From contig JAGTXK010000103.1 of NCBI GenBank assembly GCA_019096195.1, positions 434,001 through 498,000 of the forward strand: a DNA stretch of 64,000 nt. The letters run 5' to 3'. The notes beneath the pieces were generated by a model. It was not told the DNA's origin. It saw only the letters and a program-made list of their open reading frames with translations, and searched no databases. Origin of the DNA: Boletus sp. NGJ (lineage: Eukaryota; Basidiomycota; Agaricomycetes; Boletales; Boletaceae). Of this stretch, positions 1-64,000 are shown one piece after another; position 1 is the first letter of the stretch; each line of letters begins with the position of its first letter. A program made the position numbers and the translations under genes.

Positions 1-221
1 TATGATTGAGTCAGAAAGAGATGAAAGGCATGTATCAATGAAATAGAAAGGCAGTGTCCAAACTAAACAGGTAACTTCCTAGAAAGGGAGTTCCTGATGG
101 GGCAATGCCTAAGTTGGTGTTGCAGGGGAATCCCTGGTCTGAGTTGAAGAACAAGTCGTCCCATAGTCCTATGGGGGGTGAAGAAAGAGGAAAAGATGTA
201 CTCCCTTCAGTAACTGTAATA
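1..221 (-). repeat. LTR fragment of an LTR retrotransposon (repeat family A)
   Basis: The reverse complement of this stretch aligns base by base with the first part of the repeat at 28,488-29,508 and, more weakly, with 54,679-55,422. The shared start is TATTACAG here against TGTTACGG there, and the boundary at 221 is where copia sequence begins on the other side. I infer an LTR because the full copy has TG...CA ends, a TATA box and no coding content. The superfamily cannot be told from the LTR alone. The copy continues past the window start. It is an old, diverged fossil. Confidence 0.75.
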
Positions 222-3200
222 AAGCCTATCCGAGGAGCTGACAATGGCACTTTTAACACAATTGGGAAAGGCGACTTACCTATATATCTTCCAAATGGAT
301 CCTCTCAAACTCACATCCTCTTGAAAGACATGTTATATGCACCAAGCATGCATGTTACCCTGGTATCTATTGGTCGTCTTACCCAAGCGGGATGTCGTGT
401 GGTCTTCAATGGACCCACCTGTCAGATCTTTGATGCACATAAAAAGCTTCTTGGGGAAGTTAGCATCACGAATGGTCTGTATTGTACACAACACACATAC
501 CAAATCCTGACCGCAGCGGTCATGAAAGATGAAGAACAGGTTACCATGGAAGACCTCCATGCCCATTTATCGCACATTGGTATTTCCACCATTCATGAAA
601 TGCTGTCAAAAGGGATGATCTTGGGCATCACATTACATCTGGACCACACTGATATGGGCCAATGCGTTGCTTGTGAATACAGAAAAGCAGTATGCAAACC
701 TATCGGTACCACTCGTGAGCCTACCCATACAATGGCACTTGGTGACGAAATACATACCAACGTATGGGGCCCATCCCCTGTCCAAACACCTGGAAAATGG
801 AGCTACTATTGCTCATTTACAGATGACCATACCCGCTATACACATGTCAGTCTATTATTTGTGAAATCAGACATGTTTTTCGCTTACCTGGAGTTCAAGT
901 CTTGGCTGAAGATGCAACATGGCATCTCTGTCAAACAGCTTTGTTCTGACCATGGGGGGGAGTACCTATCCAATGAATTTTCTTGTCACTTGAATTGCAG
1001 CGGGACAGAACAAAAACTTACCACCCATGACACACCTCAACATAATGGCATTGCGGAATGACTGAACCGAACCCTAGTGGAACGCATACGCACTATCTTG
1101 CATGCAAGTGGACTACTAAAGATGCTGTGAGGAGAAGCTCTTTTACACGTTGTGTGGGTTAAAAACAGATCAGCGACTCAAGTGCTAGATGGCAAAACAC
1201 CGTACGAAATGCTATACAGAAAGAAACCTCACCTTAGGGACTTGCCAGTCTGGGGTTCAAAGTGCTGGGTCCTGGACCGCTCTGGATCAAAGCTGGATGA
1301 CCGCGCTATTGAAGGTCACTGGGTAGGATATGACTTCGGAATCAACGGCGCACCGAATCTACTTGCCAGATTGACACGCAGTTGTTATTGAGCGCAATGT
1401 CACCTTCAAACGCCACGATAAATTTTCGTCAATTCATTTCGAAAATCCTAGCGACAACGATCAGCGCATGTCACCTGCCAAGTCCAAACCTGATGCACCT
1501 GTCCCTGTCCAAGCCCCCACACCCACACTCGAGAAACGACCTGTCGACCATCTGGGTGACGATTTCGAGAGTTCAAATCCAGACAGCAAGCAACTGCGAC
1601 GCTCAAGTCGTCAGCGCTTTGACTCGATGTACATCCGCATGTTGCGAGGCGGAGAGGGGACTCACGACGGATGAACGGACAACCAAGTCTTGCCTAAAGG
1701 GATGCACATAGTCGAGGGCGCAGTTGAACATGCCTCAACGGCATGCGAATTCAATGACTCAGGAGCAGTGTTTGCACTGCTGACTGGAAGTGCGGATGCA
1801 GAAGGACTCGAACCGGCGACTATTGATGAAGCCAAAAAGCGACCTGATTGGCCCAAGTGGGAAGAAGCGATCAACGCTGAATTGAAAAGTCTTGACGACG
1901 CACACACCTGGAATGTTGTTGAACGTCCCCGAAACACCAACGTTGTAAGCTGCAAATGGGTCTTCAAGATAAAGAAGAACTCAGCGGGCGAAATCGACAA
2001 GTACAAGGCACAACTTGTCATGCAGGGTTTTACTCACCAGTATGGTGTTGACTACGACGAAACCTATGCACCCGTCGCACGCCTCGCTTCACTTCGACTT
2101 ATTTTATCGATTGCAGCATGTCGGGATTGGGACATCAATGTTTTCGACTTCCACAGCGCATTCCTAAATGGTAAACTCGACAAAAATGAAGTGATTTTCA
2201 TGGAACTACCACCCGGTTTCGAAAAACAAGGTCGCGACCTAGTCGCGCAACTTTGTGTCGCCATCTACAGCTCTAAGCAAGGTGCACTCAAATGGTATCG
2301 CTGATTATGCAACACGCTGCACGACTTAGGCTTCACATGCATGGAAGCAGACTGGGGGGTATTTGTTGCGAGGATAGCGCACAACATCCTAATCCTTGCA
2401 TCGCATGTTGATGACTGTATGGTCACAGGAAGCTCTTCGACTCTCATCAAAGCATTTAAAGATGAGATCGGCGCACATTTTCGAATCACGGATTTAGGAC
2501 CAATCAGTTGGTTACTGGGGATGAAGGTCATGCGTGATCGAAAGACGCGCACCATATCTCTCTCTCAGGAGTCCTATGCCGATGTGATCCTAACCAAGTA
2601 CAATTTTGCTGACGTGAAACCCGTCGCAATTCCTCTTGATCCGCATATCCAATTGTCGGAGTCGCAGTGTCCTAAGACCACTAGCGAGATCGCTCGTATG
2701 CAAAACATTCCATATCGTCAAGCTGTCAGTTCCCTCATTCACCTTGCTACCGGTACTAGACCAGACATCGCATTCGCAACCTCTTTTGTCTCACAGTTCA
2801 ACGCGAACTCTGGGTGGGACCATTGGGAAGCCGTAAAGTGAATTTACCGTTATCTGATTGGAACAAAATCACTCACGCTAACCTTTGGAACACAAGTTCA
2901 AGATCTTGTTGGCTATGTTGATGCAGATGGGGCTATGCAGGAGCATTGATGTGCCATCATTGGCTTCGCTTTCCTCGTTGACGGAGGGGCAATTCTCTGG
3001 GCTACTCACACTGCAAAAGAAGCTCTCTGGCTTTGACGCCTTATTGGAGAAATGTTCTGTCCATTAACACAACCAACCACCCTCTTCGGGGATAACCAAT
3101 CGGCTATCACACTGATGTGCAATGGTAGCTATCATACACGTATGAAACACATTGACATTCGTTACCATTTTATTCATTTCAGTGTTGAGGATGGTTCTAT

Positions 3201-3510
3201 TCGTTTTCTCTATTGCTCTTTGAATGACATGATTGCAGACACTCTTACGAAAGCTCTTCCTAGCATTAAAGCTAAACATTTCGCACAGGAACTTGGCCTA
3301 CACCCTTCCGTTTGAGGGGGAGTGTTGTATTATTTTCATATGGACTATGGTACAAATGGACTCAGTTAGATCTGTATTACATAATCGTGTAGATAACCTT
3401 TGTCTCAACGTGACTCTACACCTCAGTCACTGACTCTATCCAGTACTGAGATAAGATCCATCTATCATTACTTTACACCTTGTACTCATACATTATAGTG
3501 TACTTCTACA
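222..3510 (+). mobile_element. Broken Ty1/copia LTR retrotransposon
   Basis: The order of parts is copia-type: an HHCC zinc finger (residues such as CVACEYRKA) and DDE integrase core (TDDHTRY, LCSDHGGEY) in about 450-1390, reverse transcriptase in about 1690-2840 (CKWVFKIK, DFHSAFLNG, and a weakened active-site box ASHVDD), and RNase H in about 2885-3315 (GDNQSAI, HIDIRYHF). Integrase before RT defines Ty1/copia. The 5' end is missing where LTR family A abuts it. A purine-rich tract and one LTR follow the RNase H. It is a fossil with roughly half a dozen or more breaks and cannot be intact; no 5' LTR is present for dating, but the decay suggests an old insertion. Confidence 0.9.
3324..3510 (+). 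repeat. Probable 3' LTR of the copia fossil
   Basis: Directly after the RNase H end lies a polypurine tract (GAGGGGGAG) and then a stretch that starts TGTTGTATTA and ends CTTCTACA, which are the expected TG...CA termini. At about 187 bp it is a plausible copia LTR. No second copy is in the window, so the right boundary is inferred from the CA end only. It stops 11 bp before the end of the neighbouring minus-strand gene. Confidence 0.6.
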
Positions 3511-3520
3511 AGTTTGCTGT

Positions 3521-4568
3521 TTAGAGGACTTCTGTGCACTCACTGAAATTTGGAATGTCCAGTATTTTAACCCCCTCTCTAGCCAGCTGATCGTGCTCTG
3601 CATCGTTACTTGCAACCACTGCATGTGGATGCATGATGAAATGTACACTTCACATATGGAATAAGAATTCTGCTTACCCTGATCTTCCATAATTTCCATG
3701 GTCTGAGCCCACTTCTTCTGTCTTGCCTCATGACTGAGCAGGACCCGAGCATTCCGTTGTTTCTTTTTCAGAATTGGTGGACTGGTCTGCATTTTTGGGA
3801 GGGCCGATTGCTGGGAGCGTTTCACCATTACAGCCTCTTGTGAAACTGCAGCCAGAATGTGGTCTTTTCCCATTGGGAGGAATAGAGGAGGTGTGGGGAT
3901 ATGCAGCAACCCAAAGTTGTCATTTGGTTGAAATGGTGGAGGGGTTGGCAAGCAGGCACCGGGGAAGACATCGGGATGAATGCCTGGCATTGATGTCAAA
4001 TGCATCGATATGAAGGGGGGTGGGGCTGGTGTGCCTGTGCCTGTGGAAGGGACTTGGCCTTTGGCCATCGGCATAAATAGAGGAGGAGTGGGGATATGCA
4101 AAGACACTGTGTCTTTGTTCAGTTGAAAGGGTGGAGGGGTTGGCAAGTGGGTACCTAAGAAATCATCATTGTCAACACCTTGCATCAATGTTGAAGGCTC
4201 CGATGTGAAGGGGGGTGGGGTTGGTATGTGGGCGCCTGCAAAATTGTCGATGTTGGTCGTCATTGACGAAGGTTGGTAACGATGGAATGGAGGCAGGGTT
4301 GGAACATGCCATGATAGCATTGAGTTTATGCCATGGGTGTCTGACACATCCTCCATATCCATGTCTAAAATGATGTTAAATACTGATCTAAACCTGGGCC
4401 AATCACATACCGATGGAGTCATTCTCAGTGTAAACCAAGACCAACATTTGATTGCTTGTGACCAAGGCCACATCTGCTTTGGAATCACATAAATATTTCT
4501 CTACACCAAGTATAGTTGCACATATCTGGGATCCAGAATCGAACTTGCTTTTGCATGGCGAGTAGGTG
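3521..4568 (-). CDS. Proline-repeat protein, orphan family (5' exon not found)
   Basis: I do not recognise this protein. Three exons join well in one frame: 4568-4411, 4364-3678 and 3618-3521, with introns of 46 and 59 bp and GT-AG borders. The first exon reads SKFDSGSQICATILGVEK and onward without a break; a 3' splice site (CTCTGTTTCAG) precedes it, so a further upstream exon is expected but I cannot place it. The middle exon holds seven copies of a motif near H-I/L-P-T-P-P-P/L-F, arranged as two ~62-residue blocks, then a basic helical stretch. The end reads FSECTEVL before the stop. It lies divergently from the gene at 4808. Context is transposon-rich, so it may be element cargo. Confidence 0.55.
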
Positions 4569-4807
4569 CTGAAACAGAGGAAAGATAGAATGCAAGGGAA
4601 GGATTGCTGAAGGATTTAAATCGGATGTGGTGACGTGTTTAGTTGCTAGCAGAGTGCTCAGTTATGTGTGGAAAATGTGGACAATAACATAATCAGTGGT
4701 AATTGCCAATGAATAATGGCGGAAACTTCCGATCGGCGTTTGAGTACTAAAGCGACCTGCGCCCCACTCCTCTCTGTCCAATTCATTCTCCACCAGTTCG
4801 AACCATC

Positions 4808-6343
4808 ATGCCGTCCACCATTCAAACCATCCTTGACGACACTACCACTGCCATTTGCAAGGTTCTGAAGGCCAAGGTGCTCAGGACGACCAAACAAGAT
4901 ACTGCATGGGGAGAGGCATGGCATCAGGCCATCACTGAGATTAAGGGTCACCTGGTACGTGATCACAGTTCTATGCACTGACCAGCTAATGAATGAATTT
5001 TTAGGAAAGGATTTGGGCACTTGCAAGTTCTGCCAAGAGTGTTCCTCTACTGGCCATTGCCTGCAACATCCAACTTGAGGAATACAAGCATGGTCATTGG
5101 AATGTGACATCACCAGTCGACCTGACCACCCTTGGCTCAAGGTCAGCCTTGTCAATACCAGGAATGTGTTTGCCGCTGTGTCAGTAAATGTCGCTCGGCC
5201 ATCCAGACAGCCCATCAACACCAAGGTTGGGAAGGCAGGGCAAACACTGGTCAATGAGGACCCCAACATGGACAATGCGCAGATGGTGCTGAAGAAGCCT
5301 GCCACAGGGAAAGGTAAGGCTCAGGAGATTGACTCACCAGAAACTGAGCCTGAGCCACATGGACAATCAAGACATCACATTGACGCCTCAGAAGCTTCGA
5401 CCAGTGGCAGGATGTGGGGATGCTCTATGGGAAGGTCTCAGCTGCCATTGCCTGTGGCAGATGTCCAAGGAGAGGCAAACACTGAGCAGGCATGTGATGC
5501 CTGCAAACACCAGAGTTATACCTGCACCCTGAATCCCAGACATGCCTGCCTGGAATGCTACCAATGCAAGGTACACTGCTCTCTGGCAAAGAAGCATCAA
5601 TGGTCACCCTCTTGCATTCACTGATCTCCATCATTGGATGCCACACAGAAATGGCGGGGATGCAGTCAGTCACGCAGTCAGCCACCTTGGTTGAAGCCTT
5701 GACATGGTTCCCCTGCATGCCTTGCCACCCCAACCACCCCCCGCACCAACCCATCCCACACTAAGAACATCCAAATCCCTGAACCTGCAGTGTCCTTGCC
5801 CATTGAGCCAGCCAGTGGCTTGAAAATTGGCCCCCCGACAAAGAAGGTCAGGCAATCTAAACCAGCCCAGGGTAAGTGGTCATTGTTGCACTCGATTGTT
5901 TGACAGAATCATACACCCCATAGCCCTCAACATGGTTGTGATACCGAGGCTGACGAAATCAGTACCAGTCGCCCAAGCACCTGTACAACCTACTACACTG
6001 GTGTCGTGCAACCCTTGCAACTATGACAGGCTGTTGCAGGAATACTGAGAACTTCACAACAGCCACAAGCAGCTTCAAGCCAGTCATGTGCGGCTTGAGG
6101 ATCAGTTAGATTCCATGGCAGATAGTCTGGCAACATTCAGCCAGGTCGTGGCCTGGCTGTGGGACCAGATTGGTGGAATCAGGAGCAAGATGGTTCGTAA
6201 CACACATACACAAATGCACTACCCATTTGAATGAATTCCCCCACAGGCCACCTCCAGGGAGGAAGTTTCTGAGCCACCCAACAGGCCATTCGTCCCGACT
6301 GTCACCAAGAGCCTGACACTCGCAACTCTCCCTCCCCCCCAAT
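4808..6343 (+). pseudogene. Cysteine-cluster/coiled-coil protein gene, decayed
   Basis: The start is ATG at 4808 (MPSTIQTILDD). Exons 4808-4954, 5005-5141 and 5207-5624 splice in frame and end in a cysteine cluster (CDACKHQSYTC, then CLECYQCKVHC). From memory, mushroom genomes hold many proteins with such a cluster followed by a coiled coil. The coiled coil is present downstream (6045-6190, QLQASHVRLEDQLDSMAD), but it lies beyond the stop at 5622-5624 and carries one further in-frame stop near 6046. A last exon (6246-6343) reads to LTLATLPPPQ and a stop. I could not join the middle portion (5625-6045) cleanly, so I call it decayed. Function is unknown; DNA binding is only suggested by the cysteine pattern. 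Confidence 0.5.
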
Positions 6344-7021
6344 GACTTCGGCTGAAGGATTGCCACCCCTCACTCCACCTGTCACTGCCCCTGACACATT
6401 CCCCCTGCACACCTCCCCCATTCCTTCTTCATCAAAGGCCAGTGTCCCTTGGTTGATCACCCCCTTACCTTGGCAAGGATTGCTGCCTTACAGTGAGGCT
6501 GCTCCTGTGGTAACATGGAGTAGTGGTACAAGCACTAACCCAAATTGGGGTTGGGGCCCTCCATCTCTCTTTCAAACAGGGCTAGCATTGTTTGACCATC
6601 CAGCTGTGCATCAATCCAGCCTGGCCCTCCCTTCTATCTAAGGAGCTCAGCAACCCTCAGCATAGAGCCTTGCAAGGGCTGCAGTACATTGACTGCCTCC
6701 ACCCTGGCCTCCACTGTCTCCCCTACTGACAATCACCAGCATCTCCAGAGTCAATGTTTGAAACGAGGAGTGTGGCCAAGGAGCAGACAGATGGGACAGC
6801 CAGTGAGAGTGGGAAGGGCATGGCCCATACTTAGTTTTATGCCATGTGATATACAATTCATCTCCCATTTATATATTCATGCAAAATAGAGTCCATAAAA
6901 TGCACAAGTGGAATGTGAACAAAGAAGCACTCTCTAGACCTGCTCATTTCCTTTTCAGCAGATGTCCTGGTGTGGACAGCTTGGCATTTGGTGGCAGTGG
7001 TGCCTTGCGTGCCCTCCCCGA
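6344..7021. other. No convincing gene
   Basis: This stretch is proline- and serine-rich in the plus frame (6342-6641), which may be decayed 3' sequence of the preceding gene. Nothing else can be recognised before the minus-strand coding stretch that ends at 7022. Confidence 0.4.
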
Positions 7022-8117
7022 TCAATATGGGGTTATACCTTTTTCAAATTGCCAAGTAAAATGTGATTCAAAAACTGGGAATGCAGTGGTACCTTCAGAT
7101 TGGGTGCGCATCTCAATAGATTTGGCCAGGGTGTGAGCTCGGGACCTTGGCTTTTGGACCCTTGGATTTGTACCACCGTTGGTCTCCACTGTATTGACCT
7201 CGGAAAATGCCTTGCTCATTTTCATCACCGACTTCAATTTTTTGGGTGGGGGTGCTGGGGTTGCATTTAGTATGAATGTCCCTGGCCTATCTGGACAGAA
7301 ATTTGGCAATGTACCATCACCACCATTATCAACCAGGACCGGTCTTTTTATCATGGGCTTCAGTTGAGAATTTTCTTGGGCCATCAGTATCTTATCTACA
7401 ATCTTTCTTGCTGATCATACAACGATGTCCTCAATGAAATGGATCAATTAAAAGCATGTCACCTACCATTTCTTGGTGGTCCGACCTTGAATGGCTGGTG
7501 AGGGAGTTGTGATGCATTCTTCTCTGACCTCGGATTCATTGTGAATAGTCTCCTGGCTGCACATGAAGATACTGATAATCAATAAATTAATATGACAGAG
7601 AAATTGCAATCCACCATCTCTTGAAGGTCCAACCTTCATTTCCCTTGGTCAGCGCTCCTTGTCACTCTGGACTATTCGGTCACACCCACCCTCCGTGCGA
7701 GGTTTTCTTGCCATTGCTCCTTCCACTGTATATGTTGAGTGAATTCACTGAATGCATTTGTCACCGCATACCTTGTTTCGGTACCCCCATCTCAAATGCA
7801 ACTGATTTCCGAGGTAGGTTGTCGACCTCTTGTTCACTCTCGAACCAATCGCTGTACAGGGCTGATGGGCTCCATATCTCCCTCCGTTTTCCATTTCTGA
7901 TCATAGAGTTAGATCGGACTTCAGCTTCCTCCTGAGAATCTGATTGATCCATGTCACCATCATCCTTCCAACCTGTCTCATACATTTCTGGATGTATGAT
8001 AGCAACTAATGCTGCTAGGAGGGCTGAATGTTCTTGCATGGCAAGTAACCACTGCTGGGTTCCCTGTTTGCCCCGGGTAGCCTTTAGCAGTGCTGAGACC
8101 TCAGGTGGTCCACTCAC
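7022..8117 (-). pseudogene. Orphan mushroom protein, multi-exon, probably decayed
   Basis: The first exon (8117 to about 7786) reads WLLAMQEHSALLAALVAI followed by IHPEMYETGW, a helical pattern I associate with a repeated mushroom family of unknown function. A 3' splice site TATACAG and donor GTATGC allow a join to a second exon that runs to a stop at 7649-7651. Further coding-like minus exons follow at about 7560-7465 (ETIHNESEVREE) and 7384-7022 (acidic/basic, PAPPPKKLKSVMKMSK). I cannot say whether these belong to one transcript. No function can be assigned. Confidence 0.4.
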
Positions 8118-8366
8118 CCCCTATTTGCCAAGATCTGGTCAATGAAGGAGGGCAAGTCAAAAAATACTAATGTTTTGACCCTGCTAAAACCAAGTAGGAG
8201 ATAGGTTGATCGCCCCCCACAGCTTGGCCCTGGGGTGAAAGTTTGCTGGAGAGGTTTGCCATGCCTGAGGAGAGCTCCCTGTTAAGCTGTGGAAAAGTGG
8301 CCTAGACAAAAGTGGCAGCTGTTTCCAAATATATCACTAGTTTGATCCATAAGTGAAAAGGACAGG

Positions 8367-8900
8367 TTACTTTGCGACAGATGGACTCACTTGATTAGGC
8401 TCGCTCACTGCATCAGGTAAATACCAAAGTAAGACATAGCCCAAATGATCGGTGATAATGGCGGGTTCAGTGAGTTGTCCATAACCCTGAACATTGGTAT
8501 CCAACAGCTCCATTAAATTCCCCCTCCTCTTTGTCCATTCACCAAGCCAAATGATGTCGATATTGCCAATTGTCACTGGGTGGGCATTAGTGGAAAATTA
8601 TCGAAACAGCAAAGGCATACCCTTGTTTTGGTATGCCCTTGCAATTATGCTGATCATCCTGTCTGCCTCACAAATGGTCTGCATTGGAATTCATGGGTGG
8701 GGAATGCTGTGCTGCATAATGTCGTTGGCAGTCTGCAAGGCTTCCCGAAATCTGGACACCATATAAGTGGCCAATTGATCAGTGTAGGATATGGCCCAAT
8801 TGTCGGGAATTTCAGGGGAGTTCATGGGGTAGACAAAAGAAGATGTGGGAAAGTCGGAGAATGCATGATTCCCTGCAGATATAGGGCAACATGTTCCCAT
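8367..8900 (-). pseudogene. Orphan mushroom family relic (SYTDQ...DIIWLGEWTKRRG)
   Basis: Read on the minus strand in one frame, 8900-8691 gives IPDNWAISYTDQLATYM and a helical tail, and 8576-8367 gives NIDIIWLGEWTKRRGN then YVLLWYLPDAVSEPNQ. The two pieces are collinear in a single frame from 8900 to 8367 and separated by two in-frame stops, so this is a relic of one protein. The sequence pattern resembles a repeated family I know from mushroom genomes without a known function. It lies just upstream of the relic at 7022-8117 on the same strand and may have been the same or a neighbouring gene. Confidence 0.45.
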
Positions 8901-9081
8901 AGAAACACATGTTTCACATCTTAATCTGGATTTGGGCTGATGCGCATAGCCCGATCCAAGTTCATCCGGGCCAGAACAAATGTATTGACCATGGCATCCC
9001 CCTGAAATTTGACATATACAGGGGATCGTCAGAATGTGAATGTGAGCTACATGGGGTCATGAACCAAAGTTGGTCTGACGC

Positions 9082-9870
9082 GGCCCACTCAGAGCCATTG
9101 GTATGGTATGCATCAAGTGAGACAATACCTACCCTGTTCGGTGCCCTTGTATGCATTGGCAGTCAGATCCACTCACCCTGTATGGTACCCCTGTACACAT
9201 CGAGGTAAGTGATGCCCACCCTGCTCGGTGCCCTCATATGCATTGGCAGTCAGTCCCACTCACCCTGCATGGTCCCCCGTATACATTGAGGTAAGTAATA
9301 CCCACCCTGCTCGGTGTACTCGTATGCATCGGCAGTCAGACCCACTCACCCTGCACAGTCCCCCCACATACATCAAGGTAAGCAATACCCACCCTGCTCA
9401 GTGTACTCGTATGCATCAGCAGTTGGTCACACTCACACTGCTTGGTCCCCCCATATGCATCAAGTGAGACAATGCCTACCCTGTCTGGTGCCCTCATATG
9501 CATCAGCAGTCAGACCCACTCACCCTGCACGGTCCCCCGTATACATCAAGTTAAGAGATACCCACCCTGCTCGGTGTACTCGTATGCATTGGCAGTTGCT
9601 CACATTCACACTGCTCGGCCCCCTCGTATCCATTGAGGTAGGCAATTCCTACCCTGTCTGGTGCCCTTGTATGCCACAGCATTCCGTCACACCTGCCCTG
9701 TCTGGTCCCCTTGTGTGAATCGAGGTGACTGATGCCTACCCCGTGCAGTCCCCTTGTATTCATCGGCACTCAGTAACGCCCACCCCGTTCGGTGCCCCTT
9801 GTATCCATCGATGTCGGTCACACCCACCCCACTCGAGGCCCTTCCATTTATATCGACACTTCATTTAGTC
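9082..9870. repeat. Minisatellite, ~86-bp unit made of two ~43-bp halves
   Basis: About eight to nine head-to-tail units can be laid under each other. A half-unit starts CCCACCCTGCTCGGTG and carries TCGTATGCAT; the other half starts CCCACTCACCCTGC and carries a TACATCAAGGTAAG-like stretch. Inner units are most alike and the outer ones, especially beyond 9700, are diverged. Short ORFs here are by-products of the repeat. Confidence 0.85.
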
Positions 9871-10060
9871 ACCCTTTCCAGGCCCTTCCGTATCCTATGT
9901 ATGTCCATCTCAGCCGGGCCCGACCATGTCTCATGGGCCTCATATATCACAGGCCCGCCACGGGATCAGCCATACATGTCAAGCCTTTTGCAAGCAGGCT
10001 CACCGTATGCTATGGGGGATTGTGACCACATGATGTGATATTGCAAGTATAATTTTAGGC
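9871..10060. other. No gene seen
   Basis: Diverged tail of the minisatellite and unassigned sequence before the epoxide hydrolase duplicate. Confidence 0.4.
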
Positions 10061-10330
10061 TCCAGTTCATTTGTATGCCACTCTTACTTTCCTTCGTGTT
10101 CAATTCACTGGGAATCACTGCATTCATCACTGTATTCAATCCAGGCGAGTACACTATCAATACTGTTACATTCCCTGCCATCGACAGGGGCCTCAGCTGG
10201 GACTAAACATCACTAATGGTGAATAGCTAGCACACTGCTGCTTGTATGAGCTCCACTAGGTGGTGTCTTTCATGGCGTAGACATCGACATCGATCCCTCT
10301 GCGGCAACGACCATTCTGAACCTTCTGCTG
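10061..10330 (+). pseudogene. Epoxide hydrolase duplicate, 5' part in forward orientation
   Basis: This piece aligns with 45,223-45,515, the first two exons of the epoxide hydrolase gene. It keeps the ATG context (10,075), the exon end near AACATCACT and the ATCGACATCGATCCC stretch that encodes the region before the HGWP motif. An internal part of exon 1 is shortened. The first intron is 41 bp here and 34 bp in the 45-kb gene. It breaks off about 10 bp before the HGWP codons and the neighbouring piece is in the opposite orientation, so no enzyme can be made. Confidence 0.85.
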
Positions 10331-10339
10331 GATATATTA

Positions 10340-11090
10340 TATCCTCGTTAGCATGCAGGACACAATGAAGAGAAGTTGATGCTTACACCGCTGGTATAAG
10401 ACATCAGTGGAAAGAACACCTTTCTACGAAGTAATCCTCTTCCTCTTTCGAAAAGTATGACATCAAAAGGATCAAGCAAATATGTCGGTCGCTGAAACTG
10501 ACGAGGAATAACAAGACTCGCCTCGTGCCATCCCACGCACCCATAAAAATCTCTCGACTCCGCAAGAACGTCTTCAGAGGCGGACTTGCGACGCCCCTCA
10601 ACGAGCCTCTTCAATGTGCGTCGGACATCTCTATCCAGCTCAACAATGGTTTGAGATGTGTTTTGTGCAAGGAGTTGGTAGGGAGGTGTGGGTATCAGCG
10701 CCGAGATCGACTCGATGGGTTGGGAAGGGTTCGAGGAAGCAATGTACTTGTAGAGATAAGAACATGGACTCCAGGTAAGCACTCATCATTGCACTCACTG
10801 GAACAGTCGCACCGACTATAGTGGAGAAACATCGGGGTGTCTCCGTAACACGCGACCGAACCCCAATCATGACCTTATGGGAAAAAGTCAGATTATCTGA
10901 CGAAAAGACGGCAGAGCATACCCGAAAGAAATTGCATAGCCCCAGCATTCTGGAGAACACATGTCAAGTCTCTTGTGATATCCGCCATGGTACAGCGACA
11001 TTGAGCAGCCCCAGAAGGGGTGATATACGAACCACGATGACGTCGACTTCTGGTCGACGAAAATGTTTGAAGGCGACGACGCCTGCGAGC
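10340..11090 (-). pseudogene. Epoxide hydrolase duplicate, 3' part in inverted orientation
   Basis: Read on the minus strand this aligns with about 45,630-46,440 of the intact-looking gene: the exon before the nucleophile, the intron, the TGGGGTTCGGTCGCG stretch that encodes DWGSVA, the YQL..AQNTS region and the SRDFYGC / GRGLLRRKV end. The nucleophile His-Asp of the gene appears changed here. It faces the 5' piece at 10,061-10,330, so the duplicate has been split and inverted internally. The copy is roughly 85-90 percent identical by eye. Confidence 0.85.
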
Positions 11091-11589
11091 TAGGCAGAGG
11101 CAAGCATGTTTCCTGCATCAGTGAGACAGTGCACCGTAAGACAGAGGTGCCAAACCTAACGGGCCGCGATTGTTAGTGTATCAAGTACGGGATGGACATG
11201 ACGAACACGTTGTCCGGCGAGGATGCAAAGCGATTCTTTGTCGATCGCGTCGCTCCGCCTGAGAATAAGTTGTCAAGCATCCAGGTCAGAGTCGTGACCT
11301 CGTCTTCAGACGGCCTGCAACACCCAGAGCACGACGATAAACATTTTAGAGATCAGAAACCAGATTGCACAGCCTCCCGACCGAGTTCGTAGCCGACAGA
11401 GGCCAAATTTCGGAATGGAGGGTGATGATGCTCCGATTGAATACGCGTTTGGGTGGCGGTTTGACCATTTTCGCATGGACATGGACAATAACACTACATG
11501 GAATGTGTTGGACATGCGCGCGCGAAGCCGGTCAATGTATTCGTGACACGCACCGTGTCTTGCCAAATGTGCATTCGACAACCTAGTTC

Positions 11590-12032
11590 TGACCCGAAAG
11601 TGAGCGTCGGTGTCCGTAGTTCTAGTCCGGGGTTGCGTCCATCAAGACCGTGACGGAGCGACAGTTTCAAAGCCTCGTATGTGAACTCTTTCTCGGGTAT
11701 TGAAGGAGATTGATGGCTCGCGTCTGGTGTAACGTTGATTGGACACCATACTACCTCTCTGAACCACACGTCAATAACAAAAGAATCCAACGTGATCGTG
11801 TGGAAGTACGGAGGAAGTGTGCTAGAAACTCGAAACGCGACGACACAGGACCGGAAGGCCATGTCTGCTGTTTCTTTGGCGTCTTCAGCGTCGCCATCTC
11901 TGTAATTCCCGGCGAAACGCAGCATCCAGCCGTCGGACGGCTGCTCAAGGAGGTCATAACCTGCTCCAAGTCGGGGATGTTGGTTGTTGAACGGTTTAAT
12001 GTCCTACGTGATGTCCTTCTTGCGCCGGAGGG
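11590..12032 (-). CDS. Probable coding exon, unrecognised
   Basis: An open minus-strand stretch begins after a 3' splice-like TCACGTAG and reads FNNQHPRLGAGYDLLEQ, then FAGNYRDGDAEDAKETADM and a mixed alpha/beta-looking sequence ending near TPTLTFG, where a GT donor could follow. Codon third positions look like those of host genes. I cannot connect it securely to upstream exons (12,050-12,360) or downstream, and the family is unknown. On the plus strand, 11,310-11,548 is also open and protein-like (PIEYAFGWRFDHFRMDMD), so which strand is used is not settled. Confidence 0.35.
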
Positions 12033-12420
12033 GTTATTGTCGTCGGAGGTCGTTTGTAGATTCGGAGGTGTTACAATGTTTCCTCAGGCTGGATCACATG
12101 AATGCCAGCATGGCCTGTACTATCGGGTGATGGGCCACGGATGCTGGCGCGTACCCTGTTATAGACATGCATGTGGTATGAACGAACATTGTCAATGTTC
12201 GTCCCGCTGGTGGAACTTCCGTAATGGTATGGAACTTGTATTTCGTGTGGACGCGTCGTACGAGCACTTTGCATAAGCGGTACAATGAGAGCGTTTCATA
12301 ATTATGGGCGTCCGAGATATGTAACACGGAAATGAACATTTGCCCAAATCGGGAGTACAAGCAGGCGTTGCGCAGAAACCGTGTTTGTCCAGGTTCGATC
12401 CTGGCAAAGAGTATGTACTA

Positions 12421-12544
12421 CAGTTGACTATCTCATAATGCATTATGAGATTACTACCGAAACCTAATGGCTGGTGACAAAAATGTAGCAAATTTACTCA
12501 ATGCATTATGAGACTTTTTATGCATTATGAGATAGTCTCAACTG
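12421..12544. mobile_element. MITE of Tc1/pogo type (MITE-1)
   Basis: The 124-bp unit starts CAGTTGACTATCTCATAATG and ends with the inverted form (GATAGTCTCAACTG), directly flanked by TA on both sides. Inside each arm the palindromic CATAATGCATTATG block recurs. CAG termini plus a TA duplication are the signature of Tc1/mariner-pogo elements. It has no coding capacity. It sits 40 bp beyond the stop codon of the gene at 12,584, so it may lie in that gene's 3' UTR. Confidence 0.85.
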
Positions 12545-12583
12545 TATAGTGTACACAAGGACAAGAAACAGTATCAAATACTG

Positions 12584-14690
12584 TCAGTCGGCATCCATGA
12601 CAGGATCCGACGTCGGCGGCTCAGCCTGTGGAACGGACGACGTCGGATTTGGCCCGGGACCTGGTACAGAAGGGTTGCTCCTGCTCATTCGGGTCCCTTT
12701 TCCCTTCGCAGCTGCGAGCTTCAGTCTCTGCTTCTCGCAAAAATCCCTAAACGCCTCGAGTGCGTCACAAACGTGTGATTTACTCGGACGGTCACCTATC
12801 CTGGACTGGGCCGTCAGCCAGGGTCATACGGAGAAAGGAGCGGGCCAGACGTGCCGTGCCGACATCTCTTCCACAACATCGCTTCCACTCAAAAAAGGCA
12901 TGTCGCCAATGATTCCAGCATACATCTTCAACAGCATAGCCGATCCTCCTTTGATGGCGACCGCCGTATCCACCCATCCCTGCAACCGGGCCTTGATGTT
13001 TGGTCTGAACTCTTCTCTCAAGTCCTCCTGCTCTGGGTCGTCCCCGTCAAGTTCAATGTAACCCAACATGTCACCCTCATCAGTGCCATCGGCCCCTGGG
13101 GGAAGTGGTATACCAATCATGAGTGCGGCGAGTGCCATGGGGTGTGGGGTATTAACTTGCGGTGTCAGGACGCCTTTGACCCATCGTTCCACGCGGGTGT
13201 GACGATGGAGAGAATCTCGGCGTAGGGCTAGAATTTGCTTCAGTTCAGACTTATTTACCTCGGAACCGATGTTGCAGAAACTGGAGCGAATAGCGGCGCG
13301 GAACACATTGGAGACATCTAAGAGCTCTTCTTCAACGATTGAAATGGCGTGTGTGCGATAGAAAAAGTTGCTGGACATGATAAGTACTGCGAATTGCAAC
13401 GATGCAGCATCTTGTGGGCGTAAGAGATGTTTGTATGCCCTGAGAAGCTTGTTGACGCTTTCTGTTCTGTTATTCAGGGACATGATACGTAGCGCGGCTG
13501 AAAGATTGTCGGAGGAGTGGCCAGCTACTGACATAATAAGTGGGTGGAGCTCTTCCTCCAAGTCGTCTTCATCCTCAGCGATGGAGACCATACTAGAATA
13601 TAGTGGTCCTGAGGGTGCGACTTTGAAAATATCGAGGAGGGCGGTGTGAACGAGGTCTCGTAGTCGTGACTGTTGGTCAGTAATGCGCCATGACCAATGA
13701 GGGGCGTAAAAGAGTCGCGGGTAAAGTTCCTCGTCGCAAATGGATGAACAATCATCGGACGTGTAATTCCGGTCGTCCTCGTCATCGATAACGTTGAGCG
13801 GCTTGGCAGTTTGCTCTGGCTCGTGGACATGGTCGTCCTCGTCTTCGTGCTCTTCTTCAAAAAATGCTAATGGAGAGGTGAGGGCGATGGGGGAGAGATG
13901 GGATTCGATGACCTACATTTGCTACCACCGCGTAAGAGTTGCTCGAGGGCACGCCAACCGAGAACAACACGGATGTCGTCTATCATGTTAGGGACAATGT
14001 TTCTCTGATGTTTGGACCCTGTTGCGAGGACGGTCATGAAAAGGTCGCGCCATATCCACAGCATGACGTTTTCAAGATTCTGGGCACCATTGAGCACAAA
14101 GGACTTGACGACTTTGCCATTCGAGCTTGTGATCCTGATGGGGATGAACATGCTGGTAAAGGAACACCCACAACTATAGAGAGGTGAGAGAGTAGGAACG
14201 GGTGATCACGCAGAGACTTGCCCTCCGGTTCCGGTTCCGATCTGATCGAGAACGTCGCGGGCAAAGAGGAGACAAGTATGGGCGAGTGTGAAGTTTGTGC
14301 GGAATTCGTACGCGACCTTCCAGATGTCGTTGAGCCATTGGACCAAGCTGTCGACAGCCTCGGAAAGAAGCTGTTCCCTGCGGGAGCGTTCCTTGATGAG
14401 GGATCGTCTGGAGTCACGAGACAGCTCGAGCATGAGGGTAGCGATCTCGGCCTTTTTGGCCTTGAGGTTCAGAGAGGGCATGCGGGCATATCGACGCTGT
14501 AGCTCTGTGGCAGTGGCGGTAGTACTCTTTTGTGCGTCCTTGGAGACGGTGTCCAGGAGGGGCACGAGGTGCTTCCGGACGAGGAGATGCTGGGCGTCGG
14601 GTGGGAGGGCATCGTAAACCTGGAGGAACCTGGTTCTCGACAACTTGGACAATGGAACGGGGACATCGTATGTGAATACCCTACCTTTTG
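12584..14690 (-). CDS. Unrecognised multi-exon protein
   Basis: I do not recognise this family. Coding runs from about 14,690 down: a helical N-terminal part (LQVYDALPPDAQHLLVRKH, then basic/acidic helices), a second exon with IPIRITSSNGKVVKSFVLNG and WRALEQLLRG (14,160-13,910), an acidic linker, then a long exon (about 13,810-12,830) rich in helices (SSDNLSAALRIMS, NKLLRAYKHLLRPQD). The last coding stretch ends LEAFRDFCEKQRLKLAAA, MSRSNPSVPGPG, and a stop at 12,584. The junction between the long exon and the last stretch, and the first exon (perhaps ATG near 14,717), could not be fixed. It is divergent from the gene at 15,182 and shares a ~450-bp upstream region with it. Likely an intracellular host protein; no membrane segment seen. 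Confidence 0.65.
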
Positions 14691-15181
14691 CTCGCTGTGC
14701 TGGACGGCATCGTTACTGGGGAGGAGGTTTTGGCAGCGCTCGCCGCGTCGCGCGTGTACAGTATTAGCGAGTCACGGGTTGCCTTATCCAGGCGTTTCCT
14801 ATTTGTGACGCGCGTGACATTGGTATTGTACTTACGTCCATTCCTAAGAAAACGGGTGGAAATGGAGTTTTTGTCCGTCTTTTCTACGTGGCTTTTATGT
14901 GTTTTTTTTTACGAATTCTGCGACCGTGTTCTGCAGTAATGCCGAGGAAGAGAGAAAAGGACCGGCCCGGGGATTTCGGTGACTCGGACTGCCTCGAGGC
15001 AGCTTCCATTCGTGGCTGCCGACCCCTTGTGTAGCTGGAGGCAACGTTGTCGCCGAACCACGTTGGAAACGCGCGTACGTCTCGCTCGTCTTGTTATCAG
15101 CGCACCGATCTCGCCTTTCTTTTGTTCCCTCTTCTCTCTCCCCGACGACTAACCGATCCCTCAGGCGCATCATAAAAACCC

Positions 15182-18100
15182 ATGTCAAGTCACTCCCCGC
15201 ACAGATCCAGAAAACCTCAGATGTATCCTGCGCTCCAAAGTGAGTCTGCCCTGCCATTTCGTGTCTTGTGCCAACTTGGCCCCGTGTCTCTCCTTGGATC
15301 TTATTATGATTGCGATTGCCGGTGCTGTGCTGCTTGTTCCATGGTCCGCAGCGTCTACTCTTACGTTCTCATACCTCTCCTCTCCCTCTCGACCCGTTCC
15401 CCTCGCTCCCTTTGTCTTTCCGTGTTGCGCACCAACAGTCCCTGACCCACTCACCTCTTTAGGCTCGTCCCAGACCTCGCCACCCCGTGAGATGTCCCCG
15501 TCTCCGCGTGACAGACAGCGAACGGTAAAAGCACAGTCTATGCCGATCGTCCCATCAGTGATGCAAGTTTTCAACGCGGCCAACGTGCAGCCCAATCAGC
15601 GCCAAGCACAGCAGACTCCCCCCTCGGCCAGCATATCCCTCCAATCCAGGCGCTCGACGACACCTCCCATGGCCCAGTCATCAAGCAACGTGTCCAAGCT
15701 TCCCTCGCCACCCAATCCTCTCCCTCTCCCCAGAGAAGACGTACAAGACCATTACACTCCGCCCGCTCCACAAATCCACTCCGTCAGCCAGCCGAACATA
15801 CATCAACCCCCTCCTCAGCAGCCTCCTCCCCCACACTCCCACAGCCAACCCAACATCCATCCACACGTTCCCATGAATCCCACAATGGGATATCCTCGTC
15901 CCATCAACAGGATTGCTCCGCCATTCCTCGCATCCTTCCACGCGATGGAAGAAAACTGGCAGATGACCGATGAACTGATGGCAGAGATCGAGCGCGCTGA
16001 CTATGCGCAGACCCTGAGTCAGCAACCTGCTGCTCCAGGGACGTCCGGCGTTGCGTACGCCGGCGGCGCCCAGAGCGGCGCAGTCTACGTTCGCGAAGCA
16101 CCTTCCCCCCACAAGGATTCTGTCCTTGATCGCGTTCGAGTCGGCGAACACCCAATCATCAGAGATGGAGACAGCCCTCAGGGGATGGGTGGACCCCCTC
16201 CGAGGAGACCAGCTCGTGTCAACGACCGCGACCGCGAACCCCAGCCGAGCGACAGCATTCAAGCGCGCACTCGTCCTCTCCCCGCCAGCCCCGGAAACTC
16301 GCCTTCCTACTCTCCTCAGGGGCACCCCCAGGCACGCGGTCCCTCCCCGGATCGGGTCTCGCCACCTTATCACACGCCCCAAGGTTCTTCCGGTGAAAGT
16401 GGGACCGCGGGAGAGTATGTCTCCCTAAAGCGCGACTCGTATCAGTCCTCTACCGGTTCGCACGTCCGGATCCCGACTCCACCGACCGCTCGGAAATCTT
16501 CCAGCGCGAGCAACACTGAGAATACCCGTGCCACGCCACCTGCTGTCACCAAGCTCGCTAGCCAGACCCCACCCCTTCAGGCAATGAAAACTCGCACGCC
16601 TGACAAGTCTCTTCCTGTGCAGGAGGAGCCCGAAGACGAAATCGCTTCGCTGAAGGATAGTGCCGGACATCTTCAGTACGATCATGGTGGGAATCCGTCG
16701 CGCGATGACGACGATGACACATTGATTGAGACCGAGACTGGATATATGCGTCCTGGGAACGACAATGATCGCGATGGCGATTCAGGAAGTTACACCCCTC
16801 GCTCGCCGAGCGTGACCCTCCCTGAGTCATACTCCGCGCGCCACTATGTCCCTCCTTCTCACCCCAACAATCGTCTCTCGAGTCTCACCAAACATCATCG
16901 GAACGGTTCTACCGACCAGCTGGGCCTGCGTAGTTTTGACGCCGTCGTCAATCCGAAGCATCAAACCAGACCATCCGAAGAGACTCGTGAGTCACCCACG
17001 CTGTTCGTGCAGGTGAACGCTGAGCAGACCCATGGGACCCCAGAAGAAACATTGAGACACCAGCAAAGTCGTTCTTTCCATGACAATCGGGACGATCGAA
17101 GCAGTCGCGGTGCGGAGCAATTCCCGAATCTTGGTCTGAATCAACAAAATATTAGACCACATCCGCTTCAGACTCAAGTTCTCCGAGAAGACCATTATTA
17201 TGACGATCCTGCATCGGCATACCTCCAATCGTACTTCCACTCCGCTCGCCCCAATGCCCCAATACCTCCCACACCACACAGCCAAACTGCCGCACCATCT
17301 CCATCCCCGTTCGTTTCTAGCATCCAACCTAGTCCTGCTCCTCCCGTCGGCTCACCCTATCCGTATCCCTTCACCCACGTCCGTCGCAACCCATACCCTG
17401 TACATGCCGTTCCCACTGCACCATCTACCAGCTACGATCCGAATCATCCATCGGTCATCGAAGAGCAGCTTGCCCTTCAGATGCAAATGTACGCTCTCAA
17501 CAACAATGCAGTCGTGAGCGATTCCACTTTTTCTCCCTCCTCGACGCCATTCCCAGGTGCGGGATACAATCCATGGGCGTTCCTCCAAGCCTCGAGAGCA
17601 TTCGGGGGTCGTCGATTCGATTCGATGAGTTTACAGTCATCCCCGAGTCATCAACCTGTCAGTCTCCCTTTCCCGGCCAGTCGTGGACGGGGGTTGAAGC
17701 GGAGAGAAAAGTCGACCAATCTACGGACGCCTGCGTCGGGGGCGAAACAAAAAGTGGTGAAGCCACCGCCGCGTGTGGAGAGTACGCAACCGAGGGACAC
17801 GAGTCCGGAGCCATATTCCTCGGGTGAGGAGACGGCGGGGGAGGGATATGAAGTGCATGAGGAACCAGCGTGGGTGAACGGAAATGGATATGATGATGGG
17901 GATGATGGGGAGTGGATCGACGAAGAGGGTGACAAGGACGAACTGTTGGACCTCGAATACCATCCGTCGTTCATCTCAAACATGGAAAAAAGGCGACGGA
18001 AGTGGGACGCAAGATGGGAGGTGCTGCAGCAAGCGGTAAGCTGCCCTTCCGTTTTCCATCTTTTCCTACCGGTCGCTGAACGGGTCGTGTGTCTAGTTTC

Positions 18101-18600
18101 AAGCATTGGACTGTGAGACGGATACGACGATGGTTCTCCTCGCGGCGCCATCGCATTCTACGGAACTGCATGCGTTGACGTCGCGCTCGGTGCGACGCGA
18201 CCAATTGAATAAGTCACCCGCCATGACCCAGATCCGTACTAGTTTCAAAGGCATTGCGTCTCGTCGGAACAACACCCGCTCACGCACGGCTACCGCCTCT
18301 ATCCTAGAGCGTCTGCTGAACTCGACGAGCGCATCGGGCGACGGGTCAGACACGTCGTCAGAGGCTCGGGAAGGCGACCTGAAACGGGCGCTAGAGACAA
18401 CCTTGGGCAGTTTGGAGACGTTGCGGGTGATCTACGAGCACCGAGTGTCGAGATGGGAGGAGGAGATGTCGCGGATTTCGGACGAGCGAGAGCGGGTGGA
18501 GTTGTTGTTGAGGCAGACGATCGGGGTGAGTTTACATCCGAACGGAGCACAACCTGAGTGTTAGAGACAGGCCTATACGGTCGGTGGGATCTTGCGATGA
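15182..18600 (+). CDS. Large proline/serine-rich protein with conserved-looking C-terminal helices
   Basis: Four exons join in frame: 15,182-15,239, 15,463-18,035, 18,097-18,525 and 18,565-18,600, giving about 1030 residues. The start ATG at 15,182 (MSSHSPHRSRKPQM) is chosen because its short exon splices in frame to the long exon through a 223-bp intron. The long exon is low complexity: PPP/QPN runs, SPS and RTP motifs typical of disordered regulatory proteins. The only folded-looking part is at the end: HPSFISNMEKRRRKWDARW, FQALDCETDTTMVLLAAP, and a terminal coiled coil (ALETTLGSLETLRVIYEHR). No catalytic motif is seen. A regulatory or scaffold role is a guess only. Pyrimidine-rich sequence follows the stop. 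Confidence 0.75.
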
Positions 18601-19581
18601 GCTGGGTGGAGGCTCCGGAAAGATAGAGACGATGGGGTTAGAGCGCGTCGTTGCTGACTGTATAGCTAAGTTATCCGATCGTGCCGTCGACTTTTTTTTT
18701 CCGCTTCTGCGAGCCGGTCCTTGTTGGCAAACACCCTTTTTTTTCTCTTTTCATTATTCCTTGTCGTTCTCTCTCTTTTTACTTCTGCTTTGGTGCGACA
18801 TGCTACTGTCATTGTTTCCCCCCCTTTTTTTCCCGTGTTATGCCCTATACGCTCTTTTGTTATGCCCACACATGCTATCAAAATACATGCTTTTTTCCGT
18901 CACCGTAACCTCGTAATTTTTTTTTGGTGATGCTACTTTGCGGATGCTGTTAGATTGCAATCTTGCGAGCCAGATAGTAGACGGACTTGTCTCACATAAC
19001 CTCTGACCCCGAGTGTTTTCAAGAGTCCCCTGACCGTACCGAGGACACTGGGTGCCAGTGGTTCTGTCAGCTCGATCGCGATCGACCGGTTCCCGTACGA
19101 AACATGATGCATGATAGAGCGTGCTACGTCAGTAAGTGCATTCCTAAACGAATCAGATAACTGCAACGATTGGCGCCGGAAATCGACTTCTCGTAGTAGA
19201 CACACATGTACAAGTTATTGTAAAAAAAAGTATTGAACGGTATATAGTACACGAGTGCAATCCTCCACATCAAGGCATCTTTGTCCTTCGAACCGGTCAT
19301 GCGTGCAAGCTCGTGAGGATATCATGCCCTAACTGTCGAGTTCGGTTTGTCACTCGAGTGCTGAAGGGAGTGAACAGACTTTGAAATTACACATTGCACA
19401 TGACCCAGCCGGCGGACAGAGGAGGATATGGGCAGTTGGTGACGGAGGACAAGGAAGATGACACTGAGGAGACGGAGTGATAGACAGAAGAGAGGCTGGA
19501 CTGAGTGAAGGCGACGTAGAATCAGATTGAGACACTTACAGGATTTCGCAAGGGAGGGTGAGAAAGCACAAATGATGATCG
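18601..19581. other. Intergenic between two convergent genes
   Basis: T-rich 3' flank of the 15.2-kb gene, then unassigned sequence. A 90-residue minus ORF at 18,933-19,205 (LTDVARSIMHHVSYGNRS) reads like protein but has no splice partner or family that I recognise; I leave it unannotated. Confidence 0.4.
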
Positions 19582-22500
19582 TTATGAGGAAACGGAGGAG
19601 CGACGTTGCAGGTACTCCGCAACATTGTGGCATCCTTGGTCTTTCGCAAGGTCGATAGGTGTACGTCCTTTGGCGTCGCGTGCATGCATGTTACAGCCAG
19701 CTCTGACGAGAACGTCCACAACATCCACAGACACTTGACCGTCCCAGTGCGCCCTCCGTGTCAAGGCAATGTGCAGGACTGTATCGCCATTTGCAGAAAT
19801 GGCAGATCCATCGGCCCCATGTTCAACAAGTAAAGATACCATCCTTAGGAGCTCTCTGGACCGTCTATATGTGCGCTGGAACACAGCGAGTAAAATGTCG
19901 GGAGGGAACGGTGCATTGTGTGAAAGCAGGTATTCCACGACAGAGGACCGACTACGAGTGACGGCGAGTTCGATAGGTAGTTGGCCTCTATCATTTCGAA
20001 CGGAAGCGCTGCAGCCAGCCTCCATGAATATTTTTGTTGCTTCCAGACAATGATCCGCCGACTCCAGCCGCATAACACAGTGCAGTAGGGTATCCTGTTT
20101 TGAGTCTCGTGCGTGAACGTCGGCTCCTTTGCGAACAAGCGAAGAGATTGTCGATTTCCACTTGTAATGGTCTTTCTGGTAAAGATTTTTCAGGGGTCGT
20201 GATTGCAGAGCAAAGAGTAGTATATCGGAAGGGAATGGCATGTCTTGTGAAAGCAGGTAGTCGATTATGGAAGTGAACCCGCGACTGACAGCGATGTGAA
20301 GAGGCATTTCTCCGTCGGCATCCAATCCACACGGGATACAACCAGTCTCGAGAAGGAATTGCGTGGTTCGCAGACACTCGCCTTCAGCATTGGCCGACTT
20401 GAGAACGGCATGTAGCAATTGCAGGTAATCTCTGTTGGATAGATCGAGTCGAAGAGACACCTTAACATCGAATGCGTGTGACACCAGATATGCCGCGACG
20501 GAAAACAACCCTCGAGAAATAGCGATGTGGATCAGTTGCTCGTCAGCGTTATTGAACATAAAAGGGTCGCAACCAGCCTCAACAAGCAGTCTTGTAATCG
20601 TGCGACATTGAGTCTCCGTGAGTATCGACATGGCGACATGTAACAGTGTAGCTCCATTTTCATCGCGCTCATGCAAATTAGCTCCATTACGAATGAGGGA
20701 AGGAATCATCTGCACTTCGTGCCGCAGCGCAGTGAACAGAATCGTAGGGGGTGATGGCATGGCTTTGGAAGTGAGGTATTCCACAACCTTGTTAAATCCT
20801 CGTCTCGTGGCGATGTCAAAAAACATTTCACTGCCAGAAATGCGAGCGAAACGGTCATCGGTAACACCAATGAAAATCTTTGCCAATTCCAGACATTGGT
20901 CTTCGTCATCTAGGAATGGGCGGACTCCGTGGAACACTATATCCTCCTCTTTGAACTGGAAGCGCAAACCACCCGTGTGGCCGAGGAGCGCACGCAATAT
21001 CGCTACTTGCGCCGCGGGATCGGTTTTCAGCAGGGATGATACGCACATTGAGGAGCTGAATGATAGCAAGTAATTGATGACTTCATGGTGCCCTTGCTTT
21101 GCTGCGATTTGGAGGGGGATTTCGCCATGTAGATTACGGGCTAACGGGTCGCAACCGATTTCAATGAGCATCTTTGCAATTTCCAAGCAAACGGATCTAT
21201 TGCGTGATCGCAGATTGATATGCAGTAAAGTGTCTCCGTCGGGATTGAGAACATTCACGCCAGCACCTTTGCCGACAAGCAAGCGGATAATCTCGAATCT
21301 CTTCGCGAGAGTGGATGGTAACGCAGTAAATAAGATCCTCGACGGAAGAGGCACATCCAGTGAAAGGAGATATTCTACCACGGAGACAAATCCTCGCGAG
21401 ACAGCGGTGTAGATCGGTGGTTTATCGTCTGCGTCGCGCTCACAAGGGCTGCAGCCAGCTTCAACGAGAAGTGTTGTGATAATGAGGCATCGATTTTCGT
21501 CAGACAACCTCATGGCTACATGGAGCGGAGTATCCCCATTGGCTACAAGGGCATCTACAACGACTACTCTCCATCTCAGCGATCAATTGTTTACATTTGT
21601 GTCGAAGACCTACCATAGGGATGTGATGCCGAGGGTATATCCGAAGGGGGTGGTGTATTAATCGAAAGCAGAGTTCTGATGACGGGGATGCATCCTTTTT
21701 CCACAGCGACGAGGAGAAGTGCCTCTGCACAACCGGCCTGGACAAGCGCCTTTGTGGCATGCATTAGCTCATCTCCGCCCTTTATCTGCTCGTAGTATTC
21801 CTCGTCCTCGACGAATGCTTCCAGAAGTCGTTCGTTGTCCCAGGGAGCGAGTGCCCATTCGACGAATTCAGCCGTTTGTAGCAATCTGTGGATAATAAAC
21901 AGTGGGAATTGATGAGGCTGCATTCTAAGCACGCGGGTCAGTAACCGATCCGGGATGGTACTTCCTTGCGCTAAGAGTAGATCAAGCATCTCTGCATGCC
22001 AATGGTCCACAGCGACCTCTATTGGCATCTTGTACTCGTCGGAGTAATCTGCCATCGAGGTGTTCGAGTCCGAGGCATCTGTATCGGATTCATCTACATC
22101 GATATCTGAGTCATCCGCAGCCAATTTGTCGACAACCAAGCCCCGGTCGTGTATATTGGCACCTCGCAAGATCAATGCCCTAGCACGATCAGTCTTGCCG
22201 AAGTGCGCAGCATATATGAGCGGGTTGGTCCCTTCCCTTGGTGTGAAGGTAGGACGATCGAGGAATGTATGAAACAGAGTGTTGGACGCAAAAGCAACGA
22301 GGGTATACATCACGAAATCGTGCTCCGAACTTGGCCACGGAATCCCAGAGCAAATCGACGGAACTAATTTGCACATTCGGTCCCACTCCCAACTGTGTCG
22401 GCGAATCACCTCTTGGAGGGTTTCCATATCCGTGAAAATCCCAGCATTGCCCAACCCAAGATGAGCAAGATGACTGAAACCATTGAAGAGCACATAGTTC

Positions 22501-24792
22501 AGAAGCGGGCGAGTTGTGTAGGATGTGGCAAGTACGAGGTCCCGTTCCCGTGTCGCATTGGACGACCGATCTCTGCATTCCTTCATCTCCTCGAGGCAAA
22601 ACGCAATATATGCCATGCAAAGCCTAGCCACGTGTTCGTGTGCTTCTTCCGAAAACGATGTGATATAGTGGCATTTTAGCATGAACAAGTTCTCCAACGA
22701 GGTACTCCTACATATTGCTGGTAAGGGCTACGCGGGAGTGACGGTCACTCTTCTTTTGGATGGACGAAACTCATCTTGACACTCATGTGAGAGAGGGTGA
22801 CGATATCGGTGTCTTTGTGGTGAATCACGAGACTCCTGCTGACTTCCAAGAAATCGACACCCTGTATGAGGTGGAATCCAGGGTCTAACACTCGTCGTAT
22901 AGGGTCAATCATAACCCCTTCAAGAAGTTCGCGCAGTCGCATGGGGCGCAGCGCAGTCACTAGCCACACCAATGCACGCCGCATCAGACACGAATCCGAC
23001 AGCCGCCTGTCGATAGCAATAAGAATCCTCCTGTAAGTCTCTTCCAATCCTTCTGGAAGGCTCTCGAGCACCCTCCGAAATTCCGATACTGATATGCACT
23101 TGTCGAGTGTGTCGATCTGACATTGTACCCAACGAAACCTTGGGCACAAGCTCGTCAGTCTAGGCAGTGAACATGTAAATCATTGCTCCTTACATCCCGT
23201 CTGCCTTTGCACACAACTGAGATCGGATTTCTTCTTTCAGTCTCCCATCGAATGTTCTCAACCGACACCGTGAGTCAAGCTCCCTCGTAACATGTAGCAG
23301 GATATCAGCCGACAATTCGTGGACCATTTCATACATCGAGATGGATGGAAGATGGGAAAGCATCTGGATGATGTGCTGCAGAGGACGACTCGTGACAAAG
23401 ATCCGTACATCACGACTACTCTTGATGAGGCCATCCAGGAGGGTCTCCACCTCTCTGCACTCATCGAGTGCGTCGACAACGACGAGGGGCTTTCGAGGAC
23501 ATAACCTTGCAACCCTCGACAGATAAGCTGACAGTCCCTTGACGGTGTAGAACGGATCTACTCGACTGTCGGCGTCCTTGATTAGCTCATCGAGCGCATC
23601 CTCCGGGTCGATTATAGCGACACAGAGACATGCGATCAACTGGGCGAGAAGGGAGCGCATCACTTCTACAGCACTCGTAGATTTTCCCATCCGAAAGTCA
23701 CAATAGAAATAGGCCAGGATTTCTCCCTCCGTGTTTGTGAGGTCATCGATGACGGACGAACTACTTGAGTGGTCACCAATTCTGCCCCAATAATAGATAG
23801 CCTAAACGCACGCTAAAACCGATTTGCCAGCACCAGCTGTGGTCAAGTTCGTGTCAGTAACAGAACCGTTTGGATCGAAACCGTCACCTTTCCCCAGGAG
23901 TGACAGGAATGAGTCATTCCCCTCCTTCCATGATCTATATGCATCCGTAGCAGGTAGCCACATGCATGTATCGGATTGACGTATCGCTGACGTTTCTCGA
24001 TGTTTCTGAGAGCACTTCAATGCGTCAAGTACTTTCAACAACTTGTTCAGTTTCTGGGCTGGGTGTGCGATATCGTCAGTGAGACCTGTCTGTGCTGCAA
24101 ACAGTTACTCGCACATACCGACAATTTCCTTCCTCTGATCTTCCATCATAATATCTTTCTTTGAAGTGACTTGAAGTTCCTCCTGGTCTTGCACACGAAC
24201 CCCTCTGGTATCATTGAAGATCAGCTCAGAGCACGATCCCACCACGAGGTCGCAATAGTCACCCAGTTGTAGAAGGGACAGCCCATGTATGAACCTCCTT
24301 CTCGTAGTTCCTGTGCAAAGCTGTCGGCCGTGAGCTCATCGAAATACTCAACACTTACCAGATGTCCGTCGTAAGCAAGAAGTGAAAATGCATCTTGTGG
24401 GTATAGAAAAGCGTAATGGCTGTATCGATCTCGTCGTCTTGGTGCGCGGATCTCGTTGGGGTGAACCCAGAGAATGCCTGTACTTCATGATCGATATGAA
24501 GTAGTTTCTCCATCTCTGTCAACGTTTCCAAACATGTTTCGGGTTCGCAACCGGACAGCCAATCCATCAAGCGGTCATCGACCATATACTGATGACACAG
24601 CACTCGGTCGTCGAAAACTTGGAGGATGGCTCGTGAAGCATCGCCAATTGCCTGGAACTCGAGTTCGAGTCGAATGAGAGAGTGTCGTCCGACTTGTCTG
24701 ACGCCCCTAGTAGTGGAATACCGACTCGTCGCGTTTTGGACGTGCTGCGTGGCTAGCACGATGGATTGTAGGACACTTTTTGCAGAGTCCAT
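19582..24792 (-). CDS. STAND NTPase (NACHT) with C-terminal ankyrin super-modules
   Basis: This is an NLR-like fungal STAND protein. From the start (24,792, MDSAKSVLQSIVLATQHV) there is a helical N-terminal domain, then SFLSLLGK spliced to AGAGKSVLA (Walker A, about 23,830), LAYFYCDFR, LVVVDALDECRE (Walker B, about 23,460), RIFVTSRP (sensor), KADGM spliced to FRWVQCQIDTL (end of NACHT), a post-NACHT helical part, and about 900 residues of ankyrin repeats ending RTPIDLAKDQGCHNVAEYL. Introns are about 43-65 bp; one is 21,564-21,613. One TAG (23,804-23,802) lies in frame just after Walker A, and the join between the N-terminal exon (ending near 24,360) and the next exon does not keep frame with the obvious GTAAGT donor. 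Such proteins act in non-self recognition and programmed cell death in fungi. Either this allele is damaged or those two spots need cDNA. Confidence 0.85.
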
Positions 24793-25008
24793 AGAGTTGG
24801 GTCGTTCGTGGCCTCAATTCCTGTGGTCCGTGGAGCATATGTACTTGGTTTTGTGAAAGGCGGTGCAACCACATGACGCCAAGACGATTTTGGATCAGAT
24901 ACATCTGTATGCATCTATACCAAGTCCCGCGTGCGGTACGTTGACGGAAGGGCAGGGTGGTCTCGGTACAATGTACACTGTTGTTGACGAAGTAAGCGGA
25001 AAATAGTA
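24793..25008. promoter_or_regulatory. Upstream region of the NACHT/ankyrin gene
   Basis: Only 216 bp separate the start codon from MITE-2. No clear TATA box or CCAAT box stands out. Any promoter must lie here, inside the MITE, or beyond it. Confidence 0.3.
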
Positions 25009-25185
25009 CAATTGACTCTGTCATAACCCATACAGGGTATAGCCCATACTCTGTGAAAACACATATAATTTTCCATTCCCAAAATTCTTTTTCAGTGCTT
25101 CCAGCCTCAATCAAAACCCATACTCTTCCATAAGCCATACCCCTGGGCCTGTCCCGAGAGGTATGGGTTATTGCAGAGTCGACTG
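25009..25185. mobile_element. MITE of Tc1/pogo type (MITE-2)
   Basis: The 177-bp unit starts CAATTGACTCTGTCATAACC and ends (inverted) GGTTATTGCAGAGTCGACTG, flanked by TA at 25,007-25,008 and 25,186-25,187. The arms share ACCCATAC blocks. It is noncoding and lies upstream of the NACHT gene start. Confidence 0.8.
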
Positions 25186-26091
25186 TACTTGACAGACAGG
25201 GTTGTTATATAAACGGAGCGTCGGTTGGGTGTCAACGTCGACGTTCCTTTTGCCAATTGGGCCCTTTCCCCGCTGAAGGCTGCGACAGTGACAGTCGCAT
25301 GGAAGACGTGTTCTGGGCTCGCCCTCTGGGAGTCTGGCTCGCAGGTTAGCATAATATATCCATTTCCCCGCAAATTTCTCTCTGCAAAACACGACCGCTG
25401 CTTTAGTGATTGACTTCCCCCGCCGAATGCTTCGCACTTAGACTATTGCCTTGTCCGTCTCCAAGTTTCTGCTTATCTGAGCCATACTATGTGGGTGTTC
25501 ATCATGATGAACCTGATCCAAATATATTTGACGAACACAGCGCTGTCAGGCGAAATCAATAATTATGTTGCCCACTTCATCCATGAAGCACCAGCTTTGT
25601 GCGTGGAAAACATCACGAAGGCTCTTTCTCTCATGCTAACATCATAGGGCCAGTATATACAGTGAGTGGTATTGTTGATTAAAAAAAGTCAAGACATGCT
25701 CTGTATGTGCCAGTGGAATTGTCTATTCACTGATACTGTATGTGCATTTATGCAGACAATGGATTGTACACACTGGCTCAGATAAAATGCTTACATGTAC
25801 TGAATGCAATCATTGGCAGGTAACTTCAAAAATGGGATTAGCTTGTAGAAATCTGTCAGTTGCACAGCATAAAACGAGGGAATCTTAACAAGTAGAATTG
25901 AAATAGTTTCTGAGAATATCTTGAAAATACCTGAGAATTTGCCAGTCAGAGATTCCCTGGAAGAGAAATGTTGTGAATTCTACAATTCACTGCAATTTCT
26001 ACTCGGTTGAATTGATATCGAGTCACATGACCCAAACACGTAATAATTTGGACGTGTCGTGAATGTCTAAGTCCATCATGAGCAATCCAAT
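25186..26091. other. No gene seen
   Basis: AT-rich in its second half; presumably contains the 5' end of the Plavaka element that follows, but I could not find matching inverted ends. Confidence 0.4.
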
Positions 26092-28487
26092 ATGGCCCCT
26101 CGACCTGAATCTCATATACAGTGCCTTTGCAGGTGGTGTACACTCACTCCAAATGGTTTCACCTACCAGACAAGACAGGTTGTTGCAAAACACCACAAGA
26201 AATGGCCCTCCTGGGAGCAGGATTCATCAGCGGGACATCGGTACTACTAGGGATCAACAATGAGATCGATCACAAAACGCACGAGTTGTATCAGAACCAA
26301 ACAGACCTGCACGTCAACCTTCACCACCTGCAGAAGACTCAGACTCGAACGGTTTCAATTGGCAGCCACCAAACTACTTTGATCCAAGTCAGGATGATTT
26401 TCCTTGGCAATTTGAGAGTCCTGATGATCGAGATGTTGAACAAGAACTTGAAAATCAGAGGCCATGAGACCCACTGGCACAAACCCAAGGATCCAGACCT
26501 GTTCGTTCACTTGCGGACCACAATTTCTGACCTGTTGACCTTCCACTGATGCGAGAGCCTGGCAGTGACCAAAATCAAGAAGATATACCCTCACTCATCC
26601 CAAAAGCCTTTCAAGAGAAACCGGAAATCCAGCTTGCATACCTCAACTCAGTCATTTCAAACATTTTTGGCAAATCTTCGGTCCAGGAAGCAACTGTGTC
26701 CTTGAACTCAACACTTGATAGTCTTCTGATTGCTGGTGTCCTCCCAGAGCATCTGTGGCCTGTTCGACACCTCATCAGTGCCAAACAGTGTCTTGGAATC
26801 AACCCGGACCAGTGGATCACACAGTATATGATCTGCCCAGTATGCTGGAAACACTTCACACTGACTGAGCTACAAGAATTTCCTTCACCTGACTGCCCGG
26901 TTGAGGACTGCACAGGAACACTTTACAAGGAAATAACCAACAGCAAAGAACACCGAGTTCGAGAGCCCTTCAAGATTATGCCACATACATCACTTATCAG
27001 CAGCTTACGATGCATGTTCATGTGTCCTGGTTTTGCACAAATCACTTCGAGATAGTTGAGACAATTGGCCCTGATGTAATGATGATCCCGAGCTCATCAT
27101 GACCGACATGCATGACGGGTCAGAGTGGGATGAACAACAGGTCAATACCATATGAGAGGTAGGCGAATTGGGAACTATCTGAGATCGAGTATTCGAAGGT
27201 GGTGAAGATGATGCTTCAACCAAACTAACAGACCATCATTATGGTCTCCACCTCATGATGAATATCGACTGGTACTATTTGTTTGTTCCACTTCTTTTTG
27301 TTAATGATACTGTGTACCTAGGATGGGGATTCTGGAAAATTGCCCCCACTCCTCTGGTCCAATTTACTTTGCAATCAATGACTTACCCTGTGATCAAAGG
27401 TTTCTTCAAGTTAATGTTATTTGTACAGCAGTCATGCCAGGTCTGAAGGAGCCAGATGTCCGGCAGATCAACCACTGCTTGGACCCCTGTGTTTGAGAAC
27501 TGACCAAGCTCAAGCATGGTATGTCGAGTTCTTATGGACTATTCAACCAAGATATACTACTGGGTGAGTACAGGAGTCCAAATGGATGTCTACAGAGAAC
27601 AAGAACTAGCTAATGTCTATGCTGACCTCACAATGCTTGATTGTGATATGCTGGCTGCCCACAAATGTTTGGGGACTGCTGGTCATGGTTATGACTTCCA
27701 TCCATGTCCATATTGCGATATCGACATCCTTGCTGTGAATAAGCTATGTGGATATGACAATAGTATAACTGGAAATTATTCATGTGATTCTTGCTGACCT
27801 TAGCTGATAGGCTGGAGTAATATGGACGACAACCATATGCTTCGACAGGCATTTTACTCACACTCAGCCAATCCCACATGCCAAGAAACAATTCTCAAGG
27901 ACCATGGCATACGCTGGGCCATCCTCAATGTTCTCTCTGGTTGGTCACCAGCAAAGAAAACAGCATTAGACTTTATGCATTGTGTCTTCCTTGGTAATTA
28001 TTGTTTTTCATCAAGTTCTCTGAGTCTGTGCTATATTTGTTATTAGGAATTATTTGCCATCTCTTCATGAAAGTTCTATTTGCCGGCTACATGTTTCCGG
28101 GTACAGGAGGAAATCAATCACCCAAGAAATGATTTGAAAATCTCGTGAATGTCATCCAATGGCCAAGCCATATTATCCTGATTACCGAAAAATGTGTGTC
28201 GCTGCTATGACTCACTAGCAAGGATGGTATGATGGGTTGATACTCTCACATTTAGATGGGTGAAAACCAAAGTTTGAAGAAAGCTGATGAATGGCGATGA
28301 CATGCTGACAATCACACCAGTTCTGCTGTGGTGGGCATGGAAGGACGAAAACGATGAGATTATGGATGTTGAGCCCCCTCTTCCCCCGAATACGACACCA
28401 CCAGAATCATCCTGAAAATGCCGTTCATTGTATTACATGATACTCCTTCTCTGTGCCGGTGTTTGGATTCTTTCATCACGTCAAATC

Positions 28488-29508
28488 TGTTACGGTTACC
28501 GAAGGGGGTACATCTTTTCCCCTTCCTTCTCCCCCCGTAGGACTATGGGACGACCTATTCTTCGACTCTGACCAAGGATTCCCCTGGGATTCCCCCGCGA
28601 CACCAACCCAGGCATTGCCCCATCTGGAACTACCTTTCTAGGAAGTTATTCGTAACTTCCTCTTTAGGAACCTACCCGTTTGGTATGAACACTGCCTTCC
28701 TATTTCATTTGATGCATGCCTTCTTCCTTCTTGATCCGATCATAGACATTGCCTCCTTGGCTATGCTCTCTCGCACATAGCCCAGTACTCCTACTTTCCC
28801 CATTGGACTTATGCCTGATCCGTTTATAGTAATCTTTCGTCTGTGACTAAACATTACTATATTCATCACGAAGCCTGCCCTAGATGGGCAAGGCCTATAA
28901 ATAGGGACGCGGATCCTTCATGTAACCTTAACCTAGATCTACACTCCTTCCCATGTAATCTACTGCTTCTCCCGCTAAAGGTTCCACTTCACCTCAGAAG
29001 CCTTCTCCCGCGATCTGGAGGTGCTCGCCCTCGTGCTTGTGATAGTCCTTCTCATCACTTCGCACTTGTGTGCCATCGTTGCCGTAACCAGCTTCTAAAG
29101 CTTCAGCAACTCCAATGACCAACAGAGGTTGGTCGTCGTCAGTCAGGACTCCGCCACTGACCCAGGAAAGCCTGGGACTCTGCCACCGGCACTCGTACGT
29201 CAGGACTCTGCCACTGACCAAAGCCTGGGACTTCGCCACCAGCATCAAAGACTCCGCCATTCGATATTAGGCCCAGTAAGCCCTAGAAATCAGCAGACGG
29301 AAGGCTACTGCTCCTAGGCCTGCACACCGGTCTGCCCCCTCCTTAGTGTAAGGATTGGGATTCCGTGGTAAATCTGAGACTCCGCCATCGGTCGTAGAGG
29401 TAACGAGAGGACTCTACGTAAAGCTAGCAGTTGGTCCCCAGTCAGAGGGTATCGGGCCTCTGGAGGTTGAGTAACTCCCTCAAGTCCTGCTAGTCCTATA
29501 ATCCAACA
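28488..29508 (+). repeat. Solo-like LTR (repeat family A), full copy inside the Plavaka element
   Basis: The 1,021-bp unit starts TGTTACGG and ends ATCCAACA. It has a TATA box near its middle and no internal retroelement sequence next to it. Two further copies of the family are at 1-221 and 54,679-55,422, both inverted. It interrupts the Plavaka reading between the DVEPP region and the INHHAAMHI region, so it is younger than the Plavaka copy. Flanking bases AAATC and GGGGG do not make a target duplication. A fossil solo LTR. Confidence 0.8.
28896..28903 (+). promoter_or_regulatory. TATA box of the LTR
   Basis: TATAAATA lies in the middle of the LTR, about where a U3 promoter ends, and is followed by a C/T-rich stretch. 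The related LTR at 54.7-55.4 kb has CTATATATATGGG at the matching place on its own strand. Confidence 0.6.
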
Positions 29509-30771
29509 GGGGGATTATACGGGAACGTGTCACATTGTTACCCGGCGTAACAAAATCCCAATGTCTCAGGCATGAACTGGCCAGACCTTTCTCTCCCAAT
29601 ACTGCCAGCAGTGTATTCAGCTCAAGGTCCATCTCACGATCAATCATCATGCTGCAATGCACATCTCTTTGATGATCAAAAGGTTTGAACCTGTCTATTC
29701 TTGGTGGCTTTTTGCCTTTGAACGATTTAATGGCATGCTCGAACATGTTAAGCTCAATGGACATGATGGTGGTCGAATGGAGCTGACGTTGATGTGAAAT
29801 TGGATCCAAACTCATCTTATTTATGAGTATCTCATGTCTCTCCCTGAGAATGCTCATCCACTTGAATGCAAAGCTCTAGACTGTGTCATCAAGGCCCAGG
29901 AGACTGAGTGGAGTGCTCTGATGACACAAATAGCTGTCTATTGGAGTGAAGCAGCCCAAGGTACTATTATCCTATTCACTGTGACAACATCCATCACTAA
30001 TCAAATTTACTGGCTCAGACAATGTGTGACTTCCCCTGTGACAGGCCAAGTTTGTCAACTTGTGGAACTATGGACCCCAAGGTGTCTTCTATCCCCTCCT
30101 TTTTGACTACTGCTGCAATATTTGGCCTGATCTTAATGTTATCAATGACCTCACTCTTGGAAATGGGATATCTTTTTTTGCAGGTAAGGTGGCATGGGCA
30201 CTATCATATGTTCACAAAGATGGAATACGCTATGGCTGTGAAATGAACCAGTGTACTCAAGCTGACTCATTCGCCTTCATCTCGGATAATACAAGTCGAT
30301 CTCCAGTACAGATTGTTGCACTTTTTGTCATTGGTCTTTCAATCAAGCTACCTCAAGTCTGTGCTGTAGTCTGACAAATGGTTTCAGATAACACAATTCC
30401 ATCGCTTTCTTGGCACCTATAGTATGTCTGTGTCATAACTTGCTTCTCACTGAATGCTTATCATGTTCTCCACTCTCAGCTCATCAACTCTTGGCATACA
30501 TACAACATATGCAAATTTGTTTCATGGCCATGAGGTCGTCCCAATCTCCAAGATCAACTCACTACTCGCTCTTATTCCTGCTTACTCACATAGAGAAATC
30601 TGGATCTCTGTTTTCTATGATCATGTATGTATACTGGATCTCCCTGCCCATCTACTAACACCACTCTTTTCACACCTTAGGTTGGAAATGAACCAGATGA
30701 GCTTATTGATGAAGAAGACTGACTAGTGGAGTTGGCGCGATGCAGGAAGATGTGGAAAAGTTATGTACCTC

Positions 30772-31148
30772 TTAGTTTTCATCTGGAGAGAACTTGTCGT
30801 CATCCAATGTTACATTGCTTGAACTTGCCACAGGCCCAGCTGGTGCGTTCATGCCTGTGGTGTTTGCACTATCTCCACTCACTTTTCTTACCCCAGCCTT
30901 CTTCTTCACCACAGTTTTCTTGCCCTTCAATTGTCCAGTTTCGTCAGCAAGCTTTATTCATTTATTGATAGCAATCTCCTTCTTCTCATCTTTCACCCGC
31001 TTTTGCCCTGCAAGCATTTCTTCAGGATCTTTGGGATTACCCCATGCCCTACCATTATCAATGAGAAATGCCACAGTGTCATATTTCTTGTTCTCGGGCT
31101 TGTTGAGCCATTTGGGTGAGACCATCCACCTTTGTGCCTTGTTTTCAA
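30772..31148 (-). pseudogene. 3' end of an orphan mushroom gene, cut by hAT-1
   Basis: On the minus strand the sequence reads RWMVSPKWLNKPENKKYD, FLIDNGRAWGNPKDPEE, a lysine-rich stretch and an acidic tail ending DDDKFSPDEN with a stop at 30,772. One in-frame TGA lies in the lysine-rich part (about 30,958). Upstream sequence is replaced by hAT-1. It converges on the Plavaka gene, whose stop is about 50 bp away. Such tails are common in mushroom genomes next to transposons; the function is unknown. Confidence 0.5.
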
Positions 31149-31150
31149 TA

Positions 31151-31310
31151 GTGTTTGAAGGTCCAGTCCCAGGACCAGTCAAGGACCAGGGACTGGACTG
31201 GACTGCAGTCCCAGTCCTTGCTCATTTCAAAAAATTGTGGTCCCAGTCCTATGATTTCTCATCAGACTTGAGGACTGATACAGACTGGTCCAGACCGGTC
31301 CTCGTATGAT
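31151..31310. repeat. Left subterminal repeats of hAT-1
   Basis: Many short copies of GTCCAGTCC, GGACCAG and GACTGGTCC in both orientations. In hAT elements such subterminal repeats are transposase binding sites; here that is inferred from position and symmetry with the right end. Confidence 0.65.
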
Positions 31311-31329
31311 ATACACAACATAGCATAGT

Positions 31330-34300
31330 CTAAGTATCAACCAACTCAATGTCCTTATCATGACCCCCTGCCTCCTCATCCAGATCATGTAGCTCCTTGA
31401 AATCTTGCAATATAACCTCTTCAACATCATGTGTGTTGGCATATGCACGATCAAAGATAGAATAGCACCAGGAATGCTTGAGTATTTGTAGTTCTTTGAA
31501 TCTCTCTGATCCCAGGCAGGAATGACAGTCAGTCGCGATCTCTGCACCTGCCGAAAACAATCATTCACATGGTACTGAGGATGCAGGAATGGCAGAGATA
31601 TCCTTGGCAACACGTGCAAGAGTTGGGTATGTCACTGTGTGGTTCTTATTGTTGACATTAGTATGTGATAGCAAAGGGACCAAGAAACTCACCACCCACC
31701 ACTCGACCACATCTGTCTCCTTTGTGACATTGTCAATGATTGTGAGATATTGGTGTAGCTCGGCAGCCCATCCAATCGATTGATTATTCTCTTGCTGGGC
31801 CTTTTCAACCAACTCACATCGGTGACGATCAAATTCGGACTCTAGCATAGTGTTGGGTTTGGGCTGCGATGACACTGAAGTGGGCTTGGACAGCATCTTA
31901 GCCTGTGTTTCTTCCCAATACTCTCGAAGGGTATTCTCAACGACTTGCAGCACTTCGTCATACCAGTTTTTGGCATGCACATTTCCCTTTGCACGTTCTT
32001 CTTCTTGCTCATTTACTCCTCCCCATGCCATTTCGATGTAATGTAATTTGTAGTAAGAGTGTAGGACTAATAATCATTAGTGAACATTAGAATACATGTA
32101 GAATAAACGTACCAAGGGCTAAGATATACACCGGCTTCTCATCAAGCTTCGCGTAGTATTTTCTGATCTTTGCAAGACCACTATTGATGGCGGCACGATA
32201 CCATTCGTACTTTGCATCAGCTCTCTTCGACTCCCATGCGCTCTGTAGCTCCTCAAGCACAGGGATCGTGTGCCAAAGAGTTGTGTGTTGCTTGGATGAA
32301 AAGTATTACTGAATCTTGTATGCTTCAGAAATGATTGCATGTGTGTCGTTGACAATCTCCCAGTTGCGAGCTCCGAGTAAGAAGGTGGTCCATGGGATGC
32401 GCTTCTCCACACGGCCATTCTGCCGAATTGTCGTGATTGGGCCAAATAGTTCATCTGCAGATTTGATGAATAGGTTGATGGGTTGGCGAAGGCTGTATGA
32501 CCGCGCCAACATGGTGTCGGCTGTGCCCCAACGCACGTTGCTATGGAGGGGGATCTTGAGTGGTGGGATGATGCCATATTTGGCTTGAAGTGACTCGAAG
32601 TACTCGAGCCGTTGAGTCGAACATTGTATCTGTACAATAAGGACGTTCAAAGTCAGCAAAAGCAGGAAAAATAAGGATAAGAATGTACCTTGACAGCCAA
32701 TGTGTGGACTGCAGCAATGGCATCCAGAGAGTCTTTGAGAATGCGGTTACCAGTGAGATCAGGATCAAACTCCCAGATACTAGCTGTAGTCTCCACGCTT
32801 GAAATTCTTGTTATAGTAGATATGATGGTGATGATAGATAGATTAACAACATGGGCGAGACATGGTAGATGGTGGTATGTGGGGTTGAATGAAAATACGT
32901 TGTGTCAGTGGAGGACTTGCTCAATTTTGTCACACATGGCATCATTGTTACTAGCATTGTCGGCAGTGATACAAAGTAGCTAGAGTGAGATGGTTCAGTT
33001 GAAACGATATAATATCAAAAGGGCTCATACATGCACCTTGCTTGACCCCTTTGAAACAATTCCGACTCGCTCACAAAGACCTACAAAGTAGCGGCCAATG
33101 TTGTCACTGGTGTGTGCTCCAACAATCCCACAGAACGCAATGACTTTGGAGTGTAGAGTCCATTTTGACAGTTCTGAGTTTGACCCAATCATACCATTGA
33201 TCCAGTGTGCTGTAATGCCGAGGAAAGCAGCCTTCGTCTGATTAACTGACCAAAGGTCCATCGTGGTTGAGATATGACCAGCAACATTTAACTTACGCAA
33301 AAGCCAGTCAATGAGAAAGAAAAAGATAATTGGGTTGACTTACTGCTAGCTCATCTTTGAGCTGCTTGAGAAAGGTCGCGAACGCATTGTGAATGAACAT
33401 CTTGACATTGTGTCCTGATGGCAAGTCGGTGTTGGTAGACTTTGGTCACATCGCCACAAGGCTATTCCTGAACAACGCCTTATCAACAACTGCAAGCGAC
33501 TATCCGCCTCATGGTTAGCTTGTGTTCTGAGCCACATTGTCTTTCACCTACCTGGTCATCACAAACAACAAACTCTGCAACAGCCTTCAACACCTCTGTC
33601 TGTGAGAAGGTTCACTCTACCCTCTTCATCAACATTCCAGAAATACTTTGCTGGCCACTCTTTCCCTTCGCTTTCTGGGCTTCCAAAACTTTCAGCTGTA
33701 TAGCAAGGTGATTTTCAAGGATATCTTTTTCTGTGCATCATTTCTTATACAATTCGTAGTGGATTCGGATGTGTCATCAACATGTGGAATTATCGCCAGT
33801 GAAGAAGGCTTTACGTCTACTGTGTTTCTGTACGAGTTTCTCATCATTTCTTTCAATGATCGTCAGTGAGTTCACAACATGCATGCATTAGTTTGTGTGT
33901 ACTCACTTGCATATAGTACACCAGCGACCCGTCAGGGTTTCCGTCTCAGTTTCCGTCTCATTATTTGCATGCACAAATGTGACTTTGGTAGTGTCAGAGA
34001 AGATAGTAAGTAAGTCCTTCGTGCTGTCTTTCTTGACTACATGTATGACCGCCTCAGAGGCGCGATGTCTTTCTTCAAGGTCGTCCTTTTCTATATTAGA
34101 CGTGCTAACTGATGTTACAGTGGGCAATTACATACCTCACTGTCGACCATCTCAAACTCGTGCCCAGGTGGGCTACTAGCCCTGTCCATGACCATCTCCG
34201 GCTCCGTGGTCAAGTCTATCTGCTCCTCGACTGATGATACACTCTTGTGTTTGTGTCTTTTCTCCTTTCTTCATTGTTTCCTCGAGCGAGCTGAATGAGC

Positions 34301-34537
34301 ATTGGGGTGCTTGTCTGATTGCTCAGCCTCAAGGGAGCTCTCGCTTCCATTGTCTGTTGATTCCATCTCACTCGTGCTTGACATGTATTTTCTTTTCTTG
34401 GATTTCGCATTGTGGGGAAGTGCTGCTTTTGACTTGGGCGGTCGAGAGCACGTACTGTTTTTTCTTGGCTGATCAATGTTTTCTTGGACCTTCGCAGTGG
34501 GAACTCTCTGTCGGGTTGATTTCCATGTTTCTAACAT
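31330..34537 (-). pseudogene. hAT-1 transposase, nearly complete, one clear nonsense codon
   Basis: Start is probably ATG at 34,537 (MLETWKSTRQRV). The order of parts is: basic N-terminus, a BED-like finger (LTGRWCTICK, near 33,900), the RNase H fold with STTMDLWSVNQTKAAF (about 33,250), TADNASNNDAMCDKIEQ and PCLAHVVNLS (about 32,970-32,850), HSNVRWGTADTMLARSY, and the C-terminal dimerisation region YPTLARVAKDISAIPAS with EWLFSAGAEIATD. Introns are interspersed. One in-frame TAA follows EAYKIQ (about 32,309), and CERLFS is changed to CEWLFS. Otherwise the frame is well kept, so inactivation is recent relative to the other elements. Confidence 0.75.
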
Positions 34538-34794
34538 TGCCAAACAATGGCAGATGCACGGCAGGAAGAAAATGACACAAGACTTATGGGTTTGATGGCA
34601 CACGGATGTTGGGCTACTTTTGGTGGATATGGTAGACAGTAGTTTTACAATACAGGCATTGAGCTATGGTGGATAGACTTATATACTCCATTCCATGCAT
34701 GATACACGTTGTAAGCTGTGGTTTGGGGCATGCTGCATTAATATTGTTGCTGTTTCACAGGAATAAATCATCTACTTGAGGGCAGTTTTTCATT

Positions 34795-34975
34795 TGGGGA
34801 CCGGTCCTTCAAGGACCAGTCCAGACTGGTCCTTTCTCTAGCTAGGACTGCACAGGACTGGTCCTTATCAGTCCTGGTCCGGTCCCAACACATTGTGGTC
34901 ACCAAAAGGACCAGTCCTGGTCCAGTCCTTCCAAAAATGGACACAGGACCGGACTGGACCAGACCTTAGAACACT
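34795..34975. repeat. Right subterminal repeats of hAT-1
   Basis: Mirror of the left end: GGACCGGTCC, GGACCAGTCC, GACTGGTCC, CAGTCCTGGTCC and similar, at least ten sites in about 180 bp, in both orientations. Confidence 0.65.
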
Positions 34976-34976
34976 A

Positions 34977-35446
34977 AATCCAAGTCAATGAATCACGGAA
35001 TTCAATGAGTCACTGAATACTAATGAGTGGTATTTCATGGTATATACCAATGATTACTGATTGTTCCATGAAAAAATACATGAATTTCCGCGGTTTCACT
35101 AACCACCGGGAATGTGAATTTTCTGGGCAACAGAGCTGTGAATTCTGGTGATATTCTATGGTAGATTGCCTTTGTATTCACATGAAATCCTGTAACTGTC
35201 CAAACAATAGACGAGAGTGGATTGTTTGGTATTCCTGGACCCGGAGGGGACAGGTTTGCAATCCAAGAATGTGTGGGAAGTGCCAAAAGTTGACACCCGT
35301 GGGAAGTCTTGGCTTGACTTAACGGGAACCTAACCTTAACCTCAGTGTTGGGGCTCGTGTCGCCCAGGGCAGAGGGCTGGCGGTCATCACAATACTCCAT
35401 CATCTGAACACTCCATTATCTACAACAACAGTACTATGATTTTATC
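34977..35446. other. No gene seen
   Basis: AT-rich start, then a stretch with an isolated CCTAACCTTAACC. No open reading of interest and no repeat match elsewhere in the window. Confidence 0.4.
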
Positions 35447-36110
35447 ATGTCGAGCTTGGTCTTAAATGAATTGGACGTGCAGGTCATTTTGGCCGTTTCA
35501 GAGGACGTTGAGTGTGATGTGGATGTAGCGAACGGCATTGTCAGTTCGCGCAGACTTGGCGATGCATTCGACTTTGTGGGTGTTCGTCACATGCCGCTCC
35601 CGACAGTGCGTTTGTGGCCAGTGGGTCCTTGTGTACTCATTCAGTTTCAGTCGCTGACACAACTGGTTCATTCCTTTCCGTACCTCACTGTCGCTGCATT
35701 GGAGAGTGTCGCTTTGATTCATCATGTTCCTTTTAGTCGACGCTGGCCTAAGAATCGGCTCATGGAAGAACTGCGCCGTCATGAATGTAATGCACCTTGC
35801 GAGTCTGATCTCGTGTTCGTCTTCGAGCAACATTGCAAAAGTAGAAGGGTCAGTCGACGCAGGCACGCGAACGAGAATGATGCACACATTGTGGATGAAT
35901 TTGTGCAGTCCCAAGAATGCATGATGTGGTCGCACGATGGGATTCATTATGTCTCATCACATCTTCTTAAAACACAATATCGGATAGCGCCTGATGATGA
36001 TGGGCTGTCGTCTCTTCTCGTAGACGTACCGTTACCTTTCATACTGTCGATGTATACGCTGACATCCCAGGACACTGATTTTTTAATGAGTGCTCATTCG
36101 GTTGCATGCG
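35447..36110 (+). pseudogene. Unrecognised ORF interrupted by hAT-2
   Basis: A clean 221-codon ORF (MSSLVLNELDVQVILAV; HHVPFSRRWPKNRLMEELR; C-x3-C pair with following H and C) runs up to the hAT-2 insertion at 36,111. The pattern H-x-P-F-S-x-R ... L-x3-L-x-x-H-x-C recalls N-terminal parts of Helitron-associated or similar mushroom element proteins, but this is a weak impression. Beyond the right end of hAT-2 no long continuation is visible, so the gene is broken. The codons annotated beyond 36,110 in the same frame belong to hAT-2. Confidence 0.5.
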
Positions 36111-39100
36111 TAGGGTTCGTCACGGGTGACATTGTGGGTCGGGCAGTGAACACCATGACCCATACCCGCCAACACCGTACCCATGAAGGGTATGGGTCTA
36201 CACCGACCCGTCCCACCCACGGTGTCAAGTCCAATCCAACTTGAAGCAAGGTGGTACCATAAAGGACATGTGAGTTTGTCGAAAAGCAATAATACAGGCT
36301 AGGATGACATCTACACAGTGCTATTCAATCAGTTGAAGTGGCACGCTTTCTCTTATGTGCACCACGACAAAGGACTGTTGTAAAGTCATTCAGAGAGATG
36401 AGGTCGTGACAGCTCCAAGCGCCGAGGCATAGGAGAGCCCGGATTGAATGGCCCGATAGCCTGTTGTGTGTAAAACTGAGGAGTTGTCGACCTTGTGAAA
36501 ATACTCGCTCAACGGCAGTTGAAGTCGCTGTTGCAACCTGGGGTCACAGCATCAATCAATGCCCGAAATTTGAAATGACTCTAGTAGGCTTACCAGGAAT
36601 ACTTAGGTAGTCCAGTGCCATGCGAGAAAGAGTTGGGTAACTCGACTGGTTATTGACCCACCACTGAAGGGGATCTTTGACAGATTCTATAGGCTTTTGT
36701 AGATATCCATCGAGCTCATCAATCCAGGCCATCTGCATGAGAGAAATGTCACTAAAATCATCAAACCATTCAGACCACTCAGATTCAGGAACTTTAATCC
36801 TGGAGCTGGTTCCGGTGGACCCATCTTTTCCTTGGTCGCGATAGTGGTCAATCCACTTCTCCCGAACTAAATTCTCTGCAATCTTGACCCATTCCTCTTT
36901 CCATTTGTGTGCATGAAAATACTCAAGCTTTAGGCCTGGGTGGAGAACTAGATAGAGAATATGAGTTGCAAAAGCAAAAAAGTTGTTTCTGCATACCCAT
37001 GGCAATCTGATAGATGTGTGAATCGTCTGTGGCTTTCCAATAATGGTCCATCTTGTTTCAAGCAAGTTTCATTGCTGAAAGAATCACTGGATTGAATTCC
37101 TCCTTGGTTTTTGCATCTAGATGACTGTCTAGTTTGTCCATGGCCGGTACCACAGCCGCCACAGATGCGGAGTCTTGCAAGAAAAATAAAGCCGCTTGCT
37201 TGTATCGCTGGATGATGAAGACAAAATCCGAGTCATAAGTTTGAGTCTCCACATTTGTGCAAACTATGGGTGTACCTCTAGCACTGAAATGAGATCCTCT
37301 ACTGTCTTCCACTCCAAATCATTAAGTTCATATTTGCGAAACTGTGGAAGCTTCTTATTGACTGTGACCTGGTCAACAACCTGGCGATACTTCAACACGA
37401 AATGAAGCATATCATAGGTTGAGTTCCAACGTGTAACGACATCACATGGAACCAGCTTGCACTTAAGCTTGGCATGTTCACAGTGTTCCCGCCATGCAGG
37501 TAATCCCTTGGTTGACAAGCAAACAAGTGCAAAGGAGAGTTGCTGGATCTTTCATTGGCTACCTCAGCAATTACAATCCAGAGTCTCAGTGACAATAAAC
37601 CTTTGTGATGGCATCTCGAGCTGATGATGTCTCCACAATTATATGTCTCTTTTCAGCACCTTCCAACTGTTTGAGCTCATCTATTCCATCATCTGGGTCA
37701 TCAATGGGTTCATCTATCACGACATCATCACACTCAAGGTCTTCATTGTCATCTTTGTCATCAAGTAAGGGACAGTCACTATTGTCATCACTGAGATCAT
37801 TGTCATCATCACCTGATAAACGTGCGTCAAAAGGTTTGAGCAATGCTTTCACTGCCAGCTGAATTGTATGATTGAAACAGCAAACACAACCTGTCAATTC
37901 AAACGAGTTATCCAACTTTGCAAGCCTGGACCCTTGTGTGTCGTTTGCAGATGCATTATTGGCATTGATAGCCAAGATCTACAGTTGTTACTCCGTCATT
38001 AGACTAATTGAGATTATGATTGGAATGACAAACTTTTTGGTTGACACCAAAGCACACCAACATGTCCTGAAAGGCCCTTGCCATGGTGACGCCTGTATGT
38101 GACTGGAAATAAATATCCTTGAGTAACTGTCATGGTGAAAGCTCATCTTGTTACCTCTGCAAGCTCCATGATGTCAAGTAAGAAACTCAATGTCTTGCCT
38201 TCTTGTTCAAAGTGCACTGTCCAGGCTACAAACGCACAGTGATTTGGAGATGTCCAGGCATCCATGGCAAAGTAAAGGCGCCCAGGATGGGCCTAAATGA
38301 CCATCAGATACAATTGGATCATGTAACAAACCCGTCTACCTGCAATAATTCACCAATCTGCTGCTGGAAAGCCTGGAAGGAAGCTCGTAAATCACGAGAG
38401 ATGGTCAAGGCCGAAGGTAGGACCAGATTTGGCCACCCAGCAGTCAGTAGGTCATGAAGGAATTGATCATTGATGATATTGATGGGCCGGTTGTTCTCAG
38501 CAATCCAGTGCACAAGTTGTGCCCTATATTTGCACCGTCAGGCACTAAATTTCACCACCAGCCAGTGGAGAGTACATACCGCACCTCATCGTTGGTGTAC
38601 ATGCAGTATGAAGGATTAATAGGCCGCTGCCCCTGATGAGCAAAGGCTGCATGGATCGAACCACTGGGTTTGTTGACAGCATTGCCACCGCATGCACTGT
38701 TAACAGCCTCCTTACCAAAACATGTGATTGCGTGAGACCTCAGATTGGCTGTCAATGACTTATCCTTGGAGTCCTGGTATCGATGAACACCGCCAACTGG
38801 GCTTTTACACTTCTTCGCCCCACAGGGAAAGAAGTGTACTAGGCATCCATCGACAAACTGGATGGTAACAGCATCAACCTTGAAAAACGAGTATAATGGC
38901 AAGCGCCATTGTTTTTTTAGAGTGACTAGTATGACTAATAAGCAAAAAACATATCAGAAACATTGAAGGACTCACCGAGGTCATTTTCGTGGTCAATGTC
39001 AGTGGCGGCATGACCAGCAGTATCAGGTCCCAAGTCAGCATTGCTGCCAGTGACCTCATCGGTATCTGAGTCAAGGGTGATTGAAGAACTAGAAGAGGTA

Positions 39101-39671
39101 GCAGTGGATCATTGTGCATTGTCCTTAGCCAACTGCAACTGGGAGGACTCTGCTGTTTTGACTGGCGGAATGACAATGGTCACGCCACATTTGCCATCAG
39201 TGAGAACGGTTGCTGGTGCAGAGCTCCTCATTGGCATGGCCTTGGCAGACCGTGATGCAGTGCCTGGTACATGAATAGAAGACAGAGGCAGCATGGAAGG
39301 CACTGAGTAAGACCAATGAAAAATGAGTTGATGAGTTGACTGACATTGTACTGTTCTGCCTGTCCTTTGTATCCCGAGGGTGAGCTCTTCCGCTGCCATC
39401 GTACTAGCACCTGGTCACAGTGAAGCAAGCCACGAATCATTGCAGTTCTGCCATCTTAATGTGCGAATCACTTTGCCTTCACACTCACATTCGATCCGCA
39501 ATGAAGCACCAAACCAAGTCTTCTATTTTGGGCTACACACCCGTGGAAACACCATACCCATGGGTACGGTGCTCGGTGTTGGCGTGGGTGCCAACATTCC
39601 ACACTGTCACCCATACCTGCCAAACCTGTGGCTGAATACTGTGGTGTAACCCACACCCGTGGTGAACCCTA
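36111..39671 (-). mobile_element. hAT DNA transposon (hAT-2) with target duplication
   Basis: The left end TAGGGTTCGTCACGGGTG and the right end, inverted, TAGGGTTCACCACGGGTG match at 16 of 18 positions. The 8 bp outside are TGCATGCG (36,103-36,110) and TGCATGCA (39,672-39,679), a 7/8 match and the right length for a hAT target duplication. The element is 3,561 bp. GGGTATGGGT / ACCCATACC blocks lie subterminally at both ends. Confidence 0.88.
36325..39399 (-). pseudogene. hAT-2 transposase, multi-exon, probably inactive
   Basis: Minus-strand parts in order: a P/S-rich N-terminus (near 39,400), a BED-type finger with FPCGAKKCKSPVGGVHRY and a later C/H pair (about 38,830), the GSIHAAFAHQGQRPINPSY region, ISRDLRASFQAFQQQI, MDAWTSPNHCAFVAWTVHF, a NNASANDTQGSRLAKL stretch with CCFNHTIQLAVKALLKPF (about 37,860), YDMLHFVLKYR, WWVNNQSSYPTLSRMALD, and the C-terminus TAVERVFSQGRQLLSFTHNRLS with a stop at 36,325. 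Normally TCDNASNND stands where NANNASAND is seen, so the second acidic residue of the catalytic core appears lost. Some exon joins could not be settled. Confidence 0.7.
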
Positions 39672-39685
39672 TGCATGCACAAGTA

Positions 39686-39821
39686 CAGTAGACTTTCTCA
39701 TAACATATTGAAAAATTCTCATAATGTATACTAGTGTTTGGTAGTTGTTTTTTCCTGGAGTGTAGGAAATGCTAATATACATTATGAGAATTTTTCGATA
39801 CATTATGAGAAAGTCTACTGT
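39686..39821. mobile_element. MITE of Tc1/pogo type (MITE-3)
   Basis: The 136-bp unit starts CAGTAGACTTTCTCATAA and ends, inverted, CATTATGAGAAAGTCTACTG, flanked by TA on both sides. Each arm repeats the ATTCTCATAATGTAT block with its complement. It lies 6 bp outside the hAT-2 target duplication. Related in build to MITE-1. Confidence 0.85.
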
Positions 39822-40542
39822 ACTGCTACTCACCAGGATAGGATTCAACTACTCTGAGTACATCATTGCCCTACAGTCAACTGTTGGCCAGACGAACCAC
39901 CTCACTCACTACTTTTGCCAATATGCACTGCTATGGAATATCACCTTGTTGGTACGAACATTATCATGAATGATGCAGAAAATGTCCCTTCTTTATTCGA
40001 CCTGTTGGGTTAGTCTCCAACACGATTTATGTTCATTGTTTTCTCACGTAGTACAGCAATCACTAACATACATTGCATATATTTCACCTCCATTGACACT
40101 GCACAGAGAGCTCTCTCCATCCTATCACACTCGGCTGTCAGCTTTGAGCTAAATGGTATGAACTGACATTTGTTCTCTCATCCTTACAACATTCCTCAAC
40201 ACAGTAAATACGACATAAAATTTATGCTATTCCCCCTTGTACTTTGTTGTTGAATTACTCTCCATCCTTGGGGCCAGGGGTGCCCAGAGGGCAATGCTAT
40301 ATTTACAGTGGATTGTTGTGAATTCTATCAATCTGACGGAAATTTTCTCGCCTCAAATTCCCTTCGTTTGTGCTGTGTCGAGCCTCCCACGCATTTTGCT
40401 GTGTGGAGTGGTGTTGCTAGATTGATAATGCGGACCGTCATTCCCACGCGCTGCAAACCTTTCTCAGGCCGCTCACAGTGTGACCCATGAACCTTCTGGT
40501 GTCGTTCCCTGGACCAGTGATCCTCCAAGGTCGTGCGCGACG
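39822..40542. other. No gene seen
   Basis: Pyrimidine-rich unassigned sequence, including the upstream region of the dehydrogenase gene. Confidence 0.4.
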
Positions 40543-41608
40543 ATGGATCTGGGACTGCAAGGCGTGCACGTCCTTGTCACAGGTACCTCCATCCCCCCCT
40601 CGTCAGGACGCACTGACCCCTGATCAGGTGCAAGCGGCGGCATCGGTCTCGAAACCGCAAAACTATACTGTTGTGAGCCCCACTTCATCCATGCAACATC
40701 TCAGGCTGAATCCATTATCGAAATGGCATGCTAGCGCTCGGCGCCAAGGTCACCGCGCACTACAATAGTCAACGTGCCCCGCTCCTCCCTCTCTCACAGA
40801 CATACCCCACCCTCCACATCATCCAAGCCGATCTCGCCGACGAAGCCGCCGTTGTCGACCTCTTTGCTGCCCTCTCCCGCAGTGACGCCAGCCCGGTCCA
40901 GGTGCTCGTCGTCAACCACGCGATTGCAGATGGGCAAGACGTGCCGGTGGTAGATATGTCCCTCGCGCGCTGGAATCGCATTCTCACGACGAACCTTACG
41001 TCTTCCTTTCTTGTGTGTCGAGAGTACCTCAAGCACCTGAAACAGGCATCCCCCGAGGCAAAGGACAAGGCAGCGATAGTGCTCGTCGGGAGCACAGCTG
41101 GCAAGTACGGCGAAGCGGGAAACGCCGACTATGCGGTGACCAAGAGTGGTACGAGCGCCTGTAATGTGAATATTCGATTGTGCTTATCGTGTGCTCGTGG
41201 GGTTGGGGCTTGATCGTCGATGGGTCTCGTTGGTTGATACAGGGTTGATGTATGGCCTCACGATGACGCTCAAGAACGAAATCGTGAAGATCGCGCCGCG
41301 AGGGAGAGTCAACACCATCGCACCAGGCTGGGTATATACACCCATGGCTGAAGCTTCCCTCGCGAACGCTGACATACGATACAGCGCTCTAGCAACGTGA
41401 GCGACATACAACCGTATATGTGCTTGGTTATTCCAAGGACTGACGTAGCGACAGGATGCCGCTCAAGAAAATCGCAATACCCATCGATATCGCAACCCAG
41501 ATCGTAATCCAATCATCATCGGTGGTCTCTAGTCATGTCACAGGCCAGGTTTTGATGGTCGAGGGTGGGATGGAAGGAAGGCTGCTCAACAAACCAGAAG
41601 ACATCTAA
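40543..41608 (+). CDS. Short-chain dehydrogenase/reductase (SDR)
   Basis: Five exons join in frame: 40,543-40,582, 40,628-40,669, 40,735-41,148, 41,243-41,396 and 41,455-41,608, giving about 267 residues, the usual size of a classical SDR. The NAD(P)-binding glycine motif is TGASGGIG, built across the first intron. LVVNHAIADG takes the place of the NNAG box. The catalytic Ser-Tyr-Lys is in VGSTAGKYGEAGNADYAVTKSG, followed by VNTIAPGWVYTPM. The end reads QVLMVEGGMEGRLL. It oxidises or reduces an alcohol/ketone of unknown identity, probably in the cytosol. The gene looks intact. Confidence 0.88.
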
Positions 41609-42807
41609 TCCCGGACTTGATCTCGTGTATTTGATTTACTGTCGACCTAACCTGCACTGTCGACTGAGGGGAAATTTCGGGGCCTATCTGAATCCTTCGG
41701 CCTCCGAGGGTCGACATCCATCCCCTTGTGTGGTATGTGGGTGATGCCAGCGATTCTGGTTGTTATGGTCTGTGCTACAACCGTTGACATGGACAGGTAA
41801 TAAGGTGCCATGACGGGGAGCTGTGCAGTCCACATGCGATCTGACAGACGCGACATTCACCACCCTCCCTGTTATCCTGACGCGCCACGTCACCAGGCAC
41901 AGCGATAGCGAATAAAACTGGACATCCGTATGTAAAAACGCAAACGAACATCGTGACCCTGTTTCGACTCAACGACAGGGCACTCGAAAGAGAAAACTTG
42001 CCGAACTTGAACCCAGGTCTGCGGCGCTGTGTGTGCTGAATGGCACGGCCTAGGCACTTCGCTCCCTCGTCCTGGAGGCTTGTCTGGACTCTGCCATGAC
42101 GAATAAGTTTGAGGCAAGTACATCATTGTTGAGGAAGTGTCGCAAGCAAGGATTCTCTATAGCCAAGCGTGATTCACCTGGTCTATGATCGCCGGACCAA
42201 ATATGCGAGGACACAAGCTACGTAACCCGCTTCTGTCAACCACCGGCGGAGTGGACGGACCAAAAGACGTCGTCTGCCAGTACTTACTCATTTCGAATTC
42301 AGATCAAAAAGATTCTTGTACACTCAACTTGCGACGATGGAACTGCTCGGTAACATCAAGCGAGAGGAAACCGTTGATCCTCTGATACGAAAAATGTCAC
42401 AGTAAAATCGTAAAAAATTCACCATTCTGCCCTGTTTTTCTCTAATGGCTGCCTCGTGCCAGGCACGCCGTCAGTTAGCAAAGTACGGCATGAAATGGCT
42501 CCGAGCTCAGTTACATCCAATCATGCCCTCAGGTCGCCCAACGTCCACAGTACTTGTACGATGACATTGGAACGGCCCAGATAATCCACCAGCGTATCAA
42601 CCCCCCAAGGTCAGATTGATCCGGATGACCTGCAATCGGATGTCGGTTACATCGCTCTATGGCCGAGAACTGGTATCGTGAATGTCTCTCGGTTATCATG
42701 GTAGGCGTATGACACCTGAATCTTATTCGATTTCATTTTGGTTCAACTACTTATAGGACGGAAGTTCGACATGTCATGTTTCCGCTCACTAGATTCGAAA
42801 CTCAACC
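41609..42807. other. No gene seen
   Basis: About 1.2 kb with only short unconvincing ORFs on both strands. It must contain the promoter of the membrane protein gene at 42,808. Confidence 0.4.
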
Positions 42808-44040
42808 ATGTCTTCCAATTCCACGACTACGGGTTCTGTATCCTCAACGAGTCTCAATGGCATCATTCACCCCGCGCTGAACTCCCTCATGATCGGGCAT
42901 ACATTCTTGACGCTCCTCATTCCTCTCGTCGTCTCGCTGTTCTACTTCTCCACCTCGCAGAGTCGCCACAGGCCTCTTTTCATCCTCAACATCGCAGCTA
43001 TTTTCCTCGCTTTCGTGCAGGGTGTACTAATCGATGGGTTCGCAGTGAGCCACTCGAGCACAGTTGATCGCATGAAGTCACTGATAGACGCGCACAGGTT
43101 CATACCGTATTGGAACCTCTGAATCCGTGGCCTCTGGCAGTGCGTTGTTTACGAGTGGTCCTTCGAACACTCACCTCATGATTCTCATTTAGTTTAACAT
43201 CATTATTGGTTTCATTTCCGTCTCGCAATCTATAGTTATCGACCTTGCCTTGCTCGTTCGCCTCATCTCCGTCTATCCACTCATTCATGTCGGTCCAGTC
43301 CGCTTTGTCCTCATTATTGCGATTCCGGTCCTCCTCAAGCTCACTCGCGTCATCAACATCTTCTTATTCACCAAGGTCATGGTTGATGCTATGAACGGAC
43401 CAAACGCTGCAGTAACAATGGGAGTCGTGTATGCTACCAAACCCTACCTAAAAATCGAATGGGCCGCTCAGATGATAGACAACACGTAAGTGCTAGTGGA
43501 TCTTATCAATCTTTCTGAACCCTTTTTCATCGTTTGACTTGTAGATACGCATCTCTTGCGTTCCTCTCGAAAATAAGTCACCAGGTAAATCAACGGGTCC
43601 TGACCGGCGCTAGCAGATGTGATTTTATCCTGTTTCTCGGCATTCAACCCACTAATTAAACTTGCCTCCTCTTTATTCATTTTCGGTGTCTAGCGACGTT
43701 GGCTGAGCGCATGCGCACCCTATTCCGTATCGCGCTCACAAACTTCCTCGTACCAACCATGTTCTCCATCGCCCAATTCGTCTGCGTCTATCGCAACGTC
43801 GACCCGATGATCCTGAATCAGCTTGTGCTCGTCAACACCATGGTTGCTACCTTTGGTGTCGCTTTCGCCACTGTATGGGCAGGCAAGACCCGTCGACAAG
43901 AAGAACAGATTCTGGAATCGACACGCAACAACACTACGAGCCGCCTGATGGCCATATTTGGACTGGGAATCGGACGCGGGGTGAACGCGAGCGACGATTC
44001 GGGGTACACGGCGAACTCGCCCGAAGAAACTAAAGCGTAG
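42808..44040 (+). CDS. Multi-pass (about seven-helix) membrane protein
   Basis: Exons 42,808-43,044, 43,098-43,139, 43,193-43,485, 43,545-43,576 and 43,694-44,040 join in frame to give about 316 residues. Hydrophobic segments include LTLLIPLVVSLFYF, FILNIAAIFLAFVQGVL, FNIIIGFISVSQSIVIDLAL, FVLIIAIPVLLKL, TNFLVPTMFSIAQFVCV and LVLVNTMVATFGVAFATVW. The N-terminus is Ser/Thr/Asn-rich with NST sites (outside),the C-terminus is charged and longer (inside). The build resembles the many seven-helix receptor-like proteins of basidiomycetes; no signature of Ste3 pheromone receptors is seen. Ligand and partner unknown. The fourth donor (GTCACC) was chosen to keep frame. Confidence 0.75.
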
Positions 44041-45236
44041 TGGGGAAATGTCACTCTGATGGTTTGGATTTTTGGGCGGCGGCTCCCTGCTGCGCCTGCA
44101 GGTATAAAGCAGTAAGCGATTATCTTGGATCGGTTCCCCCCTGTACTTGTGATTGTTTCATTGCCAGATATTCGACTCCACATGTTGATCTACTCCATTA
44201 GTATGTAGTTCGATTTAATGAAAAAGTTCATTTCCGTGTCTTTCTCTAGGTTTTGACTTGGCGCGCCGACCGTTCGGCGAAACGTTGGATAACCCTCACG
44301 TACACAGATCGAGAACTCTTCCGTTTGGGAACCGCCGAGCAGATTTTTGGATAGACAATAAGAAATTCGCCACCTCCTCCAAGTGGGAACCAATTCGAAA
44401 ACTCCGTCGTCCGACTCTGAATCACCCACGTCGTCAAGGCTAGGGACGAGAGTGCACTCTTCTCGGCGTTCTCCCGGAGCATGGTTTTTGTTTGTGACTC
44501 TACGCAACGTTACGTGAACATTGCGATCCCTTTCCTGCTCGACAGGGCAAGTACTCGCCAGGAATCCGCCATGTCTGCGATTTTAATCCAGCTGAAGAGA
44601 CATGTTCTCCAGCTAGATGACCTGGTGTGTACCTTGGACCAGAAGAACAACGGCCTCTTTTCTGAGGGAGACACGCGCCCGGGTCGGATCGCCCGTACAT
44701 CACGCTGGTTGCGGACTTGACTACGCGACCAAAGAAAGTTTTGCGGAGCTCTTCGACGCCACCCAAACTACATATATCCCCGCAGTCGGAGATGGACGAT
44801 GACCTCGACACCCACCCACGCATTGGGATCACTGTCTACGGTTGTTCCGATAGTCTGTACAAACACATCAGACGGAATGCTTACCGCGACTTTCGTGGCT
44901 CACCAATCCCCAATCATGGAACATGGTCACCCAGATGATGAATCCCGCTCTGCTGTGGCGAAACTCCAGCCTCTTTGGGAGTGTGGAAAAGATCCGCATC
45001 ACTGGGCTGAGGATCAGCTACTCAACGAGGCTGAATGAATCGATGACGAACTCATCACTTGATTGTCGTGCATCTTGATGATCTGACTCTTCTGTGTACT
45101 ATCCATCCTTCTTTCGAATTCTGCGCTTCACGACAAATCTTGTGTAGTATCCTGGCTCTGTATTCCACGATTAGTAAATCCGTCTCCCAGAGTATAAAAG
45201 GGCAGTTACTCGCTCTCCAGTGACAGCTCATCAGGA
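44041..45236. other. No confident gene
   Basis: Open stretches exist on both strands (minus 44,190-44,507 with SLDDVGDSESDDGVFELVP; plus 44,481-44,720 with QLKRHVLQLDDLVCTLDQ; plus 44,799-45,038). They read partly like protein but do not join into a gene with a recognisable family. The last 150 bp before 45,237 should hold the promoter of the epoxide hydrolase gene (TATAAAAG at about 45,195). Confidence 0.35.
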
Positions 45237-46935
45237 TGCCACTCTCGCTTTCCTTCATGTTCCGTGCACTCACTGCATTCATCACCAGTTTACTGTTTTC
45301 TCGCTCAGCAAGTGTCCTTGCTGTCGTTGTATTCGATCTGGGGGAGTACGCTATAAATACTGTTACATGCCCTGCCATCGACAGGGTCCTCAACCAGAGC
45401 TTAAACATCACTATCGGTGAGTACACTGCTGCCTATATGCGCTCTGCAAGGTGGTGTCTCTCATGGCGTAGCATACATCGACATCAATCCCTCTGCGGGT
45501 ACGACCATTCTGATGGTGCATGGCTGGCCGAGTCTGTGGAGTAGCTGGGGCCGGCAGATTGAACATTTCAAGGCATTTCGTATCTTCCTACAGATTAACA
45601 ATCCCTCATTTTTCCGTTCAGCACGATTATCGCCTGGTGGCTATCGACGTCCGCGGATTTGGAGGGTCCTCGCACCCCTCCGACATCCAATCGTCGAGTA
45701 CCATGGCGGATATCGTAGGAGATTTGACATGTGTTCTCCAGCATGCTGGGATTCCGTCGGCAGTCTGCTTGGGGTATGCTCCGCTCTCTGTTTACCAGAT
45801 TCTCTGACTCTTTGCTATAAAGTCACGATTGGGGTTCGGTCGCGTGTTACGAGGCTGCGAGGAGACGCCCCGACGTGTTTTCTGCTGTGATCGGTGTGAC
45901 CATTCCAGTGAGTCGAATGATGAGTACTTGCCTGGTGTCCATGTTCACATCCCGCAAGTATCTTCCCTCCTCGAACCCCTTCCAACCCATCCAGTCGATC
46001 TCGGCGCTGATACCCACACTTTCCTACCAAGTCTTTTTTGCACAAAACACATCTGAAGCCATTGTCGAGCTGAACAGAGATGTCCTGCGCACGTTGAGAG
46101 GCACACTAAGGACCGTCGCCAGTCCGCCTCCGAAGGCGTTCTTGCGCAGCCGGGAGACCTTTATGGGTGCGTGGGATGGCATGGAGGCAAGTCTTGTTAT
46201 TCCCCGTCAGTTCCAGCGACCGACGTGTTTGCTAGATACCTCCGATTCCGTACTTTTTGAAAGTGGAAGAGGATTACTTCGTAGAGAGGTTCAGTCGACA
46301 AGGGTTTGATCATTGTAAGTGCTTTACACTTCTATGCTTGGCATAAGTTGACAATTTTGACGTCCGTACCCTTAGCACTGATGTTCTATACCAGCGGAGT
46401 AAGCATCGACTTCTCTTGACCCTATCGTGCTGCAGATTCGCGCATTCTAACGAGGATACATGCGTCAGAACAAGTATGGGACATGGAAATCGGCACACGA
46501 CCAAGGCAATTTCACAATTCCTCAACCCGTCCTTTCGGTGCTCCCCCTCAAGGTGCGTGCTCGATATACGCGCCTCACACACGAGGAGTGAAACAGTGAG
46601 CGGACTTGCCGATACACCTCACCCAAGGATCCCGTCGCAGATTGGGAAATGATGGCCAAGTCTTCAGGGGTGGCTAAGTATTTGCCACAGTTGACTACAA
46701 AGGTACGTCGATACGGAGATATGCTCACTGTGTGTCGATCGGGTCATCTCCTCGCTCATGAATGCAGACAATGGATGGCGCACACTGGCCACACATGGAA
46801 TTCCCACACGTGTTCAATGCAATCATGGGCGAGTGGCTGGTTGGAGTGGGATTGAAAGGTGAGCTAAACGAGAAGGCGGGTGGGCCGCAGGTTGAGAGAG
46901 AAAGGGAAAACCATGCCATGATCGACGAGCTTTGA
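45237..46935 (+). CDS. Epoxide hydrolase, alpha/beta-hydrolase fold
   Basis: The N-terminus (MPLSLSFMFRALTAF, followed by a hydrophobic LAVVVF) is a probable signal or membrane anchor. The enzyme motifs follow in order: HGWPSLWSSWGRQ (oxyanion-hole HGxP), VAIDVRGFGGSSHP, LGHDWGSVACYEA (Asp nucleophile, joined across an intron at 45,772-45,820), IPYLPSSNPFQP, SYQVFFAQNTSEA, RTVASPPPKAF, a cap region with EEDYFVERFSRQGF, NFTIPQPVLSVLPLK then DPVADWEMM (acid region), and MDGAHWPHMEFPHVFNA (catalytic His). The stop is at 46,935. It hydrolyses epoxides to diols. Two introns need GC-AG borders (after EHFK and after WDGME), and the first intron would be only 34 bp. The exon after YTSG could not be placed exactly. 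Confidence 0.85.
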
Positions 46936-47658
46936 AGATGCGATAGCAAGCTTGTAGACGACAGTGGACTCGTGTATAATGTTGCCTTTTCAACAGTTGA
47001 TACGTACCGATTTTGATCGATCAATACTGCGCCACCGCAATGGTCCATCTGCTACTGTATGTGTGATAGAGTGCGAGGCATTACCCATGACATGAAAACG
47101 TTCATCACCGCGACAATTTTGACTGCATGATGGAAACCAGCCGTGGCCGACGGCGGAAACACTGAGGCGAGCGGACGAACAGAACTAGACCACGCTCTAT
47201 ATGGTGACTATGACGTACGGGTACAAGAAGGACTGTCTATCTCTACGGGGTGTGATGGGATATATACTGTCGTACACGTGACCAGTGTGCCAGTGGGTCA
47301 GTGAGGCTTACACATGAACTGTGCTCGAATCGAGAAAATAGTACTGACAATACCTTTCGTCGGTGTGCGATTGCGTTCCTTGCTGTCGAGACTCGTCGGT
47401 GATTTGCCAAGAGCCCATCGGGGAAGTTTCCGCCCATGCAAGGCAATTTTGTAACGACTTTCAACTGCCCCATAATGAAAGGGCACTACAGTGTACTCCT
47501 TGCATGCATAGATGACACGATCCAAGATTCAGACTACGTACACGTCATGTAATACTACACTGATACCGCCCCAAATACTTGTATGCAACAGAACCCCGAG
47601 CAATGCATCGACCGAGGTGAGTCGATTCAGTGACGAGGACTAACCTATTTCCAGCTGC
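46936..47658. other. Intergenic between convergent genes
   Basis: No gene seen. The epoxide hydrolase and the chitinase genes converge here. Confidence 0.45.
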
Positions 47659-49803
47659 TCATGGACTGTTCGTCGGAACGGCAGGGAAGATTCCTAAAGT
47701 TGCCTGTGCCGTATTTCCGGGATCACCAATCCTGGCGGTCGCAAAGCTCGTCGTACAGGCCCCTTCGTCCACCCAAACACCTGCTGCACCTGTCATGCGA
47801 GGGTGAGGACACTGCGAATCAAGTTTACGCAAGACATACCTCCAGGAACGTCATTATACGTCCACCATTTCGCAGTCCAGAGGTCCCCACTGAAAATTAT
47901 GTGTCAGCATAGTAGGGCACTCGGATGTAGTACACTACCGCCGCACTTGTACGTGATTTGATCACCGCCCACATACTAGTGGAGGAGCGTATTGTCAGCG
48001 AAAGCACGCGTCGCGACCCACCAGGGGGATGGCTTACAGCGACATCCGACTGCCACGCAGAGACTCCGGCGCAAGAACCCGTACCGGTTGATGTGGTAGT
48101 AGCCACAGTCGTTGTAGTCGGCGGAGTGGTCGAAGTGACTGGCATACTCGTCGTGGTCGTCACAGTTCCTCCACCCGACCCACCGGTCAGCGCGTCTTTC
48201 ACAGAAATATCATATCTATTGTTGGCTGGAACCCAGTTAGTCTCCTCCATGATTGGGTTTCCGAGAAACCACAAACTGTAGGCTTGTGACATGTCCCACA
48301 GCATCACACCACCGAACGACGAATACTTGCTGCGCGTCTGCTCGATGATGGTGGAAATCGTTGAAGCATCGACGTAATTCGACCCTGCTGCACTGGAAGA
48401 CGCAGGAGCACCAATAAACACCTTCACGTTCGGATTAGGAGACACCGTCTTGGCCCAGTTATCCCTGTTGCATGAATGAGATACTCCGGGCCGAAAATGA
48501 TGCTGGGCGATTAATACCATGTAGCAAAGTTCCAGTCCTAGCGTGACGTAAGCATAAATGGTGCATATACGATGATTTGCAAGCACTTACGTTCGGGTTG
48601 TCATAGTTGGTGAGCCCACAGTAGTTGTTGTCTACGTGACGAGTGAGCAAGAGGCTCGCAAGTTCCTTTAGTCCGCGGCACTCACAGAACTGGACAAATA
48701 CGGCATCAAATGGCACCGCATTGATCGTATCACCAATATATGCGTCGGGATAAGGACATTGAGGGGCTATGGAAGACGTTTGGCAATTATTAGGTATGAA
48801 CTTGATACCCTTTGCTCACCTGCGGTGATGTAATATCTTGAAGGACGCAATTATGAGCAGAGGCACACCCAGAATAATATTAGTACAAACGGTTTGTTAC
48901 CACCATCCATCAGTTGACGAAGCGTCGTCAAGAACGCAGTGAATCCCGTCTGCGTTCCACCTTCGATATCCATATCAATCCTTTCCGACGATAAGCCACG
49001 GATAACGTGCGATACGTGTGACGACGGAGGCTTACCCATCCAATACCGCGTCACCAAACGGACGGGTACTACTCGTCCCACCAAGGAAGAGGTCCCAGAT
49101 GATTTGCGCAAAAGCTTCACCTTCGGCATCGTCTGTAAAGGACGCTGCACCAGTCGCTCCACCGAGCGAGATAGTCACGATCGTGCCTGCAGCCTGGCAT
49201 GTCTGGATATCCGAAGCGAGGAACGTGCAGTTTGGGAGTTGAGTTCCGGGAAAAACCCCGTTGGAGGATGTGCTACACGTCTACAAGGATTCCAAGCGTC
49301 GACTGCTGGTCACGTTGGAAATACATGTTTGAACTCACGTTGGCGAGATTCACGGACGGGAGGCCGCCTGTCGTGTTGAATACGTCCAAAAAGGCCATCG
49401 GGATAATGGTAACGGTGGGGTTCTGTCGTCAACGTCGAATCGGGTAACATTGGGTAATGGAGGTACAGCAACCTACTTGGCAATAGTACGAGATGGGCTG
49501 TTGCCAATTGGCAGTGTCGCTTGGATTGGTCGCACCGTATGAATTCTGGCCCCAGTATCTAAGGCGTCATGGCGAGTTCAAAGAGACGACGAAGAGAACA
49601 GACTCCACCACTCACATGGCCAACTGGAACGAAATGTGAAGACGTGAAAATATAATAAACACGGACTGACGACTCACGTTCGTGTTTACAGACATGTCGA
49701 ATGCCCTTACCATAGGCATTGATTGAAAGAAGCCCATAGCCAAGAATTGCACGAAGAGATATCTCGTCGCCAGCAGAGGGATGGCGAACGAAAGACGAGA
49801 CAT
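47659..49803 (-). CDS. Class III endochitinase, GH18, with chitin-binding module
   Basis: Start ATG at 49,803 with a hydrophobic leader (IPLLATRYLFVQFLAMGFF), then YWGQNSYGATNPSDTANW, a marker of class III GH18 chitinases. IIPMAFLDVFNTTGGLPSVN, GTIVTISLGGATG and the catalytic DGIDMDIEGG (joined across an intron near 48,985-49,050) follow; the Glu is the acid/base. NAVPFDAVFVQF, NYCGLTNYDNPN, WAKTVSPNPNVKVFIGAP, and GGVMLWDMSQAYS complete the barrel. A Thr-rich linker (VTTTTSMPVTSTTPP) leads to a CBM5/12-type module: CAGVSAWQSDVAV, then GGDQITYK, LWTAKWWTYNDVPGG, AAGVWVDEG. About ten short introns. It is secreted and cuts chitin, probably in wall remodelling or in feeding on other fungi. It looks intact. 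Confidence 0.9.
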
Positions 49804-51563
49804 GGCTGAAAGCTGAACAACCCGAGGAGGACGTCTGAAGAGGTCAGTAGTCGTCTCAACATCGATCCTTTATCGGTTCCCAGCAAGTAAATAGGGTGAA
49901 TGCGCCACATTATGGCTCCGAAGAAATTTGCCCAAAGGTAGTACTGGGTCGTCCGCCTATGGTGCAATGAGCAGAGGGGCGGACGCTTCCCCATCCGTTG
50001 ATATCATTTTACTATCAGAGCGACAGCTATCAGTGTGCAGTGTGTGCAAAAGGCTCACCATGTGGGCCGCTGGCAACTTTTAGCGTGTGACCAAACTTTG
50101 GTCACCCTTTTTGGTACGAACTGCATCATTACAAGAACATCCATCGGTAGCATGAGGAACGGCACTTCGCCCCAGAGCTTGCCCAAGAACACTGGTGAGT
50201 CTAGTACCAATTTGTTATCTAGAACAGGATTTGCCGTACGCGCTCACTGAGTGGACTACATGGCTCGGTGTAGTTATTCACGGAAGAGTCATCAGCTAGG
50301 AACTCCTGACCCCTTGATCCCTGAAACGTGCAGATCTGACCCCATGGTGCTCAGCGTTATCGCCTACAACGGAGTCCTTGAAGATAAGATTCCCGGGCCA
50401 TTCCTATTTACAAGTCGGAGAAACCTCGTCCTAGCAAGCGGTAGGTTTGACAGTCAAACCATGCTACATTAGTAAAACATCACGTTCGCAACAATGAAAT
50501 GTTTAGCCGTTTAGGACCCGGTGGCTCATGTGAGCTTCCAGCTCTTCCTCCCGGATCGCATCATCACCAAAGGCACCACCTGAGCCCAGGCTCCCGCAAG
50601 CATATCCTACGCTTGACTCCTGTCGCTCGGGAAGACGGATCGGGGACCGGTTCTGCCCTTGTCGAGCGTTCTCAACATCTTTAGAGCCCAGAGCTTCTGC
50701 GACGTCCAGTCACGCAACAACAGACAACTTTTGCCTTCTCACGAAAATGATGGAATAATTTCAAACTCCCAGAACCACAACATGAACGGTCTCTCGGTGG
50801 TGCGCACCGCTGCAGAGAAACACAAAACCAGGAAGAAGGGCAAACACGAAAGACAGGAGGTCTGATCTTTATCATGGGACGACATCGAGAGCGTCTTCAA
50901 ACACACCATATTGCTCACGTCAACGAGGTAAAACGAGAACCACGGTCGTCGTTCTGACTCGGAACCCTCGGTCTTGATGCTTGCATGATCCATACGGTGT
51001 CAACGTCCGGTTTATTTCTGTCACTTCAACGTTATCACTCTGTATATATATATATATTGAGCCGTGAACAGCCTGTTACAGCCATGTGCGGCGAGGAAGG
51101 TCAAATCGGGCGTCCGAATCGCTATCAGCATTCAATGGCTCATGCACCATCATGCGGCACCGGGGAATCCAGATCGAGGACAGTCAACGCTAGAGAGGCA
51201 GAATAGTTGACCATATGGCCCGTGAGACGCAAGGCTCTATATGCTGATTACACGCTCAAGAACTAATCAATACCATACTTTCCGGGTGAGAGGATTCGTG
51301 AAGAGGGCAGATGCATCGAAACGAACGTCTTTGAGGAGCTGAAGCACAAACTTGTTTGCTAGTAAAACTGCCACACCTCATCGATCCGGCAGGCATCATG
51401 AATGGTTAGTGAACGATGTCTCATCCTCCGTAGCGAACGAGGTAGAGAAGATATGATGATACAATGACGATTCATAGTTTATTCTCGGTCTCGCTCAGCG
51501 AGTCGTGCAACATCATCTAGTATCATGCCCACGAACCCAGCATCGAAGCACTGTCCATCATAA
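49804..51563. other. No gene seen; short TA microsatellite
   Basis: Upstream region of the chitinase gene and about 1.5 kb of unassigned sequence. A (TA)7-8 run lies at 51,043-51,057. Short ORFs on both strands do not resemble known proteins. Confidence 0.45.
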
Positions 51564-53449
51564 CTAGTGTCCAAACTGGAATGAGAACCCACCACCCCTT
51601 CCACCGGCCTGGAAGAACTGCGAGAACGGGTGCTCGCCACTTCCTCCAAAACCACCATTCTGGAAACCACCAAACGGATGGCCACCTTGGGAGTTTGGGT
51701 CGTTTGGATCGTCGCCGTTGTCGAAGCGCTGGCGAAGTTCTGCGGATTTGACAATTATGACAACGCATTTCATGAAGTAGATATAAGAACACTCACCAGG
51801 GTCGGTGAGGACTTCGTATGCTTCATTGACGGCAGCCATTTTTGATTCTGAGCCACCCTTATCTGGATGCGCAGTCATGGCGGCTTTACGGCTGATCTTA
51901 ATGTAAGTATACATTTGATTCCGACAGAAAGGAAGGGTTGCGCACAAAGCTTTCTTAATGGTCTTGGCGTCGGCATCCCGTGCAACACCCAAGACCTTGT
52001 AATAGTCTTTTTGCTTCGATTGCTTCAACAGCCGTTGGGCTTTCTGCAGCCGACTGAGTACCTGAAAGACATACAGTGAGCAATCAGTTTGAAGAAAACC
52101 GCAAGGGGCTTACATCGCGGTCACTCCTGCCACTACCTTCCGCTGCTCTCTCGAATGCTCTGACAGCGTCGTCCCATTCTTCACGAATGAGCAGCGCTTC
52201 ACCCTTCCCGATCCATCCGTCGACCTCTGCATTACCCTCAGACATCATTTCGCTTGCAGCCCTGAGAGTATCCTCCGACATCGCCAAGAGTGCATCACAC
52301 CATACCTCACCCTTCTTCGGTAGATTGAGCTTGGTGTATGCACGGCACATCGACCGTAGGATGTGTGCGCGCCGCGGACTCGAGAGTCGAATGTCAGGAA
52401 TGGGTACGGAGGACGAAGCAAAGAGCTCGGGTGAACCATGAGTCCGGAGTGCATCTTCAAAAGTAGCCGCGAAACCATCTCCTGGGAACTCCTTAGATGA
52501 ACCGGCGACGTGTTTTACTACACCTATCCAATCGTTGTCCTGAATGTGCTTGTCGAGTTTGGCGAAACTCTTGTCGAGTGCCTTGACTAGCCTGTAAGCA
52601 GGCTTGCAAGAAGGTGAGTCGGGATCTAGATGTAGACATTGCTTGAGAGGAGCGAGATGAGAGGTATGCGAGGATGTGGATTGGGAAGGAGGGAGAAGGA
52701 AATATGCCAATCGGAATATACGCATGAGAGAGGACGTTGTTGGTTGGGAGAGATGCGAAAGTCGGCTATAGACGTGTAAATCAACATCAGCATAAAATAT
52801 CAATAGACGACGCTTACCTTAAATCGACGACAGCACCTTGTGGATCACCTCCTGCAAGACTGCATTCGGCGCGAATTCGACGAATCTCAGTGCTGTGACT
52901 GGCTACCCTGAGAGCTTGCGTCGCCGCCTCGGAACAAACTGTCCAGAGTTGAGCACGCTTGGCATTACTCGCTTTCTTGGCAGCCGTCTGGGCTTCATTA
53001 ATGTCCACCACCAGTTCGTCGACTGAGGGACTACCAGAAACCTTTGACGCGTAGGTATCAAGAGTGCTCTTGGCTTGAGCGAAATTTCCATCCTTGGTGT
53101 ATATCTTCGCCATCATCATGATTGCTTTATCGAACTCGCCAGAAGTTAGTTCAAGGACTTTGGAGAAATCGTCCAATGCACTGGAATGTCTACTGAGCGA
53201 GTAGTAGGCGGTAGCACGTTTGTAGAAGAGTAGGTAATCGCCCGGCGACAGCGAGATGGCATCCGTGTATGTCTTGGCAGCATCGCTGAATTGACCAGCA
53301 GAAAGGAGGGCATCTGCACGAGCGACGAGAGGTTGGAGGTTGGGGTGGGCTATCGAACCCGATGAACTTGACGGTTCACCAAGCGCTGGAGAGACCAGCA
53401 ACAAGAGCCCAGCAAGTATAGGTAGCCTCATTCGGGCAAGTAGTCGCAA
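51564..53449 (-). CDS. ER-luminal TPR/DnaJ co-chaperone (DNAJC3/P58IPK type)
   Basis: Exons 53,449-52,818, 52,765-52,114, 52,061-51,946, 51,891-51,797 and 51,739-51,564 join in frame to about 557 residues, the usual length of this family. The N-terminus has a signal peptide (LPILAGLLLLVSPALG). TPR helices follow (ARADALLSAGQFSDAAKTY, YLLFYKRATAYYSLSRHSSA, LDPDSPSCKPAYRLVKAL, WIGKGEALLIREEWDDAV). The C-terminal J domain is [34 protein letters not shown] in parts, with the HPD triplet, and ends in a G/F-rich tail (HPFGGFQNGGFGG). The family recruits the Hsp70 BiP/Kar2 to unfolded clients in the ER. No HDEL is seen at the end. It looks intact. Confidence 0.92.
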
Positions 53450-53623
53450 ACGTGTCCAGATGGAAAACGGAACAACGAAGGTATTCCAACCTCAGGGTAA
53501 GTTACAGTTATATATGGCGTCAAGTTCAACTTGGACGCACACGTTATACAAGGACACGTTCACTCTCCCACGCTAACCACGGCCTCGGGTTAGGGTTTGT
53601 CGTGTCAGTAGTGGAATAACGAC

Positions 53624-53998
53624 ATGCCACTCGAAATGCTCCCAGAGCGCTTCGGTATCGCCACTCATCACGAACTTGACAAGGCTGTGAAAGGAGCCGT
53701 AGCAGAAGATATCCGAACTGATGTCGAGGGGCTTTCCGCTGGAGAATATGCCCGTCTCCTTACTACATATGTACTAACGCCATCCTTGCGAACTGCCGTA
53801 AGCACCTGGACTACTTCATCTGAAGAAGTAAAAGAGCCAATCAAGACCCGTGGTGGGCTACAAGATATGCTCGCTACCGCCTGGAAGCAAAAATCATATC
53901 GTGAGATTGAAACCTCCGAGTGCGTGTCCACAACCCGTGCAAACGATATACTAACGGGACAAGTCTTGTTGGACATTGCGCCAGTCAGTTTTAAATAG
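53624..53998 (+). CDS. Small unrecognised protein, possibly truncated
   Basis: A 124-codon ORF (MPLEMLPERFGIATHHELD; LSAGEYARLLTTYVLTPS; GGLQDMLATAWKQKSY) starts 175 bp from the divergent DnaJ gene. The same frame stays open for about 55 more codons after its TAG (IIHFELLLSRVAAIDLHKK), so either the stop is a lesion or an intron is missed. Mixed helical composition; no family recognised. Confidence 0.45.
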   Translation: MPLEMLPERFGIATHHELDKAVKGAVAEDIRTDVEGLSAGEYARLLTTYVLTPSLRTAVSTWTTSSEEVKEPIKTRGGLQDMLATAWKQKSYREIETSECVSTTRANDILTGQVLLDIAPVSFK

Positions 53999-54404
53999 CT
54001 GAAACAGGGCCGGAACAGCCAGCCACCAATGCGACGATGTTGGGCCGGTTCACAAATTATCCATTTCGAACTGCTCCTGTCACGCGTGGCCGCAATCGAT
54101 CTGCACAAGAAGCCTGAAGAGCTGGAAGACTCTGCTGGTGGCTGTCGACGCCGGCATGGTTGACATGAGTCAACGTGGCGAACTGGCCAGCTGACTACTA
54201 TGGCTGCTAGCCAATGACCTGTTCATTCGTACAAGAACATGAAGATGCCTTCTACATGGGAAGAGCATCTCACTGCTGTGAGATGATTCGGTCATGGATT
54301 GACTTGAAATCATTTGGACCACAGATGTGGAGTGAGCAGGATATGCAAGCATTGGCAAAATGTTCGAAAATGCATATTCAAGTTTCTCACATTGGGTGTT
54401 AACA

Positions 54405-54656
54405 TCACTGGGTCCAAGAGAATGAATTAAGGTCAGTCTTCCAATTTCCATTTTCATAATGTACACTCAAGTCTGATATATGATGACCTGGTATGTAGCT
54501 TGGACGAGTGGACACTATGCTGTTGGCAGAGGACCAGTGTGTTATGACCTCATAACAATAGGACACATGACCTGGTGAACTGAAGGCAATCTGGGTTTCA
54601 TGAGGACCTGCTACTCTCCCTTCTTCTAAGTAGACAAGGGTTTGGTCAGCCGGCAA
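54405..54656 (-). pseudogene. Orphan protein fragment next to LTR family A
   Basis: The minus strand reads ADQTLVYLEEGRVAGPHE, AFSSPGHVSYCYEVITHW and HISDLSVHYENGNWKTDL, a very protein-like 80 residues with a following stop. It begins about 20 bp from the LTR at 54,679 and has no visible start exon, so it appears truncated. Family unknown; similar to repeated mushroom sequences as far as I remember. Confidence 0.4.
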
Positions 54657-54678
54657 GTAATGTAGCAGGCTTTGTGGG

Positions 54679-55422
54679 TGTTAGGATAACCACCTAAGCC
54701 TGATATGCGAGTGACAAAGATGTCCAGCTCCCAACATATCTCAGAGCAGCAACTGTCCACAATGTATGCTCTGTGAGGTTTCTACTACCTGTTCTAACCC
54801 TGTAGGAACAGATACCTCTTATAACCCTGGTTTGATAACAGGGAGTACAGCTATGCCTTCAACCTTAATGGGTAGCAAAGCAAACAAAGAGGCTAGTAAT
54901 CACTGCAATTACTAGCAAAATGAGAAGCAACACTTCCAGCTTTGACTTCTAGGAATAGAAGTCGGTGGGGGAGCAGAGATGATATACACCAGGTTGGATT
55001 GTGTAGATCAAGGTTCGGGAGTTACATGAAGGGCAAACACCCATATATATAGACCTTCCCAATCTAGGGTAGGTTTCTTATCATATATAGTAATATGAGA
55101 TTGTAGATCGAATATTACTATGAAAGGAGATCTGAGGCATCAGACAAATGTGGATTTGGAATACTGGGCTGTGTATAAGAAAACACAGCCAGGGAGGCAA
55201 TGTCTATGATCAGATCAAGAGGTGAAATAGTCACAGGTGAAATAGAGGGCTGTGTCACAGCCATAGTGGTGCATCGCCTAGAAGCAGTTTAGGTGAGGTG
55301 ATGCTTGTGTGGGTATTGCAGGAGAATCCCACATCAGAGGAGTCAAAGAGAAGGTTGTCCCAGAGTCTGGAAGGGGGTGAAGAAAGGGAAAAAGGTATAC
55401 CCTCTTCCATGACCATAATACA
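54679..55422 (-). repeat. LTR (repeat family A), diverged copy
   Basis: The reverse complement starts TGTATTATGG and ends GGTTATCCTAACA, and aligns along its first ~420 bp with the copy at 28,488, including CATAGACATTGCCTCC and a TATA-like stretch (CTATATATATGGG). It is shorter (744 bp) and much more diverged than that copy. No target duplication is recognisable. A fossil; no retroelement coding sequence adjoins it. Confidence 0.7.
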
Positions 55423-55721
55423 ATGGAGTACAGTGCTGGCATAAACAACTGTTCAGCAACAAGGTGATACTGATATATTTCAAAGATGACCTTGAAAACA
55501 CATGGCCAAAAAAGTCAACATTCATCCAGATGAAGATATGACATCCTGTGGGATGTTGCATGTATGGTTAACTTTACCTTTTCAACAAAGATAGTTTAAT
55601 CTTTCATCAGGCAAAACAACAAGCATAAATGCAGTGAAATGCCAGTGTGTCAGGTGAGTGGGCAATCATGTTTGTCAGTATGTATGATTCACTATTTCCC
55701 TCTGATATGGCATGCTGCTTA
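55423..55721. other. No gene seen
   Basis: Unassigned sequence between an LTR and the left end of the Tc1-like element. Confidence 0.4.
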
Positions 55722-55827
55722 CAGCTGTTTGCAAATTTCTGTGAAAAACAAATTCTGAAAAGTTGCACCTTGAAGACAGCCAGGAAGGAACCCTGGGTGC
55801 AGCTGAGTGGGTGGCCTGCACAGCTGA
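55722..55827 (+). repeat. Left terminal inverted repeat of copy 1
   Basis: Pairs with 58,724-58,829 on the other strand. Shared blocks: GCAAAT, CTGAAAAGTTGCACCT, GACAGCCAGGAAGG, CTGAGTGGGT. About 80-85 percent identical by eye, so the two ends have diverged. Confidence 0.8.
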
Positions 55828-55833
55828 ATAAGC

Positions 55834-56930
55834 GTGTTTGTTTTGCACTCCCATGCCAGGGCCCTACCATGTCGTGCCTCCCAATGTCAAAATGTCAAAG
55901 CTCGAATTCCACTCCTGTATAATGACAACTATAGCGTTAATGATATCTGCCACATACTAGGTAACAAGAAATTGCTAGTTTATAGGATGCTCTCTTTGTA
56001 CTTGAAATATGGCACCATCACCAACCCAAGCAAATGTTCTTACATAACTGGGCACCATTGACTCCTCACCTCTGCTGACATCGCTTTCATTTCCACTGTT
56101 ATCCAGAATTGCAACACCATCTACATTGATGAGCTTTAGTGTGAACTTTGGACCAAGCATCAAAAAGTTTATAACACTTTCAAATCTTCTCTGAACACTT
56201 CAATGTCTTTCCATCATATGTAAAGTTGTTTCATGTGCAGCTGCAGAACGAAACAAAGAGATACATGTGATCTATATGAATCAGATTGCTGCTGATATGC
56301 CAGATCTGAACATGCTTCTTTTTATTGACGAAGCAGCCAAAGATAAGTGGACATTCACCCACCAATATGGGTGGTTGGAGAAGAGTGTCTGCTGCTATGT
56401 CAGCAGATGCTTTGTTTAAGAAACAAGGTTCTCAATCCTTCCTGCCATCACTCTTGATGGTATCATTGCATACAATATTATAGAAGGACCAGTTAACAGT
56501 CAGTGCTTTATGAGATTTTTTAAGAAACATGTGATATGTCTTCGTAGTTCATGTATAGTATTTACTTATCTTTTGTACAGATGCCTCTCACCAACCTGTG
56601 TCCTGATCCCCATAGCATTATCATCATGAACAATTGCCACATCCATAAGACCGAGGAGGTCCGCATGCTTATTGAAGACATGCACCATACATACATCAAT
56701 AGTACATTGTTCTTTACATAGTACTAACTACTACTAGTTTACAAGCTTATCTTCCTCTCCACCTACTCTCCTAATTATAATCTGATTGAACAAGCATTCT
56801 CAGTAATCAAGGCATACTTTCAGTGCTATCTTGACAACTTCTCAATGACCACAATTGTATGCACTTGTCAGAGCATTACTCCTGACAAAGCAAAAGGCTT
56901 TTTTTGGGTATCAGGCTACATTGTGTAGTG
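55834..56930 (+). pseudogene. Tc1/IS630-type DDE transposase of copy 1, dead
   Basis: A helix-turn-helix start (NVKARIPLLYNDNYSVNDI, then LGNKKLLVYRMLSLYLKY) is followed by LLTSADIAFISTVIQN, an alanine-rich IYMNQIAADMPDLNMLLFIDEAAKD (first catalytic Asp; quoted in two motifs, the second being LLFIDEAAKD), FSILPAITLDGIIAYNII, PLTNLCPDPHSIIIMNNCH, and YSPNYNLIEQAFSVIKAYF with the final Glu. In this family the second box is normally VLDNCSIH; here it reads IMNNCHIH, so the second Asp is replaced by Asn. One TGA interrupts before LLTSAD, and further stops and frame changes follow. It cannot be active. Confidence 0.8.
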
Positions 56931-57079
56931 AGAAATGGACCTAGTACTGTAGTTGTTAGTTGTAAAGCCTTGCAAATTACTCCTGCAATGAACATATGGT
57001 TGTTGTAACAAATTCACAGTGACATAATGAATTTATAGTGAAAATAGATTGTAAGGCTAATGATGCAGATATTATCCTA

Positions 57080-58690
57080 TTACTTGAAGAAACTATCTAA
57101 AGTGTCATTATCACCATCTTCACAAACAATAAATCCTTTTGGAACAGGAAGCCATGTCCCATGATCTATAGACTGGTACCAAAGATCATAGTCTTTTGGT
57201 CCATTGTCATCCCTAGCAATTATTGGAGATTCAGTGAAGCGGCAGCCACTGTCATCATGGTATTTCTTCTTATAAGTGATCCTCTTCTGGGGTGGATGAG
57301 TAGGTGACCTGAATTGACTCTGATCAGTGTTATTACACTTATGCTTCACATCAGGATCATTCCACCAGGTGATAGAACCCTTTTTCAAATAGTTTATATT
57401 GCCAGCTGGAATCCCAATCTCCACACCAAGTATTCTGTTGTCAATTTTGGGGAGGATGTTAGGGCCAATGTGCTGCTCCGCAAGTTTCTGCTCAAATACA
57501 GTAGCATTCTCAACATGAAGCTCTGTCTCTGCATATTTAAGAAACCATATAAGCTGGAAAGGGGACAGATTTGGAGGGGAGGTGGATCTTTTGGGGACAG
57601 AACAAATGGGCATCATTGGAGCTAGAACCATTGGAGTTGTGGCCATAGTTGGATTACAAGCTCTGGATAAAAGATTGGCTAAAGTCTAAAGAAGAATGAT
57701 AGATGTGAGTGAGTTGATGTCTGGTGCAATGTTTGAACTTGGAGATGGTGGGGGTTGTGAAGCGACTTTTTGAGCCTGTGCCTTGCATCCCAGGTGTAAA
57801 AACATCGTCTTGTTGGCAGCATTGAATGAAAGGATGTTAGATGGCATGTTTAATGTTGCCTGGCCTTCCTTCTATGGATAGATTAGATATTTTTAGTGTG
57901 AATCTACAGAGTATACTATACCAAAGCACAGGCCCAGTCAAGCACCATTGCTGAAGTAAGCAGGATAGCAGTATCCAATGGTGCAATATATATCAGATGG
58001 CCATTATCATCATCTTTGTGTATCTTTGCAAGCTTCATGTGCCATTGAGCAAGGTGCACATCTAGATCTGAAGCTGATTGGGGTGGCAAGGGCTTGTTAG
58101 AAAACATAATAGAGAATGTCCAGATTATGATAAAAAAAAACAAATACTTAGTTATCATTAGATAAACTTGACTTTTTGTCTCTAGAGTAGCTGGTTGCTT
58201 GATGCAATGGGGGTTTCTTGATATGCTTCATGTCGACCAAAATTTTCATTGCTACACCAAGGTCACTGGCACTGGCTGCATCATGAATTTTTTGGATCAT
58301 CTCTTTGTAGTATGACTCGTTATCAATGTCCATTGCTTCACTTGTGTGCTGGCTAAACAAATTGTGAGCCAGATGACCTATACACAACTGTACTAGTAGG
58401 AACAATACCTCTTTGTCTTTGCCATAGTGAACTTGAATGAGAACCATTGCTTGCTAGAGATCTTGTACAAAGTCTGACTGTGCTTCTTGAGAATACTTTC
58501 AAGGAATTCAAGATAGTTGTTCTCGTTGAGCAGGAAAAGCAATTCCTTGGTTTTGAGGGACTTCTCTTGTTGTTTGGTAGTACTCTTGCCCTTGAATGAC
58601 TGCTTGAGTGTAGAGTAGACAGTGAGGGTGACAGTAAAGGCATACTGCCTCTCAGCCGGTTGTTCAGATATACGAGTGAGGTAGTACTAG
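57080..58690 (-). pseudogene. Orphan mushroom gene with SAM-like domain, carried by the element
   Basis: On the minus strand: RISEQPAERQYAFTVTLT, KELLFLLNENNYLEFLE, WFSFKFTMAKTK, then across a 56-bp intron EAMDIDNESYYKEMIQKI, MKILVDMKHIKKPP, ASDLDVHLAQWHMKLAKI, IAPLDTAILLTSAMVLDW, FNAANKTMFLHLG, then a SAM-like stretch (FLKYAETELHVENATVF, GPNILPKIDNRILGVEIGI, LKKGSITWWNDPDVKH) and the end DDNGPKDYDLWYQSID, GTWLPVPKGFIVCEDG, stop at 57,080. I know this domain order as an abundant mushroom family without a function. Lesions: a stop after SLSNDN (about 58,149) and a TAG after TSIILL (about 57,686). It lies wholly between the TIRs and faces the transposase. Confidence 0.7.
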
Positions 58691-58723
58691 GCAAATTGAA
58701 TCAATGTGTAGCTATAGCAAGCT

Positions 58724-58829
58724 ATGCTCACACAGGCTACCCACTCAGATGTGCCTGGGGTCCCTTCCTGGCTGTCTCTGAGGTGCAACTTTTCAGAATT
58801 AGTTTTCCACAGAGATTTGCAAATAGCTG
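58724..58829 (-). repeat. Right terminal inverted repeat of copy 1
   Basis: Inverted counterpart of 55,722-55,827, ending at TA 58,830-58,831. Confidence 0.8.
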
Positions 58830-58831
58830 TA

Positions 58832-59709
58832 ATACATGACACATGCCATAGTTCATCTGCCTGGGACAAATCCCAATAATTATAGACATTGTGGGTGGTT
58901 AATCTCATGACCTGCCAACAAACCATTGCTAGAGAGACTACAAGAGAAGAGCATTGTCAGCAGATCGATGACATGTTTGGAAGCCACTAAGAGTGACAGA
59001 AACAAAAGGAGTATATAGTACACAATGTTGGTTGAGGAGGCACAGTGACTGGATATGTATCATTAATGAATACACTTGTTGAACATTTGCAAATGGGGGT
59101 ACTCATATTATGCTGGATCCTTCAGGAATAACTACTGCAGAGATGAAAGCAAGGCAGAGGGTGAGAATACTGAATGTGCACACTGGTCAAGTGACAATGG
59201 TACACTACACATAAAAATACCTGAGCTTGGCAAACATGTCAGATGACGAACCCAAGACAGTAGAAGAGAAAGAATGAGTTATCTGGAGGATGAATGAGAG
59301 ATCTGGTTGGTTTTTATACCATGAAGATTGTTCAAACCATACATATTTATATACTGTAAGGTGAAAGGATTTATTTTCAGCCTTCTGGCACAAGAAGGTG
59401 TTCCAAAGTGACATTTGTGATGGTCACTGGCAGATGTGAACCAGCTTCCTGGATTCAGATGCAATTAGTGGGGATCAGTGTAATTAGTCATACATATTTT
59501 GGTGTGGTGATTGTTGACCTTCAAGCACTACTGTACTAATTATAATAACTTAGAGTCCCTTGACTATGGTGTGAGTGCATCTCAAATTTATTCCCACCAC
59601 ATTTGCATTTCTTTGTATGCCAAGGTCCTACAGTTGTGATTGGCAAGATGCTCTCAGAGGCAAGATGAGAGCACCAGTGTAACATAATCAGTCAGAGTGT
59701 GAAATATTA
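58832..59709. other. No gene seen
   Basis: About 880 bp between the two sibling elements. Short ORFs only; no repeat match found within the window. Confidence 0.4.
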
Positions 59710-60934
59710 TAGCTGTTTTCATTTTTCTGTGGAAAGTAAAATTTGAAAAGTCATGCCTCAGAGATGGCCAGAAAAGGACCCCAGATGTAGTTGAGTGAGC
59801 TGCATCTGAGTAAGTTCATTTTCCATCATTTTCCACTGCATTTGCCACTTGTGGTCACCCTCATCAATGCCCTGCTCTGTACCTCTCAGCATCAAGGCTC
59901 AAGTACCACTTTTATATCAAGATGACTACAGCATCAATGATATTTGTTGCACATCAGGCATTAAGAAGTCGCTTGCATACAAAATACTCTCACTTGCTTG
60001 GGTGCCGTTGAGTCCTTAGCTCAACAGATGTTAGTTTCATTTCTGCCATTGTTTAATATTGCAGTACTATCTATCTCCACGAGATCCAGCATGAAATTTG
60101 GGTAAAGCATTAAAAGTTCATTACTCTTCCAACCCTTTTGCAGACTCTCCAATGTCTTTGTATCACCTGAAAGGTCATCTCTGCTCCAGCTATGGAGTGA
60201 AATGAAGAGATGTGGGTAATCTATGAATCACATTGCAGCAGATGTACCAGATCCAAATATGAATATGCTCATTTTCATTGACAAGGCTGCCAAAGATAAA
60301 TGGACATTTGCCTGTCTACATGGGCAATCAATGTTACTTGATGTGATGGGAGCTTTTCAACATGTTCCATATCAATAAAAATCTTTGTTGCCATGAGGTC
60401 ATCTGTAGCATCACAGATTTTTCAGACCATCTCTTTGTAGTCTAGCTTGTTGTTAATATCCATTGCCTCACTTGCATGCTGACTAAAAAAGTTCATGCAG
60501 TCAGGCAACTACAAACAACTCAGAGAATCATATTCCTTCATCTTTGCCATGGTAAACTTGAACAAGAACCACTACTTCTTTGAGAGCTTGTATTAAGTCT
60601 GTCCATGCTTCTCAAGGATGCTCTTCATGAATTTGACATGGTTGTTCTTATTTAATGGAAAAAGTAATTCCTTGGTTTTTATGGACTTCTCTTGTTGCTT
60701 GACAGTGCTCTTGCTCTTGGTTGACTACTTGAGTGCTGTGTAAATGGTGAGAGCAATAGTAAAAGCATACTACTTAGGCTCAATTGGCTCATTCAACATG
60801 CCAGTATGCAAAATCAAAAGTGATGTGTCAGCTACTAGAACTATGCTACTCAGCTGCATCTGGAGTCCTTTTCCAGCTGTCTCCAAGACATGACTTTTTG
60901 AATTTTGCTCTTCATGGAGAAATGAAAACAGATG
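59710..60934 (+). mobile_element. Internally deleted relative of the two-gene element (copy 2)
   Basis: The left end TAGCTGTTTTCATTTTTCTG and, inverted, the right end CATCTGTTTTCATTTCTC match each other and copy 1, with TA outside (59,708-59,709; 60,935-60,936). The left inside matches the first half of the transposase (YSINDIC-like region, STDVSFISA, AMEXNEEMWVIYESH) to about 60,330. The right inside, on the minus strand, matches the first third of the orphan gene (about 60,340-60,790). The middle, with the end of both genes, is gone. Both parts are full of stops. Confidence 0.75.
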
Positions 60935-60936
60935 TA

Positions 60937-61613
60937 AGATTGGGGCCTGTTGGCAAAATCACCATACAGTGGGATGTGGCAACTTGGTGGCTGTCTGGCG
61001 ATGAGCAGAGATTGAAAAGTACCATGACAATGTGTAACATCCCTCTAGAGTCGCTTGGAGAAAATTTGCATCTTTATGCCACATCACAAAATTTGTCAGT
61101 TCTCTAGATATCAATAGATACAGATATAATACCTGTCAAACTCAGAGTGGCTGCCTGACTGTCAGCTTGAATATGAAAAAACTTGAGTAATGCTCGATTG
61201 CTATAGAATTGATGGTTTTTGTAGTGAATGTCATCACTCTGAGGCCCAATATTCTTCGATGGCCATGAGAAGAATGATTCTGATTGCTCATTTCTGATAT
61301 ATTGTATAACAAGCAATTTATTTCACACTACTGAATCTATATGAGGAGTACATGAATCTATCCAACAATATTGCACAATTAGCAATATATCAAGCATCTA
61401 ACAATGATGATGGTAATGGAATGGCTGTGAGGGGATTTGAGAGATTCAAGTGTGCATGAGTTGGAGCAAAAAAGTCCTGCAAAATACAACAGTGATTGAA
61501 TGAAGGTATAAAACTGAGGCTGGAACTTGGAACTTGCATTACAAGCATTCTGTGGGCAAAGGATGAGCATATTATAGTGAAGAGATGGATCTCTTACTGG
61601 CATAACATGCAAG
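60937..61613. other. No gene seen
   Basis: AT-rich sequence with a 107-codon plus ORF (60,784-61,107) that begins inside copy 2 and is not recognisable. Confidence 0.4.
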
Positions 61614-62435
61614 TCACTTGCATGTTTGACCAGACTTCCTGACTGTCCCAACAGATACCTTTTTGCCCATCTTCCATTTCTTCCCAACTTGAATGCTTGC
61701 ATCTTCATCAACATCCATCAATGGGCTGTTATTTTCATTCTCAATCACCCTGTTAGACTCCTTTGCACTGAAAACTAGAGTGGTAGATTTGTGTGCACAA
61801 TCCAGCTCTTGATTGACACCACTATTACCATTGTCCGAGTTATCTGCACCAATGTCTGTGTGCCAAGCCACAGATGTGCCCCTGCCCACTATGGATGATC
61901 TGGAATGAGAGAATGAATTCCTCACCCCTCTGACTGTTTGCTTCTTCATGAGTGTGGTGACCTCAGATGTAGGGGTGGGGTCATAATACATCTCTTGACT
62001 GAAAGTGTCATTGTCTGGGTCATTTTCACCAATGTCTGTGTGCTGAGCCACAGATGCACCCTGGGCCTCCACAGTGGTTGAACGAGAGAATGAGTCAATG
62101 GCCCTTTTGGCCATTTGCTTCTTCATGACCACAGTGTCATCTTCATCAGAGGGTTCATTGACATCATCTGTGATGCATCTGAGGCCATGTGCATTACTGA
62201 ACAAGAGCCTAGTATGATATTGTTAGAGATGGTTTGAGAGAATAATCAACTTACTTATTATAGTGCACATAAAGGTTGTTTGTCCAATTCTCGTCAGCTT
62301 CATCAGCAATAAATGTTGCAATTTTGTAATAAAAGTCAGGGAGTTTGAACAGTCCATTGGTGTCCATGAATTTGGCTTGAAAACAGATGCTGAAGTGAGT
62401 CTAAACTTATTGATCAACACTGTAATATACCACAA
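61614..62435 (-). CDS. Orphan mushroom protein with an internal duplication (3' part)
   Basis: Two minus exons can be joined: one near 62,420-62,255 (CFQAKFMDTNGLFKLPDFY, IADEADENWTNNLYVHYN) and one from about 62,204 to 61,614 (SNAHGLRCITDDVNEPSDE ... stop). The second carries a ~42-residue block twice: MKKQMAKRAIDSFSRS ... VAQHTDIGENDPDND and MKKQTVRGVRNSFSHS ... VAWHTDIGADNSDN. The end is lysine-rich (KKWKMGKKVSVGTVRK), a possible nuclear signal. Upstream exons beyond 62,450 were not found. The first exon pattern resembles a mushroom family seen near transposons. Function unknown. Confidence 0.5.
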
Positions 62436-62727
62436 TGAAATAAAAAAAACTTACATGTGTTGCAGCATATGCAATATGGTATGCATTGACGTCCATTTAT
62501 AGTTCTTGGACATTACTACAGTGGTAGGTGGATTGGCGCTTGAAGTGATTCATCCGTGCATGTAATATATAGTCTGTGACAGTCATGTTCTAACTCCACA
62601 TCTTCCTGAATAGGCTTATCATTCTAACCACATTTTCTAGGTGAATTGACAAAAATATGGCTTGAGCCCACTCACCACATGTCACTCTATAAAATAGTGA
62701 GCACATTTTTATTGTCTCTCCCCTGAC

Positions 62728-63060
62728 ATGGTTACCTGCCTAGATTGCGATACATCTTTCAACTCATGCAAAAAGCTCTCATCGCATGGTGCACAGTGTG
62801 CTAACAGCATCACTCTATCTACCATGATTTATGAGTGCAAGCGTAAGTCTAAACACTTTGGATCTGGTAACTACCAGGGGAAAAGGTTCTGTTCTCCCCC
62901 GATGGAGCATGTCTCTCTTGCTCCCAAGTCACCAGTAGCAGGACCAAGTGTCCCTTATCAAGATGACACTGGTATTGATCTTGGGGATTTGGTCAGTGAT
63001 CATGAAGTAGATAGTATTTCTTCGAAGATGTCTTGCTTTCATTTGTTACTCAAATCCTAG
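62728..63060 (+). pseudogene. N-terminal fragment of a Plavaka-type transposase
   Basis: MVTCLDCDTSFNSCKKLSS with H and C at the spacing of a C2H2-like finger, then a basic stretch (YECKRKSKHFGSG) and SPVAGPSVPYQDDTGID. Plavaka proteins begin with such a finger followed by a basic and then acidic linker. The transposase core is absent and the ORF ends at 63,060. It is divergent from the orphan gene at 61,614-62,435. Confidence 0.45.
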
Positions 63061-63385
63061 GTTTTGGCTTGCAGAGTAAAGCCACCACCTATTGTGTCTG
63101 ATTGATCAGGCAGGCACATTTGCATGCCTGCTTGGTTCCCGGACTATTTGCCAGGCAGTGCAACTCACCTTGCACACGTGCCCCGTCTCATTACAGTAAC
63201 TCCAAAAACCCTTTCCATGCTAACCCTCAATGTGGTGCGCAAAGCACACCACCACACACTGTGGGAATTCCGCTTAGCTTTGGTGGAGTTATAAATATTA
63301 CATACTCTTGGCTATGAGATTGCTCCCTAGGTCATGTGATTTGGTCCACAGGCTGTGGAGATATAATCAATATGAAACAGTAATA
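63061..63385. other. No gene; a lone Tc1 end
   Basis: Contains CAAAAACCCTTTCCATGCTA (63,203-63,222), the inverted form of the terminus of the Tc1 element that starts at 63,386, 19 of 20 bases. Nothing else recognised. Confidence 0.4.
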
Positions 63386-64000
63386 CCATGGAAAGGGTTT
63401 TTGCACTTTTGAATTGAAAAGGGTATTTGGATATTATCAGTACTTGGTATAGCCTCCTTTTGCTCTAAGCACTGCCTGAATCCTCCTAGGCATGCTTTCA
63501 ATCAATTTCTGACACTCCTCCACTGGTATCCTATCCCACTCCACTTGAACCCTTTCCCACAATTCATGAATTCCATTAGGGGGGTTTTTATGCTTTGCAA
63601 GGCTCCTCTTCAGACAACTCCAGAGATGTTCAATAGGGTTGAGGTCAGGAGATTGTGCAGGCCACACCATAGTACTGAATTCTTGCTCCTCTAGCCAGTT
63701 CTTGAACAGCCTGCAGGTGTGCTTGGGGTCATTGTCCTGCTGAAAGATAATGTTAGGAGGATTGAGACCATAATACTCCAGGATTTGCTGAAGCTCATCC
63801 TTCAAAATTTGAAGGTAGAGGTCCTCATTCATCCTACCATCAATCTTAGTAGCAAAGCCAACTCCCTCCCAAGTCATATAGCCCCACATCATCAGAGAAC
63901 CTCCTCCAAACTTGAGGGTTCCATCCACCAGCCTATCACTAAGCCCCTCACCTGCCCTCTTCCATGCCCATTTACGCCCATCTGACCCTAGGCGATTGAT
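63386..64000 (-). mobile_element. Tc1 (DD34E) transposon, cut by the window end
   Basis: The outer end is TA followed by CCATGGAAAGGGTTTTTGCA. Inside lies a minus-strand Tc1 transposase whose stop is at 63,437. The other end is beyond 64,000. The terminus has an inverted partner at 63,203-63,222, which supports this boundary. Confidence 0.7.
63437..64000 (-). CDS. Tc1 transposase, C-terminal two thirds, open to the window end
   Basis: The frame is open from the window edge to the stop at 63,437 (about 187 residues): INRLGSDGRKWAWKR, GGGSLMMWGYMTWEGVG, NIIFQQDNDPKHTCRL (second Asp), STMVWPAQSPDLNPIEHLW (final Glu), RIQAVLRAKGGYTKY. The Asp-to-Glu spacing fits DD34E of Tc1. It catalyses cut-and-paste transposition at TA sites. 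No lesion is visible in the part that can be seen, unlike all other transposases here, so it may be a young or active copy; the first Asp and the DNA-binding part are outside the window. Confidence 0.88.
   Translation of the reverse strand: MNRLGSDGRKWAWKRAGEGLSDRLVDGTLKFGGGSLMMWGYMTWEGVGFATKIDGRMNEDLYLQILKDELQQILEYYGLNPPNIIFQQDNDPKHTCRLFKNWLEEQEFSTMVWPAQSPDLNPIEHLWSCLKRSLAKHKNPPNGIHELWERVQVEWDRIPVEECQKLIESMPRRIQAVLRAKGGYTKY

Follow-up and report, generated by a model that had tools for sequence, protein, structure and literature searches.

In a 64,000-nucleotide stretch of the genome of Boletus sp. NGJ (the window), a Tc1-like transposase gene and a second gene facing it lie between the same pair of inverted repeats. 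Tc1/mariner is the textbook one-gene transposon, and the locus therefore raises the question whether the second gene (the partner) belongs to the element and what it might do there. The initial annotation, which had interpreted the locus as a Tc1-like element carrying a partner or passenger of its transposase, proved largely right.

Structure of the element and its two genes

The focal element is 3108 bp (3.1 kb) long and has CAG...CTG termini (Table 1). The CAG-initial inverted repeats of about 105 bp with TA outside that had been described from the sequence were confirmed, the arms (55719-55818 / 58733-58832) being 100 nt long and 86% complementary; the similarity between the arms reaches 98% in the C3 copy. 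In alignments with three genomic copies (C22, C3 and C38), identity began and ended at the element termini and the flanks were unrelated and did not align, which bears out the proposed coincidence of the repeat boundaries with breaks in synteny; in C38, the far left end is not directly contiguous with the rest, a matching end lying about 1.2 kb farther on. All readable element ends (22/22 left and 25/25 right, 47/47 in total, including duplicated copies and deletion forms) stood in TTA / TAA context, a count from which two L029 rows with unreadable context and three L037 rows that repeat window sequence had been dropped. The repeat-start pattern TTACAGCNRTKTGCA occurred 35 times in the genome, and the same pattern read backwards did not occur at all (0). 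Other focal subfamilies depart from this pattern, their repeats starting with CAGTGGTTTCCA, CAGCAGTTTTCA, CAGCTGTTTTCA or CAGCGGTTTCCA.

Table 1. Coordinates of the two-gene element, its genes and a neighbouring deletion form in the window
Feature	Position	Strand	Remarks
Whole two-gene Tc1-like element	55722..58829		Delimited by the arms; boundary common to other copies, flanks differ
Left terminal inverted repeat	55722..55818	+	Start CAGCTGTTTGCAAA
Right terminal inverted repeat	58733..58829	-	Minus-strand start CAGCTATTTGCAAA
Left TA target duplication	55720..55721		Context TTA; mechanism seen at the empty sites of another copy
Right TA target duplication	58830..58831		Context TAA
Transposase exon 1	55853..56533	+	HTH and first catalytic D (FIDEAAKD); decayed in window copy
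Transposase exon 2	56581..56686	+	Second catalytic position, MDNC in relatives, MNNC in window copy
Transposase exon 3	56738..56928	+	PYSPxYNxIEQ with catalytic E, 35 residues after second D
Partner exon 1	58409..58671	-	Start codon ATA in window copy
Partner exon 2	58148..58352	-	Gene model
Partner exon 3	57922..58092	-	Gene model
Partner exon 4	57080..57871	-	SAM-like domain and conserved C-terminus; one in-frame TAG in window copy
Second, internally deleted element, related subfamily	59710..60934		5' part of both genes, both repeats, TA outside

Exon maps confirmed that a DDE transposase on the plus strand and a converging gene on the minus strand both lie wholly inside the repeats. The transposase, read in the C3 copy, has 318 residues encoded by three exons; its short introns occupy the same positions across divergent copies, and the second contains a TACTAAC-like branch site. 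Its identity as a DDE enzyme, already proposed in the initial annotation, was backed by matches to Pfam DDE_3 (E 4e-6 and 1e-5) and, among eight exon-1 rows, by DDE_3 in four (best E 2.4e-5) and HTH_28 in one (E 0.0032), all of them below the Pfam curated cut-offs. Read by eye, the catalytic triad is FIDEAAKD / MDNC / NPIEQ with DD35E spacing. The transposase of the window copy is decayed by a frameshift and stops, and it is dead on catalytic grounds as well, because its second catalytic motif reads MNNC and not MDNC.

The partner is a protein of about 476 residues encoded by four exons. The two genes lie tail to tail, and in the window copy their stop codons are 151 bp apart, with the transposase start 131 bp and the partner start 158 bp from the respective element ends, so that each gene is preceded by a separate copy of the inverted repeat. 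A 10-row profile of the partner last exon matched SHD2 of yeast Sla1 (3IDW) at profile positions 106-159 with an E-value of 3.6e-4 (next match E 0.011), which was the best match to a solved structure and concerned the C-terminal domain alone; Sla1 itself differs in being an actin cytoskeleton-regulatory protein. SHD2 has a SAM-type fold, and this one profile match suggests that the C-terminus of the partner carries a SAM-like domain, which is followed by a basic stretch. The SAM-like label given to the protein in the initial annotation thus gained a structural match, although there was no Pfam match in the last exon, the part covered by the search. Modelled by AlphaFold from the window sequence alone, the SAM-like stretch (85 residues) reached a pLDDT of 43, too low for use.

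The copies of the element are heavily decayed. Among the four that were read closely (window, C3, C22:2263637 and C38), none had both genes intact. When four copies were aligned, 282 of the 426 differences confined to a single copy were C-to-T or G-to-A changes, and the window copy contained 19 CpG dinucleotides against 127 expected (window-wide ratio 0.73), a base-change pattern that fits methylation-linked transposon decay.

Linkage of the two genes and movement as one unit

The genome of origin, 32.8 Mb in 141 contigs, was searched with the partner last exon, which gave 51 matches (54/54 candidates scored), and with a transposase stretch, which gave 44 (48/48 candidates scored); grouped, these formed 37 loci for each gene. 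At least 29 of the 37 partner loci also held a converging transposase of this type, in agreement, for this genome, with the earlier expectation that genes of the orphan family would mostly be found near such transposases. Twenty-four of them had the transposase at most 2 kb away (one of the 24 being a fragment in the C44 composite), and in five further loci that were fetched (C107, C113, C114:4177, C44:439301 and C56) a converging transposase remnant was found. Two loci in the same rearranged C44 composite had a transposase close by, C44:253304 at 329 bp in non-converging orientation and C44:248789 at 3.2 kb from a transposase piece, and no transposase was found at the fetched loci C126:53910 and C114:22651. 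For this count, 11 loci were re-examined with the transposase query, and four loci at 4-14 kb from a transposase (C59 785/787 kb and C127 122/132 kb) were left out. By our own arithmetic about 0.5% per locus would be expected by chance; the loci are partly non-independent, with apparent duplicates (the C79 pair, C59/C127 and the C71 pair). In the reverse direction, the partner search gave no match within 3 kb of 12 of the 37 transposase loci. Five of these are the deep lineages described below; no partner could be found beside the transposases at C91, at C126:78k, and at C35 and C50, which duplicate each other, a tally that leaves out C114:850270, C141 and C38:23801.

Movement of both genes between the repeats as one unit, which had been proposed, was demonstrated by empty sites. 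The copy at C22:1736211-1739252 interrupts what its reading frame indicates to be a Ty3/gypsy-like element, and when the flanks of this copy were joined, at least 38 related sites were found to run through the junction unfilled (among the best 40 of 49 candidates, the remaining two being the copy's own flanks). Two empty sites were aligned base by base, the clearer of which reads TTTAAA when empty and TTTA[3042 bp]TAAA when filled; both genes therefore travelled within the mobile unit, with duplication of TA. Three TTACAGCNRTKTGCA pairs bound deletion forms of 933-936 bp, in which the 5' part of each gene survives. Judged from the flanking sequence, one inverted duplication accounts for two of the three, leaving two independent insertions; movement of such forms implies that the proteins were supplied in trans.

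Selection, co-divergence and deep lineages

Both genes evolved under purifying selection during the spread of the element. The median dN/dS was 0.22 for the partner (17 copies, last exon; 136 pairs, 102 finite) and 0.22 for the transposase (15 copies, 140-residue stretch; 105 pairs, 88 finite), values that are approximate because of the methylation-type decay, CpG loss biasing the rates and dS being saturated for many pairs. Close pairs gave higher values (0.28-0.71), and neutral decay after insertion weighs more there. In a frame control on the partner exon alone (six subfamily copies, 15 pairs), the uncorrected ratio of 0.41 in the coding frame rose to 0.89 and 0.94 in the two shifted frames; the antisense frames gave 0.89, 0.52 and 0.97, the middle one mirroring the codon positions.

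Gene trees were built from the 16 of 24 rows with enough of both genes. Both trees recovered five of six groups (L039/L041, L021/L024, L031/L044, L017/L018/L020 and L015/L019/L023), the last with support of no more than 84/81 in the transposase tree; the sixth, focal group formed a clade in the partner tree and stood unresolved beside L031/L044 in the transposase tree. The trees disagree in detail, namely in the branching inside L015/L019/L023 and in the deeper forks. Partner and transposase distances were correlated (0.73, Mantel p 1e-4), and by these comparisons both genes have diverged together through about six subfamilies.

Four further transposases (C82, C65:426k, C127:158k and C45:259k) share 22-33% identity with the focal one over the matched stretch, and each faces at least one opposite-strand open reading frame in the same place as the focal partner. 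At a fifth (C89, 26% identity), the locus is broken up and no facing reading frame was seen. The C-terminus of the C127/C45 second gene (73 codons) had a dN of 0.21 with dS saturated, a pattern absent in the two other frames. Element ends were found for three of the four lineages, one each: TTA followed by CAGCGGTGTGCA on the left of C45, TTA followed by CAGCCGTTTGCA on the left of C65, and TTA followed by CAGCGCTGTGCA, one base off the pattern, on the right of C127; C82 offered a doubtful candidate at most. The repeat start matched exactly in two of the four. As far as these sequences allow, the layout and, broadly, the repeat start are common to the focal element and the deep lineages.

Homology of the partners between the deep lineages was not significant by hhalign (E 0.06-0.78), and hmmsearch across them gave E >1, no better than control frames. 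The hhalign comparison placed short motifs of C65 and C45 at matching positions (LTPxxxxxWAxAL and GxATLxxPNxxxFxxAN), which we do not count as proof. No significant match emerged when pieces of the deep-lineage partners were searched against Pfam and PDB, SAM_TNK with E 0.047 (C65) coming closest among SAM-type entries; read by eye, these partners seem to end in SAM-like domains. Whether there is a deep Tc1-like clade of mushroom-type fungi that is obligately two-component, with a fast-diverging SAM-type partner, a converging layout, related CAGC starts and strict TTAA context, seems to us an evenly balanced question. If there is, several large 'hypothetical protein' families of mushroom genomes would be partners of such elements.

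Possible role of the partner and related systems

With a TA target duplication, terminal inverted repeats and an HTH plus DDE_3-type D,D,E transposase, the element resembles the IS630-Tc1-mariner group, and fungal Tc1-mariner elements in particular, which also give rise to deletion derivatives (PMC4188875, available sections). It is unlike that group in its length of 3.1 kb, its conserved second gene and its strict TTAA context; according to the same sections, Tc1-mariner elements are generally 1.3-2.4 kb long with a single ORF, in agreement with the statement in the initial annotation that they normally have one gene. The single-gene criterion is typical and not strictly defining, because ciliate members, the printed exceptions that we found, break it. 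Like the focal element, the ciliate TBE and Tec elements combine a Tc1/mariner transposase with further ORFs, and the accessory ORFs of TBE are under purifying selection, which its authors find surprising for Tc1/mariner; TBE differs in its 57-kDa zinc-finger/kinase and 22-kDa domain-less accessory proteins and its ANT flanks, and Tec in carrying a site-specific recombinase (available parts of PMC12242761 and PMC7325037). Among the open-access papers listed in our searches, judged by title and opening of the abstract, none dealt with a fungal Tc1-like element with such a second gene, Repbase and subscription papers lying outside the search. The terms 'mariner', 'Tc1' and 'IS630' are absent from the main text of PMC12730594, as are 'Tc1' and 'mariner' from the accessible main text of PMC3411680 (Laccaria), and PMC4905642, to judge from its available part, covers Pleurotus Tc1-mariner elements. 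Relatives of the partner or the transposase were found neither in viral contigs (searched with profiles or single proteins, the C65-type partner left out) nor in contigs of prokaryote genomes (profiles or single proteins).

Two other superfamilies were considered and rejected. PIF/Harbinger elements have a target duplication of 3 bp and carry another transposase family and a Myb/SANT domain in the second gene; here, TA alone is duplicated, and the partner last exon, when scanned, had no Myb/SANT match in Pfam. piggyBac duplicates TTAA in full, and the ends of the focal element, TTA before CAG and CTG before TAA, limit the duplication to TA. PIF/Harbinger nevertheless provides a parallel as a two-gene DNA transposon, its Myb-like partner being far more divergent than its transposase and the two gene trees matching globally, with some exceptions (PMC9179366, as far as its available text goes).

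We lean towards the view that the element is a two-component transposon of the IS630-Tc1-mariner kind, whose SAM-type partner works with the transposase as the Myb-like partner of Harbinger does. The 318-residue HTH-DDE (DD35E) transposase would cut at the CAG ends and insert the element at the TA within TTAA. Each gene probably starts from its own inverted-repeat copy, and because the genes converge and their starts lie 131 and 158 bp inside their own repeat ends, the two repeats may act as matched promoters that keep both products in step; the proposed check for co-transcription cannot apply, since the genes are on opposite strands. The partner of about 476 residues might help the transposition complex to form at the long repeats or to be imported, in the manner of Harbinger. 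SAM folds often self-associate, and we favour such a structural role because the SAM-like domain suggests self-association. That the second gene is constrained as strictly as the transposase suggests that Tc1 chemistry can turn partner-dependent, and this fungal lineage offers a setting for studying the partner's function. The two-gene element may account for a common unexplained gene family, the partner family being presumably abundant in other mushroom genomes; should other mushrooms show the same, 'hypothetical protein' families that are common there would be transposon genes, affecting gene counts and annotation.

The second protein had been proposed to be either a partner or a passenger, and linkage, unit movement, trees and selection support that proposal and favour the partner. 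Nesting or chance proximity of two unrelated genes, for which solely the rarity of two-gene Tc1 elements speaks, is rejected as extremely improbable, since at least 29 of the 37 partner loci hold a converging transposase and the empty sites span the whole unit. A passenger useless to the element would be compatible with a protein without known function and with the copies that lack one gene; this reading was likewise rejected and is very improbable, because the partner has the same dN/dS as the transposase, five of six tree groups are common to both genes, and a converging reading frame occupies the same place in four deep lineages.

The main rival reading keeps the two-gene element and has its partner counter silencing by the host, through chromatin or DNA methylation, instead of acting in the transposition reaction; we consider it possible and rather unlikely. 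Silencing is a likely pressure because the copies are so heavily decayed by C-to-T and G-to-A changes, and a precedent exists in the proposed TET/JBP accessory genes that fungal KDZ, Plavaka, EnSpm, IS3EU and other elements carry (PMC12730594, available part). The accessory gene of those elements, however, is a dioxygenase, whereas the focal partner looks like a SAM-like scaffold without a recognisable enzyme domain, and its last exon matches no Pfam chromatin module. It is also conceivable, with a low probability, that the partner imposes the strict TTAA context by acting as a targeting or tethering factor. All readable ends stand in that context, and a Tc1-looking single element nested in the C44 copy lies, by eye and judged from the repeat context, at a TA outside TTAA; this control is, however, one insertion (n=1), and in Tc1 elements it is normally the transposase that determines the target. 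The element itself is of Tc1 type with a narrow target, TTAA.

Target context and an empty site

At the ends of the focal element (loci L009-L053 of the home genome), the duplicated TA lies in a strict TTAA context; ordinary Tc1 elements are not known for one so strict. For the two-gene copy within a Ty3/gypsy-like element, the empty site was represented by 38 related places among the matches listed.

Coordinates of element copies and derivatives
Feature	Position	Content or setting
Two-gene copy, locus L020	C22:1735211-1740252	within Ty3/gypsy-like pol reading frame
Composite locus L014	C44:246832-255938	focal-element pieces, order inverted
Internally deleted element, related subfamily	window 59710-60934	flanked by TA; retains both repeats and the 5' part of each gene
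933-936-bp deletion form	L059 157-1098; L060 156-1097; L061 160-1098	both repeats and first parts of both genes

Decay and deleted derivatives

Relative to the whole window, copies of the focal element (window 55722-58829) showed strong CpG loss and an excess of C-to-T/G-to-A changes. The deleted element of the related subfamily follows the focal element on its downstream side, 880 bp away. Two of the three places with the shorter deletion form belong to one inverted duplication.

Inverted duplications and nesting

Several elements are located in inverted duplications of the assembly (L026, C89:10000-15700; L015/L016, C79; L032/L033, C50/C35), which may be real or an assembly effect; one lies within a stretch that, as assembled, is 99% its own reverse complement. 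Nested in one focal-element piece of the composite locus is an element that, judged by eye, looks Tc1-like, with CAGTG ends.
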